DNA from: Streptomyces sp. SLBN-31
GTDB taxonomy: Bacteria > Actinomycetota > Actinomycetes > Streptomycetales > Streptomycetaceae
Length of the DNA: 64,000 nucleotides
NCBI RefSeq assembly: GCF_006715395.1
Contig: NZ_VFNC01000001.1
Span: 1,922,001 to 1,986,000, forward strand
Direction of reading: 5' to 3'
Shown: in pieces, positions 1-64,000 of the stretch
Layout: each line of letters begins with the position of its first letter
How positions within the stretch are numbered: position 1 is the first letter of the stretch
Position numbers and translations under genes: made by a program
The notes under the pieces: model-generated
What the model saw: only the letters and a program-made list of their open reading frames with translations
The model's database searches: none
Told to the model about the DNA's origin: nothing

Positions 1-1061
1 TGGCCGGCAAGCTCATCGGCAACGGCTGGTCCGACGCAGGGAAGATCGGCGCCTACCCCTGGACGATGTGGCTGTCGTTCGCGATCTTCTGGGCGATCCA
101 GGTCGCGATCATCTACCGCGGCATGGACACGATCCGCCGCTTCGAGAACTGGGCGGCGCCCTTCGTCATCGTCGGCGCGCTGGTGATGCTGGTCTGGATG
201 AGCAACAAGGCGGGCGGCTTCGGCCCGTTGCTCGACCAGCCCTCCAAGCTCGGCTGGGGCGGCGACTTCTGGAAGCTGTTCTGGCCGTCCCTGATGGGCA
301 TGATCGGCTTCTGGTCCACTCTGTCGCTGAACATCCCGGACTTCACCCGGTACGGCAAGAGCCAGAAGGCCCAGACGTGGGGCCAGGCCCTCGGACTGCC
401 CACCACCATGACGCTGTTCGCGCTGCTGTCGGTGCTGGTCACCTCCGGTTCGCAGAAGGTGTACGGCCAGGCGGTGTGGGACCCGGTACAGCTGGCCGCC
501 AAGACCGACAACGTCTTCGGCCTGCTGTTCGCCCTGGTGACCGTACTGGTGGCGACCCTGTCCGTGAACATCGCCGCCAACCTGGTCTCGCCGGCCTTCG
601 ACTTCTCCAACATCGCGCCCAGGAAGGTCAGTTTCCGGGCCGGGGCGCTCGCCACCTGCATCATCGGCGTGCTGATCTTCCCGTGGAAGCTGTACTCCGA
701 CCCGCAGGGCTACATCTTCACCTGGCTCGGCCTGGTCGGCGGCCTGCTCGGCACGGTCGCCGGCATCCTCATCGCCGACTACTGGATCCTGCGCCGCGGA
801 AAGCTGGACCTGGTCGACCTGTACCGCTCGGGCGGCCGCTACTGGTACGAGGGCGGCTGGAACTGGCGGGCCGTCGTCGCCTTCGTGACGGGCGGCGTGC
901 TGGCGATCGGCGGCGCGAGCTTCAAGCCACTGATCGACGGACGGCCCGTCCCGGCGCTGAAGCCGCTCGCCGACTACGGCTGGGCGGTGGGCCTGGGCAC
1001 CTCGATGGCCGTCTACCTGGCCCTGATGCTGCTGCGCGGCCGACAGCGCCTGGAGGCCTGA
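1..1061 (+). CDS. NCS1-family nucleobase:cation symporter, 5' truncated by the window
   Basis: An open frame runs from base 3 with no start codon, so the N-terminus lies outside the window. What remains is about 350 residues of a polytopic membrane protein with long hydrophobic segments. The stretch SLNIPDFTRYGKSQKAQ followed by a glutamine- and glycine-rich helix is the signature region of the NCS1 (cytosine/purine, uracil, thiamine, allantoin, hydantoin) permeases. The C-terminal ADYWILRRGKLDLVDLY is also typical, with short cytoplasmic ends. Family members import a nucleobase or related heterocycle with Na+ or H+ across the plasma membrane. The substrate cannot be told from this part. The gene ends 28 bp from a convergent gene. 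Confidence 0.88.
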   Translation, partial: AGKLIGNGWSDAGKIGAYPWTMWLSFAIFWAIQVAIIYRGMDTIRRFENWAAPFVIVGALVMLVWMSNKAGGFGPLLDQPSKLGWGGDFWKLFWPSLMGMIGFWSTLSLNIPDFTRYGKSQKAQTWGQALGLPTTMTLFALLSVLVTSGSQKVYGQAVWDPVQLAAKTDNVFGLLFALVTVLVATLSVNIAANLVSPAFDFSNIAPRKVSFRAGALATCIIGVLIFPWKLYSDPQGYIFTWLGLVGGLLGTVAGILIADYWILRRGKLDLVDLYRSGGRYWYEGGWNWRAVVAFVTGGVLAIGGASFKPLIDGRPVPALKPLADYGWAVGLGTSMAVYLALMLLRGRQRLEA

Positions 1062-1089
1062 AAACCCTGCGGAGGGCGGCCGGTGAACG

Positions 1090-1758
1090 CTACCGGCTGC
1101 CCTTCAGCGCGGCCACGGCGTCCTTCGCGGCCTTGATGGCACCCTTGTTGATCTCGTCCGTGCCGGGTGCCTTCTTCGTCTCGAAGTCACTGCCGTTGTA
1201 GGTGGTGACCACCAGGACGTTGGACACCTGGGCGATCACCACGCCCTCCCGGGTCTGCTGCTTGTCCTCGGTGGTGAGGTTCACGACCGAGTAGCCCGCG
1301 TCCCCGAGCCCCGGTACGGCACCCCCGCCGCTCTTCTCCGCGGTCCGCTCCTTGAACTCCTTCTGCGCCGCCGCGTCGGAGTCCAGAACCTCGAAGGAGA
1401 CGTCGAGCCAGCGGTAGTCGTAGCCCTTGAGAGCGTTCCAGGAGCAGGTGCGGCGCAGCTTCTCGTCGGTGGACCTGATCTCCTTCCCGGCCGTCTTGGC
1501 GCCCGGGACGAGCGACTTGACCGTCGCCGTGGCCACGCTGCCGCACGGCGCGGGGGCGGCGCCGTACGACTTGGTCGCCGCTGCCGCCGTCGACGGCGCG
1601 GGGGGCGCCGAAGTGCTCTTGTGCTCCGCCTCGTTGGTGTGCTGGTCGGCCGGCGTCGCCGGGCTCGACGACAGCGCCCAGCCCACCGCGGCGAGCACGA
1701 CGACGGGGGACAGGCGCGCGGTCAGAGCGAGCGGCAGAGGAAATTCACGCACGGGCAC
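1090..1758 (-). CDS. Secreted or membrane-anchored hypothetical protein, DUF3558-like
   Basis: 222 residues. Residues about 9-32 form one hydrophobic segment (signal peptide or anchor). A low-complexity Ala/Ser/Thr/Pro linker follows to about residue 66, then a soluble domain. Two cysteines (APAPCGSV and RRTCSWNA) and the C-W element resemble the actinobacterial DUF3558 family of exported proteins of unknown function. There is no lipobox cysteine in the N-terminal segment, so I do not call it a lipoprotein. The start is GTG with a weak GAGAAG upstream. A promoter with a perfect dyad between its hexamers lies about 60-90 bp upstream (separate entry). No enzymatic motif is visible. Confidence 0.7.
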   Translation of the reverse strand: MPVREFPLPLALTARLSPVVVLAAVGWALSSSPATPADQHTNEAEHKSTSAPPAPSTAAAATKSYGAAPAPCGSVATATVKSLVPGAKTAGKEIRSTDEKLRRTCSWNALKGYDYRWLDVSFEVLDSDAAAQKEFKERTAEKSGGGAVPGLGDAGYSVVNLTTEDKQQTREGVVIAQVSNVLVVTTYNGSDFETKKAPGTDEINKGAIKAAKDAVAALKGSR

Positions 1759-1812
1759 ACTTCTCGGTGGGGGACGGTGTGCGGAGGAGTCCGCACTGCG
1801 GACGGAGCGCCA

Positions 1813-1847
1813 GTCTCACATGAGTCCCTGTGAGACGGAAGTGTCAA
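1813..1847 (-). promoter_or_regulatory. Candidate promoter with 8-bp-arm operator
   Basis: Read on the minus strand, a TTGACA (1847-1842) is followed 18 bases later by TCATGT, plausible -35 and -10 hexamers for the 1090-1758 gene. The spacer contains a perfect inverted repeat, GTCTCACA (1813-1820) and TGTGAGAC (1829-1836), 8 bases apart. A dyad between the hexamers suits repressor binding. The regulator is unknown. Hexamers and dyad are seen directly; function is inferred. Confidence 0.45.
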
Positions 1848-1992
1848 CTCGCTCCGTGCTCGGGCGGTCACGGAGGCCGGTGCCGACGGGCCGTGACCAA
1901 CCGGGCGCCGCCCGAGCAAGCGGCGACGATCCCCTCGTATGCGCATAAAACCACTCTGGAACCACTGAAATCGGATAAAGGGTTCGCCGTCG

Positions 1993-2997
1993 TCAGGACG
2001 TGGCGCGCTGCGCGGCCGACAGCGCGAGTGCGCTCTCGATGCGGTCCACGGCCGCGAAGGCGCCGTACGCGACGAGCCGGAGCAGCTGCTCGTCGTTGTG
2101 CCAGGGCATGTGCCAGGCGGCCACGTCCTCGTCCGTGATCCGGTACGGCGCGAGCGCGGCGAGCAGCGCCAGGCGCGCGCCGGGCCGCTCACGCCGGGTC
2201 GGGAAGCCGCGCAGGACGGCCGAGGGGTGCTCGCCGTCCCAGTCCCGCAGGGCGTGATGGACGAGGGCGCGCTCGGCCGGGTCGAGAAGTTCGGCGCCGG
2301 TGCGGGCGGCCGCGCGCAGCGCCGCGTAGGCCGGGCCCACGGGGGAGCCGAGGGCCCAGTCCGGTCCGGGGCCGAGCGTGTCGAGCAGTGGCAGGGACGC
2401 GCCGGGTTCGGCTTCGCGGCGGACGGTGCGCCCCAGGGCGCGGCCCGCGAGACTGCGCACCGCGCGGAACCGCTGGACGCCGCCCGGCATGAGCTGTTCG
2501 GACAGCAGCGCCGAGGCGACGCGGTTGATGAAGTGGAAGGTGAGCATGGTCCCCAGATAGGCGGGCGCGTGCTCCTCCGGGAACGGGTACGGCCGCAGCG
2601 CGGCCCCCGGGGCGCGGCTGGCGAGCCCCCAGTCGAGCACGCGCGTGTGCTCCTCGCTCTCCGGATCGTCCCCGCGGGCCAGCCGCTCGGCCAGCGCGTG
2701 GTCGCCCGTCGCGTGCAGCAGGACGGTGTGCGCGTCGACGCAGAACGGGCAGTTGTTGGACAGCGAGACCCCGAGCGCCGCCAGCTCCTTGCCGGTGCGG
2801 CTGCCCGGGCCGGCGATCAGCGACTCGCGCATCAGCGCCCAGGCGGGAACGAGGAGTTCGGGCGCCGAGGACAGGACCATGAAGGTGGCGGGCCGGTCGA
2901 TGCCGAAGTCGGCGGCGATCTGCGCGTGGATCTCGGCGACCCGGCCGGTGGCCGACTTGGGCGACGGTGGCTGTGTGTACCTGAACGGTGTGGACAT
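1993..2997 (-). CDS. AhpD-like / carboxymuconolactone decarboxylase-family protein
   Basis: 334 residues, starting at the ATG at 2997. The AhpD core motif CPFCVDAHT lies at residues 83-91 (Cys83, Cys86, His90), preceded by a helix that begins with GKELAALGVSLSNN. AhpD-fold proteins use the Cys-x-x-Cys pair and the histidine in peroxidase-type thiol chemistry. Here the core sits in a protein about twice the usual length, whose C-terminal half (about 150-334) is helical and unassigned. It is transcribed divergently from the histidine kinase at 3164, with 166 bp between, so a link to that two-component system is possible. A longer upstream start (3051) exists but adds only a Pro/Arg-rich leader. 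Confidence 0.75.
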   Translation of the reverse strand: MSTPFRYTQPPSPKSATGRVAEIHAQIAADFGIDRPATFMVLSSAPELLVPAWALMRESLIAGPGSRTGKELAALGVSLSNNCPFCVDAHTVLLHATGDHALAERLARGDDPESEEHTRVLDWGLASRAPGAALRPYPFPEEHAPAYLGTMLTFHFINRVASALLSEQLMPGGVQRFRAVRSLAGRALGRTVRREAEPGASLPLLDTLGPGPDWALGSPVGPAYAALRAAARTGAELLDPAERALVHHALRDWDGEHPSAVLRGFPTRRERPGARLALLAALAPYRITDEDVAAWHMPWHNDEQLLRLVAYGAFAAVDRIESALALSAAQRATS

Positions 2998-3163
2998 GCA
3001 CAGCAGCATGCGTGGCGCGGGCGGCCCCGGGCGTCGTCCCCGTGGAGGCACTTGGCGGTACGACGACGAGGCCGCCGGGACCGCGCACTACTGCGTGGGG
3101 AGTAGCCGGGGAGCCGTCCACAGGGGTGACGCCGCTGTCGGCGCCGCCCTCTACTGTGCCTGC

Positions 3164-4270
3164 ATGAGCGGGCACTTCACCCCACGCAAAGGGCTCGCCG
3201 ACGTGGCCCTCGCGGTCGTCGTCGGTGCTCTCGCCGTGACCACGGCAGCCTTCGGCCGGGACACCACGGCCGTCGACTACGCCCTCGTCGCCCTGTCCTC
3301 GGCCGTCCTGGCGTTCCACCGTGTGGCCCCGCGCACGGTGGCGCTCGTCGCCGCGCTGTGCGGTGCCGGATACGTGCTGCACGCGCACCCCGGTCCGCTC
3401 TCGGCGCTGCCGGTCTTCGTCGCCGTGGCGACGGCGGCCGGCGCGGGACACCGGGGGTGGGCGGCCGTGGCGAGCGGGGTCTTCCTGGGAGGATGGCTGG
3501 CGACGGGCCCGACGACCCACGACGTGGTCGAGCGGACGGCGCTGCTCGCCGGCTGGTTCCTGTGCGCCGTGGTCGCGGGACAGGCCGACCGCAACTGGCA
3601 GGCGTACCTCCGCCAGACCGAGCGGCGAGCGCTGGAGGCCGAGCGGACCAGGGAGGAGGCCGCCCTGCGCCGCGCCGGTGAGGAACGCCTGCGCATCGCA
3701 AGGGAGTTGCACGACTCCCTCACTCACAGCATCTCGATCGTCAAGCTCCAGGCGGGCGTCGCCGTCCACCTGGCGAAGAAGCGCGGCGAGGAGATACCGC
3801 CCGCGCTGCTCGCCATCCAGGACGCGAGCGGCGAGGCCATGCGCGAACTGCGCGCCACCCTGGAGATCCTGCGCTCCGACGACGAGCCCACCGGCACGCC
3901 CGCGCTGCTGGTCGAGCGGGCCCGCGCGGCGGGCCTCACCGCCGAACTCACGGTGACCGGCGAGGAACGGCCACTGACGGCCACGGTCGACCGCGCCGTC
4001 TACCGCATCGTGCAGGAGGCCCTGACCAACGCGGCCCGGCACGCGGGCCCGGCCAAGGTGAACGTCCGGCTCGACTACGGGGACGACGACCTGGCGATAC
4101 GCGTCGAGGACGACGGCACCGCCGACCCGTCCCGACCTCCCGCCCCCGGCGTGGGTCTGACCGGCATGCGTGAACGCGTCACGGCACTGGGCGGCACACT
4201 GGACACCGGCCCGCGCGCGGAGGGCGGTTTCGCGGTACGGGCGCGGCTGCCGCTGGGGGAGACGCGGTGA
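3164..4270 (+). CDS. NarL-type sensor histidine kinase
   Basis: 368 residues. The first about 130 residues carry several hydrophobic segments with short loops and no obvious extracellular sensor domain, so it probably senses within the membrane. A basic coiled linker (about 140-175) leads into the HisKA_3 dimerisation box ELHDSLTHS with His183 as the expected phosphorylated residue. A HATPase_c domain follows, with an N box (EALTNAARHA), a DDG motif and the G box GVGLTGMRERV. The start ATG was preferred because the longer open frame upstream is Arg/Pro-rich shadow. Its partner is the LuxR-type regulator at 4593. The two genes would normally abut but are separated by duplicated copies of this gene's 3' end. 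Confidence 0.92.
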   Translation: MSGHFTPRKGLADVALAVVVGALAVTTAAFGRDTTAVDYALVALSSAVLAFHRVAPRTVALVAALCGAGYVLHAHPGPLSALPVFVAVATAAGAGHRGWAAVASGVFLGGWLATGPTTHDVVERTALLAGWFLCAVVAGQADRNWQAYLRQTERRALEAERTREEAALRRAGEERLRIARELHDSLTHSISIVKLQAGVAVHLAKKRGEEIPPALLAIQDASGEAMRELRATLEILRSDDEPTGTPALLVERARAAGLTAELTVTGEERPLTATVDRAVYRIVQEALTNAARHAGPAKVNVRLDYGDDDLAIRVEDDGTADPSRPPAPGVGLTGMRERVTALGGTLDTGPRAEGGFAVRARLPLGETR

Positions 4271-4500
4271 GCGGGGCGGGCTCGGGGGTGCGGGGACGGT
4301 TGCCGTTGGGGGAGGCGGGATGAGCGGGGCGGGCTTCGGGGCGCGGGCGCGGCCGGGTGAGTGGGGGGCGGCTTCGGGGTGCGGGGACGGTTGCCGTTGG
4401 GGGAGGCCGGATGAGCGGGGCGGGCTTCGGGGCGCGGGCGCGGCCGGGTGAGCGGGGGCGGCTTCGCGGTGCGGGGACGGCTGCCGCTGGATGGGAGGCG
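4239..4500. repeat. Tandem duplication of the kinase gene's 3' end
   Basis: The 322-bp gap between kinase stop and regulator start is filled largely by repeats. The core GGGGACGGTTGCCGTTGG occurs at 4292 and 4383, degenerate at 4472, and its likely ancestor lies in the kinase C-terminal codons (from 4239, encoding RARLPLGE). Copies at 4292 and 4383 are 91 bp apart and differ at only 2 positions over about 75 bp, so that duplication is recent. Each unit contains GGAGG and an ATGAGCGGGG that mimic a ribosome-binding site and start, but the frames are short and compositionally abnormal, so I do not call genes. Confidence 0.8.
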
Positions 4501-4592
4501 GGCTTGGGGGCGCGGGCGTGGCCGCCGACCGGGAGCTCGGGCGGCCGGGGCGGCTTCGTCCCGCGCATCCCGCTGGCGAAGGGGGAGTGGAG

Positions 4593-5255
4593 ATGATCCG
4601 GGTCGCGCTCGTCGACGACCAGGCGCTGATGCGCGCGGGGTTCCGCGCCCTGCTGGAGGCCGAGGACGGCATCGAGGTGGTGGGCGAGGCGGCGGACGGC
4701 GAGCGGGGCCTCGCCCTCGTCCGCGCGCACGTCCCCGACATCGCGCTGATCGACGTCCAGATGCCGGTGATGACGGGCATCGAGGCGACGCGGCTGATCG
4801 CCGCGGACCCCGCTCTGGCGGCCGTACGCGTAGTGATCCTCACCAATTACGGCCTCGACGAGTACGTCTTCGAGGCGCTGCGGGCGGGCGCCAGCGGCTT
4901 CCTCCTGAAGGACACCGAACCGGCCGACCTGCTCCAGGGCATCGACGTCGTCGCCCGGGGCGAGGCGCTGCTGTCCCCGTCGGTTACACGCACTCTGATC
5001 GGCGAGTTCGTCTCCCGGCCGCCGGACCGGGCGACGGCACCCGGCCTCGACTGCCTGACCCGCCGCGAACGCGAGGTGACGGCTCTGGCCGCCCGGGGCC
5101 TGACCAACGAGGAGATCGCCGGGCACATGGTCATCAGCCCGTTCACGGCCAAGACCCACATCAGCCGCGCCATGACGAAACTAGGGGCCCGCGACCGGGC
5201 CCAACTGGTCGTCTTCGCCTACGAGTCGGGGCTGGTGGAGCCGCGCCGGCCGTGA
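4593..5255 (+). CDS. LuxR/NarL-family response regulator
   Basis: 220 residues. The receiver domain (1-120) has the acidic pair Asp8/Asp9, the phosphoacceptor Asp54 in ALIDVQMP, the Thr in VILTNYG (here followed by Asn-Tyr rather than Ala) and the conserved Lys in FLLKD. The C-terminal LuxR helix-turn-helix (about 150-215) reads LTRREREVTALAARGLTNEE, with the recognition helix in TAKTHISRAMTKL. The start follows GGGGGAGTGGAG. It is the partner of the kinase at 3164. Targets are unknown; the flanking AhpD-like and gamma-glutamyltransferase genes are candidates only by proximity. Confidence 0.93.
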   Translation: MIRVALVDDQALMRAGFRALLEAEDGIEVVGEAADGERGLALVRAHVPDIALIDVQMPVMTGIEATRLIAADPALAAVRVVILTNYGLDEYVFEALRAGASGFLLKDTEPADLLQGIDVVARGEALLSPSVTRTLIGEFVSRPPDRATAPGLDCLTRREREVTALAARGLTNEEIAGHMVISPFTAKTHISRAMTKLGARDRAQLVVFAYESGLVEPRRP

Positions 5256-5405
5256 ACGGTCGCCCGCGCACCGGACTGGAGGGCGGCCCGAGCAGTGCCC
5301 GAGGGATCGCGAAAATCTTCGTGGACCCCTCGGACGGGTAGAGGCAGCCCCACAGGTGTGATCGCACTCCGGAACGACCGGGGCGCGCGAGCGGCGAGGT
5401 GAGAG

Positions 5406-7235
5406 ATGCAGTTCACGACCCGGCCGACCCTCCAGGGCACCTTCGGCATGGTGTCCTCCACCCACTGGCTCGCCTCGCAGTCCGCGATGGCCGTGCTGGA
5501 GGACGACGGCAACGCCTTCGACGCGGCCGTCGCCGGGGCGTTCGTGCTGCATGTCGTCGAGCCGCACCTCAACGGCCCCGCCGGCGAGGTGCCGATCCTG
5601 CTCGCGCCGGCCGGCGGCGAGGTGCGGGTGCTGTGCGGACAGGGCGTCGCACCCGCCGCAGCGACCGTCGCCCACTACCGGGGACTCGGCCTGGACCTCG
5701 TGCCCGGCACCGGACCGCTCGCCGCAGCCGTCCCCGGCGCCTTCGACGCCTGGATGCTGCTGCTGCGCGACCACGGGACGAAACCCCTCGCCGACGTCCT
5801 CAAGTACGCCGTCGGATACGCCGAACACGGGCACGCGCCCGTGGAGAACGTCGGCGCGACCGTCGAGACGGTCCGCGAGCTGTTCGAGACGGAGTGGACC
5901 TCGTCGGCCGAGGTGTACCTGCCGGACGGTCGGCCCCCGCATCCCGGCGAGCTGCTGCGCAACCCCGCCCTCGCCGCCACCTGGAAGCGGCTGCTCACCG
6001 AGGTCGCCGGCAGCGGGGACCGGGTCGCCGAGATCGAGGCCGCGCGCGAGGTGTGGCGCTCCGGCTTCATCGCCGAGGCCCTGGTACGCCAGTCCGCCCG
6101 CCCCACCATGGACACCAGCGGCGAGCGCCACACCGGCACCCTCACGGCCGCCGACCTCACCGGCTGGTCCGCCACCTACGAGAGCCCGGCGACGTACGAC
6201 TGGAACGGCTGGACCCTGTGCAAGGCGGGCCCCTGGAGCCAGGGCCCCGTCCTGCTCCAGCAGCTCGCCCTGCTCCCGGCCGAGCTGCCCGCCCACGGCT
6301 CCGCCGACTACCTCCACCTGCTGATCGAGGGCTGCAAGCTCGCCATGGCCGACCGGGAGGCCTGGTACGGCGACGCCGCCGAGGTGCCGGTCGACGAGCT
6401 GCTGTCCGCCGAGTACAACACCGCCCGGCGCGCGCTCGTCGGCGACAAGGCCTCGTACGAGCTGCGCCCCGGCAGCCCCGGCGGACGCGCACCGCGGCTC
6501 AGCGCGCACGCGCACGTGGTGGTCACCGATGAGCCGGGGTTCAGCCCCATGGGCGCGGGAGAGCCCACCGTGGCGAAGAGCCCTGCCTCCCCGGTGCCCG
6601 GTGAGCCGCCCGTCTCCCCGGACGGCACCACCCGGGGCGACACCTGCCACCTCGACGTCGTCGACCGTTGGGGGAACATGGTCGCCGCCACCCCCAGCGG
6701 CGGCTGGCTGCAGTCCAACCCCGTCGTGCCCGAACTGGGCTTCCCGCTCGGCACCAGGCTGCAGATGACCTGGCTGGAGGAGGGCCTGCCGAACTCGCTC
6801 ACCCCCGGCCGCCGCCCCCGCACCACCCTCACCCCCTCCATCGCCCTGCGCGACGGCGTCCCGGTGATGGCGTTCGGCACGCCCGGAGGCGACCAGCAGG
6901 ACCAGTGGCAGCTGCACTTCTTCCTGGCCGTCGCGCTGCGCGCACCCGTCCGCGGGGGCCTCGACCTGCAGGGCGCGATCGACGCCCCGAACTGGCACAA
7001 CGACAGCTTCGCGGGCTCCTTCTACCCGCGCGGCATGCGACCGGGAAGCGTGACCGTGGAGTCACGGACGGGCTCGGACGTCGTCGAGGAGCTGCGCCGG
7101 CGCGGCCACCACGTCACCGTGGGCGACCCGTGGTCCGAGGGACGGCTGTGCGCGGTCGCACGCGATCCACGTACCGGCATCCTGTCGGCGGCGGCGAACC
7201 CGCGCGGGATGCAGGGATACGCCGTCGGCCGGTGA
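5406..7235 (+). CDS. Gamma-glutamyltransferase-family Ntn hydrolase
   Basis: 609 residues. The family order is present: DDDGNAFDAAVA near residue 36, then the large-subunit region, then the autocleavage site. The predicted catalytic N-terminal Thr is Thr413 in GDTCHLDVVD (the usual TTH is here TCH), followed by RWGNMVAATPSGG. The C-terminal part includes LTPSIALRDG and FGTPGGDQQ. The first Thr of the TTH motif is the nucleophile in known members, and it is kept. No N-terminal signal peptide is seen, so unlike E. coli GGT it may be cytoplasmic, as in the broader acylase branch. The substrate (glutathione-type, cephalosporin-type or other gamma-glutamyl amide) is open. Confidence 0.88.
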   Translation: MQFTTRPTLQGTFGMVSSTHWLASQSAMAVLEDDGNAFDAAVAGAFVLHVVEPHLNGPAGEVPILLAPAGGEVRVLCGQGVAPAAATVAHYRGLGLDLVPGTGPLAAAVPGAFDAWMLLLRDHGTKPLADVLKYAVGYAEHGHAPVENVGATVETVRELFETEWTSSAEVYLPDGRPPHPGELLRNPALAATWKRLLTEVAGSGDRVAEIEAAREVWRSGFIAEALVRQSARPTMDTSGERHTGTLTAADLTGWSATYESPATYDWNGWTLCKAGPWSQGPVLLQQLALLPAELPAHGSADYLHLLIEGCKLAMADREAWYGDAAEVPVDELLSAEYNTARRALVGDKASYELRPGSPGGRAPRLSAHAHVVVTDEPGFSPMGAGEPTVAKSPASPVPGEPPVSPDGTTRGDTCHLDVVDRWGNMVAATPSGGWLQSNPVVPELGFPLGTRLQMTWLEEGLPNSLTPGRRPRTTLTPSIALRDGVPVMAFGTPGGDQQDQWQLHFFLAVALRAPVRGGLDLQGAIDAPNWHNDSFAGSFYPRGMRPGSVTVESRTGSDVVEELRRRGHHVTVGDPWSEGRLCAVARDPRTGILSAAANPRGMQGYAVGR

Positions 7236-7320
7236 GCCGGAATCTCCGAGTTCACTCCGATTCCACCGGGTGTCCACCGGCCGGGCGGGGATTGTCAGTG
7301 GCGCGTGTTCTCATGGAGCC

Positions 7321-8187
7321 ATGATCGACGACACGGAAACCAACGAAGAGTTTCTCGCCGGACACGAAGAGTTCCTCACCAAGCACGCGGCCGACGTCGA
7401 GGAGGCGGTCCGCGCCGCCGCCGCGGCCGAGATCATGCCGCGCTTCCGCCGGCTCGCCGCCCACGAGGTCGACCAGAAGAACGGACCGCACGACCTCGTG
7501 ACCGACGCCGACCGGCTGGCCGAGCGGTACCTCACCGGGACGCTGGGCGCCCTGCTGCCCGGCTCCGTCGTGGTCGGCGAGGAAGCGGTGCACGCGAACC
7601 CGGCGACGTACGAGGCGATCGGCGGCGACGCCCCGGTCTGGATAGTCGACCCCGTCGACGGCACCCGTCAGTTCGTGCACGGCGACCCCGGGTTCTGCAC
7701 GCTGGTCGCCCTCGCGCACCACGGGGTCCTGCTCGCCTCCTGGACGTACGCACCGGCCCGTGGACAACTCGCCACCGCCGTGCGGGGCCAGGGCGCCTTC
7801 CTCGACGGCGAGCGACTCCACGCCGGCTCACCCGCACCCGGCCGGGACCTCCAAGTGGCCACCTCCCACCCGGACTACACCACCGACGACCAGAAGCGCG
7901 CCCTGCTCGGCCTGTGGACCGACGGCGTCGCGCCGCGCGCCTGCGGCTCGGCCGGCCTGGAGTATCTCGCCATCGCCCGCGGCGAGTCCGATGCGACCGC
8001 CTTCTCATGGGAAGCGGCATGGGATCACGCCGCGGGCCTGCTGCTGGTCGAGGAGGCGGGCGGCGCCCACCTGACCGTCACCGGCGAGCCCTTCCGTATC
8101 ACCGGGGGCAACGCCCTGCCGTTCACCGCGGCCCGTGACGCGGCCACGGCCCGCAGGGTGGTGGGGCTGCTGTCGGCCACTGCCTGA
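7321..8187 (+). CDS. Inositol-monophosphatase-family phosphatase
   Basis: 288 residues with the metal-dependent FIG superfamily motifs: [34 protein letters not shown] from about residue 107 (two metal-binding Asp residues and the DGT loop) and [17 protein letters not shown] near the C-terminus. Members hydrolyse inositol-1-phosphate, histidinol-phosphate, 3'-phosphoadenosine phosphates or fructose bisphosphate. The general layout is closest to IMPase/HisN-like proteins, but the substrate is not determined by sequence. It stands alone between two plus-strand genes with about 85-100 bp on each side. Confidence 0.88.
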
Positions 8188-8288
8188 CCCGACGGGCCGT
8201 CCCGGCAGTCGGTACCCGAGCCCCGGGGCTGTCAGACCCCCGGCATATCCTGATGCCCAGTGGCCATCGGCTGACGAAGGGGTCCGAG

Positions 8289-9710
8289 GTGCCGTCGATG
8301 CTGGATGCTGTCGTGGTGGGTGCGGGGCCGAACGGACTGACGGCCGCCGTGGAGCTGGCCCGCCGCGGCTTCTCCGTGGCCGTCTTCGAGGCCCGCGGCA
8401 CCGTCGGCGGGGGTGCCCGCACCGAAGAGCTCACCCTGCCCGGCTTCCGGCACGACCCGTGCTCCGCCGCCCATCCGCTGGGCATCAACTCCCCGGCGTT
8501 CCGCGCCCTGCCCCTGGAGCGGTACGGCCTGAGGTGGCTGCACGCCGAGCTGCCCATGGCCCACCCCTTCCTCGACGGCAGCGCCGCCGTGTTGTCCCGC
8601 TCGGTCGCCGAGACGGCCGCGTCGTTCGGCTCCCGGGACGCGGGCGCGTACCGCAGGCTGGTCGCGCCGTTCCTGTCCAAGTGGGACACCCTCACGCGCG
8701 ACTTCATGTCCCTGCCGCTGACCGCGCTGCCCCGCGACCCGGTGACTCTCGCCCGCTTCGGGCTCGCCGGCCTGCCCCCGTCGACCTGGCTCACCCGCCG
8801 CTTCCACGACGAGCCGGCCAAGACCCTCTTCGCCGGCCTCGTGGCCCATGTGATGGCCCCCCTGAACGGTTTCGCGACCGGCGCCATCGGTCTCGTCTTC
8901 GCGCTCGCCGCCCACGCGCGGGGCTGGCCCGTCGCCGAGGGCGGCTCCCAGTCGATCTCGGACGCCCTGACCGCCTACCTCAAGGACCTCGGCGGCCTGG
9001 TCCATACCGACTACGAGGTCAAGCGCCTCGACGACCTGCCGCCCGCGCGGGCCTACGTCTTCGACACCTCACCCACCGCCCTGGCCCGCATCGCCGGCTT
9101 CGGCCGCTACTACGAGAACTACAAGTACGGCCCCGGCGTCTTCAAGATCGACTACGCGCTGGACGGCCCGGTCCCGTGGACCGCCGAACCGGCCCGGGCC
9201 GCCGGCACCGTCCAGATCGGCGCGGACAGCAGGGAGATCGGGGCCGCCCTGCGCGCGGCCTCCCGGGAGGGCAGGGCACCCGACCCGCCCTTCATGATCA
9301 CCGTCCAGCCCGGCGTCGTCGACCCCACCCGCGCACCCGAGGGCAAGCACGTCTTCTGGGCGTACGCGCACGTCCCGAGCGGCTGGACGGGCGACCTCAC
9401 GGACGTCATGGAGCGCCAACTGGAGCGTTTCGCCCCGGGTTTCCGCGACCGCGTCCTGGCCCGCGCCACCGCCGGCCCGGCCGAACTCGCCGCCCGCAAC
9501 GCCAACTACATCGGCGGTGACATCGGCACCGGCGCGGTGGCGGGACTGCAGATCCTGCTGCGCCCCAAGCTGTCCCTGTTCCCGTACCACACCCCCCACC
9601 CGGCGGTCTTCATCTGCTCCTCGGCGACCCCACCGGGCCCGGGTGTACACGGCATGTCCGGTCACAACGCGGCGAAGGCGGTCTGGCGCAGGCTGCGGCA
9701 GACGGGCTGA
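8289..9710 (+). CDS. FAD-dependent oxidoreductase, phytoene-dehydrogenase-like
   Basis: 473 residues from the GTG at 8289, placed 7 bases after AAGGGG. It opens with a Rossmann dinucleotide fold ([22 protein letters not shown], about residues 5-26) and an Arg/Gly motif, as in CrtI/amine-oxidase-like flavoproteins. It ends with [23 protein letters not shown], the second FAD-contact motif of that group. No carotenoid genes are nearby, so a role in carotenoid desaturation is not supported. It belongs to the large class of actinobacterial NAD(P)/FAD oxidoreductases of unknown substrate. Confidence 0.87.
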
Positions 9711-9786
9711 CGCGCCCACCCGCCCTCGACGGCCCTGCGCCGCCCAAAGCGGGCCCCGCCCGGTGCCGTCGGGTATACAGGCAGCC

Positions 9787-10332
9787 ATGACCAGCATCAC
9801 CCTCGTCCGGGGCGACATCACCCAGCAGTCCGTCGACGCCGTCGTCAACGCGGCGAACTCCTCCCTCCTCGGCGGCGGTGGCGTCGACGGCGCCATCCAC
9901 CGGCGGGGCGGCCCGGAGATCCTCGAGGAGTGCCGCAGGCTCCGCGCGTCCCTCCCCCACTCTCAGCTTCGCTCGAGCGGGGGGACCCCCATCGGCAAGG
10001 GCCTCCCCACCGGCCGGGCGGTCGCGACGACCGCCGGCCGGCTGGACGCGCGATGGGTGATCCACACGGTCGGCCCGGTCTGGTCGGCCACCGAGGACCG
10101 CTCCGACCTGCTCGCCTCCTGCTACCGCGAGTCGCTGCGCGTCGCCGACGAACTGGGCGCCGTGACGGTCGCCTTCCCGGCGATCTCCACCGGCGTGTAC
10201 CGGTGGCCGATGGACGACGCCGCCCGTATCGCGGTCGAGACGGTACGCGGGACGCCGACGGCCGTCGAAGAGGTGCGGTTCGTCCTCTTCGACGACGCCG
10301 CGTACGAGACCTTCGCCCAGCGACTCGGCTGA
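9787..10332 (+). CDS. Macro-domain protein, O-acetyl-ADP-ribose deacetylase-like, with in-frame insert
   Basis: 181 residues forming one macro domain of the YmdB/MacroD type: VRGDITQQSVDAVVNAANSS, LGGGGVDGAIHRRGGP, the PTGRAV loop, WVIHTVGPVW and FPAISTGVYRWP. These are the ADP-ribose-binding loops. MacroD-type enzymes remove mono-ADP-ribose from acidic residues or deacetylate the O-acetyl-ADP-ribose made by sirtuins (a sirtuin lies at 22779). Between about residues 55 and 70 an extra run of about 13-14 residues (LPHSQLRSSGGTP) precedes GKGLPTG. It is encoded by a palindromic repeat (separate entry). The catalytic loops remain, so activity is plausible but untested. Confidence 0.88.
   Translation: MTSITLVRGDITQQSVDAVVNAANSSLLGGGGVDGAIHRRGGPEILEECRRLRASLPHSQLRSSGGTPIGKGLPTGRAVATTAGRLDARWVIHTVGPVWSATEDRSDLLASCYRESLRVADELGAVTVAFPAISTGVYRWPMDDAARIAVETVRGTPTAVEEVRFVLFDDAAYETFAQRLG
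9952..9991. repeat. Short palindromic repeat inserted in the macro-domain gene
   Basis: About 40 bp with CTCCCCCACTCTCAGCTTCG followed by CTCGAGCGGGGGGACCCCC. The outer C5 and G5 runs and the CTC/GAG pair can form a hairpin, and GGGGG-GA-CCCCC forms a second dyad. From memory this resembles short C/G-run palindromes found repeatedly in Streptomyces intergenic regions, though I could not search. Its length adds whole codons, so the reading frame is preserved. Confidence 0.65.
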
Positions 10333-10412
10333 CCCACGCTGCCGTCCCTTGCCGTCAAGGGCCTGTCGTTGAACGCCTTCCCGCCTTCTTGGACGGCGTA
10401 CGTCATTCACGA

Positions 10413-10445
10413 GCGGCTGCCGGCCCTCGGAGGACCGGCAGCCGC
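10413..10445. terminator. Hairpin between convergent genes
   Basis: Perfect 11-bp arms, GCGGCTGCCGG (10413-10423) and CCGGCAGCCGC (10435-10445), around an 11-base loop that itself contains CCT/AGG. It lies between the convergent stops of the macro-domain and M1 peptidase genes, so it may stop transcription from both sides. There is no U-tract, as is common in Streptomyces. Confidence 0.6.
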
Positions 10446-10463
10446 GTCGTGCGGTCGTCCGGC

Positions 10464-12317
10464 TCAGCCGTCGATGCGGTGCGTGCTCCAGAACGACGTC
10501 AGGTCCGTGGTCGTCGCGGCCTGCGCCGCCGCCTTGAACTCGGCCGTGGTCGACACGCCGTACCAGTGCGAACCGGCGTAGTCCTTCAGCAACTTGGTCA
10601 TCGCGGTGTCGCCGATCAGCCGGCGCAGGTCGTGCAGGGCGCACTTGCCGTAGCCGTAGACGACGGTGGAGTAGCGGGAGGAGTGGGCGTCCCAGTACGC
10701 CATGGAGTTGGTGATCTTCTCCGCCGACGATGCCCAGGAGACGCTGTTCCAGCAGCTGGTGCCGGTCTTGCCGAGGGCGAGGTCGGTGGCGTAGTCGGTG
10801 AACGCCTCGTCCAGCCAGGGGCTGTTGTACTCGTCGTCGCCGACGATGCCGTACCACCACTGGTGGCCGATCTCGTGGGTGAGCGCGGTGGTGCTGACGA
10901 GGTCGAGGACGAAGCCGGGGTACTCCATGCCGCCGAACCAGTAGTTGTTGTCGATGACGGCGTCCAACTCCCCGTAGGGATAGGCCCCGAAGCGCGCGGC
11001 GTGCGCGTCGACGGCCGTCTTCGCCGTGCTGAGCATCGACTGGGCGTCGGAGGAGCTGATGTTCGAGACGGAGTAGACGTTGATCGCGGTGCCGGCGGTG
11101 GAGGTGCCGGAGATCTTGCTGAACGGCCCGGCCGCCCACGCGAAGTCACGCACCTTGGAGGCGGTCGCCGTGGTGACGGTGCGTCCGCTGGAGCCGGGGG
11201 TGTCGACCGAGGTGCCGGTGGCCGGGACCAGCAGGGTGCTCGGGTGGTCGAGGGTCACCTTGAAGTCGGCGGCCAGGGAGTAGAACGACTCGCCGTTGTT
11301 CGTGTACGGGTCCAGGTGCCAGCCGGCGCCGTCCTTGACCGCGAGGACGGGCAGCGCGTTGCCGATGAAGCTGAACGCCCCGTCGTGGCCGAACCGGTCG
11401 GCGCCGCTGGGCACGGTGATGCCCAGGTCGAAGCCGATCGTGGCGGACTGCCCCTGCGCCAGGGGTGCGGGCAGGGTGACGGGCAGGGCCGTGCAGCCGA
11501 CGGACGGCGAACCGGCCGTACCGCCACTGACGTTGGTGACCGTGATCGGCATCGCGTCGCAGGTGCCGTGGTAGTTGTCCCACAGCCGCAGGTACACCTC
11601 GTTCAGCGCCGTCGAGGAGGCGTTGGTGAAGGTCGCGCTCTCGTGGCCGGTCCAGACGGTACCGCTGGTGTTGCTGCTCAGGCTGACGGTGTACGAGGGT
11701 GCGGCCGGGGTCCGCGTCGAGTCGGCCGGCGGGGTCGTGCCGCCCGAGGTGTCGAGGGCGACGTCGTCGAGGACGAAGCTGGTCTGGAGGCTGGAGTCCT
11801 CGGTGCCGGTGAAGGCGAGGCTGACCGTCTGGCCCGCGAAGGACGAGACGTCGAGGGTCTTCTTGACGTACCCGGTGTTCTTGTCGAGGTTCGAGTAGGT
11901 GGCCAGGGCCGTGCCGCCGATCTTCGCCGTCAGCTTGTCGTAGGCGGTCGAGGAGGTCGTCTCGGTGGTGTCGATGTGGAGCCAGAAGGACAGGGTGGCG
12001 GTGGAGCAGCCGGACGGGATCGTGACGCTCTGGGAGAGCGTGTCCGTGTGCGTGGCGCCGGTGCCGTCCAGCCAGGCGTAGCTCGTGCCGCCGTGCGGGG
12101 TCTCGCCGGAACGGCTGGTGATCACGCTCGTGGACGACTGCGTCCACGGTGAAGTACCGCTCTCGAAGCCGCCGTTGGCGACGACCTGGGCCGGGGTGCA
12201 GGCGGCCGCGGCGTCGGGCGCGGCGGTCGCCGGACCGGCGGGGAGAAGGGACACCCCGGCCAGTGCGGTGACGGCGAGGGCGCGCACGGCGACGGATCTG
12301 TGGGGGATGGTTCTCAC
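10464..12317 (-). CDS. Secreted M1-family (gluzincin) metallopeptidase with N-terminal beta domain
   Basis: 617 residues from a GTG placed after AAAGGAG. Residues 1-32 are a signal peptide ending near AGPATAAP. About 40-180 is a jelly-roll-like domain (VVANGGFESGTSPWTQ ... FVLDDVALD), like carbohydrate-binding or P-type modules in exported hydrolases. A Thr/Pro linker leads to the M1 peptidase domain (about 200-617). That domain has GGMEYPG, the counterpart of the M1 exopeptidase GAMEN motif, and the zinc site HEIGHQWWYG starting near residue 481, with the third ligand in NSPWLDEAFTDYA. It is expected to act outside the cell as a zinc aminopeptidase. Confidence 0.9.
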   Translation of the reverse strand: MRTIPHRSVAVRALAVTALAGVSLLPAGPATAAPDAAAACTPAQVVANGGFESGTSPWTQSSTSVITSRSGETPHGGTSYAWLDGTGATHTDTLSQSVTIPSGCSTATLSFWLHIDTTETTSSTAYDKLTAKIGGTALATYSNLDKNTGYVKKTLDVSSFAGQTVSLAFTGTEDSSLQTSFVLDDVALDTSGGTTPPADSTRTPAAPSYTVSLSSNTSGTVWTGHESATFTNASSTALNEVYLRLWDNYHGTCDAMPITVTNVSGGTAGSPSVGCTALPVTLPAPLAQGQSATIGFDLGITVPSGADRFGHDGAFSFIGNALPVLAVKDGAGWHLDPYTNNGESFYSLAADFKVTLDHPSTLLVPATGTSVDTPGSSGRTVTTATASKVRDFAWAAGPFSKISGTSTAGTAINVYSVSNISSSDAQSMLSTAKTAVDAHAARFGAYPYGELDAVIDNNYWFGGMEYPGFVLDLVSTTALTHEIGHQWWYGIVGDDEYNSPWLDEAFTDYATDLALGKTGTSCWNSVSWASSAEKITNSMAYWDAHSSRYSTVVYGYGKCALHDLRRLIGDTAMTKLLKDYAGSHWYGVSTTAEFKAAAQAATTTDLTSFWSTHRIDG

Positions 12318-12567
12318 GCGTGACTCCTTTGCGGCGGCCGTGGTTACGGCCTGCTCGGCGACCGCCGGACCGGCTGGGGTGCGCCGGGGGCGGCCATGGA
12401 CTGCGTGCATCGATCGATTGACGGGAGCATGCCACACCTCCTCCGTCGTGAACCCTCTGTGTGGCAAAGGTCCTTTGAGCCTGACGTGCCCTCGGCACAG
12501 CGAGCGTCGCCGACCGCCGGCCGTGCAGGGACGTCGAGTGGCGGCGTGGGCCCCCGGTGGGTGTCCG

Positions 12568-13518
12568 TCAGCCGCGATGTGTCGAGAGGTGGCCGGTCTC
12601 GCCCTGGGCGGTTTCGATGCCGTTGTGGAGGTCGGTGGCCGCTTCGAGGGCCGCGCCGGCCGAGAGGGTGACGCAGGCCAGGAGCAGGCAGGCCAGGGCA
12701 CGCGGGAGGAGCTGGCCGACGGGCGCGGAGCGGTTCAGCAGGGCGGTGACGCGGCGTGGGACCGGGCCCGCGGTGGCCGTCAGGGACAGCCGCGGCCGGG
12801 GCGCGGGGCCCGCCGCACCGGCGGCGAGCGCGGCGCGGCCGACCGCGCGGGCGGTCAGGGCGCGGTCGCCGGTCGCCCGCGCCGCGGACTCGTCGGCCCA
12901 GCGCTCCAGGGCGTACGACAGCGGCGCCCGCAGGCCGCGCAGGGCGGGATGCAACGCCACGGCCAGCTCCGCGCCGGCGAGGAAGAGATGGTGGCGGCCC
13001 ATGAGATGGGCGCGCTCGTGCGCGAAGAGCACCTCACGCTCCCGGGCGCTGAGGGCGCGCAGCATCCCGGTGGTCACCACGATGCGGCCTGGCCGGCCGG
13101 GCAGCGCGTAGGCGTCGGGACGTACGTCGCGCCGCACCCACAGGTCGCCCGCGCCCGGCTCGCACGCGCACTGGCGATGGGCGGCGCGCAGTTCCCGCAG
13201 ATGGCGGCGGGCCCGCCAGGGCACCAGCACGCCCAGGCCGGCCAGCGCGAGGGCGGCCAGGACCGCGGCCGGCACGGTGGCGGGCGAACCGTCGCCGAGC
13301 AGGTGCGGGGACAAGTGGCCGAGCGCCGCCACGAAGGGCAGCCGCAGGGCGCCGTCCAGCGCGAGCAGCGCCAGCGCCGCCGTACTGGAACCGGCGAGGA
13401 CCAGCGCCAGGGCGGTCAGCGCCCACGCGGCCGTCCGCGGCGGCAGCAGCTCGGCGCCACGCCGGGCCACGGGCACCGCGAGCAGCGGCACCAGGAGCGG
13501 GAGCCACACGGCGTACAT
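12568..13518 (-). CDS. M56-family (BlaR1-like) membrane metallopeptidase, copy 1
   Basis: 316 residues, starting at the ATG at 13518 behind GGAGGAA. Hydrophobic helices lie near residues 4-22, 33-55, 90-110 and at the C-terminus (about 275-295). The zinc motif HERAH begins at residue 167 within AREREVLFAHERAHLMGRH, matching M56 and M48 proteases. It has no penicillin-binding sensor domain, unlike BlaR1. In known BlaI/M56 systems the peptidase inactivates the partner repressor. The partner gene is 52 bp upstream on the same strand (13571-13996). A paralogue occurs at 17931-18818 in mirror-image arrangement. Confidence 0.87.
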   Translation of the reverse strand: MYAVWLPLLVPLLAVPVARRGAELLPPRTAAWALTALALVLAGSSTAALALLALDGALRLPFVAALGHLSPHLLGDGSPATVPAAVLAALALAGLGVLVPWRARRHLRELRAAHRQCACEPGAGDLWVRRDVRPDAYALPGRPGRIVVTTGMLRALSAREREVLFAHERAHLMGRHHLFLAGAELAVALHPALRGLRAPLSYALERWADESAARATGDRALTARAVGRAALAAGAAGPAPRPRLSLTATAGPVPRRVTALLNRSAPVGQLLPRALACLLLACVTLSAGAALEAATDLHNGIETAQGETGHLSTHRG

Positions 13519-13570
13519 CACAGGGTTCCTCCAGAGACCGCCGTCGCGCCGGACGACTCCGAGCGGCCGG

Positions 13571-13996
13571 TCACGCGGTGTCGTCCGCGCCGGCGGCACC
13601 GTCCGCCAGCAGACCGCGCAGCAGCCGCTCGTCCTCGGGGCTCAGATCGGACACGAAGCGGGCCAGGACGGTGCCGCGGTCCCGGTCCTTGTCGAGTTCG
13701 GCGTGCATACGGCGGGCGGTGAGGCCGGGGGAGTCCTGGGTGGGGGCGTAGGCGTAGCCGCGCCCGGAGCGTGCCCTGGTCACCACGCCCTTGGCGTGCA
13801 GCCGGGTGAGAATCGTGGTGACGGTGGTGCGGGCCAGTCCGTCGCCGAGCTCCAGCTGGACGGCGCCGGGGGTGAGCGGACCGTCGGCCGCCCACAGCGC
13901 GGCCAGGACGCTCGCCTCCAGCTCGCCCGCCGGCCGTCGTTCCGGGCGCCCGTCGTCCGGGCCGTCGAACGGCTCGTCAATCTGCCCGTGGGGCAT
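13571..13996 (-). CDS. BlaI/MecI-family winged-helix repressor, copy 1
   Basis: 141 residues from the ATG at 13996 (GAGGAG seven bases upstream). The N-terminal half is the MecI winged helix: GELEASVLAALWAADGPLTP, then VQLELGDGLARTTVTTILTR with the recognition helix, and a wing in GRGYAYAPT. The C-terminal helices are the dimerisation part that an M56 protease cleaves in characterised systems. It heads an operon with the M56 gene. Two tandem 18-bp dyads lie directly upstream, in the region shared with the divergent DedA gene. It probably represses itself and the envelope genes on the other side. Confidence 0.92.
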   Translation of the reverse strand: MPHGQIDEPFDGPDDGRPERRPAGELEASVLAALWAADGPLTPGAVQLELGDGLARTTVTTILTRLHAKGVVTRARSGRGYAYAPTQDSPGLTARRMHAELDKDRDRGTVLARFVSDLSPEDERLLRGLLADGAAGADDTA

Positions 13997-14020
13997 GGGA
14001 ACGCTCCTCGACACTTATTC

Positions 14021-14057
14021 GTCTACAGTTCAGTAGACGGTCTACATGACTGTAGTC
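14021..14057. promoter_or_regulatory. Two tandem BlaI-type operators in a divergent promoter
   Basis: GTCTACAGTTCAGTAGAC (14021-14038) and GTCTACATGACTGTAGTC (14040-14057) are two 18-bp dyads in the same orientation, centred 19 bp apart, separated by one G. Both have the CTACA/TGTAG-like arms known for BlaI-family operators (TACA...TGTA). They lie 25 bp upstream of the BlaI start and 70 bp upstream of the DedA start, so one bound repressor array could control both directions. The dyads are seen directly; the assignment to BlaI is inferred from family and position. Confidence 0.72.
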
Positions 14058-14126
14058 GCCAGGCGCGGGCCGCCGCCCGCTCCTTCCACGTTCAGTACGA
14101 GTTCCAGTATGAGAGGGGTCGCCCGC

Positions 14127-14792
14127 ATGGCAGCTGCCCAGTTCGCCGTGGCCCAAGCGGTGAACGTCCTGGACGCGGGGTCCCTGCTGTCCGCCTTCGG
14201 CGCAATCGGCGTCGCCGCGGTGCTGTTCGCCGAGACCGGCCTGCTGGTCGGCTTCTTCCTGCCCGGGGACTCGCTGCTGTTCACGGCGGGGCTGCTGTGC
14301 GCGAACGGCGTCCGCGGCTCCGTGCACCTCTCGCTCGGGCAGGTGCTGGCCGCGGCCGTGGTGGGAGCGCTGCTCGGGGCGCAGACCGGGTACTGGATAG
14401 GGCGTCGCGGAGGCCGTGCGCTGCTGGCGCGCAGCAGGGCGAGGAAGCTGCACGAGGGCGCGGCCCGGGCCGAGGAACTGCTCGCGCGGTACGGCCACGC
14501 GAAGGCCGTCGTGCTGGCCCGCTTCGTGCCGGTGGTGCGCACCGTACTGAACCCGCTGGCCGGCGCACTGGACGTGCCGGTGCGGGTTTTCACGCTCTGG
14601 CAGGTGGCCGGCGGCCTGGTGTGGACGATCGGTCTCGTGCTCGGCGGCTACGCCCTGGGCTCCTCGGTTCCGAACGTCGACCGCTACCTCCTTCCCATGG
14701 TCGCCGTCGTGGTCCTCGTTTCCCTGACCCCGCTCGCTCTCGAGGCACGCCGCGCGCGTGCCCGCCGCGCCTCTTCGGAGGTCTCCTCATGA
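14127..14792 (+). CDS. DedA-family membrane protein
   Basis: 221 residues, start chosen at the ATG after GAGAGGGG. DedA signature features: FAETGLLVGFFLPGDSLLFTAG near residues 30-55 (acidic re-entrant motif), GAQTGYWIGRRGG, then a conserved Arg in LARFVPVVRTVLNPLAGAL, and C-terminal transmembrane helices. DedA proteins act in envelope integrity, and the superfamily includes undecaprenyl-phosphate flippases. Its stop overlaps the start of the PAP2 gene (ATGA), so the two are translationally coupled: a potential lipid-carrier flippase with a lipid phosphatase. Confidence 0.92.
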   Translation: MAAAQFAVAQAVNVLDAGSLLSAFGAIGVAAVLFAETGLLVGFFLPGDSLLFTAGLLCANGVRGSVHLSLGQVLAAAVVGALLGAQTGYWIGRRGGRALLARSRARKLHEGAARAEELLARYGHAKAVVLARFVPVVRTVLNPLAGALDVPVRVFTLWQVAGGLVWTIGLVLGGYALGSSVPNVDRYLLPMVAVVVLVSLTPLALEARRARARRASSEVSS

Positions 14793-15406
14793 CTGCCCTC
14801 GCGTTCGGCGGCGCCTCGGTCGACGGCGGCCTCTACCTCTGGATCACCGGTCTGGCCCTTGACTCGCCGCACGTCGTGGACACCACGGTCGCCGTCTGGT
14901 CCGACTACGGCCTCGCCCTGTTCGGCGTGCTGATGCTCGCCGCCTGGTGGCGGGCCCGCGGCGCGGGGCAGGCCCGGATGGTCCGGTCGCTGGCGGCCCC
15001 CGTGATCGTCGTGCTCTGCTACGTCGCCGACGTCCTGGTCAAGTCGGCCGTCGCCGAGAACAGACCCTGCCGCATGCTGCACACCGTCACCGTCGAGGCG
15101 TGCCCGGCGGTGGGCGACTGGTCCTTCCCCAGCAACCACGCGGTGATCGCCGGAGCCGCGGCGGTGGTCGTGGCCCTGACGGACCGGACGCTGGGCCGGG
15201 TCGCGGCCGTGGCCGCCCTCCTGATGGCCGTCTCCCGGGTCTGGATCGGCGTGCACTATCCGCACGACGTCGCGGTGGGGCTCGCGTTCGGCGCCCTGCT
15301 CGCGTGGCCGCTGATGCTGCTGGCGGACCGCGGGGCGCCCTTGGTGGAACGGGCGGCCGGGACCAGGTTCGGGGAACTGGTGACGGGCGCGCAGAGCGGT
15401 GGCTGA
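14789..15406 (+). CDS. PAP2-family membrane phosphatase, copy 1
   Basis: 205 residues, overlapping the DedA gene by 4 bases behind GGAGGTCTCCTC. The three phosphatase motifs are present in order: KSAVAENRPC (KxxxxxxRP), FPSNHA (PSxH) and RVWIGVHYPHDVAVG (SRxxxxxHxxxD, here in SRVWIGVHYPHD). There are about five hydrophobic helices. Such enzymes dephosphorylate undecaprenyl pyrophosphate or phosphatidic-acid-type lipids at the membrane. Coupling to DedA suggests undecaprenyl or other lipid carrier recycling (inference). Confidence 0.91.
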   Translation: MTALAFGGASVDGGLYLWITGLALDSPHVVDTTVAVWSDYGLALFGVLMLAAWWRARGAGQARMVRSLAAPVIVVLCYVADVLVKSAVAENRPCRMLHTVTVEACPAVGDWSFPSNHAVIAGAAAVVVALTDRTLGRVAAVAALLMAVSRVWIGVHYPHDVAVGLAFGALLAWPLMLLADRGAPLVERAAGTRFGELVTGAQSGG

Positions 15407-15537
15407 CCGCATGGCGCGGCCGGGTCGGTCGGAGCCGCCGACGAGCGCGGCCGCGGGTGCTGGTGCGGGGGAGCCGGGCGCGCGGTTCCCGCGCAGGTGA
15501 GAGGAGTCGTCGTGGGCGTCTGCGTCGAAGGTCCCGC

Positions 15538-16305
15538 GTGAACGAGGCGTGGCGGGCGGTGCGGTCCGGGACGGTCCGGGCCGGAGTCCTGTGTGCCGCG
15601 TTGTTCGGATGCCTCGCGGTCCTGGTGGGCGTACGGCACGGGTCCCCGCTGCCCGGGGACGGGGCCGTGCACACGTGGGCCATCGGACACCGGCCACCGG
15701 TCGCGCAGGCCCTCGCACGGGGCATCACCGCGACCGGGACGGGAATCTGGCCGTACCTGGTCGTCGCCGTGGCCGGGCTGATCGCGGGGCGGGACGCCGG
15801 GGAGCGGTTGAGGACGGTGCCGTGCGCCCTCGCCGTGCTGCTCGCCGGGCAACTGCTGCGAGAAGCGGTGATGGAGTCCTTCGCGCGGGCCAGGCCCGAC
15901 CCGGCCGACTGGGCCGCGTACGCCTCCGGGTACGCCTTCCCCTCCGGCCACACCACGACCTCCGCCCTCGCCGCGGGCCTGCTCTGCTGGGCCGTCACCC
16001 GCCGTTCGCGCCCCGACCTGGCGCGTACGACCTGTGTGCTCGCGGTGTGCTGGGCGGCCGCCGTCGGAGCGACCCGGGTCTACCTCGGCGTGCACTGGAC
16101 CAGTGACGTCCTCGGGGGCTGGCTGCTCGCCACCGCCTGGCTGAGCCTGTGCGGCTGGGGTCTGACCCGGTGGCGGCCGCGGTGGTGGCGGCCGGCCGGG
16201 GACTCCGGTCCGACGCCGCGGGACACCGAACCGCCGCGGACACCCGCGGCGCCCTCCCGGCCCTCACCGGAACCCCCGCCCGCGCCGACGTCCCCGGAAG
16301 ACTGA
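15538..16305 (+). CDS. PAP2-family membrane phosphatase, copy 2
   Basis: 255 residues from a GTG at 15538. Motifs: the first appears as ESFARARPDPADWA, the second as FPSGHTTTS and the third as TRVYLGVHWTSDVLGGW, with six or so transmembrane segments. The last about 45 residues are Pro/Thr-rich and presumably disordered. It follows the first PAP2 gene by 131 bp and ends 31 bp from the convergent LPG-synthase-like gene. The two PAP2 proteins are diverged, so they are unlikely to be a recent duplication. Confidence 0.9.
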   Translation: MNEAWRAVRSGTVRAGVLCAALFGCLAVLVGVRHGSPLPGDGAVHTWAIGHRPPVAQALARGITATGTGIWPYLVVAVAGLIAGRDAGERLRTVPCALAVLLAGQLLREAVMESFARARPDPADWAAYASGYAFPSGHTTTSALAAGLLCWAVTRRSRPDLARTTCVLAVCWAAAVGATRVYLGVHWTSDVLGGWLLATAWLSLCGWGLTRWRPRWWRPAGDSGPTPRDTEPPRTPAAPSRPSPEPPPAPTSPED

Positions 16306-16336
16306 GCCCCCGTCGACGACGCGAGCCGCCACCGCC

Positions 16337-17278
16337 TCACAGGGCCCTGGCGCGCACCAGCCCGCCCAGCACCAGCAACCCCGGCACCAGGGGAAGCCAC
16401 ACGGTCAGCAGCCGGTAGCCGATGACCGCCGACACGCTGACCCCCGCCGGCGCCCCGGCCGCCGTCAACGACCAGGCGAGCGCGGCGTCCAGGGAACCGA
16501 GCCCACCCGGGGTCGGCAGCAGTACGGCGGCGCTGCTCGCGGCGAGATACGCGAGGGCCACCCGCCCGGCCGGAAGAGGCACGTCCAGGGCCCGTACGAC
16601 GGCCAGGACGACGCCCGTGTGCAGCGCGGCGAACAGCAGCGAGCCACCCCACAGGGCCACCGCCCGCCCCGGACGCTCGTGCACACCGCGCACATCGGCC
16701 ACCGCGCAGGCCAGTCCGCGCCGCAGCCGGGTCCGCAGCAACAGGGCCGCACCGGCGACCGCCACCGCGGCCCCCGCGCCCACGAGCAGCGGCAACCGGC
16801 CCACCGCCGGCGCCCGCAGGGTCCCGGGCCAGGCCATGGCGAGCCCCGCGATCAGAGCACCCCGGACCACGGTGCCCGCCGCGCCCTTCACCGCGAGAGC
16901 CGTCGCGGCGCGGCCGGGCGGCAGTCCGCACCGCATCAGGAAGCGCACGTTGACCGCACCGGCGCCCAGTCCGGCGGGCAGCACGTGGTTCGCCGCGGAC
17001 GCAGCGAACTGCGCAGCCACCAGCCGGCGTACGGGCAGTGCCTCCCGTACCGCCCCCTGCAGCGCGAGCGCCGCGCATCCCCAGGTCAGCACGCTGAGCA
17101 GGGCGGCGAGCGACAGCCAGCCGCGGTCGGCGACGGCCAGCCGGTCCGCTCCCGCGTCCAGCACCGGCCAGTGCCGTACGGCGAGCCCCGCGGCCCCCGC
17201 TGCCACCGTGACCCCCAGCAGGCTCTGCCACGGCAGCCGCCGGCCGACACTCGTGGACGGGCCGGCCGGCGTGCTCAT
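16337..17278 (-). CDS. Lysylphosphatidylglycerol-synthase-like transmembrane protein (UPF0104)
   Basis: 313 residues, almost wholly hydrophobic with about eight predicted membrane helices. Landmarks are FAASAANHVLPAGLGAGAVNVRFLMRCGLPPGRA near residues 90-125 and LLPTPGGLGSLDAALAWSL near 260. These match the integral-membrane flippase half of MprF/AglD-like proteins. The soluble lysyl-transferase half is absent, so it is likely a lipid flippase or transporter of unknown lipid. The start is chosen at 17278 because longer versions would run through the dyads upstream. It is divergent from BlaI copy 2, with the dyads between. Confidence 0.87.
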   Translation of the reverse strand: MSTPAGPSTSVGRRLPWQSLLGVTVAAGAAGLAVRHWPVLDAGADRLAVADRGWLSLAALLSVLTWGCAALALQGAVREALPVRRLVAAQFAASAANHVLPAGLGAGAVNVRFLMRCGLPPGRAATALAVKGAAGTVVRGALIAGLAMAWPGTLRAPAVGRLPLLVGAGAAVAVAGAALLLRTRLRRGLACAVADVRGVHERPGRAVALWGGSLLFAALHTGVVLAVVRALDVPLPAGRVALAYLAASSAAVLLPTPGGLGSLDAALAWSLTAAGAPAGVSVSAVIGYRLLTVWLPLVPGLLVLGGLVRARAL

Positions 17279-17365
17279 GCCCCGTTCCGAATCGCCGCGG
17301 ATGGCCGCTCCGGCGAGGGTGCGGAAGAGGCGGGGGACGTTCTCGTCATCCTCATCCCTCCCGGC

Positions 17366-17478
17366 CCTACAATCTGTAAGGTCCCGTTTCACCCTACAAC
17401 CTGTAGGTCGAGGAGACGCCGGAGGCGGGTAAGGGGCAGGTGCGAGTCGGTGACCGAGGGAACCTACGCACCGTAAGG
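17366..17478. promoter_or_regulatory. Three BlaI-type dyads before BlaI copy 2
   Basis: CCTACA-ATC-TGTAAGG (17366-17381), CCTACA-ACC-TGTAGG (17393-17407, perfect 6-bp arms) and CCTACG-CACC-GTAAGG (17463-17478, degenerate, ending 8 bases before the start codon). All share the TACA/TGTA core of BlaI operators and lie between the LPG-synthase-like gene and BlaI copy 2. Their flanks differ from the GTCTACA arms at 14021, so the two repressors may distinguish their sites. Confidence 0.65.
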
Positions 17479-17486
17479 TGGTGGCC

Positions 17487-17870
17487 ATGGCAGGCACGAC
17501 CCCTCGCGGCAGAGCCGAGCGACGCAGCCCCGGGGAGCTGGAGAGCGAGATCCTCGCCACCCTCTGGGCCACGGAACACGCCCTCACCCCCGCCGAGATC
17601 CAGTCCGAACTCGGCGACGGGCTCGCCTACAACACCGTGCACACCATTCTGCGCCGCCTGCACGACAAGGATCTCGTCCTGCGCGACGCCGACGGACGGC
17701 GCGGCGCCTACCGTCCCGTCAAGAACGCCGCCGAGATGACCGCCGAGGCCATGCATCGGGCCCTGGACCGCGGGCCCGACCCGATAGCCGCCCTGCAGCA
17801 GTTCGTGACCGGGCTGAGCCCCGAGGAGGAGAGCGCCCTGCGCCGGCTGCTGGGCGACGGCGGTGCGTGA
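17487..17870 (+). CDS. BlaI/MecI-family winged-helix repressor, copy 2
   Basis: 127 residues, ATG at 17487 with AAGG eight bases upstream. Winged helix: GELESEILATLWATEHALTP, then IQSELGDGLAYNTVHTILRR with the wing in GRRGAYRPV. The C-terminal part (ALQQFVTGLSPEEESALRRLL) parallels FVSDLSPEDERLLRGLL in copy 1, so the two are clear paralogues. It is followed after 60 bp by an M56 gene. Recognition-helix residues differ (LAYNTVHT versus LARTTVTT), consistent with distinct operators. Confidence 0.92.
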   Translation: MAGTTPRGRAERRSPGELESEILATLWATEHALTPAEIQSELGDGLAYNTVHTILRRLHDKDLVLRDADGRRGAYRPVKNAAEMTAEAMHRALDRGPDPIAALQQFVTGLSPEEESALRRLLGDGGA

Positions 17871-17930
17871 CGGGCCCGGCCGGCGCAGTCGTACGGCATA
17901 CGGGTTCAACGGCGGGACAGGAGGCGGCAC

Positions 17931-18818
17931 ATGAGGATCGACGTCTACACCCCGCTGCTGCTGTCGCTGCTGCTCGGCGTGGCCGGTCCGCGGCTCGCCA
18001 GGTTCGGGACGCCCGCGGCGGCGGCCCGTGCGCTGACCGGTGCCGCGGTGCTCACCGCAGGCGCCTGTCTGTGGGCCCTCGCGCTGCTGACCGCGACCCT
18101 GGCCGGCGAGGCCCTGCCGGTCGTCGCCCACGCCCGCGCCGGTGGCCGCGCGCTGCCCGAGCCGGTTCCGGACGCCGTGGCACTCCTCGCGCTTGTCGTC
18201 CTCGCGGTCGCCGTCGGCCGGATCCTGCGCGCGGTCCGGGCTCATCGCGCCACCCGCCGCACCCTGCGCCGGCTGTGCGAGGGCCACCCGCCCGGCACCG
18301 AACTCGTTGTCGCCGCCTCGCCGCGACCCCAGGCCTTCGCCGTGCCCGGTGATCCGGGCCGGATCCTGGTCACCAGCGCCATGCTCGCCGCCCTGCGCCC
18401 CGCCGAACGCCGGGCCCTGCTCGCCCACGAGCGCGCCCACCTCGCCCACCGGCATGCGTTCTACGTCCACGCGGCGACCCTGGCCGCGGCGGCGAACCCG
18501 CTGCTCCTGCCGGTCCGCGGGGCCGTCGCCTACCTGGTGGAACGCTGGGCCGACGAACAGGCCGCCGGCGCGGTCGGCGACCGCGGCACCACGGCCCGCG
18601 CCCTGGCCCGAGCCGCCCTGGTCTCCCACCGCGCCGACTGCGCCCTGCACTTCGCCGACCGCGCCGTCACCCGCCGCATCGCCGCCCTCCTGAGCACCCC
18701 ACCGCGCCGCCTGCGTCCCGTCGCCGCGGCCATCCTGACCGTGGGCGCCCTGGCCGCCCTGGGAGCGGCGGACGCCACGGGGGATCTACTGAGCCTGCTG
18801 ACGGGAGGGGCACTGTAG
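17931..18818 (+). CDS. M56-family (BlaR1-like) membrane metallopeptidase, copy 2
   Basis: 295 residues, ATG behind AGGAGG. Hydrophobic helices lie near residues 5-20, 28-55, 80-100 and 260-280. The zinc motif HERAH is at residues 166-170 in RALLAHERAHLAHRHAF. A conserved ERWADEQAAGAVGDR follows, as ERWADESAARATGDR does in copy 1. No extracellular sensor domain is visible. It is expected to cleave or otherwise relieve BlaI copy 2. Which signal it senses is unknown. Confidence 0.87.
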   Translation: MRIDVYTPLLLSLLLGVAGPRLARFGTPAAAARALTGAAVLTAGACLWALALLTATLAGEALPVVAHARAGGRALPEPVPDAVALLALVVLAVAVGRILRAVRAHRATRRTLRRLCEGHPPGTELVVAASPRPQAFAVPGDPGRILVTSAMLAALRPAERRALLAHERAHLAHRHAFYVHAATLAAAANPLLLPVRGAVAYLVERWADEQAAGAVGDRGTTARALARAALVSHRADCALHFADRAVTRRIAALLSTPPRRLRPVAAAILTVGALAALGAADATGDLLSLLTGGAL

Positions 18819-19035
18819 GCACACGGGCCGGTCGGAGACCCGGGCCGAAGCCGGCCATCCTGCCCCGCCGGCACACACGCGGCTCGCGCCCCCACCGACG
18901 GCGCTGCCGCGCCCCACAGGTGCGAGCAAATCCCGCCCCGGCCCACCGCCCGATGCTCCCGGCCGACGCCAGCCGTCCCGTCCCCCGGCCCCGCGTGCCC
19001 CGCCCCGGGCGGCCGCCCCGTGCTCTCGGCCGACG

Positions 19036-20196
19036 TCAGCCGTCCCGGCTCTCCGTCACGCGTGCCTCGCGTCGCACACCCGCGGCTGCGACCACCGCCG
19101 TTCCGGCCGCCAGTACCACCGCCAGTGCCGCGTACCCGTACGCCAGTGTCGCCGTCGTGGCGACCGTGGCCACCAGCAAGGGGCCGCCCGCGTCGCCCAG
19201 TTCGCGTCCCAGTTCGGCCGCGCCCATGGTCTGTCCGAGCCGTTCCGGCGGGGTGGCGGAGGCCAGGGCCGCGAAGCCGAGCGGTGTGATCAGGCCGGTG
19301 CCGACGCCGATGAGGACGGCGGCGAGCAGGAGGCCCGCAAGACCGGGCAACATCGCGCAGGCCAGACCCGCCGCGGCCAGCAGCAGCCCCGCGGTGAGCC
19401 CGGTGCGCGCGCCGAGCCGCCCCGCGTCCAGCGCCCGGCCGGCCCGCGGCTGGACGACCGCCGCGCAGGCGGCCAGCACCGACACCGCGGCCCCCGTCGC
19501 CACCGTCCCGAGCCCCGCCACCCTGCCGGACACCGGCAGGAACCCCACGCCGACCGACAGCGCGGCCGTCGCCCCTGCGAGCGCCGCCGTCGGCACGACG
19601 AACGCCTGGTCCGCGAGCCGCCGCGCCAGGTCCAGCACGGTCTGCCGGGCCCGGGGGAGCGGCGGTACGACGGGTACGGCGACCAGCGCCCACACCGCGA
19701 CGGCCGCGCCGAGCACCGCGAGCACCGTGAACAGCAGCCGCAGCCCGCCCGCCCACACCAGCACCCCGCCCAGCAGCGGACCCAGCGTGTACCCGATCGA
19801 CTTGTAGAAGCCGTAACTCCCGAACGCCCGCCCCTGCTTGGCCGCCGGATTGAGCCGCGAGACCAGCGCGGAGGCGGCCGGCGAGAACGCGGACGCAGCC
19901 GCCCCCTGCCCGAGCCGCGCCGCCCACAGCCACCCCGGGCTGTCCGCGAGGACGTACACCGCGGACGCGACCGCGAAGCCCAAGAGCCCGCCCAGCAGTA
20001 CCGGCCGCGCCCCGATCCGGTCGGCGATCGTGCCGAACACCGGCTTCAGCAGCACCTCGGCACCGTCGTACAGGGCCAGCAGACCGCCCAGGACCAGCAG
20101 CGAGGTGACGGCGTCACGACCGGCGCCCCCGAGGTTCGCGGCGATGCCGTGCGCCCCGAAGGCGGTGGTGAACCCGGCGGCGTACAAGGGCCACAT
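19036..20196 (-). CDS. MFS transporter
   Basis: 386 residues with about 12 hydrophobic helices. The MFS loop motif appears as GTIADRIGARPVLLGG after helix 2 (the G-x-x-x-D-R-x-G-R form). The second half begins after a basic loop (RARQTVLDLARRLADQ). Start at the ATG at 20196, just downstream of an ArsR gene whose stop is 17 bp away on the same strand. It is therefore probably co-transcribed with, and controlled by, that repressor. Substrate unknown. The ArsR partner could suggest metal(loid) export, but the protein is not of the ArsB/ACR3 type. Confidence 0.88.
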   Translation of the reverse strand: MWPLYAAGFTTAFGAHGIAANLGGAGRDAVTSLLVLGGLLALYDGAEVLLKPVFGTIADRIGARPVLLGGLLGFAVASAVYVLADSPGWLWAARLGQGAAASAFSPAASALVSRLNPAAKQGRAFGSYGFYKSIGYTLGPLLGGVLVWAGGLRLLFTVLAVLGAAVAVWALVAVPVVPPLPRARQTVLDLARRLADQAFVVPTAALAGATAALSVGVGFLPVSGRVAGLGTVATGAAVSVLAACAAVVQPRAGRALDAGRLGARTGLTAGLLLAAAGLACAMLPGLAGLLLAAVLIGVGTGLITPLGFAALASATPPERLGQTMGAAELGRELGDAGGPLLVATVATTATLAYGYAALAVVLAAGTAVVAAAGVRREARVTESRDG

Positions 20197-20212
20197 CCGC
20201 CCTCGCGCGGGG

Positions 20213-20572
20213 TCACTCCCCGGCGTCACTGATCCCCAGCCGCAGGTGCTCGACGTGGTACACGGCCTGGTCCAGGAGCTCGGCGACATGGTGGTCGTGC
20301 AGCGCGTAGACCACCGACCGCCCGCGGCGCTCACCGACGACCAGGCCCAGGTTCCGCAGCAGCCGCAACTGGTGCGAGCACGCGGACTGTTCCATCCCCA
20401 CCTCGGCCGCCAGCTCGGTGGCCGGCAGCGGCCCCTCGCGCAGTCGTGCGAGGATCAGCAGCCTGGAAGGTGTCGACAGGGCCTGAAGCGTGGTCGCCAC
20501 CTTGGCGACGTTGCCCGCGTCCAGACGGACGCGCTCGGTGACGTCCTGCGCGGCGGCGGCTCCATGACCCAT
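20213..20572 (-). CDS. ArsR/SmtB-family repressor
   Basis: 119 residues. Winged helix: LQALSTPSRLLILARLREGP, then ATELAAEVGMEQSACSHQLR and LGLVVGERRGRSVVYALHD. The single Cys in the recognition region (QSACSHQLR) is near where alpha-3 metal sites occur. The helix lacks the ELCVCDL pair, so the classical arsenic site is not met. A C-terminal DHHVAELLDQAVYHVEH supplies His and Asp/Glu residues that could form an alpha-5 metal site. First gene of a two-gene unit with the MFS transporter. Confidence 0.9.
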   Translation of the reverse strand: MGHGAAAAQDVTERVRLDAGNVAKVATTLQALSTPSRLLILARLREGPLPATELAAEVGMEQSACSHQLRLLRNLGLVVGERRGRSVVYALHDHHVAELLDQAVYHVEHLRLGISDAGE

Positions 20573-20717
20573 GCGGGCATCCTACCCAGCGGGCGCCGGC
20601 GGCCGAAGGGCCGTTCACGCGCATGGTGCTCCCGGTGATCCGCGCCGTCCCAGGGCAGCAGAGGTTCATGTCGGATTCTCGCCAGCCCGGCCCGCGCCCA
20701 TCGCCGATGCTGGACCC

Positions 20718-22202
20718 ATGCAGAACGGGATGCACACCGACCGAGAGCGCTGCGTACGGGCCGTCCAGTCCAAGGACGCCCGCTTCGACGGCTGGTTCTT
20801 CACGGCAGTCCTGACGACCCGCATCTACTGCCGGCCCAGCTGCCCGGTCGTCCCGCCCAAGCCCCGCAACATGACCTTCTACCCGAGCGCCGCCGCCTGC
20901 CAGCAGGCCGGGTTCCGCGCCTGCAAGCGCTGCCGCCCGGACACCAGCCCCGGCTCCCCGGAGTGGAACCAGCGCGCCGACCTCGTGGCCCGGGCGATGC
21001 GCCTGGTCGCCGACGGTGTCGTCGACCGCGAGGGCGTCCCCGGCCTCGCCGCCCGCCTCGGCTACAGCACCCGGCAGATCGAACGCCAGCTGCTCGCCGA
21101 ACTCGGCGCGGGCCCGCTGGCCCTCGCCCGCGCCCAACGCGCCCAGACGGCACGCCTGTTGATCGAGACCACCCCGCTCCCCATGGCGGAGATCGCCTTC
21201 GCGGCCGGCTTCTCCTCGATCCGCACCTTCAACGACACCGTCCGTGAGGTCTTCGCCCTCTCCCCGAGCGAGCTGCGCGCCCGCCTGCCGAAGAACAGGA
21301 ACCCGGCGACCACGCCCGGCACCCTCGCCCTCCGCCTCCCCTTCCGTACCCCGCTCAACCCCGACAACCTCTTCGGCCACCTCGCCGCGACCGCCGTACC
21401 CGGCGTCGAGGAGTGGCGCGACGGCGCCTACCGCCGCACGCTGCGCCTCCCCTACGGCCACGGCATCGCCTCCCTCACCCCGCAGCCGGACCACATCGCC
21501 TGCCGCCTCACCCTCAGCGACCTGCGCGACCTCCCCGTCGCCATCAGCCGCTCCCGCCGCATGCTCGACCTTGACGCCGACCCGGTCGCGATCGACGAAC
21601 AACTGCGCGCGGACCCTCTGCTCGCCCCGCTGGTCGACAAGGCCCCCGGCCGGCGCGTCCCACGCACCGTCGACGAGGCGGAGTTCGCCGTACGGGCGGT
21701 CCTCGGCCAGCAGGTCTCCACGGCCGCCGCCCGCACCCACGCCGCCCGCCTGGTCACCGCCCACGGCGATCCGGTGGACGATCCCGAAGGCGGTCTCACC
21801 CACCTCTTCCCGACCCCCGAGGCCCTGGCCGCCGTCGACCCCGAGACCCTGGGGATGCCCCGCAGCCGCCGCACCACCTTGACCACCCTCGTCGCTCAAC
21901 TGGCCGCCGAAGAGATCCACTTGGGCCCGGAGAGCGACTGGCCCCAGACCCGCGCCCGCCTCCTCGCCCTCCCCGGCTTCGGCCCCTGGACGACGGACGT
22001 CATCGCGATGCGCGCCCTCGGCGACCCCGACGCCTTCCTCCCCACCGACCTCGGAATCCGGCGCGCCGCACAGGAGTTGGGCCTGCCCTCCACCCCGGCG
22101 GCCCTCACGGCCCGCGCGGCGGCCTGGCGGCCCTGGCGGGCGTACGCGGTCCAGTACCTGTGGGCGACCGACAGCCACCCGATCAACTTCCTCCCGGTGT
22201 AA
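20718..22202 (+). CDS. Ada-AlkA fusion: methyl-phosphotriester sensor plus 3-methyladenine DNA glycosylase II
   Basis: 494 residues. N-terminal Ada zinc domain (about 10-85): RFDGWFFTAVLTTRIYCRPS, FRACKRCRPD; the four Cys bind zinc and one accepts methyl from DNA phosphotriesters. An AraC helix-turn-helix follows (about 95-190; LAARLGYSTRQIERQL, FAAGFSSIRTFNDTVRE). The C-terminal half is AlkA (AlkA_N, then the HhH-GPD glycosylase with GQQVSTAAARTHAARLV, LPGFGPWTTDVIAMRALGD and the catalytic Asp in that segment). It removes alkylated bases. It lies 20 bp before an Ogt methyltransferase gene, so together they cover phosphotriester, N-alkyl and O6-alkyl damage. A second in-frame ATG lies at 20730. 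Confidence 0.92.
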   Translation: MQNGMHTDRERCVRAVQSKDARFDGWFFTAVLTTRIYCRPSCPVVPPKPRNMTFYPSAAACQQAGFRACKRCRPDTSPGSPEWNQRADLVARAMRLVADGVVDREGVPGLAARLGYSTRQIERQLLAELGAGPLALARAQRAQTARLLIETTPLPMAEIAFAAGFSSIRTFNDTVREVFALSPSELRARLPKNRNPATTPGTLALRLPFRTPLNPDNLFGHLAATAVPGVEEWRDGAYRRTLRLPYGHGIASLTPQPDHIACRLTLSDLRDLPVAISRSRRMLDLDADPVAIDEQLRADPLLAPLVDKAPGRRVPRTVDEAEFAVRAVLGQQVSTAAARTHAARLVTAHGDPVDDPEGGLTHLFPTPEALAAVDPETLGMPRSRRTTLTTLVAQLAAEEIHLGPESDWPQTRARLLALPGFGPWTTDVIAMRALGDPDAFLPTDLGIRRAAQELGLPSTPAALTARAAAWRPWRAYAVQYLWATDSHPINFLPV

Positions 22203-22222
22203 GAAAAAAGCAGGGACCTCCA

Positions 22223-22705
22223 GTGAGACGACACACCGTCACCGACAGCCCGTACGGCCCCCTCACCCTCGTCGCCGAGGACGGCACCCTCTGCGGTCTC
22301 TACATGACCGACCAGCGCCACCGCCCACCACAGCAGACCTTCGGCGACCGTGACGACAGCCTCTTCGGCGAGGCGCGGGAGCAGCTGAAGGCCTACTTCG
22401 CGGGCGAGTTGAAGCAGTTCACCCTCCGACTCCACCTCCACGGAACCCCGTTCCAGCGCACCGTCTGGGACCAGCTCCGCCGCATTCCCTACGGCGAGAC
22501 CCGCTCCTACGGCGAACTCGCCGACGCCCTCGGCAACTCGGGCGCCTCCCGCGCGGTCGGCCTCGCCAACGGCAGGAACCCGATCGGCATCATCGTCCCC
22601 TGCCACCGCGTCGTCGGCGCCGACGGCAGCCTCACCGGCTACGGCGGCGGCCTGCCCCGCAAACGCCGACTGCTGGACTTCGAACGGGCGTCGGCCCTCT
22701 TCTAG
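22223..22705 (+). CDS. ogt: Methylated-DNA--[protein]-cysteine S-methyltransferase
   Basis: 160 residues, GTG start behind AGGGA. The helix-turn-helix PYGETRSYGELADALGNSGA and the active-site IIVPCHRVVGADGSLTGYGGG are intact, with the methyl-accepting Cys in PCHRV. It repairs O6-methylguanine and O4-methylthymine by irreversible transfer to that Cys. It is the second gene of an alkylation-damage pair with the Ada-AlkA fusion (20-bp gap), and is probably induced with it. Confidence 0.94.
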   Translation: MRRHTVTDSPYGPLTLVAEDGTLCGLYMTDQRHRPPQQTFGDRDDSLFGEAREQLKAYFAGELKQFTLRLHLHGTPFQRTVWDQLRRIPYGETRSYGELADALGNSGASRAVGLANGRNPIGIIVPCHRVVGADGSLTGYGGGLPRKRRLLDFERASALF

Positions 22706-22777
22706 CGCCGACCGCGCCGACCGCGCCGACCGCGCCGACCGCGCCGACCGCGCCGACCGCGCCGACCGCGCCGTCCG
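22706..22777. repeat. 9-bp tandem repeat, 8 units
   Basis: CGCCGACCG repeated eight times without interruption. Seven units are identical and the last has an A-to-T change. It begins at the base after the ogt stop and ends 1 bp before the stop of the convergent sirtuin gene. The array has a multiple-of-three unit but lies outside both reading frames. It is likely variable in copy number between strains through slippage. Confidence 0.9.
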
Positions 22778-22778
22778 C

Positions 22779-23537
22779 CTACGAAAGCGGACGCACAGGA
22801 CCGTCCCCGCCCCCATCGCCCAGCGTGCGCAGCAATTTCGGCAGGGCGGTGCCGATCGGCTCCCGGATCACCTCGTCCGCGATCTCGTCGTACGGCGTCG
22901 GCTCGGCGTTGACGATGACGAGCCGCGCGCCGTGGTCGGCCGCGACACCGGCGAGTCCGGCGGCGGGCTGCACCTGGAGACTGCTTCCTACGGCGACGAA
23001 CACCTGGCACGCCTTGGCGATGGCGACAGCCTGGCCGAGGACCTCCGGGTCGAGACGTTCGCCGAACATCACGGTCGCCGACTTCAGGACCCCGCCGCAC
23101 TGCAGGCAGGCCGGGTCCGCCTCCCCGGCCTCGACCCGGGCCAGGGCGTCCTCCATGGACCCACGGGCGCGGCAGCCCGTGCACACCACCTGCCGTGCGG
23201 TGCCGTGCAGCTCCAGCACCTTGCGCGCGGGCATCCCGGCGAGCTGGTGCAGCCCGTCCACGTTCTGCGTGATCACCCGCACCGGCACCCCGGACCGCTC
23301 CAGCTCGGCCACGGCCCGGTGCGCCGCGTTGGGTTCGGCCCCCAGCGCCCGGCTCTCGAGCCGCATCAGCCACGACCGCCGCCGGATCTCCGGATCGCCC
23401 ATGTAGTACTCGTACGTCACGAGCTTCTCGGCCTCCGGGTCCCGCCGCCACAGCCCGTTCGGCCCGCGGTAGTCGGGAATGCCGGAGTCGGTGGAGATAC
23501 CTGCGCCGCTGAGGACGGCGACGAGGGGCTTGGACAT
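22779..23537 (-). CDS. SIR2-family NAD-dependent protein deacylase
   Basis: 252 residues. All sirtuin motifs are present: LSGAGISTDSGIPDYRGPNG near the N-terminus, TQNVDGLH with the catalytic HGT (LELHGTARQVVC), and two Cys pairs for the structural zinc (VCTGCR and ACLQCGG). VMFGERLD and VGSSLQVQPAAGL follow. The enzyme removes acyl groups from lysine using NAD+, yielding nicotinamide and O-acyl-ADP-ribose. A macro-domain enzyme able to process that product type is encoded at 9787 and ADP-ribose enzymes at 24017-25611. Confidence 0.94.
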   Translation of the reverse strand: MSKPLVAVLSGAGISTDSGIPDYRGPNGLWRRDPEAEKLVTYEYYMGDPEIRRRSWLMRLESRALGAEPNAAHRAVAELERSGVPVRVITQNVDGLHQLAGMPARKVLELHGTARQVVCTGCRARGSMEDALARVEAGEADPACLQCGGVLKSATVMFGERLDPEVLGQAVAIAKACQVFVAVGSSLQVQPAAGLAGVAADHGARLVIVNAEPTPYDEIADEVIREPIGTALPKLLRTLGDGGGDGPVRPLS

Positions 23538-23617
23538 GGCACCGAGGGTAGATCGCGCGATCCGGGCCCGGCCAGCGGATATCGGCCGCTGTCGGACCCT
23601 GCCTCTACGCTCGGCAC

Positions 23618-23998
23618 ATGAGCGTCTCCCTCTACTACCGCGCGCGCCGCGCCCTGCCGCCGTCCGAGGCCGAGTCGGCCGAGGTGGAGCGCATCGTCGC
23701 CGCGCACCTGGCCGCGTTCCCCTACGACGACCAGGAGTGCCTCACTCTGTACGCGAAGAACGCCGACGAGCCGGACGAGCTGCTCGCCGGTTCCACCAAG
23801 ATGCCGCTGGACCCGGGCCGCCTGCTGCCGGTCGTGGCCTCGGTGCTCGACGCGCTGACGGAGCTGCGCCGCGCCCTGCCGGACGGCGAGTGGCACGTGC
23901 ACATGGACGACCTGGACATCCCCTGGGACGAGGACGCGGGATACGCCCTGCCCGGTATGAGGGACCCCGACCTCATCGCCGAACTCGGCGGCCCCTGA
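23618..23998 (+). CDS. Hypothetical acidic protein
   Basis: 126 residues, not recognised. It has high third-position GC and lies between two minus-strand genes. It is acidic, with an N-terminal SLYYRARRALPPSEAESAEVERIVAAHLAAF helix and a C-terminal VHMDDLDIPWDEDAGYALPG. There is no signal peptide, membrane segment or metal motif. It starts 80 bp from the divergent sirtuin gene. The compact, mixed hydrophobic/charged composition suggests a real soluble protein. Confidence 0.72.
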   Translation: MSVSLYYRARRALPPSEAESAEVERIVAAHLAAFPYDDQECLTLYAKNADEPDELLAGSTKMPLDPGRLLPVVASVLDALTELRRALPDGEWHVHMDDLDIPWDEDAGYALPGMRDPDLIAELGGP

Positions 23999-24016
23999 AA
24001 GGTGCACCGGGCGGTG

Positions 24017-24511
24017 TCAGCCCACCCGCCGGCCGTTCTCCAGCTCCGCCGTCCCCGAGCCCTCGGCCAGGACGTCCAGGGCGGCCAGGACGCGGCCGCC
24101 GAGGGTGCCCAGGAGGTAGTCGCCGAGCTCCGCGCGCTCCACCAGCCGCCAGGACAGCAGTTCCTCCTCCTGCAGGCGGATCGCCTTCAGCTCGTCCTCG
24201 CCGAGGACTCCGCCGTCGTAGAGGTAGGCCACCAGCGGCGGCCAGCCCGGCCGGTACACCCAGTCCACCGCGAGCAGCCGTCCAAGCTCGCGGTCGAGGC
24301 CGATCTCCTCCAGCGTCTCGCGGCGCGCGCCCTGGCGCGGGGTCTCGCCGTCGTCGGACTCGATCGTGCCGCCGGGCAGGGCCCAGCCGTCACGGTAGTT
24401 GGGCTCGACGAGCAGGACCCGGCCCGCGGTGTCACGGAACAGGGCGGCGGCACCGGAGAGGATGCGGGGCAGACCCGCGACGTAGGCGGCGAAATCTTCA
24501 GAGCTGCTCAT
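24017..24511 (-). CDS. Nudix hydrolase
   Basis: 164 residues. The Nudix box is WALPGGTIESDDGETPRQG followed by ARRETLEEIGL, with the metal-binding REtxEE residues present and the GG-to-GE loop about two residues longer than canonical. Nudix enzymes cleave nucleoside diphosphates linked to another group. Because it directly follows an ADP-ribosylglycohydrolase gene, ADP-ribose is an attractive substrate (inference). The start is uncertain: the ATG at 24511 lacks a clear ribosome-binding site, while a GTG at 24541 overlaps the stop of the upstream gene and would allow coupled translation. Confidence 0.88.
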   Translation of the reverse strand: MSSSEDFAAYVAGLPRILSGAAALFRDTAGRVLLVEPNYRDGWALPGGTIESDDGETPRQGARRETLEEIGLDRELGRLLAVDWVYRPGWPPLVAYLYDGGVLGEDELKAIRLQEEELLSWRLVERAELGDYLLGTLGGRVLAALDVLAEGSGTAELENGRRVG

Positions 24512-24537
24512 CCAGGAAGGGTAACCAGCCACCGCGC

Positions 24538-25611
24538 TCACTCCTCCTCGCCCGCCAACCGGACCGTCCGCTCCGCCAGATCGCTGATGCGGGCGCCGTC
24601 GAAGCCGAAGACCGCGCTGCGGACGGTGTCCTCCAGGGGGTCCGTCCACTGCGGCGGGATCGCGGCCGCCCCGGTCAGGACGCCGGCCACCGAGCCCGCC
24701 GTCGCGCCGTTGGAGTCGGTGTCCAGGCCGCCGCGGACGGTGAGCGTGATGGTCCGGGTGAAGTCGCCGTCGCCGTACAACAGGCCCGCGGTGAGCACCG
24801 CGACGTTCGGGACGATGTGGATCCAGCCGAGCCCGGCGGTCTCCTCGGCGACCGTCGTCAGCGTGTCCTCCCAGGTCATCCGGGTGTCGTGGAGCGAGAC
24901 GACCCGGCGCACGGTGCGCGCCAGACGGCTGCTCGCCGGGATCACGGCCAGCGCGGCGTCCACCGCGTGCCGGACCGTGGTCGCCGTGAACGCCGCCGAG
25001 ATCAGCGCCGCCGCCCACATCGCGCCGTACACGCCGTTGCCGGTGTGCGACAGCACCGCGTCCCGCCGTGCGAGGGAGGCGGCCCGACGCGGGGCGCCGG
25101 GACAGGTCCAGCCGTAGATGTCGGCGCGGATGAGGGCGCCGATCCACTCCTGGTACGGGTTGTCGTAGGTCGCGGTCAGCGGCGGTTTGAGACCGTTCGC
25201 GAGATTGCGGTACGCCGCCCGCTCCGCGGTGAACGTCTGCAGGTACGGCAGTCTCAGCAGCCACAGGTCGCCGACCTGCTCGGTGCTGAAGCCGAAGCCG
25301 TGGGTCTCCAGCAGGTCCAGGCCGAGGATCGCGTAGTCGACGTCGTCGTCCCGGCAGCTGCCGTGGATGCGGCCGCGTACGCACTGGCGCCACTCGGGGC
25401 GCAGTTCGAACCCGTCGCTCTCGACGGCCGGCTCGGGGAGGTAGTCGGTCAGGGGCAGGGCGGCGGCCTGCCGCAGATAACGGTCGATCCGGTCCCGCGT
25501 CCACAGGTCGCCCCGCTCGACCGGCTTGCCGAGCATGTTGCCCGCGATCCGGCCCAGCCAGCCCCCGAGGACGCGGTCGGTGAGCTCTTGTTCGGTGCCC
25601 ACAGGGGTCAT
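24538..25611 (-). CDS. ADP-ribosylglycohydrolase-family protein
   Basis: 357 residues. Family features: DRVLGGWLGRIAGNMLGKPVE at the start, the metal site SCRDDDVDYAILGL around residue 95, and the second metal site RGGLDTDSNGATAGSVAG near 280, with an Asp pair as in DraG/ARH enzymes. These proteins hydrolyse ADP-ribose from arginine or other acceptors, or release it from ADP-ribose compounds, using two Mg2+. It is the first gene of a pair whose second encodes a Nudix hydrolase. Released ADP-ribose could be passed to it for cleavage to AMP and ribose-5-phosphate (inference). Confidence 0.9.
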   Translation of the reverse strand: MTPVGTEQELTDRVLGGWLGRIAGNMLGKPVERGDLWTRDRIDRYLRQAAALPLTDYLPEPAVESDGFELRPEWRQCVRGRIHGSCRDDDVDYAILGLDLLETHGFGFSTEQVGDLWLLRLPYLQTFTAERAAYRNLANGLKPPLTATYDNPYQEWIGALIRADIYGWTCPGAPRRAASLARRDAVLSHTGNGVYGAMWAAALISAAFTATTVRHAVDAALAVIPASSRLARTVRRVVSLHDTRMTWEDTLTTVAEETAGLGWIHIVPNVAVLTAGLLYGDGDFTRTITLTVRGGLDTDSNGATAGSVAGVLTGAAAIPPQWTDPLEDTVRSAVFGFDGARISDLAERTVRLAGEEE

Positions 25612-25811
25612 GCTTCCGGTTTACCCAATTCCGGGGGCGCGTGTGCGGTTTCGGGCGTCCGCACAGGCGCTCCCCACGGCGCTCGTACGGTGCTCCCACG
25701 CCGTTCTCAGGCTCTGGGCGGGGCATGACGGCGGGGGTGTGCTCCGGTTAAGGTCGCAGCGGCGCGACTGGCCTTGACGTGCGCGAGGCCCGGAGAGCGA
25801 GGGGAAAACAG

Positions 25812-26942
25812 GTGACACAGCGCGTGCTCATCGCCGCGGACAAGTTCAAGGGGTCGCTGACGGCCGTGCAGGTCGCCGAGCGCGTGACGGCCGGCCTGCG
25901 CCGGGTCGTGCCGGCCGTGGAGGTGGCGTCGCTGCCGGTCGCGGACGGCGGCGACGGGACCGTGGACGCCGCGGTCGCCGCGGGCTTCGAGCGGCGGGAG
26001 GTGCGCGTCGCCGGGCCCCTCGGGCACGAGGTGACCGCGGCCTTCGCGCTGCGCGGCGACACGGCGGTCGTGGAGATGGCCGAGGCGAGCGGGCTGCAGC
26101 GGCTGCCCAAGGGCGTCTTCGCGCCGCTGACGGCCTCCACGTACGGCTCCGGCGAGCTGCTGCGGGCCGCCCTCGACGCGGGCGCCCGCACGATCGTGTT
26201 CGGTGTCGGCGGCAGCGCGACCACCGACGGCGGCGCCGGGATGCTGTCGGCGCTGGGCGCACGCTTCCTGGACGCGGACGGCGAACCGGTCCCGCCGGGC
26301 GGCGGCGGGCTGGACGACCTGGCCACGGCGGACCTGTCGGGCCTGGACCCGCGGTTCGCGGACGTGGAACTGGTCCTGGCAAGCGACGTCGACAACCCGC
26401 TGACCGGCCCGAAGGGTGCCCCGGCCGTCTACGGCCCGCAGAAGGGCGCCTCTCCGGACAACGTGGCGGCCCTGGACTCGGCCCTCGCGCACTACGCGAA
26501 GGTGCTGGAGGAGGCCGTGGGCCCGAAGGCGGCCGAGTACGCGGCCTCCCCGGGCGCGGGCGCCGCCGGCGGCATCGGGTACGGCGCCCTCCTGCTCGGG
26601 GCCCGCTTCCGCGCCGGCATCGAGGTCATGCTCGACGTACTGGGCTTCGCCCCGGCCCTGGAGCGGGTGGACCTGGTCATCACCGGTGAGGGGTCCCTGG
26701 ACGAGCAGACCCTGCACGGCAAGGCCCCGGCCGGCGTCGCCGCAGCGGCCCGCGCGGCGGACAAGGAGGTCGTCGCGGTCTGCGGACGGCTCGCCCTGCC
26801 CCCGGAGGCCCTCGGCCGGGCGGGCATCCGCCGGGCGTACGCCCTGACGGAGATCGAACCGGACGTCGCGAAGTGCATCACCGACGCCGGCCCGATCCTG
26901 GAACGGGTGGCGGAGCAGATCGGGCGTGACTTCCTGACCTGA
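25812..26942 (+). CDS. Glycerate 2-kinase (GarK/GlxK type)
   Basis: 376 residues from a GTG preceded by GAGGGG. Family motifs: RVLIAADKFKGSLTAVQVAE, VADGGDGTVDA, VEMAEASGLQ, IVFGVGGSATTDGGAG, VLASDVDNPLTGPKGAPAVYGPQKGA and ITGEGSLDEQTLHGKAPAGV. It phosphorylates D-glycerate with ATP, feeding glyoxylate- or hydroxypyruvate-derived carbon into glycolysis. The neighbouring ethylmalonyl-CoA cluster yields glyoxylate upon lyase cleavage in the pathway, so a metabolic connection is possible. It is transcribed convergently to pssA, with a strong hairpin between. Confidence 0.93.
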   Translation: MTQRVLIAADKFKGSLTAVQVAERVTAGLRRVVPAVEVASLPVADGGDGTVDAAVAAGFERREVRVAGPLGHEVTAAFALRGDTAVVEMAEASGLQRLPKGVFAPLTASTYGSGELLRAALDAGARTIVFGVGGSATTDGGAGMLSALGARFLDADGEPVPPGGGGLDDLATADLSGLDPRFADVELVLASDVDNPLTGPKGAPAVYGPQKGASPDNVAALDSALAHYAKVLEEAVGPKAAEYAASPGAGAAGGIGYGALLLGARFRAGIEVMLDVLGFAPALERVDLVITGEGSLDEQTLHGKAPAGVAAAARAADKEVVAVCGRLALPPEALGRAGIRRAYALTEIEPDVAKCITDAGPILERVAEQIGRDFLT

Positions 26943-26994
26943 CGGTCGGCCACGGGACGTCCCGGCCCGGCCGAGAGGCCACGGGAGCGGGCAT

Positions 26995-27036
26995 GACGAA
27001 GGGGCCCCGAGCCGTCCGGCTCGGGGCCCCTTCGTC
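26995..27036. terminator. Strong bidirectional terminator
   Basis: Perfect 19-bp arms (26995-27013 and 27018-27036; GACGAAGGGGCCCCGAGCC and its complement) with a 4-base loop GTCC, lying between the convergent stops of glycerate kinase and pssA. The ends carry CGAA/TTCG rather than a U-run. Position and symmetry fit transcription stop in both directions. Confidence 0.85.
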
Positions 27037-27054
27037 GTCGTACGACAGCGTCCG

Positions 27055-27903
27055 CTACGGCAGCTGTGCCGCCCGTGCCTCGCGGCGGTTGTCGCGGAAG
27101 TTGTTCACCCGGCGGGCCGTGGCGAACAGCGGGATGACCGCGCCCGTGACCAGCTGCAGCGCGCAGCCGGTCTGCAGGAGCAGCTGGCCGCTGGGGGCGT
27201 CGAAGGCCCAGGCGGCGAGCAGACCCATGGACACGACGATCCACGACAGCATCGCGACCGCGAGGCGGCCCCGCGGCTTCGGATACTCGACCCGGCTCAC
27301 CATCAGCCAGGCGGTGCCCAGGATCGCCAGCAGCGTCGCCACGAAGGGCAGCTCCAGCAGGACGATCGAGACGACCGTCAACGCGCCGAACGGCGAGGGC
27401 ATGCCCTGGAACATTCCGTTCGGGACGGTCACGCACGAGAAGCGTGCCAGGCGCAGTACGACGGCCAGGAGCACCACGATCGCCCCGACCGCGGCCACTC
27501 TCTGGTGCGCGTCGTCGGCGACCATGCCGTACACGAGGACGAAGTACGCCGGCGCCAGGCCGAAGCTGATCAGGTCGGAGAGGTTGTCCAGCTCCGCGCC
27601 CATGGGGGAGGAGCGCAGCTTGCGCGCGACCAGGCCGTCGAACAGGTCGAAGACGGCGGCGCAGAGCATGAGGATGACCGCCGTGGCCGCGCTGTGGCGG
27701 GCCATGCCGGTCTCCTGGTCACCGGTGAGGTGCGGGATCAGGATGCCGGTGGTGGTGAAGTACACCGCCATGAAGCCGCACGTGGCGTTGCCGAGGGTGA
27801 GGGTGTCCGCTATCGAGAGGCGGAGAGAAAGAGGCATCTCCTCCTCGTCGTCGACCTCGTCCGCCCCGGGCACCCAGCCCGCCTGGGTATCAGGATCAAT
27901 CAC
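27055..27903 (-). CDS. pssA: CDP-diacylglycerol--serine O-phosphatidyltransferase
   Basis: 282 residues from the GTG at 27903 (a TTG at 27909 is an alternative). The CDP-alcohol phosphatidyltransferase motif reads FDLFDGLVARKLRSSPMGAELDNLSDLISFG, that is D-G-x2-A-R-x8-G-x3-D-x3-D, with the catalytic metal-binding Asp residues. About six to eight membrane helices surround it, after an acidic N-terminal tail. It makes phosphatidylserine, the substrate of Psd, whose gene overlaps its start by 8 bp. Together they complete phosphatidylethanolamine synthesis. Confidence 0.93.
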   Translation of the reverse strand: MIDPDTQAGWVPGADEVDDEEEMPLSLRLSIADTLTLGNATCGFMAVYFTTTGILIPHLTGDQETGMARHSAATAVILMLCAAVFDLFDGLVARKLRSSPMGAELDNLSDLISFGLAPAYFVLVYGMVADDAHQRVAAVGAIVVLLAVVLRLARFSCVTVPNGMFQGMPSPFGALTVVSIVLLELPFVATLLAILGTAWLMVSRVEYPKPRGRLAVAMLSWIVVSMGLLAAWAFDAPSGQLLLQTGCALQLVTGAVIPLFATARRVNNFRDNRREARAAQLP

Positions 27904-28552
27904 GGTCAATGCGAGTCACCCCAGCCACGGTCTTCTGACCGACCTCGACCGCCACCTCCACACCCTCCGGCAGGTAGATGTCGACGCGCGAGCCGAAGCG
28001 GATCAGACCGATACGGTCGCCCTGCTCGACCTTCGTGCCCTGCGGGATGTAGGGGACGATACGGCGGGCCACCGCGCCGGCGATCTGGATCATCTCGATG
28101 TCACCGAGTTCGGTGTCGAAGTGCCAGACAACGCGCTCGTTGTTCTCGCTCTCCTTGTTGAACGCCGGAACGAACCCGCCGGGGATGTGCTCGACCGACG
28201 TCACCGTGCCGGAGAGCGGCGCCCGGTTGACGTGGACGTTGAGCGGGCTCATGAAGATCGCGACGCGAGTGCGGCCGTCCTTCCACGGCATGATGCTCTG
28301 CACCACACCGTCGGCGGGGGAGATGACCCGGCCCGGGGCGATCTCACGCTCGGGGTCGCGGAAGAACCACAGCATGCCGGCCGCGAGCGCGGTGGCGGGC
28401 ACGGCCACGGCCTTGGCGACGCCGGAGCGGCGGGCGCGGGCCAGGCTGAGGGCTGCGGTGGCGACGGTCGGGAGAAGCCACGGCGATGCTCCGCGCGCAA
28501 GACGTACGCCTGCCAGGCTGTCGCGTGGTGCAGAGGTTTGGCTGTGGGGCAT
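27896..28552 (-). CDS. psd: Phosphatidylserine decarboxylase proenzyme
   Basis: 218 residues from the ATG at 28552 behind GAAGG. The short (Psd type II-like) form has a hydrophobic N-terminal segment (about 22-65), FFRDPEREI, SPADGVV, MSPLNVHVNRAP and the self-cleavage site FGSR at residues 186-189. Cleavage between Gly187 and Ser188 would generate the pyruvoyl group. Product: phosphatidylethanolamine. It overlaps pssA. It lies downstream of the ethylmalonyl-CoA genes, with a hairpin in between, so it may be under separate or partly shared control. Confidence 0.94.
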   Translation of the reverse strand: MPHSQTSAPRDSLAGVRLARGASPWLLPTVATAALSLARARRSGVAKAVAVPATALAAGMLWFFRDPEREIAPGRVISPADGVVQSIMPWKDGRTRVAIFMSPLNVHVNRAPLSGTVTSVEHIPGGFVPAFNKESENNERVVWHFDTELGDIEMIQIAGAVARRIVPYIPQGTKVEQGDRIGLIRFGSRVDIYLPEGVEVAVEVGQKTVAGVTRIDRD

Positions 28553-28675
28553 GGATGACCTTCGTAGCGGATGATGCCGCGCTGTAACGGGGGACGGCGG
28601 CTTTCCGGGGATCGTACCGGTCGACGGCCACAACTGGGCAAGCCAAGAAGCCGAGTCGGCGGCCGAAGAGTGTTG

Positions 28676-28712
28676 ACGGGGTGTGATCTTCTTCTCCAAG
28701 AAAACACCCCGT
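28676..28712 (-). terminator. Two-tier hairpin between acyl-CoA dehydrogenase and psd
   Basis: Outer arms ACGGGGTGT (28676-28684) and ACACCCCGT (28704-28712) enclose an inner stem TTCTT-CTCC-AAGAA (28689-28702). It starts about 10 bp after the acyl-CoA dehydrogenase stop on the minus strand. It could end or attenuate transcription of the ethylmalonyl-CoA operon before psd-pssA. The unusually AT-rich inner stem makes it stand out from local composition. Confidence 0.6.
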
Positions 28713-28722
28713 ATCCGGACAT

Positions 28723-29928
28723 CTAACCCTGGAATCGATACTCTTCGAGCAACCTGCGACCGATGATCATTTTCTGGATCTCGGCGGTACCTTCACCGAT
28801 GAGGAGCATCGGTGCCTCACGGTAGAGACGCTCGATCTCGTACTCCTTCGAGAAGCCGTAACCACCGTGAATCCGGAACGCGTCCTCCACGACCTCCTTG
28901 CAGTACTCGGAGGCGAGGTACTTCGCCATGCCGGCCTCAAGGTCGTTTCGTTCCCCGGAGTCCTTTTTGCGTGCGGCGTTCACCATCATCGCATGCGCGG
29001 CCTCGACCTTGGTAGCCATCTCGGCGAGCTTGAACTGGATGGCCTGATGCTGGGCGATCGGCTTGCCGAAAGTGTGACGCTGCTGGGCGTACTGGACCCC
29101 CAGCTCAAAGGCACGCTGAGCGACGCCGCAGCCACGCGCCGCCACGTTCACGCGGCCAACCTCGACGCCGTCCATCATTTGGTAAAAACCTCGGCCGGTG
29201 ACGCCGCCGAGCACCCGATCGGCCGGAATCCGCAGGCCATCCATGATCAGCTCGGTGGTGTCGACACCCTTGTAGCCCATCTTGTCGATCTTCCCGGGGA
29301 TGGTGAGGCCGGGGCGGACCTCTCCGAAGCCGGGCTCCTTCTCGACGAGGAAGGTCGTCATGGACTTGTGGGGCGCGGTGCCCTCGGGGTGTCCTTCATC
29401 ACTTCGGACGAGTACGGCGACCAGACTCGACGTTCCGCCGTTCGTCAGCCACATCTTCTGGCCGTTGAGGACGTATTCGTCACCGTCCTTGACCGCCTTG
29501 GAGGTGATGGCGGACACGTCCGAGCCGAGACCCGGCTCCGACATGGAGAACGCGCCGCGGATGTCGCCGGCCGCCATGCGCGGCAGGAAATGGTCCTTCT
29601 GCTCCTGCGTGCCGTGCTGCTTGAGCATGTACGCCACGATGAAGTGGGTGTTGATGATGCCGGAGACCGACATCCAGCCGCGGGCGATCTCCTCGACGCA
29701 GAGCGCGTACGTCAGGAGCGACTCGCCCAGACCCCCGTACTCCTCGGGGATCATCAGGCCGAACAGGCCCAGCTCCTTCAGGCCGTCGACGATCTGCTGG
29801 GGGTACTCGTCGCGGTGCTCCAGCTCGGTGGCGACCGGGATGATCTCCTTGTCCACGAAGTCGCGGACGGTGGAGAGGATCTCCTGCTGGACGTCGGTCA
29901 GACCGGCGGTCTGGGCGAGGCGTGCCAT
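28723..29928 (-). CDS. mcd: Acyl-CoA dehydrogenase, probable methylsuccinyl-CoA dehydrogenase
   Basis: 401 residues, start at MARLAQTAGLTDVQQ after the MaoC stop. Typical fold motifs: YGGLGESLLTYAL, FSMSEPGLGSDVSAITSKA (flavin loop), LTNGGTS, RHTFGKPIAQHQAIQ and the C-terminal IHGGYGFSKEYEIERLYREAP with the catalytic Glu expected in the EYEIERLYRE region. In isolation the substrate is open. The position after crotonyl-CoA carboxylase/reductase, mutase, lyase and hydratase makes oxidation of methylsuccinyl-CoA to mesaconyl-CoA the best assignment. It lacks the long N-terminal extension that I recall for the Rhodobacter enzyme. Confidence 0.85.
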   Translation of the reverse strand: MARLAQTAGLTDVQQEILSTVRDFVDKEIIPVATELEHRDEYPQQIVDGLKELGLFGLMIPEEYGGLGESLLTYALCVEEIARGWMSVSGIINTHFIVAYMLKQHGTQEQKDHFLPRMAAGDIRGAFSMSEPGLGSDVSAITSKAVKDGDEYVLNGQKMWLTNGGTSSLVAVLVRSDEGHPEGTAPHKSMTTFLVEKEPGFGEVRPGLTIPGKIDKMGYKGVDTTELIMDGLRIPADRVLGGVTGRGFYQMMDGVEVGRVNVAARGCGVAQRAFELGVQYAQQRHTFGKPIAQHQAIQFKLAEMATKVEAAHAMMVNAARKKDSGERNDLEAGMAKYLASEYCKEVVEDAFRIHGGYGFSKEYEIERLYREAPMLLIGEGTAEIQKMIIGRRLLEEYRFQG

Positions 29929-29933
29929 CGGGC

Positions 29934-30440
29934 TCAGCCCTCCTGAAGTTCCGGGCGGCCGGGCTGCTCGCCGCCGCGCTCCTTGATGTACGTCTCGGTC
30001 GGCACCATCACCTTGCGGCGGAAGACGCAGACCAGCGTGCCGTCCTGCTTGTAGCCCTTGGTCTCGACGTAGACGATGCCGCGGTCGTTCTTCGACTTGG
30101 ACGGCCACTTGTCGAGCACGGTCGTCTGGCCGTAGATCGTGTCGCCGTGGAAGGTCGGCGCCACGTGCTTGAGCGACTCGATCTCCAGGTTGGCGATCGC
30201 CTTGCCGGAGATGTCCGGCACGCTCATGCCGAGCAGGAGGGAGTAGATGTAGTTGCCCACGACGACGTTCTTGCCGAAGTCCGTCGTCTTCTCCGCATAG
30301 TTGGTGTCCATGTGGAGCGGGTGGTGGTTCATGGTGAGGAGGCAGAACAGGTGGTCGTCGTACTCCGTGACCGTCTTGCCCGGCCAGTGCTTGTACGTCG
30401 CCCCGACCTCGAACTCCTCGTAGGTGCGTCCGAACTGCAT
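29934..30440 (-). CDS. mch: MaoC-like hydratase, probable mesaconyl-CoA hydratase
   Basis: 168 residues, one hot-dog domain. It begins MQFGRTYEEFEVGATYKHW, with the hydratase-2 motif region DDHLFCLLTMNHHPLHMDTNYAEKT, NVVVGNYIYSLLLG and HVAPTFHGDTIYGQT. MaoC hydratases use an Asp-His pair on this loop to add water to enoyl-CoAs. In this cluster the logical substrate is mesaconyl-(C1)-CoA, giving beta-methylmalyl-CoA. It lies 5 bp from the lyase stop and 5 bp from the dehydrogenase start, so it is in an operon with both. Confidence 0.87.
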   Translation of the reverse strand: MQFGRTYEEFEVGATYKHWPGKTVTEYDDHLFCLLTMNHHPLHMDTNYAEKTTDFGKNVVVGNYIYSLLLGMSVPDISGKAIANLEIESLKHVAPTFHGDTIYGQTTVLDKWPSKSKNDRGIVYVETKGYKQDGTLVCVFRRKVMVPTETYIKERGGEQPGRPELQEG

Positions 30441-30445
30441 CGCGC

Positions 30446-31405
30446 TCAGGCCTCCGGGATCTCGAACTTCGACGTACGGGTCATCCCCGCCGCGCGGCCC
30501 TTGCCCGAGATGACCAGCGCCATCTTGCGGCTGGCCTCGTCGATCATCTCGTCGCCGAGCATCGCCGAGCCCTTCTTGCCGCCCGCCTCGGACGTGTAGT
30601 AGTCGTACGCGTCCAGGATCAGCTCGGCGTGGTCGTAGTCCTCCTGGGAGGGCGAGAAGATCTCGTTGGACGCCTCGACCTGGCCCGGGTGCAGCACCCA
30701 CTTGCCGTCGAAGCCGAGCGCGGCGGCGCGCCGGGCGACCTCGCGGTAGCCGTCGATGTTGCGGATCTGCAGGTAGGGACCGTCGATCGCCTGGAGGTTG
30801 TTGGCGCGGGCGGCCATCAGGATCTTCATCAGGATGTAGTGATAGGCGTCCGCCGGGTAGCCGGGCGGCTGCTCGCCCACGACCAGCGACTTCATGTTGA
30901 TGGAGGCCATGAAGTCGGCCGGGCCGAAGATGATCGTCTCGACGCGCTGGGAGGCCTGCGCGATCTCGTTGACGTTGTTCAGGCCCTGCGCGTTCTCGAT
31001 CTGCGCCTCGATGCCGATCTTGCCGACCTCGAAGCCCATGGTCTTCTCGATCTGCGTCAGCAGCAGGTCCAGCGCCACGATCTGCTGGGCGTCCTGCACC
31101 TTCGGCAACATGATGCAGTCGAGGTTCTGGCCGGCGCCCTCGACGACCGTGACGACGTCGCGGTACGTCCACTCGGTCGTCCAGTCGTTGACCCGCACGA
31201 CCCTCGTCTTGCCGGTCCAGTCACCTTCGTTGAGGAACTTGACGATGGTGTGCCGCGCCTCGGGCTTGGCGAGCGGCGCGCACGCGTCCTCCAGGTCGAG
31301 GAAGACCTGGTCGGCGGGGAGACCCTGGGCCTTCTCCAGGAAGCGGGGGTTCGAGCCCGGCACGGCCAGGCAGGAGCGCCGCGGGCGGAGACGGTTGACG
31401 GTCAT
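30446..31405 (-). CDS. mcl1: HpcH/HpaI (CitE-like) CoA-ester lyase, probable beta-methylmalyl-CoA/malyl-CoA lyase
   Basis: 319 residues, start overlapping the mutase stop (ATGA). CitE-type TIM barrel: RRSCLAVPGSNPRFLEKA, VFLDLEDACAPLAK (Mg2+/CoA region), RVVRVNDWTTEWTYRD, IMLPKVQDAQQIV, IEAQIENAQGLNNVNEIAQA with the catalytic Glu, and IIFGPADFMASI with the second metal ligand. GFDGKWVLHPGQVEASNEIFSPS is the C-terminal lid. It would split beta-methylmalyl-CoA into propionyl-CoA and glyoxylate. A malyl-CoA thioesterase role is the usual alternative in this family. Confidence 0.88.
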   Translation of the reverse strand: MTVNRLRPRRSCLAVPGSNPRFLEKAQGLPADQVFLDLEDACAPLAKPEARHTIVKFLNEGDWTGKTRVVRVNDWTTEWTYRDVVTVVEGAGQNLDCIMLPKVQDAQQIVALDLLLTQIEKTMGFEVGKIGIEAQIENAQGLNNVNEIAQASQRVETIIFGPADFMASINMKSLVVGEQPPGYPADAYHYILMKILMAARANNLQAIDGPYLQIRNIDGYREVARRAAALGFDGKWVLHPGQVEASNEIFSPSQEDYDHAELILDAYDYYTSEAGGKKGSAMLGDEMIDEASRKMALVISGKGRAAGMTRTSKFEIPEA

Positions 31406-33450
31406 GCGGGGACCTCCAGGGGGTCGAGCTTGTTCGCTTTCCGGATCTCGTCGACGATGCGGCCGATGATCCCGGTGATGTCGAAGTCCTTCGGGGTGAA
31501 GACGGCGGCCACTCCGGCGGCCCTGAGCTGCTCGGCATCTCCATTGGGGATGATCCCACCGGCGATGACGGGTATATCTGTGGCACCGGCCACACGCAGC
31601 CGTTCCAGGACGTCCGGCACCAGCTGGGCGTGCGAGCCGGAGAGGATGGACAGGCCGACCGCGTGCACGTCCTCGGCGAGGGCGGCGTCCACGATCTCCT
31701 CGGGCGTGAGGCGGATGCCCTGGTAGACCACCTCGAAGCCGGCGTCGCGCGCCCGCACGGCGATCTGCTCGGCGCCGTTGGAGTGCCCGTCCAGGCCGGG
31801 CTTGCCGACCAGGAAGCGCAGCTTGCCGACACCGAGGTCGCGGGCGGTGGCGTCGACCTTGCGCCGCACCTCGCTCAGCGCAGAGCCCGCCTCGGCGGTC
31901 ACCGCGACCGGCGCGGAGGAGACTCCCGTCGGTGCCCGGAACTCGCCGAACACCTCGCGCAGGGCCCCGGCCCACTCGCCGGTCGTGACACCGGCGCGGG
32001 CGCACTCCAGGGTGGCCTCCATGAGGTTGTCGGTGCCCTTGGCGGCCTCCTTCAGCCTCTCCAGCGCCTTGCAGGGGCGTGGGTAGTTGAAGGGCGGCTG
32101 GTAGCGGGTGTCGCGCCAGTGCTGCAGGCCCGCGATCACCCGTGCCTCGACGGCCGGGTCGACCGTCTGGATGGCCGTGTCGAGATCGGCCGTCAGCGGG
32201 TTCGGCTCGGTCGTCTCGAAGATGTTGACGCCGACGATCTTCTCCTGCCCGGACTCGATGCGGGCACGCCGCTCGGCGTGCGAGGAGACGAGCTGGGCCT
32301 TGAGGTAGCCGGACTCGACGGCGGCCATCGCGCCGCCCATCTCCTGGATCCGCTCGATCTCGGCGAGGGAGTCCTCGACGAGCTGGGCGACCTTGGCCTC
32401 GATCACCTTCGAGCCCTCGAAGATGTCCTCGTACTCCAGCAGGTCGCTCTCGTGGGCGAGCACCTGCTGGATGCGCAGCGACCACTGCTGGTCCCAGGGG
32501 CGGGGGAGGCCGAGGGCCTCGTTCCAGGCCGGGAGCTGCACGGCACGCGCGCGTGCGTCCTTGGAGAGGGTCACGGCCAGCATCTCCAGCACGATCCGCT
32601 GGACGTTGTTCTCCGGCTGCGCCTCGGTCAGACCGAGGGAGTTGACCTGGACGCCGTAGCGGAAGCGGCGCTGCTTGGGGTTCTCGATGCCGTACCGCTC
32701 CAGCGTGATCTTCTCCCAGATCCGCCCGAACGCCCGCATCTTGCACATCTCCTCGATGAAGCGGACGCCCGCGTTCACGAAGAAGGAGATGCGGGCGACG
32801 ACGTCCCCGAACTTCTCCTCGGGGACCTGTCCGGAGTCGCGCACGGCGTCGAGGACCGCGATCGCGGTGGACATCGCGTACGCGATCTCCTGGACCGGCG
32901 TGGCGCCCGCCTCCTGCAGGTGGTAGCTGCAGATGTTGATCGGGTTCCACTTCGGCATGTGGGAGACCGTGTACGCGATCATGTCCGTCGTCAGGCGGAG
33001 CGAGGGGCCCGGCGGGAAGACATGCGTCCCGCGGGACAGGTACTCCTTGACGATGTCGTTCTGGGTCGTGCCCTGGAGCCTGGTGACGTCCGCACCCTGC
33101 TCCTCGGCGACGACCTGGTAGAGCGCCAGCAGCCACATGGCGGTGGCGTTGATCGTCATCGAGGTGTTCATCTGCTCCAGGGGGATGTCCTGGAACAGCC
33201 GGCGCATGTCACCGAGGTGCGCGATCGGTACGCCGACCCGGCCGACCTCGCCGCGGGCGAGGATGTGGTCGGAGTCGTAGCCGGTCTGCGTCGGCAGGTC
33301 GAACGCCACCGACAGACCGGTCTGGCCCTTGGCGAGGTTGCGCCGGTACAGCTCGTTGGACGCCTCGGCCGTGGAGTGGCCGGCGTACGTGCGCATGAGC
33401 CACGGCCGGTCCTTCTCCCTCGCCGCTTCGGCATTCTGACGCTCAGTCAT
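31402..33450 (-). CDS. ecm: B12-dependent ethylmalonyl-CoA mutase (MeaA-like)
   Basis: 682 residues carrying both substrate TIM barrel (about 1-530) and cobalamin-binding domain (about 550-680) in one chain, as in Ecm. The segment GLSVAFDLPTQTGYDSDH has PTQT where methylmalonyl-CoA mutases have ATHR, a diagnostic Ecm difference. The B12 motif is GKPGLDGHSNGAEQIA (DxHxxG; His coordinates cobalt), followed by SILSGSHAQLVPDVLERLR and VIAGGIIPNGD. It converts ethylmalonyl-CoA to methylsuccinyl-CoA. It follows ccr by 17 bp and overlaps the lyase gene. Confidence 0.94.
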   Translation of the reverse strand: MTERQNAEAAREKDRPWLMRTYAGHSTAEASNELYRRNLAKGQTGLSVAFDLPTQTGYDSDHILARGEVGRVGVPIAHLGDMRRLFQDIPLEQMNTSMTINATAMWLLALYQVVAEEQGADVTRLQGTTQNDIVKEYLSRGTHVFPPGPSLRLTTDMIAYTVSHMPKWNPINICSYHLQEAGATPVQEIAYAMSTAIAVLDAVRDSGQVPEEKFGDVVARISFFVNAGVRFIEEMCKMRAFGRIWEKITLERYGIENPKQRRFRYGVQVNSLGLTEAQPENNVQRIVLEMLAVTLSKDARARAVQLPAWNEALGLPRPWDQQWSLRIQQVLAHESDLLEYEDIFEGSKVIEAKVAQLVEDSLAEIERIQEMGGAMAAVESGYLKAQLVSSHAERRARIESGQEKIVGVNIFETTEPNPLTADLDTAIQTVDPAVEARVIAGLQHWRDTRYQPPFNYPRPCKALERLKEAAKGTDNLMEATLECARAGVTTGEWAGALREVFGEFRAPTGVSSAPVAVTAEAGSALSEVRRKVDATARDLGVGKLRFLVGKPGLDGHSNGAEQIAVRARDAGFEVVYQGIRLTPEEIVDAALAEDVHAVGLSILSGSHAQLVPDVLERLRVAGATDIPVIAGGIIPNGDAEQLRAAGVAAVFTPKDFDITGIIGRIVDEIRKANKLDPLEVPA

Positions 33451-33467
33451 CTATGACCCCGGGTGTC

Positions 33468-34811
33468 TCAGATGTTGCGGAAGCGGTTGATGGCGTCGAT
33501 GTGCTTGGCGCGCATCTCCTCGTCGCGCACGCCGAGGCCCTCCTCGGGGGCGAGGCACAGCACGCCGACCTTGCCCTGGTGGAGGTTGCGGTGCACGTCG
33601 TACGCGGCCTGCCCGGTCTCCTCCAGGGAGTAGGTCTTCGACAGCGTCGGGTGGATCTTGCCCTTCGCGATCAGCCGGTTGGCCTCCCAGGCCTCTCGGT
33701 AGTTGGCGAAGTGCGAGCCGATGATCCGCTTCAGCGACATCCACAGGTAGCGGTTGTCGTACTCGTGCATGTAGCCGGAGGTCGAGGCGCAGGTGGTGAT
33801 GGTGCCGCCCTTGCGGGTGACGAAGACGCTCGCGCCGAAGGTCTCGCGGCCGGGGTGCTCGAAGACGATGTCGATGTCCTCGCCGCCGGTGAGCTCACGG
33901 ATGCGCTTGCCGAAGCGCTTCCACTCCTTGGGGTCCTGGGTGTGCTCGTCCTTCCAGAACTTGTAGCCCTCGGCGTTGCGGTCGATGATCGCCTCGGCGC
34001 CCATCGAGCGGCAGATGTCCGCCTTCTGGTCGCTGGAGACGACACAGATCGGGTTGGCGCCGCCGGCCAGCGCGAACTGGGTGGCGTAGGAGCCGAGTCC
34101 GCCGCTGGCGCCCCAGATCAGGACGTTGTCGCCCTGCTTCATGCCGGCGCCGTTGCGGGAGACCAGCTGCCGGTAGGCGGTGGAGTTGACCAGGCCGGGG
34201 GCGGCGGCCTCCTCCCACGACAGGTGACCGGGCTTCGGCATCAGCTGGTTGGACTTGACGAGCGCGATCTCGGCGAGGCCGCCGAAGTTCGTCTCGAAGC
34301 CCCAGATGCGCTGCTCGGGGTCGAGCATCGTGTCGTTGTGACCGTCGGAGGACTCCAGCTCGACGGAGAGACAGTGCGCGACGACCTCGTCACCGGGCTT
34401 CCAGGAGTTCACGCCCGGGCCGGTGCGCAGGACGACGCCCGCGAGGTCGGAGCCGATGATGTGGTACGGCAGGTCGTGGCGCTTGGCCAGCTCGCTGGTG
34501 CGGCCGTAGCGCTCCAGGAACCCGAAGGTGGACAGCGGCTCGAAGATCGAGGTCCACACGGAGTTGTAGTTGACCGAGGAGGCCATGACGGCCACCAGGG
34601 CCTCGCCCGGGCCGAGTTCGGGCAGCGGCACCTCGTCGAGGTGCAGCGACTTGCGGGGGTCCTTCTCGCGGGTCGCCATGCCCGCGAACATCTCCGTCTC
34701 GTCCTTGTGCACGGTCATCGCGCGGTACGACTCGGGGAGCGGCAGAGCGGCGAAGTCGGCCGACGTCGAGTCGGTCGACTGGATCGCGTCCAGGATGTCC
34801 TTCACGGTCAC
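33468..34811 (-). CDS. ccr: Crotonyl-CoA carboxylase/reductase
   Basis: 447 residues, GTG start behind GGAGG. Medium-chain dehydrogenase/reductase fold with HIIGSDLAGVVLRTGPGVNSW, the long CCR-specific insertion with DGHNDTMLDPEQRIWGFETNFGG, the NADPH-binding GASGGLGSYATQFALAGGANP, then DIVFEHPGRETFGASVFV. It reductively carboxylates crotonyl-CoA with CO2 and NADPH to ethylmalonyl-CoA. This is the committed step of the ethylmalonyl-CoA pathway and the source of polyketide extender units. Transcription probably starts near 35033, from a promoter embedded in palindromes. Confidence 0.95.
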   Translation of the reverse strand: MTVKDILDAIQSTDSTSADFAALPLPESYRAMTVHKDETEMFAGMATREKDPRKSLHLDEVPLPELGPGEALVAVMASSVNYNSVWTSIFEPLSTFGFLERYGRTSELAKRHDLPYHIIGSDLAGVVLRTGPGVNSWKPGDEVVAHCLSVELESSDGHNDTMLDPEQRIWGFETNFGGLAEIALVKSNQLMPKPGHLSWEEAAAPGLVNSTAYRQLVSRNGAGMKQGDNVLIWGASGGLGSYATQFALAGGANPICVVSSDQKADICRSMGAEAIIDRNAEGYKFWKDEHTQDPKEWKRFGKRIRELTGGEDIDIVFEHPGRETFGASVFVTRKGGTITTCASTSGYMHEYDNRYLWMSLKRIIGSHFANYREAWEANRLIAKGKIHPTLSKTYSLEETGQAAYDVHRNLHQGKVGVLCLAPEEGLGVRDEEMRAKHIDAINRFRNI

Positions 34812-35176
34812 GGTGTTGCCTCCGGCGAATGGCGTCTTGAGGGGAGACGCTGAGGGTCACGTCGGTGTGCTGCTGAGGGTTTTATGAAGGTGCCGTCGGT
34901 TCGGCGGTCGTGCTGTTCGGCAGCGCTTTGTGGCGCGGGAGGGTGCCTGTGACGCAGGCGTCCGGGCGCGCAAGCCATGGGCTTGAGGGGACAGCCGACG
35001 TGCGCATGGTCTCTGCACGCCGGCCGCCCGGACTCCTTCAAGGTATGACACCGCGTGTCACGTGACAAGGCACTGAGTGCCAGGACTTGCTCTCAGGTGA
35101 AATCTTTACGTAACAAATGAGCGATGATCGATCGAATCGCCTCTGAAATCCGCGTGAAAAGGGGCGCTGACATGGC
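34812..35176 (-). promoter_or_regulatory. ccr control region: promoter, nested palindromes and long leader
   Basis: This 365-bp stretch lies between the TetR terminator and ccr. On the minus strand TTGTCA (35068-35063) and TACCTT (35045-35040) are 17 bp apart, a good -35/-10 pair. Three perfect palindromes overlap or abut it: TGACAC-CGC-GTGTCA (35046-35060), TGTCACGTGACA (35056-35067) and GGCACT-G-AGTGCC (35069-35081). Farther upstream is TTACGTAA (35107-35114) in an AT-rich patch. The predicted leader is about 220 nt and holds a 41-codon ATG frame (35007-34882) without a good ribosome-binding site, which I do not call a gene. Confidence 0.68.
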
Positions 35177-35203
35177 AAAACGGCCACCCCGAGGGGTGGC
35201 CGT
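35177..35203 (-). terminator. Intrinsic terminator of the TetR gene
   Basis: Perfect 10-bp arms CGGCCACCCC (35181-35190) and GGGGTGGCCG (35193-35202). On the minus strand the stem is followed by TTTTG. It lies 22 bp past the TetR stop, separating that gene's transcript from ccr, so ccr needs its own promoter. Confidence 0.82.
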
Positions 35204-35224
35204 CATCACAGGTCGATCTGCCGC

Positions 35225-36040
35225 TCAGCGCTCCTTGAGGGCCTGCTCGATGGTGCGCATGACCTCGTCCAGCGGCGCGTCGGTACGCGCCACCGCCACC
35301 AGGACCTCGCCCTGGGCGGACACCGAGGCGGGGGAGGCGGCCGCCTTCGGCGCGCCCGACCGGCCGGCCCCGATGCCGGTCCCGAACGTCTTGCGCACGA
35401 TCGCGAAGGCGTGGTCGAGCTGCGCCTCCACGTCCCCCTGCCCGCCGGCCCGCAACCAGCGCCGCAGCACGTGGTTGTGGGCCGTGACCACCGCCGACGC
35501 GGCGACCTCCGCCAGCAGCGGGTCGTCGTTGGCGTCGTCGTCGTGCGCGTGCTCGTCGAAATGACCCAGGAGGTAGCGGGTGAAGAGGCGCTCGTAGCGG
35601 GCCACCGACGCGATCTCCGCCTCGCGCAGGGTGGGCACCTCGCGCGTCAGCTTGTAGCGGGCGACCGAGATCTCCGGCCGGGCCGCGTACATCCGCATGA
35701 CTTCCTTGATGCCGCGGCACACCGTGTCCAGGGGGTGCTCGTGCGCGGGAGCCGCGTTCAGCACCGCCTCGGCCCGGATCAGGGTGTCGTCGTGGTCGGG
35801 GAAGATCGCCTCTTCCTTGGAGCGGAAGTGACGGAAGAAGGTGCGGCGGGCGACCCCGGCCGCGGCCGCGATCTCGTCGACGGTGGTCGCCTCGTACCCC
35901 TTGGTCGCGAACAGCTCCATGGCCGCGGCCGCCAGTTCTCGGCGCATCTTGAGCCGCTGGGCGGCGGCACGGCTGCCTGCGGCACTCTCCGGCGCGTCGG
36001 GCGTAGCTGGTGTACGTGAGGACTTGGCGGGCTGGGACAT
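35225..36040 (-). CDS. TetR-family regulator
   Basis: 271 residues from the ATG at 36040 (an in-frame ATG at 36058 is possible). Helix-turn-helix: AAAMELFATKGYEATTVDEIAAAAGVARRTFFRHFRSKEEAIF, about residues 38-80. The C-terminal region is ligand-binding and helical, followed by a Pro/Ala-rich stretch and a final KERR-like tail. It lies between the 3-hydroxybutyryl-CoA dehydrogenase and ccr genes on the same strand, so it is a natural candidate to bind the palindromes upstream of ccr or at 38.2 kb. An acyl-CoA ligand would fit but is not shown. Confidence 0.9.
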   Translation of the reverse strand: MSQPAKSSRTPATPDAPESAAGSRAAAQRLKMRRELAAAAMELFATKGYEATTVDEIAAAAGVARRTFFRHFRSKEEAIFPDHDDTLIRAEAVLNAAPAHEHPLDTVCRGIKEVMRMYAARPEISVARYKLTREVPTLREAEIASVARYERLFTRYLLGHFDEHAHDDDANDDPLLAEVAASAVVTAHNHVLRRWLRAGGQGDVEAQLDHAFAIVRKTFGTGIGAGRSGAPKAAASPASVSAQGEVLVAVARTDAPLDEVMRTIEQALKER

Positions 36041-36089
36041 GACCCGAACGTACTGCATGTGCGCAGCTTGGCGCGCATGTACCGGGGTT

Positions 36090-36112
36090 CCCCCGCCCGC
36101 CGCGGGCGGGGG
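36090..36112. repeat. Perfect C/G-run palindrome upstream of the TetR gene
   Basis: CCCCCGCCCGC (36090-36100) and GCGGGCGGGGG (36102-36112) with a one-base centre, within the 160-bp gap between dehydrogenase stop and TetR start. It could be a Streptomyces palindromic repeat or a rho-independent-like hairpin. Its C5...G5 ends resemble the element inserted in the macro-domain gene at 9952. Confidence 0.6.
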
Positions 36113-36200
36113 AGTGCCGGGTCCGGCGGACGCGGGGTGGCCGCCCGGTTCGAGCAGTCCGCCCCAGTCCTTCTCGCCTCTGAACCAGTCGCCGACGCCG

Positions 36201-38006
36201 TCAGCGCCGGGCATACTCACGGAAGCCACGGCCGGTCTTGCGGCCCAGGCAGCCCGCGGCCACCAGGTGCTCCAGGAGCGGGGCCGGCGCGAGGCCCGGG
36301 TCGCGGAACTCGCGGTGCAGGACCTTCTCGATGGCCAGGGAGACGTCGAGGCCGACGACGTCCAGCAGCTCGAAGGGGCCCATCGGGTAGCCGCCGCCCA
36401 GCTTCATCGCGGCGTCGATGTCGTCAAGGGACGCGTAGTGCTCCTGCACCATCTTGATCGCGTTGTTGAGGTACGGAAAGAGCAGCGCGTTCACGATGAA
36501 GCCGGCCCGGTCGCCGCAGTCGACGGCATGCTTCCTGATCTTGACGCAGACCTCGCGGACCGTCGAGTGGACGTCCTCGGCCGTCAGCACCGTACGCACG
36601 ACCTCGACGAGCTTCATCGCCGGTGCCGGGTTGAAGAAGTGCATGCCGATCACGTCCTGCGGGCGCGAGGTGGCGCGGGCGCAGGCGACGACGGGCAGCG
36701 AGGAGGTCGTGGTGGCCAGGACCGCGCCGGGCTTGCAGACCTTGTCCAGCGCCTGGAACAGCTGCTGCTTGACCTCCAGGTCCTCGGCGACCGCCTCGAC
36801 GGCCAGGTCGACGTCCGCGAAGGCCTCGTACGAGCCGGCCGGGGTGATCCGCTCCAGGGTCTGTGCGGCGGCCTCGGCCGTCATCCGCCCCTTGTCGACC
36901 GAACGCGAGAGGGACTTGCCGATACGGGCCTTGGCGGCCTGCGCCTTCTCCTCGCTGCGGGCGGCCAGGACGACGTCGTAGCCGGCCTTGGCGAAGACCT
37001 CGGCGATGCCGGACGCCATGGTGCCGGAGCCGGCGACGCCGACGGAGCGGACCGGACGGCCGGGCACCGTCAGGTCACCGGAGGCCGGCGTCAGCGTGTC
37101 CGGGATGACCGTCGCGCTGCCGGGAGCCTCGTAACTGTAGAAGCCGCGGCCCGACTTGCGGCCCGTCAGACCGGCCTCGCTGAGCTGCTTGAGGATCGGC
37201 GCGGGTGCGTGCAGCCGGTCGTGGGACTCGGCGTACATGGCCTCGAGGACCGTGCGCGCGGTGTCGATGCCGATCAGGTCGAGCAGGGCGAGCGGGCCCA
37301 TCGGCAGACCGCAGCCCAGCCGCATCGCGGCGTCGATGTCCTCCCGGGAGGCGTACTTCGCCTCGTACATCGCGGCGGCCTGGTTGAGGTAGCCGAACAG
37401 CAGCCCGTCGGCGACGAATCCGGGCCGGTCGCCGACCGCGACGGGCTCCTTGCCGAGGTCGAGGGCGAGGTCGGTGACGGCCGCGACGGCGGTGGGCGCG
37501 GTCAGGACCGAGGAGACGACCTCGACCAGCTTCATCGCGGGCGCCGGATTGAAGAAGTGCAGGCCGAGCACGCGCTCCGGGCGGGCCGAGTCGGCGGCCA
37601 GACGGGTCACGGACAGGGCGTTGGTGCCGGTCGCCAGGATCGTCTCCGGGCGCACGATCCCGTCGAGCTCACGGAAGATCTGGTGCTTGATCTCGTACGA
37701 CTCCGGCGCCACCTCGATGACCAGGTCGGCGTCGGCCGCCGCACGCAGATCGGTGGAGGTGCGCACACGGGCGAGGACGTCGGCGCGTTCCTGCTCGCTC
37801 AGCCGCCCCTTCTCCACGGCGCGGGCGGTGGCGGCCTCCAGGGCGGTGACCGCCTTGGTGGCGGCGGCCTCGCTGATGTCGATGCCGACGACCTCGCGGC
37901 CGGCCTTGGCGAGGACCTCGGCGATACCGGTGCCCATGGTGCCGAGACCGACGACGGCAACGGTCCGGAGCGGGGACTGAGGGGGCTGGGACAGGGGAGT
38001 GGCCAT
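36201..38006 (-). CDS. Tandem-domain 3-hydroxyacyl-CoA (3-hydroxybutyryl-CoA) dehydrogenase
   Basis: 601 residues, ATG after GGAG. Two complete HBDH units: residues about 14-292 and 320-598, each with an NAD-binding GxGxMxxG loop (VVGLGTMGTG; VAGSGTMASG) and a C-terminal 3HCDH domain. Compared with known HBDHs the second unit keeps Ser435/436, His456, Glu468 and Asn506. The first keeps His150 and Glu162 but has Asn129-Ala130 for the Ser pair and Asp200 for Asn. The second domain is therefore the likely catalyst. It would interconvert acetoacetyl-CoA and 3-hydroxybutyryl-CoA, upstream of crotonyl-CoA for ccr. Confidence 0.92.
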   Translation of the reverse strand: MATPLSQPPQSPLRTVAVVGLGTMGTGIAEVLAKAGREVVGIDISEAAATKAVTALEAATARAVEKGRLSEQERADVLARVRTSTDLRAAADADLVIEVAPESYEIKHQIFRELDGIVRPETILATGTNALSVTRLAADSARPERVLGLHFFNPAPAMKLVEVVSSVLTAPTAVAAVTDLALDLGKEPVAVGDRPGFVADGLLFGYLNQAAAMYEAKYASREDIDAAMRLGCGLPMGPLALLDLIGIDTARTVLEAMYAESHDRLHAPAPILKQLSEAGLTGRKSGRGFYSYEAPGSATVIPDTLTPASGDLTVPGRPVRSVGVAGSGTMASGIAEVFAKAGYDVVLAARSEEKAQAAKARIGKSLSRSVDKGRMTAEAAAQTLERITPAGSYEAFADVDLAVEAVAEDLEVKQQLFQALDKVCKPGAVLATTTSSLPVVACARATSRPQDVIGMHFFNPAPAMKLVEVVRTVLTAEDVHSTVREVCVKIRKHAVDCGDRAGFIVNALLFPYLNNAIKMVQEHYASLDDIDAAMKLGGGYPMGPFELLDVVGLDVSLAIEKVLHREFRDPGLAPAPLLEHLVAAGCLGRKTGRGFREYARR

Positions 38007-38398
38007 CGCGGACTCCAGGAATGAGGGTGACGACTGGGAGCGCCCCCGGGTGCGCCAGGGGGGCCCGGCCGAAGCCGTGCCATGGCGCACCGGGTGCGTG
38101 GATGAATGCGGGTGTTGCCGGGCTGCGAGCGCACACGCCCGGTGCCGTCACCGAGGGCGTGCACACGCCCGGAGCGAACGGCGGGAATCCGACCGGCCCT
38201 GTCCCGGGGCCGGGTCGTGCTGCGGTACATGAGGTACCGAACCGACTGCTCTCACGACGGCTGCGTCACCAGGCCGCCGCAAGGGGGTGCGAGTGGTAAC
38301 TCGCTCGTCTGAGCTTAACCGGTGGGTAACGAGCGCGCCAGACCTCGTGTTTGTGATGTGCGTCCCGAGCGGTCGGCGGCCCCTCTAATCTCGGTGCC
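38007..38398. promoter_or_regulatory. Divergent intergenic region with dyads
   Basis: 392 bp between the dehydrogenase (minus) and the HEAT-repeat gene (plus), with no convincing coding frame. It contains CGGTAC-ATGAG-GTACCG (about 38223-38239), TTAACC-GGT-GGGTAA (about 38315-38329, one mismatch between arms) and two GGTAAC-containing boxes around 38294 and 38325. These would suit a regulator controlling one or both divergent genes. The rest is GC-rich with no clear structure. Confidence 0.45.
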
Positions 38399-38974
38399 AT
38401 GGACGAAGAGTTGCGATCACTCACGGAGCGTTTACGGCAGGAGTCCGGAGGGTCCGTCGCGTACGACCGGCTGGTGGCGACCGACGACCTCGACGAGCTG
38501 GCCGGCGTCCTCACCGAGCCGGGGCAGCCGCTGTGGGCCAGGGAGCTGGCCGGGTTCCGGCTGGGCGTCGCCGGCGACCGGCGTGCCTTCGAGTCCCTCG
38601 TCCTGCTGCTGAACCACCGTGACCCGCAGCGCTGCGCCTCCGCCGCCTACGCCCTCGCCCGGCTCGGCGACCCCCGCACGGCACGCGCCGCGGCCGCCCT
38701 CGCCACCAACGAACTCCGTGTCGCCTACGCCCTGCACCCGGTCCGCCTGCTGACGCGGCTGCGTGCCCCGGAGTCCGTACCGGCACTGATCACGACGCTG
38801 CAGCGCAGGCTGCGCCCGCACGATCCCTACCGCCGGGTCGCCCTCGCCTGCGTGGAGGGGCTCGGCACGCTCGAGGACGCCCGGGCCCGGCCGGTGCTCA
38901 ACGACGCCCTGGCGCATCCGGCCCTCGCGGAGGCGGCGGTGCGGGCGCTGGCGCGGATCCCGAAGCAGCGGTGA
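38399..38974 (+). CDS. HEAT-repeat protein with a TTA codon
   Basis: 191 residues. Alpha-helical repeats of about 30-35 residues: ELAGVLTEPGQPLWARELAGFRLGVAGD, RRAFESLVLLLNHRDPQRCASAAYALARLGDPRTARAAAALAT, then ESVPALITTLQRRLRPHDPYRRVALACVEGLGTLED. This resembles PBS-lyase/HEAT repeats used for protein binding. The 12th codon (38432-38434) is TTA, the leucine codon read by the bldA tRNA in Streptomyces, which restricts translation to late growth. Partner unknown. Confidence 0.88.
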   Translation: MDEELRSLTERLRQESGGSVAYDRLVATDDLDELAGVLTEPGQPLWARELAGFRLGVAGDRRAFESLVLLLNHRDPQRCASAAYALARLGDPRTARAAAALATNELRVAYALHPVRLLTRLRAPESVPALITTLQRRLRPHDPYRRVALACVEGLGTLEDARARPVLNDALAHPALAEAAVRALARIPKQR

Positions 38975-38997
38975 CGTGGGGCCGGCCGCCCTGCCGA

Positions 38998-39396
38998 TCA
39001 CTCGGCGAGCACGGCGAGCGCCTCGACCTCCAGCAGGAACTCCGGCCGGACCAGCGCCGCGACCTGCACCGCCGAGGCCGCCGGCAGGCGGTCGTCGGGT
39101 ATGTGCTCGGCGCGGGCCGCGCGGATCGCCGGCATGTGGGCCATGTCCGTGACGAAATAGGTGAGTTTGACGACGTCGTCGAAGGAGGCGCCGGCGGCGG
39201 CCAGACAGCGGCGGAGGTTCTCGAAGACCTGGCGGGCCTGGGCCTCGGGGTCGCCCTCGCCGAACGGCTTGCCGTCCTCGTCGACCGCGACCTGTCCGGC
39301 GACGGCGACGAGGCGGCCGGTGCCCATGACGACATGGCTGTACTGGGCGGCGGGGAAGACCCCGTCGGGGGCGGGAATCCTGGTCAGCTCACTCAT
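38998..39396 (-). CDS. RidA-family (YjgF/UK114) protein
   Basis: 132 residues, start at MSELTRIPAPDGVFP. It shows the RidA fold with AVAGQVAVDEDGKPFGEGDPEAQARQVFENL, VVKLTYFVTDMAH and RPEFLLEVEALAVL. The catalytic Arg of imine/enamine deaminases (usually in P-x-R-S/T near the C-terminus) is not evident here: the position reads LPAASAVQVAALVRPE, so deaminase activity on 2-aminoacrylate is doubtful. Such RidA relatives may have other roles. It lies convergent to the HEAT-repeat gene. Confidence 0.85.
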   Translation of the reverse strand: MSELTRIPAPDGVFPAAQYSHVVMGTGRLVAVAGQVAVDEDGKPFGEGDPEAQARQVFENLRRCLAAAGASFDDVVKLTYFVTDMAHMPAIRAARAEHIPDDRLPAASAVQVAALVRPEFLLEVEALAVLAE

Positions 39397-39454
39397 GCGT
39401 CCATGGTGGACCAAGGGTCTGACAACGCCCGCCCCCGACCGGGCCGCCGGCCGG

Positions 39455-41029
39455 TCAGCCGCGGAAGCCCACCAGGCCGTGCAGCGCGGAACCGCGGGCC
39501 GACGGCGAGGCCGCCTTGGAGGTCGGCGGCTTGGGATCGGGCAGCTTCGGACAGGCCGCGTCGATCTCGCCGCCGCCGCGCGGCACCGTGCCGTCGGACA
39601 GGTACTTCGCGAGGTGCTTGTCCAGGCAGGTGTTGCCGCTGAGCGTGATGCCGTGGTTCCCGCCGCCCTCCTCGACGACGAGGCTCGAACCGGCCAGCAT
39701 CCGGTGGACCGTCAGACCTCCCACGTACGGCGTCGCCGCGTCGTTCGTCGCCTGGAACAGCAGCACCGGCGGCAGCTTGCCGTTGGCGATGTTCACCGGG
39801 CGCGGGGAGTCCGTCGGCCAGAACGCGCACGGCGCGTTGTACCAGGCGTTGTTCCACGCCATGAAGGGGGCCTTGTCGTACACCTCCCAGTTGTCCTTGC
39901 GCCACTGGTTCCAGTCGCGCGGCCAGGCCGCGTCGCGGCACTGCACCGAGGTGTAGACGCTGTAGCCGTTGGCCCCGGAGGCGTCGACCGCGCCGAAGTT
40001 CTCGTACGCCTCCACCAGCGGATCGGTGTTCTTGTCGTTCACGTAGGCGGCGAACGCCTCGGCGAGGTAGGGCCAGTAGCCGTTGTAGTAGCCGCCGGGC
40101 ATGAAGGTGTCCTCCAGTTCGGAGGCGCCCACCTTGCCGCCGGCCGGCTTCTTCGCGAGCGCCCCGCGCATCGCGTACCACTCGGCCTCGATCTTCTCCG
40201 GATCGGTGCCCAGCTTGTACGTCGAGTCGTACTTGGCGATCCAGGACATCAGGGCCCGGTGGCGGTCGTTGAACGCCTGGTCCTGTGCGAGGTTGTCGTC
40301 GTACCAGACACCCGTCGGGTCGACGATCGAGTCCAGGACCAGGCGCTTGACGCGCTGGGGGAAGAGCTTGGCGTAGACCGCGCCCAGATACGTGCCGTAG
40401 GAGTAGCCGAGGTAGCTGGTCCGCCGGTACCCGGTCGCCGCCCGGATCGCGTCCATGTCCCGCACGGTCTGGACGGTGTCGATGTACGGCAGCACGCTCG
40501 CGTACTTGCGGCCGCAGGCGGCGGCGAAGGACTTGGCGCGCTGCAGGTTGGCCCGCTCGATCACCGGTGAGCTCGGCACGGAGTCGGGGCGCACCGCGTC
40601 GAAGTGGCCCGGCTCGCAGTCGAGGGCGGGCCTGCTCCTGCCCACCCCGCGGGGGTCGAACCCGATGACGTCGTAGCGGGACGCGACCGACCTGGGGAGC
40701 GAGGACGCCACGAACCCGGCCAGGGTGAGGCCGCTGCCGCCCGGACCGCCGGGGTTGACCAGCAGCGGGCCGAGGCTCTTCCTCGTGGTGTGCTTCACCC
40801 GCGACAGGGCGAGGGTGATCTGCTTGCCGTACGGGTGCTGGTGATCGAGCGGGACCTTGAGGGACGCGCACTGGAGCGTCGGATGGTCGGTGGTGCCGCA
40901 GCTCTTCCAGGTGAGTGTCGCGGCGTGGGCGGTGTCCGCGGTGCCCGGGGCGCTCGCGTCGGCGGGGACGGCCGTGACGGTCCCGGCCACGACGGCGGCG
41001 GCGCACAGCACGGCTGCGCGTTTTCTCAT
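39455..41029 (-). CDS. Secreted tripeptidyl aminopeptidase (S33, alpha/beta-hydrolase)
   Basis: 524 residues, ATG behind GGAGGA. Signal peptide 1-26 (MRKRAAVLCAAAVVAGTVTA, cut near ADASA), so it is exported. Alpha/beta-hydrolase core: LLVNPGGPGGSG (oxyanion), FDPRGVGRS, the nucleophile elbow GYSYGTYLGAVYA, the acid in LFQATNDAATP and the His in EGGGNHG. The layout and length match the Streptomyces tripeptidyl aminopeptidase group that removes N-terminal tripeptides from extracellular proteins. It stands alone. Confidence 0.92.
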   Translation of the reverse strand: MRKRAAVLCAAAVVAGTVTAVPADASAPGTADTAHAATLTWKSCGTTDHPTLQCASLKVPLDHQHPYGKQITLALSRVKHTTRKSLGPLLVNPGGPGGSGLTLAGFVASSLPRSVASRYDVIGFDPRGVGRSRPALDCEPGHFDAVRPDSVPSSPVIERANLQRAKSFAAACGRKYASVLPYIDTVQTVRDMDAIRAATGYRRTSYLGYSYGTYLGAVYAKLFPQRVKRLVLDSIVDPTGVWYDDNLAQDQAFNDRHRALMSWIAKYDSTYKLGTDPEKIEAEWYAMRGALAKKPAGGKVGASELEDTFMPGGYYNGYWPYLAEAFAAYVNDKNTDPLVEAYENFGAVDASGANGYSVYTSVQCRDAAWPRDWNQWRKDNWEVYDKAPFMAWNNAWYNAPCAFWPTDSPRPVNIANGKLPPVLLFQATNDAATPYVGGLTVHRMLAGSSLVVEEGGGNHGITLSGNTCLDKHLAKYLSDGTVPRGGGEIDAACPKLPDPKPPTSKAASPSARGSALHGLVGFRG

Positions 41030-41164
41030 GGAGTCCTCCCAGGACGGAGGGGGTCGGGCCGCGAATGTCACGGTCCTCGCCGAATCGTCCCGGACCGTGG
41101 CCCCGGAAGAACTCGTTCTGGCGATACTTGACCCGATCGGGCCGAGGGATGCGCTCGATTGCTC

Positions 41165-42208
41165 TCAGATCAGCGAAAGTTGGGTCGGTTCGGACACGGC
41201 GGGCTCGGCCGGCTCCGGCTGCCGGATCCGCCGGGGCATGCCCGCACGCGCGGGGCCGATCCCGTACTCCTGGGCCAGCTCGTGCACCTGACGGGTGATC
41301 CGGCGCTGGTACCACTTCGGGGCGTAGGCGCCGTCCGCGTACAGGCGCTCGTAGCGCGCCACCAGGTGCGGGTGCCGCTGGGCCAGCCAGGCCATGAACC
41401 ACTCGCGGGCGCCCGGGCGCAGGTGCAGCACCAGGGGGGTGACGGAGGTGGCGCCCGAGGCCGCTATGGCCCGCACGGTGGCGCGCAGTTGGCCCGGCTG
41501 GTCGCTCAGGAACGGCAGCACCGGAGCCATCAGCACGCCGCACCCGATGCCGTGGTCCGTGAACGCCCGCACCACCTCCAGGCGGCGCTCCGGCGCGGGC
41601 GTGCCGGGCTCCACCGTGCGCCACAGCTCGGGGTCGGTGAAACCGACCGAGACCGAGATACCGACGTCCGTCACCTGGGCCGCCTGCACGATCAGGTCCA
41701 GGTCGCGCAGGATCAGCGTGCCCTTGGTCAGGATCGAGTAGGGGTTCGCATGGTCGCGCAGGGCGGAGAGGATGCCCGGCATCAGGCGGTAGCGGCCCTC
41801 GGCGCGCTGGTAGCAGTCGACGTTGGTGCCCATCGCGATGTGCTCGCCCTGCCAGCGGCGTGAGCCCAGCTGGCGGCGCAGCAGCTCCGGGGCGTTCACC
41901 TTGACCACGATCTGGGAGTCGAAGTCGAGCCCCGAGTCGAGGTCCAGATAGGTGTGCGTCTTGCGGGCGAAGCAGTACACGCACGCGTGCGAGCACCCCC
42001 GGTAGGGGTTGACCGTCCACTCGAAGGGCATCCGCGAGGCGCCCGGCACCCGGTTCAGGATCGAGCGGGCCCGCACCTCGTGGAAGGTGATCCCGCGGAA
42101 CTCCGGCGTGTCGAAGGTCCTGCTCACGACCGCGTCCGCGCCGAACAGCGCGGCGTCGGCCGCCCGGCTGTGGCCGCCGGACTCCACTGTGAGGTTCTCC
42201 CAGCGCAT
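41165..42208 (-). CDS. Rv2578c-type radical SAM protein
   Basis: 347 residues. Radical SAM cluster motif RGCSHACVYCFARK (CxxxCxxC) near residue 73. ESRAL-like features of the SplB-related group follow: ILTKGTLILRDLDLI, VGISVSVGFTD, GIGCGVLMAPVLP. The C-terminal part is variable. Distantly related to spore photoproduct lyase, but the reaction is not known. A LexA-box-like sequence lies 31-46 bp before the start codon (separate entry), matching a DNA-damage role. Confidence 0.88.
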   Translation of the reverse strand: MRWENLTVESGGHSRAADAALFGADAVVSRTFDTPEFRGITFHEVRARSILNRVPGASRMPFEWTVNPYRGCSHACVYCFARKTHTYLDLDSGLDFDSQIVVKVNAPELLRRQLGSRRWQGEHIAMGTNVDCYQRAEGRYRLMPGILSALRDHANPYSILTKGTLILRDLDLIVQAAQVTDVGISVSVGFTDPELWRTVEPGTPAPERRLEVVRAFTDHGIGCGVLMAPVLPFLSDQPGQLRATVRAIAASGATSVTPLVLHLRPGAREWFMAWLAQRHPHLVARYERLYADGAYAPKWYQRRITRQVHELAQEYGIGPARAGMPRRIRQPEPAEPAVSEPTQLSLI

Positions 42209-42238
42209 GACGCCTCCTCGGTGCCGCTACCCCGAGAG

Positions 42239-42254
42239 TGAAACACGTGTTCGA
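42239..42254 (-). promoter_or_regulatory. LexA/SOS-box-like site
   Basis: On the minus strand the sequence reads TCGAACACGTGTTTCA, matching the actinobacterial SOS box TCGAAC-N4-GTTYGA at every defined position except one. It lies just upstream of the radical SAM start, so LexA bound there would repress it. From memory, mycobacterial Rv2578c is among genes with such sites. I could not verify that here. Confidence 0.6.
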
Positions 42255-42398
42255 ATTATCGTGCAAGGCCTGTTTCTGATCGCTTCCGACGCCCTCGAGA
42301 CGCCTCCGTGGCGACCTGCGCCACCCCGATTTGGGTGGTCGTGGGCGGGGGTGGTTGGCTTGCCCCAACCCCGAGAACGCAAGCCCTGGAGGAAATCG

Positions 42399-42842
42399 AT
42401 GGCGCAGGTCGAGGCCACTACTGAGCGGGTCGTCGCGGCGGACGCGGAGAAGGTGTTCGACGCCCTCGCCGACTACAGCGGCACGCGCGCGAAGCTGCTG
42501 CCCGAGCACTTCAGCGAGTACGAGGTGCGCGAGGGCGGCGACGGCGAGGGCACCCTCGTCCACTGGAAGCTCCAGGCCACCAGCAAGCGCGTCCGCGACT
42601 GCCTCCTGGAGGTCACCGAGCCCACCGACGGGCAGCTCGTGGAGAAGGACCGCAACTCCTCCATGGTCACCACCTGGACGGTCACCCCCGCGGGCGAGGG
42701 CAGCTCCCGTGTGGTCGTCACCACCGTGTGGAACGGCGCCGGCGGCATCGGCGGCTTCTTCGAGAAGACCTTCGCGCCCAAGGGCCTCGGCCGTATCTAC
42801 GACGCGGTGCTCGCGAAGCTCGCCGCCGAGGTGGAGAAGTAA
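42399..42842 (+). CDS. SRPBCC-family (START-like) protein
   Basis: 147 residues, ATG after TGGAGGAA. START/polyketide-cyclase-like fold: VEATTERVVAADAEKVFDALADYSG, VHWKLQATSKRVRDCLLEV and a long C-terminal helix GIGGFFEKTFAPKGLGRIYDAVLAKLAAEV. The fold binds hydrophobic ligands in a deep cavity. The function cannot be stated. It is divergent from the radical SAM gene; the SOS-like box at 42239 is 145 bp upstream of its start, so joint regulation is possible but weak. Confidence 0.85.
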   Translation: MAQVEATTERVVAADAEKVFDALADYSGTRAKLLPEHFSEYEVREGGDGEGTLVHWKLQATSKRVRDCLLEVTEPTDGQLVEKDRNSSMVTTWTVTPAGEGSSRVVVTTVWNGAGGIGGFFEKTFAPKGLGRIYDAVLAKLAAEVEK

Positions 42843-42884
42843 GTCGGCGGTGAACGGGGGGCGTTGCCCCTCGTGGCTCCCGGC

Positions 42885-42902
42885 ACCGGTGCTCTCACCG
42901 GT
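42885..42902 (+). terminator. Terminator after the SRPBCC gene
   Basis: Perfect 7-bp arms ACCGGTG and CACCGGT with a CTCT loop, 42 bp after the stop. The second arm is followed by TTGAG. The stem is short, so confidence is moderate. Confidence 0.55.
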
Positions 42903-43010
42903 TTGAGTGGATCTCCGCTCGGCGTGCCCGCATTCCGTAACTCGCCGCGTTTGCTCGCAGTTGTCGCTTACGCGGGAATTGTGCGGCAGGCGCGACGAGG
43001 GGAGCGGTAC

Positions 43011-45389
43011 GTGGGCGGGACCACTCTGGCGCACGAGGAGGCGGCGCCCGCGCGGACCGATGCCCCGGCACCGGCGGCGACGGCCGAACTGAGCCCGCGC
43101 CGGGTGCGGTTGGTCTTCCTCGGGCTGATGCCGGCGCTGCTGCTCGCCGCCCTGGAGCAGATGATCGTCGCCACCGCGCTGCCCCGTATCGTCGGTGAGC
43201 TGCACGGCCTCGACCGGATGTCCTGGGCGATCACCGCCTACCTGCTCACGGCCACGGTCGGACTGCCGGTCTACGGCAAGCTCGGCGACCTCCTCGGCCG
43301 CAAGGGCGTCTTCCAGTTCGCCATCGTCGTCTTCGTGATCGGAGCCGGACTCGCCGGCCGCGCGCAGTCCATGGACCAGCTGATCGCCTTCCGAGCCGTC
43401 CAGGGCGTCGGCGCGGGCGGCCTGATGACCGGCGTGCAGGCGATCATCGCGGACATCGTGCCGCCGAGGCGGCGCGGCCGCTTCATGGGACTCATCGGCG
43501 CTGCCTTCGGGCTCGCGTCGGTCGCCGGCCCTCTGCTGGGCGGCTACTTCACCGACCACCTCTCCTGGAGGTGGTGCTTCTACTTCAACGTCCCCTTCGG
43601 ACTCGTCACCCTCGTCGTCGTCACCGCCGTACTCAAACTGCCGAAGCCGCGAGGCCGACGGTCCATCGACGTCACGGGCGCCCTGCTGCTGACCGCGGTC
43701 TCCACCTGCCTGGTACTGCTGACCAGTTGGGGCGGCACCGAGTACGCGTGGCGCTCGCGGACGATCCTCGGCCTGGGCGCCGGGGCCGCGGTCGCCGCCG
43801 TCCTCTTCCTCGTGGCCGAGCACTTCGCCGCCGAACCCCTCATCCCGCTCAGGCTGTTCAGGGACCCCGTCTTCGTCGTCACCGGCCTGGTCGGCCTGGT
43901 GACCGGGGTGGCGCTGTTCGGCGCGGCCGGCTACCTGCCGACGTACCTGCAGATGGTCGACGGGGCCGGCGCCACCGAGTCGGGTCTGCTCATGCTGCCC
44001 ATGATGGGCGGCATCGTGGGCGCATCCGTCGTCTGCGGCCGGCTCATCAGCCACACCGGGCGTTACAAGGCCTGTCCCGTGCTCGGCAGCGCCGTCTCCT
44101 GCGTCGGCATGTGGCTGCTGTCCCGCCTCCAGGCCGACACGCCCCGGCTGCAGTACAGCCTCTGGATGACCGTCCTCGGCGCCGGCATCGGCATGGTGAT
44201 GCCGGTCCTGATCCTCGCCGTGCAGAACTCCGTGCGCCCCGTGGACCTCGGCACGGCGACCAGCGCGAACAACTACTTCCGGCAGATCGGCGGCAGTGTC
44301 GGCGCCGCGGTCTTCGGCACCCTCTTCGCCGGCCGGCTCGCCGACGCGCTCGACGAACGCCTCCCCACGGGCGCGGGCGCCCGGCTCCCCGACCCGCAGT
44401 CCCTCACCCCGCAGCTCGTGCATGCGCTGCCCGCACCTCTGCGGGAGGACTACATCCGGGCGTACGCCGACGCCATGCCCCGCATCTTCCTCTATCTCGT
44501 CCCGGTGCTCGCCCTCGGTGTGCTCTTCGCCTTCTTCCTCAAGGAGAAACCACTGGTGTCCCACAACGCAGCCGAAACGGACCCGGCGACCGCGGACGCC
44601 AGGGTCCCGCGGGTCCGCTCGCCGCACATGGGCGGCATCCCCGTCTGCGGCACGGTGCAGCACTCCGACGGGACCGGTGTGGCCCGCGCGGCGCTCACCC
44701 TGATCGACGTGACCGGGCAGCAGATCGGCCGGGGCGCGAGCGGCGAGGACGGCCGGTACGCGCTGTCCACGCCCGGCACGGGCTCGTACGTGCTCATCGC
44801 CGCCGCGGGCGGCCACCAGCCCCAGGCCGTCACCGTCACCGTCGGCGAGCGCCCCGTCGAGCTGGACATCGTCCTGGGCGGCGCCGGACGCCTCGCCGGC
44901 CAGGTGCGCACCGCCGACGGGACACCCGTACCGGACGCCACGGTCACCCTCACCAACGTGCACGGCGAGGTCGTCGCCACCACCCGCAGCGGACGCGAGG
45001 GCGGTTACCTCGTCACCGAACTCGTCGCCGGCGAGTACACCCTGGCCGCCAGCGCCTACACCTACCGCCCGGTCGCGCTCCCGGTCACCGTCCAGGCCGC
45101 CCGCGAGACCCGCCAGGACATCGAACTGGCCGGCGGCGCGCTGCTGCGCGGCACCGTCCGCGCGAGCGGCGGACGGCTCGTGGAGGACGCGCGCGTGACA
45201 CTGCTCGACGCGGCGGGGAACGTCGTCGACTCGCTCACCACCGGAGCGGACGGCACCTTCCGCTTCGTCGACCTGGCGACCGGCGAGTACACCGTCATCG
45301 CCTCGGGTTACCCGCCGGTCGCCACCGTGCTCCAGGTGGCCGGCGGCGGCCGTACCGAGCGCGACCTGCAGCTGGGCCACGAGGACTGA
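43011..45389 (+). CDS. DHA2-type MFS drug exporter fused to three carboxypeptidase-regulatory-like domains
   Basis: 792 residues from a GTG six bases after GAGGGGAG. Residues about 35-525 are a 14-helix DHA2 (EmrB/QacA) exporter: [18 protein letters not shown] (motif D1), [12 protein letters not shown] (motif A), [18 protein letters not shown] (motif B), [20 protein letters not shown] (motif C) and the final helix near 515. From about 540 to the end come three repeats of about 80 residues. Each runs GxVxxxDGxPVxxAxVTLxD, GRYxL / GxYxV and GEYTLxASAY, as in Cna-B/CarbopepD_reg beta-sandwiches. The exporter substrate is unknown. These domains are normally extracellular, yet a 14-helix transporter should end in the cytoplasm. 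Confidence 0.9.
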
Positions 45390-45534
45390 CCGGGCCCCGG
45401 TGTGCGCCCCCCGCGCGCGGGCAGTCGCGCCGGGCATCAATTCGCGCATTGCCGCACACCGCCACCGGCGGGAGCCGTACGGTGGAGCAGGCGGCACAGA
45501 TCTTGCCGAGCCATGGGGAGAGAGGGCCTGGGCC

Positions 45535-48036
45535 ATGGAAAGTGGCGCTGACCGTGGCACCGAGAGGGACACACCTCCCAGCCTCGGAACCGGGAACGGC
45601 GCGGCGGACGGCCATGGCGCGACCGGCCGGGTCCCGCTGGCCGTGGTCGTCGTGGACCGCGGCGGCCTCGTCTCCCACTGGAGCACCGGCGCACGCCGTC
45701 TGTTCGGCGTCCCCAAGGAGGAGGCGATCGGCCGCGCGGCCGTCGACCTGCTGCCGGTCTCCGGCGTGCTGCCCGAGGAGGAGGACATCCCGGAGTACGG
45801 GGCGTTCGCGGCCTACGACGGACTCGGCCCCGGCCTCGAGTCGTCGCTGGACGGCAGGTTCTCCTACCCGGCAGCGGGCCGCGCCCGCCTGACCGTCCCC
45901 GGGCGGGGCGAGCCGGGCCGCGTCGACGTGCTGTGGTGGGCGTACCCACTGGTGGGCCCCGGCCGGGAGCGGCTGCTCGTGCTCGCCGCCGACACCGCGC
46001 GGCTCCACCGGGACGAACCCGACGACGACCCGGCCTTCGAACGGATCGCGCCCGGCTTCGCCCTGCACACCGACTTCCCCGGGGCCGAGGAGCTGGCAGG
46101 TCGGCTGCCCGAGATCCTGCCCAGCATGAGCGTCGGCGAGAGCGCCCGGATCGTCGCGCAGGTCCTCGAACTGGGCTACCCCGTACTGGAGTTCAGCCAG
46201 AACGACCGGGTGCCCGTCACCCCCGACTGGGGTGTGCCCCGGCGCGCGCAGCGCCGGGCCCGCCGCGAGCGCGCCGCGCGCGCCGTCGCCGAAGGATTAC
46301 CGATACCGCGGGAACTCGCCGACGACGGCGAGGACCTGGAGTACGCCGCCGTACGCGAGCGCCTGGAGTTCCTCAACGAGGTCAGTGGCCGCATCGGCAC
46401 CTCCCTCGACCTGGCCACGACGATCCTCGAGGTCAGCCGTGCCGTCGTACCCCGCTTCACCGACGTCGCCGGCACCTATCTGCGCGAACAGGTCGTCGCC
46501 GGCGAGGGGTTCCCCGAGGGCATCCCCGACACCACCACCATGTGGCACCGGGTGGCCGTGGAACACACCGACGAGCCGGGCCGCTGGGACGACGTCGTGC
46601 CGGTCGGCGAGGCCATGCCCTTCCCGGCGCACACACCGTTCTTCCAGTGCATGACCACCGGCGAGCCCGTCCTGGTGCCGCGCATCAGCGAGGAGATGGG
46701 CCACGCCATCGCCTCGCAGTTCGAGAAGCGGGACATCCGGCCGCTGATCAACCACCGGTCGATGCTGGTCGTACCCCTGAAGGCACGCAACGTCGTCCTG
46801 GGCTTCATGATCCTGCTGCGTCACCCGGAGCGGCCCGTCTTCAACGACATGGACCGCGTCACCGGCGCCGAACTCGCCGCCCGCGCGGGCCTCGTGCTCG
46901 ACAACGCGCGCATGTACACCTACCAGGAGAGCGTCGCCGAGACCCTCCAGGACAGCATGCTGCCGCACATCCCGCCGCGCATGCCGGGCTGCGACATCGC
47001 CACCCGCTACCTGCCCGGTACCCTGCTGGGACGCGTCGGCGGCGACTGGTTCGACTCCGTGAAACTGCCCGGCGCCCGCACCGCCCTGGTCGTCGGCGAC
47101 GTCATGGGCCACGGCCTCAACTCGGCCGCGATGATGGGCCAGTTGCGTACCGCCGTGCAGACCATGGCCGCCCTCGACCTGCCGCCCGCCCAGCTCCTGC
47201 GCAACCTCGACGACCTCGCCCAGCGCCTCGGCGACAACTACCTCGCGACCTGTCTGTACGCCGTCTACGACCCGATCGCGAGCGAACTGCACCTCGCCAA
47301 CGCCGGACACATCCCGCCGGTGCTGGTGCGGGCCGAGGACGGCCGCAGCGAGCTGCTCGATCTGCCGACCGGCGCGCCCATCGGCGTCGGCGGGGTGCCG
47401 TTCGAGGCGGTACGCGTGCGCGTGGAGCCCGGCGACCGGATCGTGATGTGCACCGACGGGCTGGTCGAGGTGCGCGGCGAGGACATCGGCGTGGGCCTGG
47501 CGACCCTCAGCGAGTCCGCGGCCCACCCGGCCGCGTCGATGGACGACGCCTGCGACGCCATCATCCGCGCCCTCGCCGCGACCTTCTCGGCAGCGGGCCG
47601 CGGCGGCCGCAAGGACGACGTCGCCCTCCTGATGGCCCGGCTCAACGGCATCGACGCCGACGACGTCGCCGAGTGGCGGCTCTCCCTCGACCCGGTCGAG
47701 GTCTCACGCGCGCGTGCCGTGGTCCGCGAACAGCTCTACGACTGGGGGCTGGCCGAACTCGCCGCCCAGACCGAGCTGTTGGTGAGCGAACTCGTCACCA
47801 ACGCCGTACGGCACTCCCACCGCCGGCCGGTCCTGCTGCGTCTGGTCCGCGGCGACACCCTGCTGTGCGAAGTGGACGACGACGACCACGAACTGCCGAC
47901 CCTCCTCAGCGCCGGACCGGGCGACGACTCCGGGCGCGGACTGCGCGTGGTGAGCACCCTCGCGCGCGAGTGGGGCACCAGCCGTACGACGACCGGCAAG
48001 ACCGTGTGGTTCGAGCTGACACTGCCCCGGCGCTGA
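45535..48036 (+). CDS. PAS-GAF-SpoIIE phosphatase-HATPase regulator with a TTA codon
   Basis: 833 residues, ATG after GGGGAGAGAGGG. Domains in order: PAS (about 30-160; WSTGARRLFGVPKEEAIGRAAVDLLP), GAF (about 285-450; SLDLATTILEVSRAVVPRF), PP2C/SpoIIE phosphatase (about 470-700; GRVGGDWFDSVKLPG, VGDVMGHGLNSAAMMGQLRTAV, MCTDGLVEVRGEDIG, GGRKDDVALLMARL) with the metal-binding Asp residues, and a HATPase_c domain at the end (ELVTNAVRHSH; DDSGRGLRVV), like RsbW anti-sigma kinases. It could both dephosphorylate an anti-anti-sigma factor and act as an anti-sigma kinase. Codon 255 (46297-46299) is TTA, so translation should depend on the bldA tRNA. Confidence 0.93.
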   Translation: MESGADRGTERDTPPSLGTGNGAADGHGATGRVPLAVVVVDRGGLVSHWSTGARRLFGVPKEEAIGRAAVDLLPVSGVLPEEEDIPEYGAFAAYDGLGPGLESSLDGRFSYPAAGRARLTVPGRGEPGRVDVLWWAYPLVGPGRERLLVLAADTARLHRDEPDDDPAFERIAPGFALHTDFPGAEELAGRLPEILPSMSVGESARIVAQVLELGYPVLEFSQNDRVPVTPDWGVPRRAQRRARRERAARAVAEGLPIPRELADDGEDLEYAAVRERLEFLNEVSGRIGTSLDLATTILEVSRAVVPRFTDVAGTYLREQVVAGEGFPEGIPDTTTMWHRVAVEHTDEPGRWDDVVPVGEAMPFPAHTPFFQCMTTGEPVLVPRISEEMGHAIASQFEKRDIRPLINHRSMLVVPLKARNVVLGFMILLRHPERPVFNDMDRVTGAELAARAGLVLDNARMYTYQESVAETLQDSMLPHIPPRMPGCDIATRYLPGTLLGRVGGDWFDSVKLPGARTALVVGDVMGHGLNSAAMMGQLRTAVQTMAALDLPPAQLLRNLDDLAQRLGDNYLATCLYAVYDPIASELHLANAGHIPPVLVRAEDGRSELLDLPTGAPIGVGGVPFEAVRVRVEPGDRIVMCTDGLVEVRGEDIGVGLATLSESAAHPAASMDDACDAIIRALAATFSAAGRGGRKDDVALLMARLNGIDADDVAEWRLSLDPVEVSRARAVVREQLYDWGLAELAAQTELLVSELVTNAVRHSHRRPVLLRLVRGDTLLCEVDDDDHELPTLLSAGPGDDSGRGLRVVSTLAREWGTSRTTTGKTVWFELTLPRR

Positions 48037-48210
48037 CGGCCCACCGGTCACTCACGCACCACAGGACGGCGTGCGTCGCGCCACGGGCGCACAGGTGTCG
48101 AAAGCGGCGTGAAGGAATGCGTCACGCGCTTGTAGCCGTGCCGGGGGCGCGGTAGACCGTACTGGCCCGTCACTCGGGACGGGTTCGCGGCGCACCCTGG
48201 GGAGTCGGAC

Positions 48211-48936
48211 ATGAGTGTGACGAGCAGGTACCGGGAGGCCTGGGAGGGCTTCTGGCGTGAGGCCCCCGAGGACGAGGGGGCCGTCTTCTGGGACGCGGAA
48301 CCGGCCCTGACCGCCGGCGTCCATCTCGGCCTGTTCGCGCCCCATCTGGTCGACTCGGGGTTGGCCATGGTGGACCTGGGCTGCGGCAACGGCACCCAGA
48401 CCCGTTTCCTCGCCGACCGCTTCCGGCACGTGGTGGGCGCCGACCTGTCGCCCGCCGCCGTGGAGCATGCCCGGTACGCCGACCCCGCGGGCCAGGCCAC
48501 CTACCGGGTGCTGGACGCCGTGGAGAAGAACGAGACCGAGGCGCTGCACGCGGAACTCGGCGACGCCAACGTCTACATGCGCGGCGTCCTGCACCAGACC
48601 GAACCCGACGACCGGCAGGCCATGGCGGACGGCATAGCCACGCTCGTGGGCGAGCGGGGGCGTGCCTTCCTCGTCGAGCTGTCCGAGACCGCCAAGCCCG
48701 TCCTGCTGGGCCTGGCGCAGAGCCCCTCCGGCCCGCCGCCCAAGCTGGCACCGGTCTTCCGGCACGGCCTCGCACCCGGTGAGGTCGCCGACGACGACGT
48801 GCCCGGCTATCTGGAGGCGGCCGGCCTCACGGTACTGGCGGCCGGTGAACTGCCCCTCGTCACGACCGAGTTCACCGTCGACGGCACCCGGATCGAGCTG
48901 CCCTCGAAGTGGCTGGTGGCGGGCCGCGCGGGCTGA
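48211..48936 (+). CDS. Class I SAM-dependent methyltransferase
   Basis: 241 residues, ATG behind GGGGAG. The SAM-binding GxGxG loop is MVDLGCGNGTQTRFLADRF (about residues 52-70), followed by the acidic residue end in HVVGADLSPAA. The middle has a DANVYMRGVLHQTE strand. No substrate hint. The N-terminal YREAWEGFWREAPEDEGAVFWD is a common cap helix in this actinobacterial group. It has no evident partner. Confidence 0.88.
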   Translation: MSVTSRYREAWEGFWREAPEDEGAVFWDAEPALTAGVHLGLFAPHLVDSGLAMVDLGCGNGTQTRFLADRFRHVVGADLSPAAVEHARYADPAGQATYRVLDAVEKNETEALHAELGDANVYMRGVLHQTEPDDRQAMADGIATLVGERGRAFLVELSETAKPVLLGLAQSPSGPPPKLAPVFRHGLAPGEVADDDVPGYLEAAGLTVLAAGELPLVTTEFTVDGTRIELPSKWLVAGRAG

Positions 48937-48946
48937 GGGCGCCGCG

Positions 48947-49102
48947 TCAGCGCACCAGTGAGATCCGCGGCGGCCACAGCACATCGCCCGCCATCAGCAG
49001 GCACGGCCCCAGATGCACCGGGCACACGGCCAGCGCCGGCCGCCGGGACGCCGGTCGTCCGCCGCCGGATCGTGCTTCGTCATGGGCCCTCGCCTTCGGC
49101 AT
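48947..49102 (-). CDS. Possible 51-residue protein with CxxH-like motif
   Basis: A short frame starting MPKARAHDEARSGG, from an ATG eight bases after GGGAG, ending 11 bp from the methyltransferase stop (convergent). Codons after the first dozen are GC-rich at the third position. The end CPVHLGPCLLMAGDVLWPPR carries two Cys and a His that could bind metal, and IS-LV-R closes it. Opposite-strand frames of the next gene extend it upstream, but the start here has the better site. Not recognised; may be spurious. Confidence 0.42.
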   Translation of the reverse strand: MPKARAHDEARSGGGRPASRRPALAVCPVHLGPCLLMAGDVLWPPRISLVR

Positions 49103-49210
49103 CGACGGAACTCCCATCCGACGCCGCCGCGCCCGCCGGCGCAACCCGGGGCTCCTCCGAAGCAGCGAGTCCTGGAACCGGACCCGTCCCGGCGCGTAAC
49201 GTGGCGCATC

Positions 49211-50044
49211 ATGAAGATCCTGATCAGCGCCGACATGGAAGGTGCCACGGGCGTCACCTGGCCGGCCGACGTGCTGCCGGGGACACCGCAGTGGGAGCGC
49301 TGCCGCTCGATGTTCACCTCCGACGTGAACGCGGCCGTGCTGGGGTTCTTCGACGGCGGGGCGGACGAGGTCGTCGTCAACGAGGCCCACTGGACCATGC
49401 GCAACCTGCTCCTGGAACGGCTCGACGAGCGGACGCAGATGCTCACCGGACGGCACAAGTCGCTGTCCATGGTGGAGGGCGTGCAGCACGGCGACGTGGA
49501 CGGGATCGCGTTCGTCGGCTACCACGCCGGCGCCGGCGCGGAAGGCGTCCTCGCCCACACCTACCTCGCCAACTCCATCACCGGGGTGTGGCTGAACGAC
49601 GTCAGAGCCAGCGAGGGACTGCTGAACGCGCACGTCGTCGCCGAGTACGGGGTGCCCGTCGTCCTCGTCACCGGCGACGACGTGGCCTGCGAGGACGCCC
49701 TCGGGTACGCGCCGGAGGCGCTGAAGGTCGCCGTCAAGGACCATGTCTCGCGGTACGCGGCCGTGTGCCGCACGCCGGCCAGGACCGCCGCCGACATCCG
49801 CGCCGCGGCCAAGGAGGCGGCCCGGCTGGCGGTCCGTCACGAACCGCTGCGAGCGGGCCCGTTCACCATCGCCCTGGAGTTCGACGCCGAGCATCTCGCC
49901 ATGGCCGCCACCGTCGTGCCCGGCGTGGACCGGATCGGGGAGCGCAAGGTGGCGTACACCAGCGGGACCATGTACGAGGGCATCCGTACCTTCAAGGCGG
50001 TCACCACGATCGTCTCGGCCGCGGTGGAGGAGCAGTATGGCTGA
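49211..50044 (+). CDS. M55-family D-aminopeptidase (DppA-like)
   Basis: 277 residues. The zinc site of DppA is visible: MKILISADMEGATGVTW (Asp8, Glu10), VNEAHWTMRNLL with its His, and VGYHAGAGAEG with another His. The last third has FDAEHLAMAATVVPGVDR and a conserved Tyr/Gly region. DppA hydrolyses D-Ala-D-Ala-like and other D-amino-acid peptides. Start ATG at 49211, the first Met of a conserved strand. Overlaps the M20 gene by 8 bp, opening a run of four coupled peptidase genes. Confidence 0.9.
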   Translation: MKILISADMEGATGVTWPADVLPGTPQWERCRSMFTSDVNAAVLGFFDGGADEVVVNEAHWTMRNLLLERLDERTQMLTGRHKSLSMVEGVQHGDVDGIAFVGYHAGAGAEGVLAHTYLANSITGVWLNDVRASEGLLNAHVVAEYGVPVVLVTGDDVACEDALGYAPEALKVAVKDHVSRYAAVCRTPARTAADIRAAAKEAARLAVRHEPLRAGPFTIALEFDAEHLAMAATVVPGVDRIGERKVAYTSGTMYEGIRTFKAVTTIVSAAVEEQYG

Positions 50045-51341
50045 CCAGCAGGCACTGGACGAGGTGGTCCGGTTCACCTCCGACCTGATCCGGATCGACA
50101 CCAGCAACCGGGGCGGCGGCGACTGCCGGGAGCGGCCCGCCGCCGAGTACGCGGCCGAGCAGCTGGCCGGGGCGGGTCTCGAACCCGTCCTGCTGGAGCG
50201 GACCGAAGGGCGCACGAACGTCGTCGCCCGCGTCGAGGGCAGCGACCCGTCCGCCGACGCGCTGCTGCTCCACGGTCACCTGGACGTCGTCCCGGCCCGG
50301 GCCGGGGACTGGAGCGTGCCCCCCTTCTCCGGCGAGATCCGCGACGGGGTCGTGTGGGGGCGCGGCGCGGTCGACATGAAGAACATGGACGCGATGATCC
50401 TCGCCGTGGTGCGGCAGTGGGCGCGCGAGGGAGTCCGGCCCCGGCGGGACGTCGTCGTCACCTTCACCGCCGACGAGGAGGACAGCGCCCGCGACGGCTC
50501 CGGCTTCCTCGCCGACGAGCACCCCGGCCTCTTCGAGGGGTGCACCGAGGGCGTCAGCGAGTCGGGCGCGTTCACCTTCCACGACGGCAGCGGCCGGCAG
50601 CTCTATCCGATCGCCGCCGGCGAGCGCGGCACCGGCTGGCTGAAGCTCACCGCACGCGGGCGCGCCGGGCACGGCTCCAAGGTGAACGCCGAGAACGCCG
50701 TCACCCGCCTCGCCGCCGCGGTCACCCGCATCGGCGAGCACGAGTGGCCACTGCGGCCGACCCCGACCGTACGGGCCGCGCTGGCCGAACTCGCCGCGCT
50801 CTACGGCATCGACGGCGGGCTCGACGACGTCGACGCGCTCCTGGACAAGCTCGGACCGGCCGCCGAGCTCGTCGAGGCGACCGTTCGCAACAGCGCCAAC
50901 CCGACCATGCTGGAGGCCGGTTACAAGGTCAACGTGATCCCGGGCGAGGCCGTCGCGTACGTCGACGGACGGTATCTGCCTGGCGGCGAGGACGAGTTCC
51001 GCGCCACCCTCGACCGGCTGACCGGACCGGACGTCGACTGGGAGTACCACCATCGCGAGGTCGCCCTGCACGCCCCCGTGGACTCGCCGACCTACGCCCG
51101 GATGCGGGCGGCCGTCGAGGAGTTCGCACCCGAGGGCCACGTGGTGCCGTACTGCATGTCGGGCGGCACGGACGCCAAGCAGTTCTCCCGGCTCGGCATC
51201 ACCGGCTACGGGTTCACCCCGTTGAAGCTGCCGGAGGGGTACGACTACCAGGCCATGTTCCACGGCGTCGACGAGCGGGTGCCCGTGGAGGCACTGCACT
51301 TCGGCGTCCGGGTACTCGACCGGTTCCTGCGCACGGCCTAG
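50037..51341 (+). CDS. M20/M25/M40-family metallopeptidase
   Basis: 434 residues overlapping the end of the M55 gene. M20 zinc ligands and catalytic Glu: LLLHGHLDVVPA (His, Asp), GVVWGRGAVDMKNMD (Asp), TADEEDSARDGSGFLAD (catalytic Glu with next acidic), and the final CMSGGTDAKQFSRLGITGYGF region. A dimerisation lid lies at about 190-310. It would cleave dipeptides, N-acylated amino acids or carboxypeptidase substrates. Its start depends on ribosomes finishing M55. Gene order suggests stepwise degradation with the neighbours. Confidence 0.92.
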   Translation: MADQQALDEVVRFTSDLIRIDTSNRGGGDCRERPAAEYAAEQLAGAGLEPVLLERTEGRTNVVARVEGSDPSADALLLHGHLDVVPARAGDWSVPPFSGEIRDGVVWGRGAVDMKNMDAMILAVVRQWAREGVRPRRDVVVTFTADEEDSARDGSGFLADEHPGLFEGCTEGVSESGAFTFHDGSGRQLYPIAAGERGTGWLKLTARGRAGHGSKVNAENAVTRLAAAVTRIGEHEWPLRPTPTVRAALAELAALYGIDGGLDDVDALLDKLGPAAELVEATVRNSANPTMLEAGYKVNVIPGEAVAYVDGRYLPGGEDEFRATLDRLTGPDVDWEYHHREVALHAPVDSPTYARMRAAVEEFAPEGHVVPYCMSGGTDAKQFSRLGITGYGFTPLKLPEGYDYQAMFHGVDERVPVEALHFGVRVLDRFLRTA

Positions 51342-51357
51342 GCGAGTCGGAGGAGAC

Positions 51358-53310
51358 GTGCAGACGCTGCCGTACGGTTCCTGGCCCTCACCCATCGACG
51401 CGGCGCTCGCCGCCGCGCACGACGGGCACCCCGAGTACGTCGGCTTCGTCGGTGACGAGGCGTGGTGGACCGAGCCCCGGCCCGAGGAGGGCGGCCGGCG
51501 CACCCTGGTGCGCAGACGGGCCGACGGCCGCGAGGAGTCGGTGCTGCCCGCGCCGTGGAACGTGCGCAGCCGGGTCATCGAGTACGGCGGACACCCCTGG
51601 GCCGGCGCGGTCCTGGACGGCCGCCCGGTCGTGGTGTTCGTGAACTTCGCCGACCAGCGGCTCTATCGGTACGAACCCGGTGGCGAACCGCGGCCGTTGA
51701 CGCCGTTGTCGCCCGTCGGCGGCGGACTGCGCTGGGCCGAGCCGCGGCTGCTGCCTGACCGGGGCGAAGTGTGGTGCGTCCTGGAGGAGTTCACCGGCGA
51801 CGGTCCCACCGACGTACGCCGGGTCCTGGCCGCCGTACCACTGGACGGCTCGGCCGCGCAGGACCGCGACGCCGTACGCGAACTCGGCGACGACGCGCAC
51901 CGGTTCGTCACGGGCCCCCGGATCTCGCCCGACGGACGCCGCGCCGCCTGGCTCGTCTGGGACCATCCGCGGATGCCGTGGGACGGCACCGAGCTGGTCG
52001 TCGCCGAGGTCCTGGACGACGGCACGCTCGGCCCGCCGCGGAACGTCGCCGGCGGGCCGCGGGAGTCGATCGCGCAGGCCGACTGGGCGGCCGACGGGTC
52101 CCTGCTGTACGTGAGTGACCGCACCGGCTGGTGGAACCTCTACCGCGACGGCACACCCTTGTGCCCCCGCGAGGAGGAGTTCGCCGGGCCGCTGTGGAAA
52201 CTGGGCCACCGCTGGTTCGCCCCGCTGGAGAACGGGCTCGTCGCCGTGGTGCACGGCCGTGGCGCCACCGCCCTCGGCGTACTCGACCCGGAGACCGGCG
52301 AGATCGTCGACGCGGCCGGTCCCTGGACCGAGTTCGCGCCCACGCTGGCGGTGCACGGCGAGCGGGTCGTCTCCGTCGGGGCGAGCCCGCGCAGCGCCTA
52401 CGAGGTGGTCGAGCTGGACACCCGGACCGGACGGGCCCGGGTGGTCGGCGCCGAGCACGAGGACGCCGTGGACCCCGCCCACTACCCCGAGCCGCAGATC
52501 CGCACCTTCACCGGGCCCGCGGGACGCGACATCCACGCCCACATCTACCCGCCCCACAACCCCGGTTGCGTCCCGCCCGGCGACGAGCTGCCGCCGTACG
52601 TCGTCTGGGCGCACGGCGGCCCCACCAGCAGATCACCGCTCGTCCTGGACCTGTCCATCGCCTACTTCACCTCCCGCGGCATCGGGGTCGCCGAGGTCGA
52701 CTACGGCGGTTCGACCGGGTACGGCCGCGAGTACCGGGAGCGGCTGCGCGAGCAGTGGGGTGTCGTCGACGTCGAGGACTGCGCGGCCGTCGCCCTCGCC
52801 CTGGCCGACGAGGGCACCGCCGACCGGGACCGGCTCGCCGTCCGCGGCGGCAGCGCGGGCGGCTGGACCACGGCCGCCTCGCTCACCCAGACCGATGTCT
52901 ACGCCTGCGGCACGATCATCTACCCCGTCCTCGACCTCGCCGCCTGGGCCGAGGGGGAGACCCACGACTTCGAGTCGCGGTATCTGGAGTCGCTGGTCGG
53001 ACCGCTCGCCGAGGTGCCCGGACGGTACGCGGAACGCTCGCCCACGGAGCACGCCGACCGCGTCACCGTGCCGTTCCTGCTGCTCCAGGGCCTGGACGAC
53101 GTGATCTGCCCGCCCGCGCAGTGCGAACGGTTCCTGGAGCGGATCCGCGCGCAGCGGGTGCCGCACGCCTACATCGCCTTCGAGGGCGAGGGGCACGGCT
53201 TCCGGCGCGCCGACACCATGATCCGCTGCATGGAGGCCGAACTGTCCCTGTACGCGCAGGTGTTCGGGCTCAATCCGCGTGGTGTTGCGACCCTGGAGCT
53301 GTCCAAGTGA
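51358..53310 (+). CDS. S9-family prolyl-oligopeptidase-like peptidase
   Basis: 650 residues, GTG after GGAGGAGAC. The N-terminal about 370 residues form a beta-propeller (repeated WAADGSLLYVSDRTGWWNLY / RISPDGRRAAWLVWDHP blades). The C-terminal alpha/beta-hydrolase has VVWAHGGPTSRS (oxyanion), VDYGGSTGYG, the nucleophile in VRGGSAGGWTT, the Asp in LLLQGLDDVICPP and the His in EGEGHGF. It resembles dipeptidyl aminopeptidases/acylaminoacyl peptidases. Its stop overlaps the start of the S66 gene (GTGA). Confidence 0.92.
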   Translation: MQTLPYGSWPSPIDAALAAAHDGHPEYVGFVGDEAWWTEPRPEEGGRRTLVRRRADGREESVLPAPWNVRSRVIEYGGHPWAGAVLDGRPVVVFVNFADQRLYRYEPGGEPRPLTPLSPVGGGLRWAEPRLLPDRGEVWCVLEEFTGDGPTDVRRVLAAVPLDGSAAQDRDAVRELGDDAHRFVTGPRISPDGRRAAWLVWDHPRMPWDGTELVVAEVLDDGTLGPPRNVAGGPRESIAQADWAADGSLLYVSDRTGWWNLYRDGTPLCPREEEFAGPLWKLGHRWFAPLENGLVAVVHGRGATALGVLDPETGEIVDAAGPWTEFAPTLAVHGERVVSVGASPRSAYEVVELDTRTGRARVVGAEHEDAVDPAHYPEPQIRTFTGPAGRDIHAHIYPPHNPGCVPPGDELPPYVVWAHGGPTSRSPLVLDLSIAYFTSRGIGVAEVDYGGSTGYGREYRERLREQWGVVDVEDCAAVALALADEGTADRDRLAVRGGSAGGWTTAASLTQTDVYACGTIIYPVLDLAAWAEGETHDFESRYLESLVGPLAEVPGRYAERSPTEHADRVTVPFLLLQGLDDVICPPAQCERFLERIRAQRVPHAYIAFEGEGHGFRRADTMIRCMEAELSLYAQVFGLNPRGVATLELSK

Positions 53311-54242
53311 GAGAAGCGGTACGACAACTCGTCCGGCCGTCCCGGCTCGCCCCCGGCGCCCGTGTCGCCGTCGTCGCGCCCAGCGGACCGGTGCCCGAGG
53401 AGCGGCTGCAGACCGGCCTCGACGTGCTGCGGGGCTGGGATCTCGATCCGGTCGTCGGAGCCCATGTGCTCGACCGGCACGGGGAGTTGACCTACCTCGC
53501 GGGTGAGGACGCCGACCGCGCAGCCGATCTGCAGGCCGCCTGGTGCGACCCCTCGGTGGACGCGGTGCTGTGCGCGCGGGGCGGTTACGGCGCGCAGCGG
53601 ATGGTCGACCTCCTCGACTGGGAGGCGATGCGGGCGGCCGGGCCGAAGGTGCTCGTCGGCTTCAGCGACGTCACCGTGCTGCACGAGGCGTTCGCCGCCC
53701 GGCTCGGCCTGGTCACGCTGCACGGGCCGATGGCGGCCGGCGTCGACTTCATCAAGAACGCCCGCGCGCAGGAACACCTCAAGGCCACCCTCTTCGCGCC
53801 GGAGTCCGTCCGCACGATCACCTCGGGCGGCAGCACCCTGGTTCCCGGGCGGGCGCGGGGCGTCACGCTCGGCGGCTGCCTGTGCCTGCTCGCCGCCGAA
53901 CTGGGCACCCCGCAGGCCCGGCCCGGCGCCCGCGGCGGACTGCTGTGCCTGGAGGACGTCGGCGAGGAGACGTACCGCCTGGACCGCTATCTCACCCAGC
54001 TCGGGCGCGCGGGCTGGCTGGACGGGGTGCGGGGGGTGCTGCTCGGGTCGTGGGAGCAGTGCGAGCCGTACGAGAGGGTGCGTCCGCTGCTCGTCGAACG
54101 GCTCGGCGGGCTCGGCGTCCCGGTCGTCGAGGGGTTCGGATTCGGGCACTGCGCGGGCGCCCTGACCATCCCCTTCGGGGCGGCCGCGGCGCTCGACGCC
54201 GACGCGGCCACGCTGACCCTGGACGAGCCCGCGCTGCGCTGA
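53307..54242 (+). CDS. S66-family LD-carboxypeptidase
   Basis: 311 residues from a GTG overlapping the S9 stop. LdcA features: RVAVVAPSGPVPEERLQTGL, ARGGYGAQRMVDLLDW, VLVGFSDVTVLHEAF with the nucleophile Ser in FSDVT, LEDVGEETYRLDRYL (Glu) and EGFGFGHC (His). S66 enzymes cut the L-Lys/meso-DAP--D-Ala bond of murein tetrapeptides in recycling, while relatives handle microcin-like peptides. No signal peptide, so it acts in the cytoplasm. Downstream of M55, M20 and S9 genes it fits salvage of wall-derived or D-amino-acid peptides. Confidence 0.92.
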   Translation: MREAVRQLVRPSRLAPGARVAVVAPSGPVPEERLQTGLDVLRGWDLDPVVGAHVLDRHGELTYLAGEDADRAADLQAAWCDPSVDAVLCARGGYGAQRMVDLLDWEAMRAAGPKVLVGFSDVTVLHEAFAARLGLVTLHGPMAAGVDFIKNARAQEHLKATLFAPESVRTITSGGSTLVPGRARGVTLGGCLCLLAAELGTPQARPGARGGLLCLEDVGEETYRLDRYLTQLGRAGWLDGVRGVLLGSWEQCEPYERVRPLLVERLGGLGVPVVEGFGFGHCAGALTIPFGAAAALDADAATLTLDEPALR

Positions 54243-54271
54243 CCGGAGCCGGCCCGACGTAGGCTGGCCGG

Positions 54272-54817
54272 ATGCCGCACAGCGCTTCCCGCTATCTCGC
54301 CGAGGGGCCCCGGGTGGGGATACGCCACTTCACCTACGGGGACGGCACCGAGTTCACCGCGCGGGCCCGGGAGAGCAAGGACCTGCACCATCCGTGGCTG
54401 TTCCCGCCGGACACCGCGAACGCGTACACCGCCTACGCAGGGCGGCTGATCGAGGACCCGACCAAGGCCGGGTTCCTGGTGTGCGAGAAGGACGACGGCG
54501 CCATCGCCGGGTTCATCAACATCAACAACATCGTCGAGGGCGGCTTCCAGTGCGGCGCGCTCGGCTACGGCGCCTTCGCGCACGCCGCCGGCCGCGGGCT
54601 GATGCGGGAGGGACTGCGGCTGGTGGTGGGTCACGCGTTCGGGCCGATGCGACTGCACCGCCTGGAGATCAACGTGCAGCCGGACAACACCTCCTCGATC
54701 GCCCTGGCCCGCTCCTGCGGCTTCCGCCTGGAGGGCTTCTCCCCGGACATGCTCTTCATCGACGGGGCGTGGCGCGACCACGAGCGGTGGGCGATCACCG
54801 TCGAGATGACGGGATGA
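54272..54817 (+). CDS. GNAT acetyltransferase (RimJ/RimL type)
   Basis: 181 residues. Acetyltransf_3 pattern: ARESKDLHHPWLFPPDTANAYTAY, FLVCEKDDGAIAGFININNI, LGYGAFAHAAGRGLMREGLRLVVGHAF (acetyl-CoA loop, degenerate Q/RxxGxG/A) and MRLHRLEINVQPDNTSSIALARSCGF with the conserved N-x-x-S-I motif. It would acetylate an N-terminal alpha-amine or a small-molecule amine. It sits 29 bp after the S66 gene and may belong to the same unit. Confidence 0.9.
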   Translation: MPHSASRYLAEGPRVGIRHFTYGDGTEFTARARESKDLHHPWLFPPDTANAYTAYAGRLIEDPTKAGFLVCEKDDGAIAGFININNIVEGGFQCGALGYGAFAHAAGRGLMREGLRLVVGHAFGPMRLHRLEINVQPDNTSSIALARSCGFRLEGFSPDMLFIDGAWRDHERWAITVEMTG

Positions 54818-54886
54818 CCCACGGGGCGGCCTTTGCGCAATCCTGACCGGTAGCTCCCCTGGCCGGATCACCGGTCAGCGGCTTCC

Positions 54887-56815
54887 ATGGTGATCGTGAC
54901 GACGATCCGACGTGAGGTACTGACCATGCCGGCGGCGGAGCTGGGCCCGGACAATCCGCTGCCCCCACTGCGGCTCCCGCACGAGGTACACCGCATCGAG
55001 GACCGCGAACGCGACGAACTGCCGCGTGACATGGCGCGTCAGGCCGGCTACGAGCCACTGCGCAGCCTGCTGCCGGTGCGGGTGCGCGACCAGTACGGGC
55101 GCTCCCGCGAGCCATGTGACATCGACGCCCTCGTGATCGAGAACGACCGGCTGCGCGCCACCGTCCTGCCGGGCCTCGGCGGCCGTGTCGCCTCCCTTGT
55201 GCACAAGCCGACCGGTCGCGAACTGCTGTACCGCAACCCCGTGTTCCAGCCGGCCGCCTTCGCCCTCAACGGCGCCTGGTTCTCCGGCGGCATCGAATGG
55301 AACATCGGCGCCACCGGCCACACGACCCTGTCCTGCGCACCCCTGCACGCGGCCCGCGTCGCCGCCCCCGACGGCGGCGAGATGCTCCGGCTGTGGGAGT
55401 GGGAGCGCCTGCGCGACCTCCCCTTCCAGGTCGACCTCTGGCTGCCGGACCGCTCCGACTTCCTCTACGTCGGCGTCCGCGTCCGCAACCCCCACCAGAG
55501 GCCGGTGCCGACGTACTGGTGGTCCAACATCGCCGTCCCCGAGACGCGCCGGGTCCTCGTGCCCGCGGACGAGGCCTGGCACTTCGGCTACGAACACCGG
55601 TTGCGGAAGGTGCCCGCTCCCACCCACGCGGAGATCGAGCAACACCCGTACGCCGCCGACTACTTCTACGACCTGCCCGAGGAGCGCCGCCGCTGGGTCG
55701 CCGCGCTCGACGAGGACGGGCACGGGCTGGTGCAGACCTCCACCGATGCGCTGCGCGGGCGCAAGCTCTTCATCTGGGGCAAGGCGCCCGGCGGCCGCCG
55801 CTGGCAGCAGTGGCTCACCGAACCCGGCACCGACGGCTACCTGGAGATCCAGGCGGGCCTCGCCCGCACCCAGTTGGAGCACGTACGACTGGACGCGGAG
55901 AGCGAGGTGTCGTGGCTGGAGGCGTACGGTCCGCTGAACTCGCCGCCGACCGCCGGCGAGGTGGAGGCCCGCCTCGAAGCGGCCCTGCCGCGCGCCGGAG
56001 TCGACGCCGCGTACGCCGCCTGGAAGCCGTGCGCCGACACCGAACCGGACGGGATCCTCGCCACGGGCTCCGGCTGGGGCGCCCTCGAAGTGCTGCGCGC
56101 CGATTACAAGTTGCCCGGCACGCCCTTCGAGGAGTCCGCACTCGGCGACGCCCAGGCGCCCTGGCTGCACCTCCTGCGCGCCGGGTACCTCCCCGAGCCG
56201 CGCCGGGTACGGCCGCCCGGTCAGACGCTCGTCGCCCCGCACTGGCGGGACATGCTGGAGACCGCGCCGGCCACCCCCCTCACCGAATACCACCTGGGCG
56301 TCGCCCAGTGGCATGCCGGCGACCGGGCGCAGGCCGTGCGCAGTTGGGAGCGGGCACTGCAACTCTCCCCGTCACTGTGGCCGTTGCTGCGCTGCCTGGC
56401 CGTCGCCGACCAGGTGAGCGGCAATCCCGAGCGGGCCGCCGACCGGTACACGGAGGCCTTCGACGACCTGTGCGCCGAGCGGCGCGACAACGGCGAGTCG
56501 TGGACGGCGGCCACGGCCGCGCTGGGCCGCGAGGCGATCGAGGCACTGCTCGCCGTGGGACGCACCGCGCAGGCGCGCGCCGTGTGGGACCGGCTCCAGC
56601 CGGCCGTCCGGCGGCGCGGCAGGTTCCGGCTGATCGAGGCCGGGCTACTGCTCGGGGAGGGCGGGCCCGAGGAGGCGCGGGACATCTTCCGCGCCGGCTT
56701 CGAGGTCGCCGACCTGCGGGAGGGGGCGGAGACGATCGGCCGGCTGTGGGCGAGGCTGAGCGACGAACCGCTCCCGGCGCACTACGACTTCCGCATGCGG
56801 CCGCCGGAGGCGTGA
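54887..56815 (+). CDS. DUF5107 protein with C-terminal TPR repeats
   Basis: About 642 residues. The first about 360 form a galactose-mutarotase-like beta domain: LRATVLPGLGGRVASLVHKPTGRELLYRNPVFQPA, FSGGIEWNIGATGHT, YVGVRVRNPHQRPVPTYWWSN and GRKLFIWGKAPGGRRWQQWLT. This matches DUF5107. The last about 220 are tetratricopeptide repeats (TEYHLGVAQWHAGDRAQAVRSWERALQLSP, ERAADRYTEAF). Such proteins occur with sugar-processing systems, but no carbohydrate genes are adjacent. The start is ambiguous between 54887 (ATG) and 54896 (GTG); neither has a strong ribosome-binding site. Confidence 0.87.
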   Translation: MVIVTTIRREVLTMPAAELGPDNPLPPLRLPHEVHRIEDRERDELPRDMARQAGYEPLRSLLPVRVRDQYGRSREPCDIDALVIENDRLRATVLPGLGGRVASLVHKPTGRELLYRNPVFQPAAFALNGAWFSGGIEWNIGATGHTTLSCAPLHAARVAAPDGGEMLRLWEWERLRDLPFQVDLWLPDRSDFLYVGVRVRNPHQRPVPTYWWSNIAVPETRRVLVPADEAWHFGYEHRLRKVPAPTHAEIEQHPYAADYFYDLPEERRRWVAALDEDGHGLVQTSTDALRGRKLFIWGKAPGGRRWQQWLTEPGTDGYLEIQAGLARTQLEHVRLDAESEVSWLEAYGPLNSPPTAGEVEARLEAALPRAGVDAAYAAWKPCADTEPDGILATGSGWGALEVLRADYKLPGTPFEESALGDAQAPWLHLLRAGYLPEPRRVRPPGQTLVAPHWRDMLETAPATPLTEYHLGVAQWHAGDRAQAVRSWERALQLSPSLWPLLRCLAVADQVSGNPERAADRYTEAFDDLCAERRDNGESWTAATAALGREAIEALLAVGRTAQARAVWDRLQPAVRRRGRFRLIEAGLLLGEGGPEEARDIFRAGFEVADLREGAETIGRLWARLSDEPLPAHYDFRMRPPEA

Positions 56816-56821
56816 GGGGCG

Positions 56822-57169
56822 TTACGCGTTGCGGTCCGCGTACTCGTACACCGTGCCGTCCGGGTGCATCGCGATCAGGTTGCGGCCCCCCGGTGTCGGC
56901 AGCGGCCCGGCGACGATGCGGGCGCCCAGCTCGGTGAGCACCCGGTGGGCCTCGTCGAGGTCCTTCACCGCGATCGTCGCCGCGACCTTGCGCAGCACCT
57001 CCAGCTCGGCCTCGGGCCCGCTCATCAGCAGAAAGCAGCCGACCGCGGCCACCTGCACGCCACCTCGTTCGAAGCGGAGGGCGGGGCCGCCCGCGAGGCG
57101 TTCGTAGAAGGGGACCGCGGTCTCCAGGTCGTCGACGCAGATACGCAGCGTGGCTCCCAGAATGTCCAT
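56822..57169 (-). CDS. VOC-superfamily (glyoxalase-like) protein
   Basis: 115 residues with a single VOC unit: ATLRICVDDLETAVPFYERLAGGPALRFERGGVQVAAVG, VAATIAVKDLDEAHRVLTELGARIVAGPL, GRNLIAMHPDGTVYEYAD. The usual metal-ligand positions (His/Glu) are only partly kept, with Glu near the end in YEYAD, so it may be a binding rather than catalytic member. The start at 57169 is preferred over upstream options lacking conservation. It stands 7 bp from the convergent DUF5107 stop. Confidence 0.82.
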   Translation of the reverse strand: MDILGATLRICVDDLETAVPFYERLAGGPALRFERGGVQVAAVGCFLLMSGPEAELEVLRKVAATIAVKDLDEAHRVLTELGARIVAGPLPTPGGRNLIAMHPDGTVYEYADRNA

Positions 57170-57189
57170 GCCGACGAGCCTAGTTGGGA

Positions 57190-57236
57190 CGGCCGGGTGA
57201 GGTGATCCGTTCCGGTGATCACCCCGCTCCCGGCCG
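57190..57236. terminator. Long interrupted hairpin after the hemerythrin gene
   Basis: Outer arms CGGCCGGG (57190-57197) and CCCGGCCG (57229-57236) enclose an inner pair GGTGATC (57201-57207) and GATCACC (57217-57223). It begins 15 bp beyond the hemerythrin stop on the minus strand and precedes the VOC start, so it could terminate the one and separate it from the other. Confidence 0.5.
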
Positions 57237-57251
57237 CCACTCGGGCGTGGG

Positions 57252-57800
57252 TCAGCCCATCGCCTTGCGTACGACGTCACGGGTGCGGTCGATGACGGCC
57301 GCCATCGGCCCCACGGCCACGTTCTTCAGGGCGGTGTCGGTGCCCGGGTGCGGCCGGGTCGGTGCCAGCGCCTCGGCCGCCCGCACCGCGCGGGCCAGGG
57401 CCTCCAGCCTGCCGCGGTCGGCGACCCGCGCGAAGTGCGCGAACTCGTACCGCTCCTCGTTGTCGGCGTGCGCGAGGACGTCCTGGCGCAGGGCCGCGAA
57501 CTCGCTCAGGAACTCGGGCGAGTCCGGATCCATGTCATCCAGCCGGGAAAGGGCCTGCTTGGCCCTCTCCTCCTCCTCGATCCGGTCCTTGACGACCAGT
57601 TCACCGCCGTCGATGTTCCTGCGCGCGAAGGGGTGGACGACCTCTTCCTCGGCGGTCTCGTGCACCGCGAGGAGCCGGACGAGATCGTGGAAGTGCCGCT
57701 TCCGGTCCTCGCCCTTGGTGTTCGCCACCTCGTCGAACAGCTCTCGGATCCGGGTGTGCTGCTCCTTGAGCAGCTCCACCACGTCGGTGCGCTCCGTCAT
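57252..57800 (-). CDS. Hemerythrin-like (HHE) domain protein
   Basis: 182 residues, ATG behind CAGGAG. HHE-type di-iron ligands: LLKEQHTRIRELFDEV, FHDLVRLLAVHETAEEEVVHPFARRNIDG (H-x3-E and H), and DVLAHADNEERYEFAHFARVADR, giving the His and Glu residues expected for a four-helix bundle binding two irons. Such proteins bind O2 or NO or respond to redox state. The C-terminal tail GPMAAVIDRTRDVVRKAMG is amphipathic. Alone on its strand; divergent to the holin-X gene. Confidence 0.9.
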   Translation of the reverse strand: MTERTDVVELLKEQHTRIRELFDEVANTKGEDRKRHFHDLVRLLAVHETAEEEVVHPFARRNIDGGELVVKDRIEEEERAKQALSRLDDMDPDSPEFLSEFAALRQDVLAHADNEERYEFAHFARVADRGRLEALARAVRAAEALAPTRPHPGTDTALKNVAVGPMAAVIDRTRDVVRKAMG

Positions 57801-57941
57801 CGCTGTGACTCCTGTGATGGGTTGTTTGTGAGGGTTTCGCCGTGCGAGCCGGGCGGGTACCCGGCGCCCTGGGGCTGACGCGCTGCTTTCCGGCCGTGAC
57901 GGACCGCGTTATGCGTACGGGCGTACGGGTACCCGGCGGTC

Positions 57942-58460
57942 ATGGAAGGCTTGGATCATCTGGAGCATCTGGACAAGCACCTGGTCGACGAGCTGGCGCA
58001 GGTGGCGCGCGAGACCGTGCGCGACGAGCTGCGTGAACAGACTCGCAAGCAGCGCCGCAGGGCCATGCTGTACGGCGCGTCCGGCGCCGTGGCCCTCTAC
58101 GCGGGAGCGGCCGTCGCCCTCGCCGTCGGTCTGGCGCTCGCGACCGCTCTGCCCGACTGGGCCGCCGCGCTGATCACCGCGGTGATCCTGGGCGTCGTCG
58201 CCTACGCCCTGCGCAGCGCGGCCCGTCCCTCCGCGTCCCGGCCCACCCCGGAGCACGCGGCGGAGATGGCGGGCGCCACCGAGCGCGACCGCACCCACGG
58301 CGCCACTCCGCCGTACCCGCCCGTGCCGCCCGTGGCGCCCGGCGGCGCGGCCGGCGCGAGCGGCGCGCCCGTGGCCGGAATGCCGGCGACCGGCGTGCCC
58401 GGGACACCGGCGCCCACGCAGGAGAACATCGATCCCGAGCTGCCGCACCACCGGGGATGA
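57942..58460 (+). CDS. Actinobacterial holin-X-family (phage holin-like) membrane protein
   Basis: 172 residues. A charged N-terminal region DELAQVARETVRDELREQTRKQRRR precedes two adjacent membrane helices (about 42-66 and 72-90: AMLYGASGAVALYAGAAVALAVGLALA and WAAALITAVILGVVAYAL). A Pro/Gly/Ala-rich tail follows. It matches the Putative Actinobacterial Holin-X family, which is chromosomal and not a sign of a phage. The stop overlaps the ATG of the SDR gene by 4 bases, so both are coupled. Confidence 0.83.
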   Translation: MEGLDHLEHLDKHLVDELAQVARETVRDELREQTRKQRRRAMLYGASGAVALYAGAAVALAVGLALATALPDWAAALITAVILGVVAYALRSAARPSASRPTPEHAAEMAGATERDRTHGATPPYPPVPPVAPGGAAGASGAPVAGMPATGVPGTPAPTQENIDPELPHHRG

Positions 58461-59503
58461 CGCGAGTGCGCAAGCGCTGGGGAGTGCAGGTACCCGGGAG
58501 CCCCCGGACGGTCGTGGTGACCGGCGCCAGCGGCGGCGTGGGCCGGGCCACGGCCGTGGCCTTCGCCGCCCGGGGCGACCGGGTCGCCCTGCTGGCCCGG
58601 GGACGCGAGGGGCTCGCCGCGGCCGCCGACGAGGTGCAGCGCGCCGGCGGCGAGGCGCTGGTCGTCCCCGTGGACATGGCCGACGCCAAGGCCGTCGACG
58701 ACGCGGCCCAGCAGGTCGTCGACACCTTCGGGCACATCGACGTCTGGGTCAACAACGCCTTCGCCGGGGTCTTCGCGCCGTTCACCGAGATCACCCCGGA
58801 CGAGTTCAAGAGGGTCACCGAAGTGACCTACCTGGGTTACGTGTTCGGCACCAGGGCCGCCCTGCGCCACATGCTGCCGCGTGACCGCGGCACGATCGTG
58901 CAGGTCGGCTCCGCGCTGGCGTACCGCGGCATCCCGCTGCAGTCGGCGTACTGCGGCGCCAAGCACGCCATCCAGGGGTTCAACGAGTCGCTGCGCTGCG
59001 AGCTGCTGCACTCCCGCAGCGGTGTGCGCACGACGATGGTGCAGCTGCCCGCCGTCAACACCCCGCAGTTCGACTGGGTGCTCAGCCGGATGCCGGGTCA
59101 GGCCCGGCCGGTGGCCCCCGTCTACCAGCCCGAGGTCGCCGGACGGGCGATCGTGCACGCCGCCTCGCACGGCCGGCGCCGCGAGTACTGGGTGGGCGGC
59201 TCCACCGTGGCCACCCTGATCGCCAACGCGGTGGCCCCCGGGGCGCTGGACCGGTACCTGGCACGGACCGGGTTCGAGTCCCAGCAGGACAAGGGCGAGC
59301 ACGGCGAGTCCGCCAACCTGTGGACACCCGTGGACGGCCCGCACGGTCGGGACTTCGGGTCCCACGGGCGGTTCGACGAGGAGTCCCACGGGAGCAGCCC
59401 GCAGGACTGGATCTCCCGCAACCGCACCCGGGCCGGCGCGGCCCTGACCGCCGGCGCCGCAGTCCTGGCCGCCCGCAGACTGACCCGCCTGGTCCGCCAC
59501 TAG
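58457..59503 (+). CDS. SDR-family oxidoreductase with C-terminal extension
   Basis: 348 residues overlapping the holin-X stop. Classical SDR: VVVTGASGGVGRATAVAFAARGD (TGxxxGxG), DVWVNNAFAGVF (NNA), and the active site QVGSALAYRGIPLQSAYCGAKHAIQGF (Ser, YxxxK). The family core ends about residue 250. The remaining about 100 residues contain a linker with Gly/His/Asp and a C-terminal GAALTAGAAVLAARRLTRLV that could bind or span the membrane. Coupling with a membrane protein supports membrane association. Substrate unknown. Confidence 0.9.
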   Translation: MTRVRKRWGVQVPGSPRTVVVTGASGGVGRATAVAFAARGDRVALLARGREGLAAAADEVQRAGGEALVVPVDMADAKAVDDAAQQVVDTFGHIDVWVNNAFAGVFAPFTEITPDEFKRVTEVTYLGYVFGTRAALRHMLPRDRGTIVQVGSALAYRGIPLQSAYCGAKHAIQGFNESLRCELLHSRSGVRTTMVQLPAVNTPQFDWVLSRMPGQARPVAPVYQPEVAGRAIVHAASHGRRREYWVGGSTVATLIANAVAPGALDRYLARTGFESQQDKGEHGESANLWTPVDGPHGRDFGSHGRFDEESHGSSPQDWISRNRTRAGAALTAGAAVLAARRLTRLVRH

Positions 59504-59510
59504 GGCGGAG

Positions 59511-59700
59511 CTAGGGTCTGTCGTTTGGATCAGGTCGGCTGCAGGGGGCGGTGCGTTGCGGCCGAGTCGAGCGGGGCCTGGTGCGTGCAGCCGCAAGGCG
59601 GAGGAGGGAGTCGACGCGGAACGTCGGCGAGTGACGACAACGCGGCAGATGGGCGTGCCAGGCCCCGCGACGCCGAGCTGATCCGAACGACAGGCCCTAG
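59511..59700. mobile_element. 190-bp MITE-like element with 23-bp terminal inverted repeats
   Basis: The left end begins CTAGGGTCTGTCGTTTGGAT (59511 on). The right end, read in reverse, is CTAGGGCCTGTCGTTCGGAT; 21 of 23 positions match. Between lie about 144 bp of GC-rich sequence with no transposase frame. CTAG occurs at each end and could be the duplicated target, as YTAR targets are used by IS5-type transposases (inference). The right-hand CTAG contains the TAG stop of the enolase-superfamily gene. From memory, similar GTCTGTCGTTTGGATCA ends recur in Streptomyces genomes. Confidence 0.8.
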
Positions 59701-60788
59701 CCGACCCGGTACTGCGTCACCTCGTCGGTCAGGAGCGTCAGGCCGTGGCCCACGCCGGCCAGGGGGCGTACCGAACCGCCCGTCGGGTCCAGGGCTCCGT
59801 CGAAGAACATGTCCTCGATGCGGACGTGGTCGTGGAACCACTCCATATGGCGGATGTTGGGCAGCGAGGCGGCGGCCGCCGCGTGGGCGTGGGGCGCGCA
59901 GTGCGTGGAGACCTCCAGGCCGTGGGCCTGGGCCAGGGCGGCGGCGCGGAGGAACTCCGTGATGCCGCCGCAGCGCGTCGCGTCGATCTGCAGGCAGTCG
60001 ACCGCGCCCGCCGCGATCATGCGGGCGAAGTAGGGCAGGTCGTAGCCGTACTCGCCGGCCGTGACGTCGCAGACCAGGACGTCGCGCACCAGACGCAGGC
60101 CGGTGAGGTCGTCGGAGGAGACCGGTTCCTCGAACCAGCCGACGCCGTGCTCGGCGAGGGCACGGCCCACCCGGACGGCCTGCTTGCGGGTGTAGGCGCC
60201 GTTGGCGTCGACGTACAGCTCCGCCTCGTCGCCGATGACATGGCGCGCGGCACGGATCCGGGCCAGGTCGCGGGGGACCGCCCGGCCCCAGCCCTCACCG
60301 ATCTTGATCTTGACGCGCGGGATGTGCTGTCCGTGCACCCAGCCGTTGAGCTGGGCGGCCAGATGCGTGTCGTGGTACGTCGTGAAACCGCCGCTGCCGT
60401 ACACCGGGACCTCCTCCCGGCAGACGCCCAGCAGCCGCGCCAGCGGCAGTTCGAGCAGGCGGGCCTTGAGGTCCCACAGGGCGATGTCGAGCGCCGAGAT
60501 CGCCCCCGCGGCCACGCCCGGGCGGCCCGCGTTGCGCACGGAGCGGCACATCGCGTCGTGCGTGGCCGGGATGTCGAGGGCGTCCCGGCCCTCGACCAGT
60601 GGGGCCAGCTGTCCGCGCAGGAAGTCGGCGACGGCGGGCGGACCGTACGTCCAGCCCGTGCCGGTCGCGTCACCCGCCGACACCTCCGTGATCACCATCG
60701 TCGTCGAGTCCCAGGACAGGGTGCCGTCGGCCTCCGGGGCGTCCGTGGGCACGGTGTAGACGGAGACGACGGGCCGCTGGAGCTTCAT
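59697..60788 (-). CDS. Mandelate racemase/muconate lactonizing-type enolase-superfamily enzyme
   Basis: 363 residues, start behind CTGAGGGGGC. Superfamily core: VPVYGSGGFTTYHD, RVKIKIGEGWG (KxK acid/base), ELYVDANGAYTRKQ (Asp ligand), VGWFEEPVSSDDL (Glu ligand), VTAGEYGYDL (Glu ligand), LQIDATRCGGITEFLR and STHCAPHAHAAAAASL with the second-side His. It would abstract a proton alpha to a carboxylate, acting as dehydratase, racemase or cycloisomerase on a sugar acid or similar. The stop codon lies in the repeat end of the MITE. It forms a unit with the LLM gene upstream (10-bp gap). Confidence 0.9.
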   Translation of the reverse strand: MKLQRPVVSVYTVPTDAPEADGTLSWDSTTMVITEVSAGDATGTGWTYGPPAVADFLRGQLAPLVEGRDALDIPATHDAMCRSVRNAGRPGVAAGAISALDIALWDLKARLLELPLARLLGVCREEVPVYGSGGFTTYHDTHLAAQLNGWVHGQHIPRVKIKIGEGWGRAVPRDLARIRAARHVIGDEAELYVDANGAYTRKQAVRVGRALAEHGVGWFEEPVSSDDLTGLRLVRDVLVCDVTAGEYGYDLPYFARMIAAGAVDCLQIDATRCGGITEFLRAAALAQAHGLEVSTHCAPHAHAAAAASLPNIRHMEWFHDHVRIEDMFFDGALDPTGGSVRPLAGVGHGLTLLTDEVTQYRVG

Positions 60789-60798
60789 CGCCGCCCCC

Positions 60799-61758
60799 TC
60801 AGGCCTGCTGGAGCTGCGGCAGCACCTTCGTCCGGTAGAAGTCGAAGAAGCCGCGCAGGTCGGGGCCGATCTGGTTGACGTAGACCCGGTCGAAACCGGC
60901 GTCCGCGAACTGTTTCAGCTCCGCCACGTGCTCGTCGACGTCGTCGCCGCACACCCGGTTCTCGCGCACCATGTCCTCGGTGACCATCTGCTGCGCCTGC
61001 TCGAAGTGCTTCGGGGAGGGCAGCACCTGGCTCAGTTCGCCGGGCAGCTGCTCGTTCGCCCACAGCCGGTGCACGGTCCGTACGGCCTCGTCCCGGTCGG
61101 TGTCGTAACAGACCTTGGTGCCGCCGCTGACCGGCTTCCCGCCGCCCCCGCCCTTGCGGTACTGCTCCACCATGGCCGCGTCCGGCATCATCGTGATGTA
61201 GCCGTCGCCGACCCGCGCCGCCAGCTTGGTGGCGGCCGGCCCGAAGCCGGAGATGTCGATCGGCACGGGCTCCTCCGGCACCGTGTACAGCCGGGCGTTC
61301 TCCACCGTGTAGTGCGGGCCGCGGTGGTTGACCTCCTCGCCGCTGAACAGCCGGCGCATGATCTGGATGGCCTCCTCCAGCATCTCCAGGCGGACGTGCG
61401 CGGGCGGCCAGTGGTCGCCGAGGATGTGCTCGTTGAGCGCCTCGCCCGAGCCGAGGCCCAGCCGGAAGGCACCGTTCGTCATCACCGCGCTGGTCGCCGC
61501 GGCCTGCGCCACCACCGCCGGGTGCATCCGCACGGTCGGGCAGGTCACCGCCGTCTCCACCGGCAAGGACACGGCCTCGGACAACGCGCCGATCACCGAC
61601 CACACGAACGGGCTCTGGCCCTGTTCGTCGTTCCACGGGTGGTAGTGGTCGGAGATCCACAGCGACTGGAACCCGGCCTGCTCGGCCATCCGCGCCTGCT
61701 CGATCAGCTCCGCGGGACCGTACTGCTCGCACGAGAGGAAATAGCCGTACTCGGGCAT
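60799..61758 (-). CDS. F420-dependent luciferase-like (LLM) oxidoreductase
   Basis: 319 residues, ATG 9 bases after GGAGG. TIM-barrel luciferase-like family: EYGYFLSCEQYGPAELIEQARMAEQAGF, LWISDHYHPWND (F420 loop), TAVTCPTVRMHPAVVAQAAAT, FRLGLGSGEALNEHI, VPIDISGFGPAATKLAARVGDGYI and VYVNQIGPDLRGFFDFY. It resembles the F420-dependent glucose-6-phosphate dehydrogenase-like group (TIGR03557-type). The substrate is not known. It precedes the enolase gene in a two-gene minus-strand unit; a joint pathway on a sugar-acid-like compound is a guess. Confidence 0.9.
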   Translation of the reverse strand: MPEYGYFLSCEQYGPAELIEQARMAEQAGFQSLWISDHYHPWNDEQGQSPFVWSVIGALSEAVSLPVETAVTCPTVRMHPAVVAQAAATSAVMTNGAFRLGLGSGEALNEHILGDHWPPAHVRLEMLEEAIQIMRRLFSGEEVNHRGPHYTVENARLYTVPEEPVPIDISGFGPAATKLAARVGDGYITMMPDAAMVEQYRKGGGGGKPVSGGTKVCYDTDRDEAVRTVHRLWANEQLPGELSQVLPSPKHFEQAQQMVTEDMVRENRVCGDDVDEHVAELKQFADAGFDRVYVNQIGPDLRGFFDFYRTKVLPQLQQA

Positions 61759-61904
61759 GGGGGAGTGCCTCCGCGACGTCGGCGGTTGTGGTCCGGGTCC
61801 GGGTACCCGGGGGCCGGAGCGGCAACCGGCGCACGTTTGGCGGCCCTGACCAGGGGGACGCGGAAGTTTCCGCACGACGTACGCGAGAGCGCCGGAGGCG
61901 AACC

Positions 61905-63542
61905 GTGGCTCGACCCCGCATCCTGATCGTCGGAGCCGGCTTCGCCGGGTACCAGACGGCCCGCACCCTGTCCCGGCTGATGCGGCACAGGGCCGAGGTC
62001 ACCCTGCTGAATCCGACCGACTACTTCCTGTACCTGCCCCTGCTGCCCCAGGTCGCCGCCGGCATCCTGGAGCCGCGCAGGGTCACCGTCTCCCTCTCGG
62101 GCACCCTGCCGCGCGTCCGGCTGGTCCTCGGCGAGGCCGACGCGATCGACCTCGACGGGCGCACCGTGCACTACACCGGGCCGGAGGGCGACGGCGGGAC
62201 TCTCGCCTACGACCGGCTGGTGCTCGCGGCCGGCAGCGTCAACAAGCTGCTGCCCATCCCCGGCGTCGCCGAGCACGCGCACGGCTTCCGCGGGCTGCCC
62301 GAGGCGCTGTACCTGCGCGACCACGTGACCCGGCAGGTGGAGCTGGCCGCCGCCGCGGACGATCCGGAGACCTGCGCCGCGCGCTGCACCTTCGTGGTGG
62401 TCGGCGCGGGGTACACCGGTACCGAGGTCGCCGCGCAGGGGCAGCTGTTCACCGACGCGCAGGTCCGCAAGCATCCGCTGCGGCGGGGCATGCGGCCGCG
62501 CTGGCTGCTGCTCGACATCGCCGAACGGGTCCTGCCCGAACTCGACGAACACCTCTCGCGCACCGCCGACGCCGTGCTGCGCCAGCGGGGCGTCGACGTG
62601 CGCATGGGCACCTCCGTGAAGGAGGCCACGCGCGAGGGGGTCCTGCTCACCGACGGGGAGTTCGTGCCCACCCGCTCGCTGGTGTGGTGCGTGGGCGTAC
62701 GGCCCGATCCGCTCGCCGAGTCCATGGGGCTGCCCATGGAACGCGGCCGGCTGCTGGTCGATCCGCACCTGCAGGTGCCGGGCCGGCCCGAGCTGTTCGC
62801 CGCCGGGGACGCGGCCGCCGTACCCGACCTGGAGAAGCCCGGCCAGTACACCCCGATGACGGCACAGCACGCGTGGCGGCAGGGCAAGGTCGCGGGCCGC
62901 AACGTCGCCGCGTCGCTGGGCCAGGGTGAGCGGCGGGCCTACAGTCACCGGGACCTGGGGTTCGTCGTGGATCTGGGCGGGGTCAAGGCCGCCGCCAATC
63001 CGCTCGGCGTCCCGCTGTCCGGCCCGCTCGCGGGCGCGGTCACCCGGGGCTACCACCTCGCCGCGATGCCCGGCAACCGTGTCCGGGTCGCCGCCGACTG
63101 GCTCCTGGACGCCGTACTGCCGCGCCAGGCCGTCCAGTTGGGCCTCGTACGCTCCTGGTCGGTGCCCCTCGACACGGCCTCTCCGGAACTCGCCCGCGTG
63201 GCGGGCCACCCGGAGGACTCGTCCCGGAGCGGGGCCCGCTCGGGCCCGGGTGCGGCCACGGCCGAGGACGCCGCCGAGGACACCAGGGACACGACCGAAC
63301 AGGCCGCCGCAGCCGTGGAGAACCAGCCGGGCGAGCCTGCCAAAAACCAGCCGGGCGGCGAGCCCGCCAGGAATCAGCCGGGCGGAGAGCCCGCCAGAAG
63401 CCGGCCCGGCGGTGAGCCCGCGAAGAATCAGCCCGGCCCGCCGGCCGGTGGCGAAACGGGTGGGAAGGCGCGTGATGGTGAGGGCGCGCAGACTCCCGGA
63501 CCCGTCCGCCGTCCCGACACCCCCGCCGAAGGAGACGCATGA
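61905..63542 (+). CDS. Type II NADH-dehydrogenase-like flavoprotein with repetitive C-terminus
   Basis: 545 residues from a GTG after GGAGGCGAACC. Two Rossmann motifs: RILIVGAGFAGYQTARTLSR (FAD) and FVVVGAGYTGTEVAAQG near residue 163 (NAD(P)H). YFLYLPLLPQVAAGILEPRRV, ELFAAGDAAAVPDL and the AQHAWRQGKVAGRNV loop follow, typical of NDH-2. The C-terminal membrane-attachment part ends about residue 430. Residues about 430-545 are hydrophilic, Pro/Gly/Glu-rich and repetitive (separate entry). Stop overlaps the start of transketolase (ATGA), an unusual pairing of a respiratory enzyme and a pentose-phosphate enzyme. Confidence 0.9.
   Translation: MARPRILIVGAGFAGYQTARTLSRLMRHRAEVTLLNPTDYFLYLPLLPQVAAGILEPRRVTVSLSGTLPRVRLVLGEADAIDLDGRTVHYTGPEGDGGTLAYDRLVLAAGSVNKLLPIPGVAEHAHGFRGLPEALYLRDHVTRQVELAAAADDPETCAARCTFVVVGAGYTGTEVAAQGQLFTDAQVRKHPLRRGMRPRWLLLDIAERVLPELDEHLSRTADAVLRQRGVDVRMGTSVKEATREGVLLTDGEFVPTRSLVWCVGVRPDPLAESMGLPMERGRLLVDPHLQVPGRPELFAAGDAAAVPDLEKPGQYTPMTAQHAWRQGKVAGRNVAASLGQGERRAYSHRDLGFVVDLGGVKAAANPLGVPLSGPLAGAVTRGYHLAAMPGNRVRVAADWLLDAVLPRQAVQLGLVRSWSVPLDTASPELARVAGHPEDSSRSGARSGPGAATAEDAAEDTRDTTEQAAAAVENQPGEPAKNQPGGEPARNQPGGEPARSRPGGEPAKNQPGPPAGGETGGKARDGEGAQTPGPVRRPDTPAEGDA
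63321..63437 (+). repeat. 27-bp in-frame coding repeats in the flavoprotein tail
   Basis: About four and a half copies of a 9-codon unit NQPGGEPA(R/K), the first shortened to 8 codons. DNA units differ at several positions (CAGCCGGGCGGCGAGCCC type), so the array is not brand new, but its period is regular. Likely disordered, and likely to vary in copy number between strains. Confidence 0.85.
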
Positions 63543-64000
63543 ACACCACCGAACTCACCGAGCTTGCACAGCAGTTGAGGGTCGACAGCGTGCGGGCCGC
63601 GGCTGCCGCCGGGTCCGGGCACCCGACGTCCTCGATGTCCGCCGCGGATCTGGTGGCCGTACTGATCGCCCGCCACTTCCGCTACGACTTCGACCGCCCC
63701 GCCCACCCCGGCAACGACCGCTTCGTGCTGTCCAAGGGACACGCCTCGCCGCTGCTGTACTCCGCCTACAAGGCGGTCGGCGCCGTCGACGACGAGGAAC
63801 TGCTGAGCTTCCGCAAGCTCGGCAGCCGGCTCGAGGGGCATCCGACCCCGCGCAGGCTGCCGTGGGTCGAGACGGCCACCGGCTCGCTCGGCCAGGGCCT
63901 CCCCGTCGGCGTCGGCATCGCGCTGTCGGGCAAGCGGCTGGAGCGCAGCGGCTACCGCGTGTGGGTGCTGTGCGGGGACAGCGAGCTGGCCGAGGGGTCC
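63539..64000 (+). CDS. tkt: Transketolase, N-terminal part cut by the window
   Basis: 154 residues visible. Thiamine-diphosphate-binding start: VDSVRAAAAAGSGHPTSSMSAADLVAVL, DRFVLSKGHASPLLYSAYKA, ATGSLGQGLPVGVGIAL and CGDSELAEGS, i.e. the GDSE motif (GDGE in most) that begins the metal/ThDP loop. ThDP-dependent transketolases move two-carbon units between sugars in the pentose phosphate pathway. The 3' end is outside, so whether it is a full enzyme or an N-terminal subunit type is unknown. It overlaps the preceding flavoprotein gene by 4 bases. Confidence 0.9.
   Translation, partial: MNTTELTELAQQLRVDSVRAAAAAGSGHPTSSMSAADLVAVLIARHFRYDFDRPAHPGNDRFVLSKGHASPLLYSAYKAVGAVDDEELLSFRKLGSRLEGHPTPRRLPWVETATGSLGQGLPVGVGIALSGKRLERSGYRVWVLCGDSELAEGS

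Follow-up and report, generated by a model that had tools for sequence, protein, structure and literature searches.

Two predicted BlaI-M56 switches with different operator spacing at lipid-carrier and lysyl-phosphatidylglycerol genes in Streptomyces

Two BlaI repressors of Streptomyces sp. SLBN-31, each next to a membrane peptidase, probably form two insulated switches side by side, one (A) for recycling of the undecaprenyl carrier and one (B) for lysyl-phosphatidylglycerol (lysyl-PG) made and moved by a split MprF. Comparison of genomes shows two classes of predicted operators, their pairing with two BlaI clades, and matching sites at remote genes. Apparently, a known kind of repressor-protease switch has been given two new jobs.

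To our knowledge, the way in which bacteria sense and tune their undecaprenyl-phosphate pool is largely an open question. In SLBN-31, one repressor whose operator can be read leads to three kinds of recycling genes, DedA, PAP2 and UppP, and a second one to the split MprF. The question of pool sensing becomes accessible to reporters and deletions in harmless soil bacteria, and BlaI-peptidase pairs remote from any beta-lactamase gain a possible role. The proteins transporting undecaprenyl phosphate have been named only recently (PMC9876793).

Two repressor-peptidase pairs and the genes between them

Sequence and Pfam analyses confirmed eight genes at positions 12568-18818 of the window, i.e., the whole 64-kb stretch of DNA analysed, numbered as in the original prediction. 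As predicted, two BlaI-peptidase pairs point outward and flank genes for a DedA protein, two PAP2 phosphatases and an LPG-synthase-type flippase (Pfam PF09335, PF01569 twice, and PF03706), with 3.5 kb between the start codons of BlaI-A and BlaI-B. M56-A (12568..13518) and BlaI-A (13571..13996; PF03965, E 5.5e-23; assigned by clade and alignment) lie on the minus strand. They are followed on the plus strand by DedA (14109..14792; PF09335, E 2.9e-20), PAP2a (14789..15406), which overlaps the DedA stop codon, and PAP2b (15538..16305), for which we chose a GTG start. The flippase (16337..17278, minus strand; PF03706, E 5.8e-26) corresponds to the flippase half of MprF and lacks the synthase half. 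BlaI-B (17487..17870; PF03965, E 4.5e-22; supported by alignment) and M56-B (17931..18818) complete the locus on the plus strand. Also in agreement with the prediction, no beta-lactamase family was found among eight neighbouring proteins at 8.3-23.5 kb, one of which, near 9.8 kb, was probably read in the wrong frame and is uninformative.

Both repressors pass the gathering score of the winged-helix family PF03965 (81.9 and 79.0 bits, cut-off 22.6) and share 53% identity over 120 aa. Each gene has a predicted TACA/TGTA dyad with a gap of N4 or N3 at its own promoter, consistent with membership in the BlaI/MecI family. In a profile search against solved structures, MecI and penicillinase-repressor structures were among the matches. 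The best one was 2g9w (E 2.1e-18), a conserved hypothetical protein by its entry, which we take to be Rv1846c, the BlaI of Mycobacterium tuberculosis.

The M56 label of the peptidases held only in part. Pfam assigns both proteins to M48 (PF01435; 41.9 bits for M56-A), and NCBIfam profiles and a PDB-sequence profile search likewise place them nearest to M48/HtpX, whereas the best four matches to the predicted structure of M56-B were entries of Staphylococcus aureus BlaR1, with a modelled fit up to residue 294. Foldseek alone gave no match for M56-B below E 0.001. The membrane-embedded HExxH zinc protease part of the BlaR1 type is present (HERAH, residues 167-171 in M56-A), while the penicillin-binding C-terminal sensor is absent from both: the chains of 295 and 316 aa end 13 and 22 residues past the last hydrophobic segment, and Pfam gave no match to such a domain. 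M56-A and M56-B are 38% identical, and in the alignment the loop between hydrophobic segments two and three differs.

Operator classes and BlaI clades

The A dyad reads GWCTACA-N4-TGTAGWC and the B dyad CCCTACA-N3-TGTAGGG. The expected TACA/TGTA-type dyads were located at both divergent promoters (14021-14057 and 17365-17478), and the two sets differ not only in their flanks, as had been noted before, but also by 1 bp in the gap between the half-sites. On the A side, predicted operators 1 (14021..14038; GTCTACA-N4-(A)GTAGAC, one mismatch) and 2 (14040..14057; GTCTACA-N4-TGTAGTC, no mismatch) have centres 19 bp apart; the spacing of the first is common to relatives and the second is conserved. 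On the B side, predicted operators 1 (17365..17381; CCCTACA-N3-TGTAAGG) and 2 (17392..17408; CCCTACA-N3-TGTAGGT, spacing conserved) are accompanied by a weak third one directly 5' of the BlaI-B start (17462..17478).

Within the 64-kb window, the A pattern had three matches with up to two mismatches, including the two dyads (0.10 expected; 0 of 100 shuffles reached three), and the B pattern four with up to three mismatches, again including two dyads (1.12 expected; 1 of 100 shuffles reached four). By these counts, and for the window taken alone, the A dyads stand out more than the B dyads. In the corresponding loci of 12 relatives (149.7 kb), searched with 7-bp half-sites and up to one mismatch, all 24 A matches had a gap of 4 and all 14 B matches a gap of 3, and no match of either type occurred at any other gap from 0 to 8. 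Exact CTAC-Nk-GTAG cores up to 350 bp upstream of the repressor genes gave the same picture: 25 of 25 were N5 at BlaI-B and 44 of 44 were N6 at BlaI-A (30 loci), while a second, overlapping BlaI-A set (31 loci) contained 51 N6 cores and one N7 among 52. In support of the weak third B operator, a CTAC-N5-GTA[AG] core was located at -22 or -23 in 22/22 BlaI-B loci. Counting against the B reading, one of these loci (L127) had no B site with up to one mismatch.

The repressors differ between the clades as well. In the alignment, the stretch that we take to be the recognition helix is LARTTVTTILTRL in BlaI-A and LAYNTVHTILRRL in BlaI-B. In a tree based on few columns and with unsettled bootstrap values, B joins proteins of Pseudonocardiales, then a third Streptomyces group (90/78 at the fork joining B and this group), then Kutzneria, apart from A. 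With the same reservation on bootstrap, this placement disfavours a local inverted duplication as the origin of the two repressors. The row for the third BlaI of SLBN-31 itself, with a branch of 5.11, was probably badly cut and is meaningless. As a point against the two-switch reading, the third BlaI group also has N5 cores upstream, with different flanks.

Genes marked by the two operator types

With up to one mismatch, the SLBN-31 genome contains five A sites, two at BlaI-A/DedA, one upstream of UppP, one upstream of a membrane-protein frame and one inside a response-regulator frame, and five B sites, two at BlaI-B/flippase, two upstream of a lysyl-PG synthase and one inside a PBP-like frame. 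The sites inside the response-regulator and PBP-like frames, which were named by eye (A, C2:2119935; B, C3:761911), were treated as chance and rejected as targets.

The remote UppP/BacA protein is well assigned (PF02673, E 7.5e-82, 275.3 bits; NCBIfam undecaprenyl-diphosphatase, 379.1 bits, cut-off 308). An A site precedes its gene in 25/33 genomes with BlaI-A versus 2/29 without (Fisher 2e-8, in a test that ignores phylogeny), and none of 16 UppP genes of other classes in BlaI-A genomes has one. The eight BlaI-A genomes lacking the UppP site count against the A reading, as do the two sites in genomes without BlaI-A. In seven loci, chosen because the two genes stood near each other, UppP and a BlaI gene are no more than about 3 kb apart. 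A-type sites were also observed at DedA in nine loci whose fetched stretch has no BlaI-A (L121, L123, L126, L127, L130, L131, L132, L133 and L139). A GT-C protein (C1:2852929) was rejected as a firm A target and kept as a weak one: its homologues have an A site upstream in only 2/30 cases, and one of these two genomes (G112) has no BlaI-A.

The DedA protein is likely an undecaprenyl-phosphate flippase, judged by its residue pattern. An acidic pair 12 residues apart (E42/D54) and an arginine pair 6 apart (RFVPVVR) correspond to the UndP-flippase subfamily (COG0586), with the residues paired by spacing, not by alignment, to Glu39/Asp51 and Arg130/Arg136 of YghB (PMC10127716). Scores against the NCBIfam DedA model (99 bits) and two UptA equivalog models (57.3 and 37 bits, cut-offs 250 and 300) stayed below the cut-offs. 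Using the motifs that we regard as the three-part catalytic PAP2 signature, PAP2a is complete (KX6RP, PSNH, SRX5HX3D), while in PAP2b PSGH and TRX5HX3D are present and the lysine of the first motif was not found. PAP2a reached 61.5 bits with the SepP model and the flippase 60.1 bits with the MprF model (residues 49-304), both under the cut-off. As DedA, PAP2a and the flippase fall short of the UptA, SepP and MprF cut-offs of NCBIfam, their substrates are not assured.

In SLBN-31 the two MprF functions are not joined in a bifunctional protein: the flippase stands alone in the window, and the lysyl-PG synthase, located 1.5 Mb away, has no PF03706 domain (PF09924, LPG_synthase_C, E 5.8e-101, 337.9 bits, cut-off 27.5). 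B sites precede this one synthase class in 18/18 genomes, every one a BlaI-B genome, and were found before 0/12 paralogues, 11 of them from genomes without BlaI-B, and 0/19 paralogues inside BlaI-B genomes. A 66%-identical paralogue in SLBN-31 has no B site either. The class occurs in 18/22 BlaI-B genomes versus 0/128 others (p 9e-20, in a test that ignores phylogeny). It is missing in four of the 22; the flippase is missing from the fetched stretch in five (L127, L136, L138, L140, L141) and the adjacent M56-B in four (G011, G086, G016, G080). Hence, the BlaI-M56 pair is not obligate, and the split MprF is not either. Frames of 867-881 aa at three BlaI-B loci (L003-L005) were considered as an MprF fusion; the synthase query gave no match, the upstream part resembles no known protein and a GT-C-like gene overlaps in another frame, and this reading was withdrawn.

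Each clade of repressors is thus paired with a separate operator type, and the lipid genes marked by either type form a consistent set that extends to distant genes (UppP for A, the lysyl-PG synthase for B), in support of the two inputs to undecaprenyl and phospholipid handling that had been proposed. The mirrored module as a unit was not supported by the comparison of gene order: in the stretch fetched around BlaI-B, the flippase is present in 17/22 genomes, DedA-PAP2 in 13/22 and BlaI-A in only 4/22, with a fifth case only if two contigs of G014 abut.

Proposed mechanism and alternative readings

For both switches we infer binding, repression, cleavage, signal and enzyme activities as follows. 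BlaI-A dimers would bind GWCTACA-N4-TGTAGWC, usually at a pair of sites with a spacing of 19 bp. They would repress both divergent operons, DedA-PAP2-PAP2 and the one that encodes BlaI-A itself, and, in trans, UppP. Upon their release, more undecaprenyl-PP would be dephosphorylated and more undecaprenyl-P would return to the inner leaflet. BlaI-B would bind CCCTACA-N3-TGTAGGG and repress the operon in which it lies, the flippase gene transcribed divergently from it and, in trans, the dedicated lysyl-PG synthase; upon release, lysyl-PG would be made and flipped as by a split MprF. The B switch seems to control a lysyl-lipid shield against cationic peptides. Since the M56 proteins keep the membrane-plus-protease part of BlaR1 and have no penicillin-binding sensor, membrane-lipid or lipid-intermediate stress may be the trigger, upon which each protein would cleave its BlaI and end repression. 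The proposed "protease-relieved" control is inferred from kinship to BlaR1.

In BlaI/BlaR1 and MecI/MecR1 of Staphylococcus and Bacillus, a PF03965 repressor likewise stands beside a membrane zinc peptidase, with TACA/TGTA-type dyads (S. aureus motif, PMC4549145). Unlike these systems, which target blaZ or mecA, SLBN-31 has gaps of N4 and N3, no penicillin-binding sensor, and sites at lipid-carrier and lysyl-PG genes. The targets of M. tuberculosis BlaI differ as well and include blaC, atpH, sigC and Rv1303 (PMC8265638, PMC12565901). The related repressors CopY/CopR also use a TACA/TGTA dyad in which flanks matter, but with a gap of N2 (TACANNTGTA) and in response to copper (PMC7253601). Synthesis and flipping of lysyl-PG are expected as for MprF, with the difference that two separate genes, each under B-type sites, encode synthase and flippase; mprF of S. 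coelicolor (SCO3397) depends on sigma-E (PMC6767563). Recycling by UptA/DedA, PAP2 and BacA/UppP involves the same gene families, including the UndP-flippase residue pattern of DedA (PMC10127716), and SLBN-31 differs in their apparent joint control by one BlaI via a common operator. Among the open-licence papers listed, titles and abstract openings gave no precedent in Streptomyces for control of DedA, PAP2, UppP or lysyl-PG genes by BlaI, a scope that makes this absence weak evidence.

An alternative, which we consider unlikely, keeps the separate DNA words but has one shared protease input, either M56 freeing both repressors so that one signal gives two outputs. It would account for the persistence of BlaI-B in the four genomes without an adjacent M56-B, where the nearest M56 is 43-45% identical to M56-B and of which two (G016, G080) keep intact B sites at the synthase, and for the presence of BlaI-A in 21/22 BlaI-B genomes. 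The exception, G086, carries BlaI-B without BlaI-A, however, and a dedicated M56-B is retained in 18/22 loci (in one of them split over two frames), with the divergence and differing loop of the two peptidases likewise speaking for separate inputs. Slightly less probable still, BlaI may be relieved by a ligand or by titration without proteolysis, leaving M56 with a different task, for example the quality control of membrane proteins carried out by M48/HtpX peptidases; the nearness of the profiles to M48/HtpX, the lack of a sensor domain and the loss of the peptidase at some BlaI-B loci would fit. A chance neighbourhood of two ordinary BlaI-peptidase pairs and membrane genes, with autoregulatory dyads and remote sites as noise, would suit the rare mirrored layout (4/22) and the one in five near-perfect sites of each type inside coding frames, but is very improbable and already disfavoured, as the remote sites follow their repressors across genomes (18/18, 25/33) and not the paralogues within them (0/19, 0/16), and A sites occur at DedA without BlaI-A nearby.

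Extending the two-switch reading, we tentatively suggest, with more doubt than confidence, that BlaR1-like proteases lacking a sensor domain form a class of proteins across Streptomyces that sense membrane lipids directly. Through their own membrane segments, M56-A might respond to the balance of undecaprenyl-PP and undecaprenyl-P and M56-B to phosphatidylglycerol damage by cationic peptides or lipopeptides, with BlaI clades of different half-site spacing wiring scattered regulons (UppP, DedA and PAP2 versus synthase, flippase and an ArnT-like GT-C protein). The ArnT-like GT-C gene stands at the B promoter, on the divergent side of BlaI-B, in 17/22 genomes and is missing from this place in SLBN-31. 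Its family had no Pfam match above the cut-off and no meaningful PDB match by sequence; a predicted structure of moderate quality (pLDDT 68.1), to be read with caution, fitted ArnT best (E 2.5e-5), with undecaprenyl phosphate-bound ArnT in third place.

Gene layout in the window and in related loci

In the window, M56-A and BlaI-A lie on the reverse strand, DedA, PAP2a and PAP2b on the forward strand, the LPG_synthase_TM protein (the flippase half of MprF, hereafter the flippase) on the reverse strand, and BlaI-B and M56-B on the forward strand. The predicted eight-gene layout, with two BlaI-M56 pairs and promoter dyads, was confirmed. The closest named relative found, S. panaciradicis, has the identical eight genes in identical order on a contig (L002) that stops inside M56-A, and both BlaI genes are present in the named genome contigs L002-L006. 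The own genome (9.47 Mb, three contigs) contains three PF03965 matches, two of them BlaI-A and BlaI-B. Nearby, an M1 peptidase whose N-terminal part is weakly MAM-like (10464-12200) adjoins M56-A, and at 20213-23537 an ArsR regulator stands beside an MFS transporter, followed by Ada-AlkA, O6-methylguanine methyltransferase and Sir2 genes.

Among 150 Streptomyces genomes, the own genome counted in, BlaI-B (74-100% identity, the next match dropping to 52%) was found in 22 and BlaI-A, at a threshold of our choice of at least 135 bits, in 42; 21 of the 22 BlaI-B genomes also have BlaI-A, the exception being G086. The BlaI-B loci comprise the own locus, 20 stretches of 11-13 kb and a contig-end locus (G014). 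BlaI-A lies in the fetched stretch of only four (own, L122, L125, L128) and DedA-PAP2 in 13, hence the mirrored module, originally predicted as a unit, is a local arrangement. M56-B is present in 18 loci, in one split over two frames, and the flippase in 17 (absent from the L127, L136, L138, L140 and L141 stretches). In G014, one part of M56-B lies at the end of one contig and the other part at the end of another; BlaI-A and DedA are on one of these contigs, so this may be a fifth BlaI-B locus with BlaI-A.

Nine loci have DedA with no BlaI-A in the stretch, and in all of them A-type sites are kept at DedA, which fits a control of DedA by BlaI-A in trans. BlaI-B occurs without adjacent M56-B in L134, L136, L137 and L138 (genomes G011, G086, G016 and G080), where the best M56-B matches are 43-45% identical. 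Its retention in these four genomes means that relief of BlaI-B may be shared with M56-A, or may be independent of any protease.

Operators and their spacing

The A promoter in the window carries two GWCTACA-N4-TGTAGWC dyads, 19 bp centre to centre; the B promoter carries two CCCTACA-N3-TGTAGGG dyads and a weaker third directly ahead of the BlaI-B start. Among the relatives, dyad spacing is clade-bound. The 350 bp upstream of the 22 BlaI-B genes contain 25 exact CTAC-Nk-GTAG cores, N5 every time, and with up to one mismatch the N5 core is found at all 22 loci. Upstream of BlaI-A, two overlapping sets of loci were compared, and exact N6 cores were found at 29 of the 30 loci of the first and at 29 of the 31 loci of the second, besides a single N7 core in the second; the loci departing from the exact N6 rule are L095 and two Kutzneria loci. 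As a gap control, 12 loci having both BlaI-B and DedA (149.7 kb in total) were searched for half-sites with up to one mismatch at gaps of 0-8. The A half-sites gave 24 matches at gap 4 and the B half-sites 14 at gap 3, with none at any other gap; L127 had no B match at this stringency. In the alignment, the stretch which we take to be the BlaI recognition helix is likewise clade-dependent (LARTTVTT versus LAYNTVHT).

A third Streptomyces BlaI group (L033-L056) shows N5 cores with other flanks, often GTAGTAG, in 16 of 24 loci; several have PAP2 or DedA within the same 20-kb locus.

Remote sites at a lysyl-PG synthase and at UppP

The own genome contains five CCCTACA-N3-TGTAGGG sites with up to one mismatch: two in the window, one within a PBP-like frame, and two upstream of a 598-aa lysyl-PG synthase (L090:3753-5546 = C1:3457752-3459545; LPG_synthase_C, PF09924, E 5.8e-101) located 1.5 Mb from the window. 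The latter two are separated by a short open frame, by eye a predicted small membrane protein. This synthase class (at least 75% identity, next 68%) occurs in 18 of the 150 genomes, every one a BlaI-B genome (Fisher 9e-20, shared ancestry ignored), and is missing from four BlaI-B genomes (G011, G014, G068, G086). A B site (up to one mismatch) lies within 200 bp of the matched synthase start in 18/18, and a second (up to two mismatches) 460-780 bp upstream in 16/18. A 66%-identical paralogue in the own genome (C2:2621531) has no B site. Twelve synthase-paralogue loci, 11 of them from genomes without BlaI-B, gave no gap-3 B site and one 3-mismatch match at gap 2; in a better control, paralogue promoters from 19 BlaI-B genomes, a B site with up to three mismatches was found in 0/19.

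GTCTACA-N4-TGTAGAC likewise has five own-genome sites with up to one mismatch: two are those of the window, a third ends 23 bp ahead of the undecaprenyl-diphosphatase UppP/BacA, a fourth lies 217 bp ahead of a 590-aa membrane-type open frame with no family assigned, and the last is within a response-regulator frame. All 67 UppP-class genes (at least 80% identity) among the matches listed, from 62 genomes, were considered. Of the 33 genomes that have BlaI-A, 25 carry an A site (up to two mismatches, within about 400 bp upstream) ahead of UppP; of the 29 that lack BlaI-A, 2 do (Fisher 2e-8, shared ancestry ignored). The latter two are G134 and G103, the G103 site having other flanks; BlaI-A genomes without the site are G014, G038, G096, G106, G107, G125, G141 and G148. 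Perfect sites at unusual distances (G045 -130, G064 -350, G078 -242, G137 -200; commonly -40 to -45) suggest more than one origin of the UppP sites. Another UppP class (about 46% identical) had an A site (up to three mismatches, about 440 bp) in none of 16 BlaI-A genomes. In G103 (L256), two dyads near TTCTACA-N4-TGTAGAA lie 19 bp apart upstream of UppP, the A spacing with other flanks.

In L246, L255, L257, L262, L270, L272 and L273, picked for closeness of the UppP and BlaI matches, no more than about 3 kb separates UppP from a BlaI gene, either of this clade or of a related one; six of the seven also have DedA or PAP2.

Two putative switches and the GT-C-like gene

Taken as sequence evidence, these data point to two insulated switches. 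Switch A would serve the undecaprenyl-phosphate cycle, with dephosphorylation outside and then a flip back, and switch B would supply lysyl-PG from the remote synthase, flipped by the local flippase. The core of the original prediction, a two-input control of lipid handling, stands and extends to distant genes, but the mirrored module does not hold as a conserved unit. The absence of the flippase from 5/22 BlaI-B loci and of the synthase class from 4/22 genomes counts against the scheme. In DedA, an acidic pair and an arginine pair are spaced as in the UndP subfamily. In Burkholderia thailandensis, a DedA protein is required for aminoarabinose modification and bacitracin resistance, and BacA homologues are partial suppressors, according to PMC7835334; this case makes a link between A-type and B-type outputs plausible. 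PMC4549145 describes altered cathelicidin resistance with unaltered surface charge in S. aureus blaI mutants, and because the charge is unaltered, that case is no evidence for an MprF link.

At the BlaI-B promoter, 17 of the 22 loci carry a GT-C-like gene, absent in own, L121, L134, L136 and L140. Its product had no Pfam match above cut-off, and the best fit of its predicted model is to ArnT. The 500-aa GT-C-like membrane protein (L122:2968-4467, L123, L003-L006, L270, L273) also occurs after UppP in two BlaI loci.
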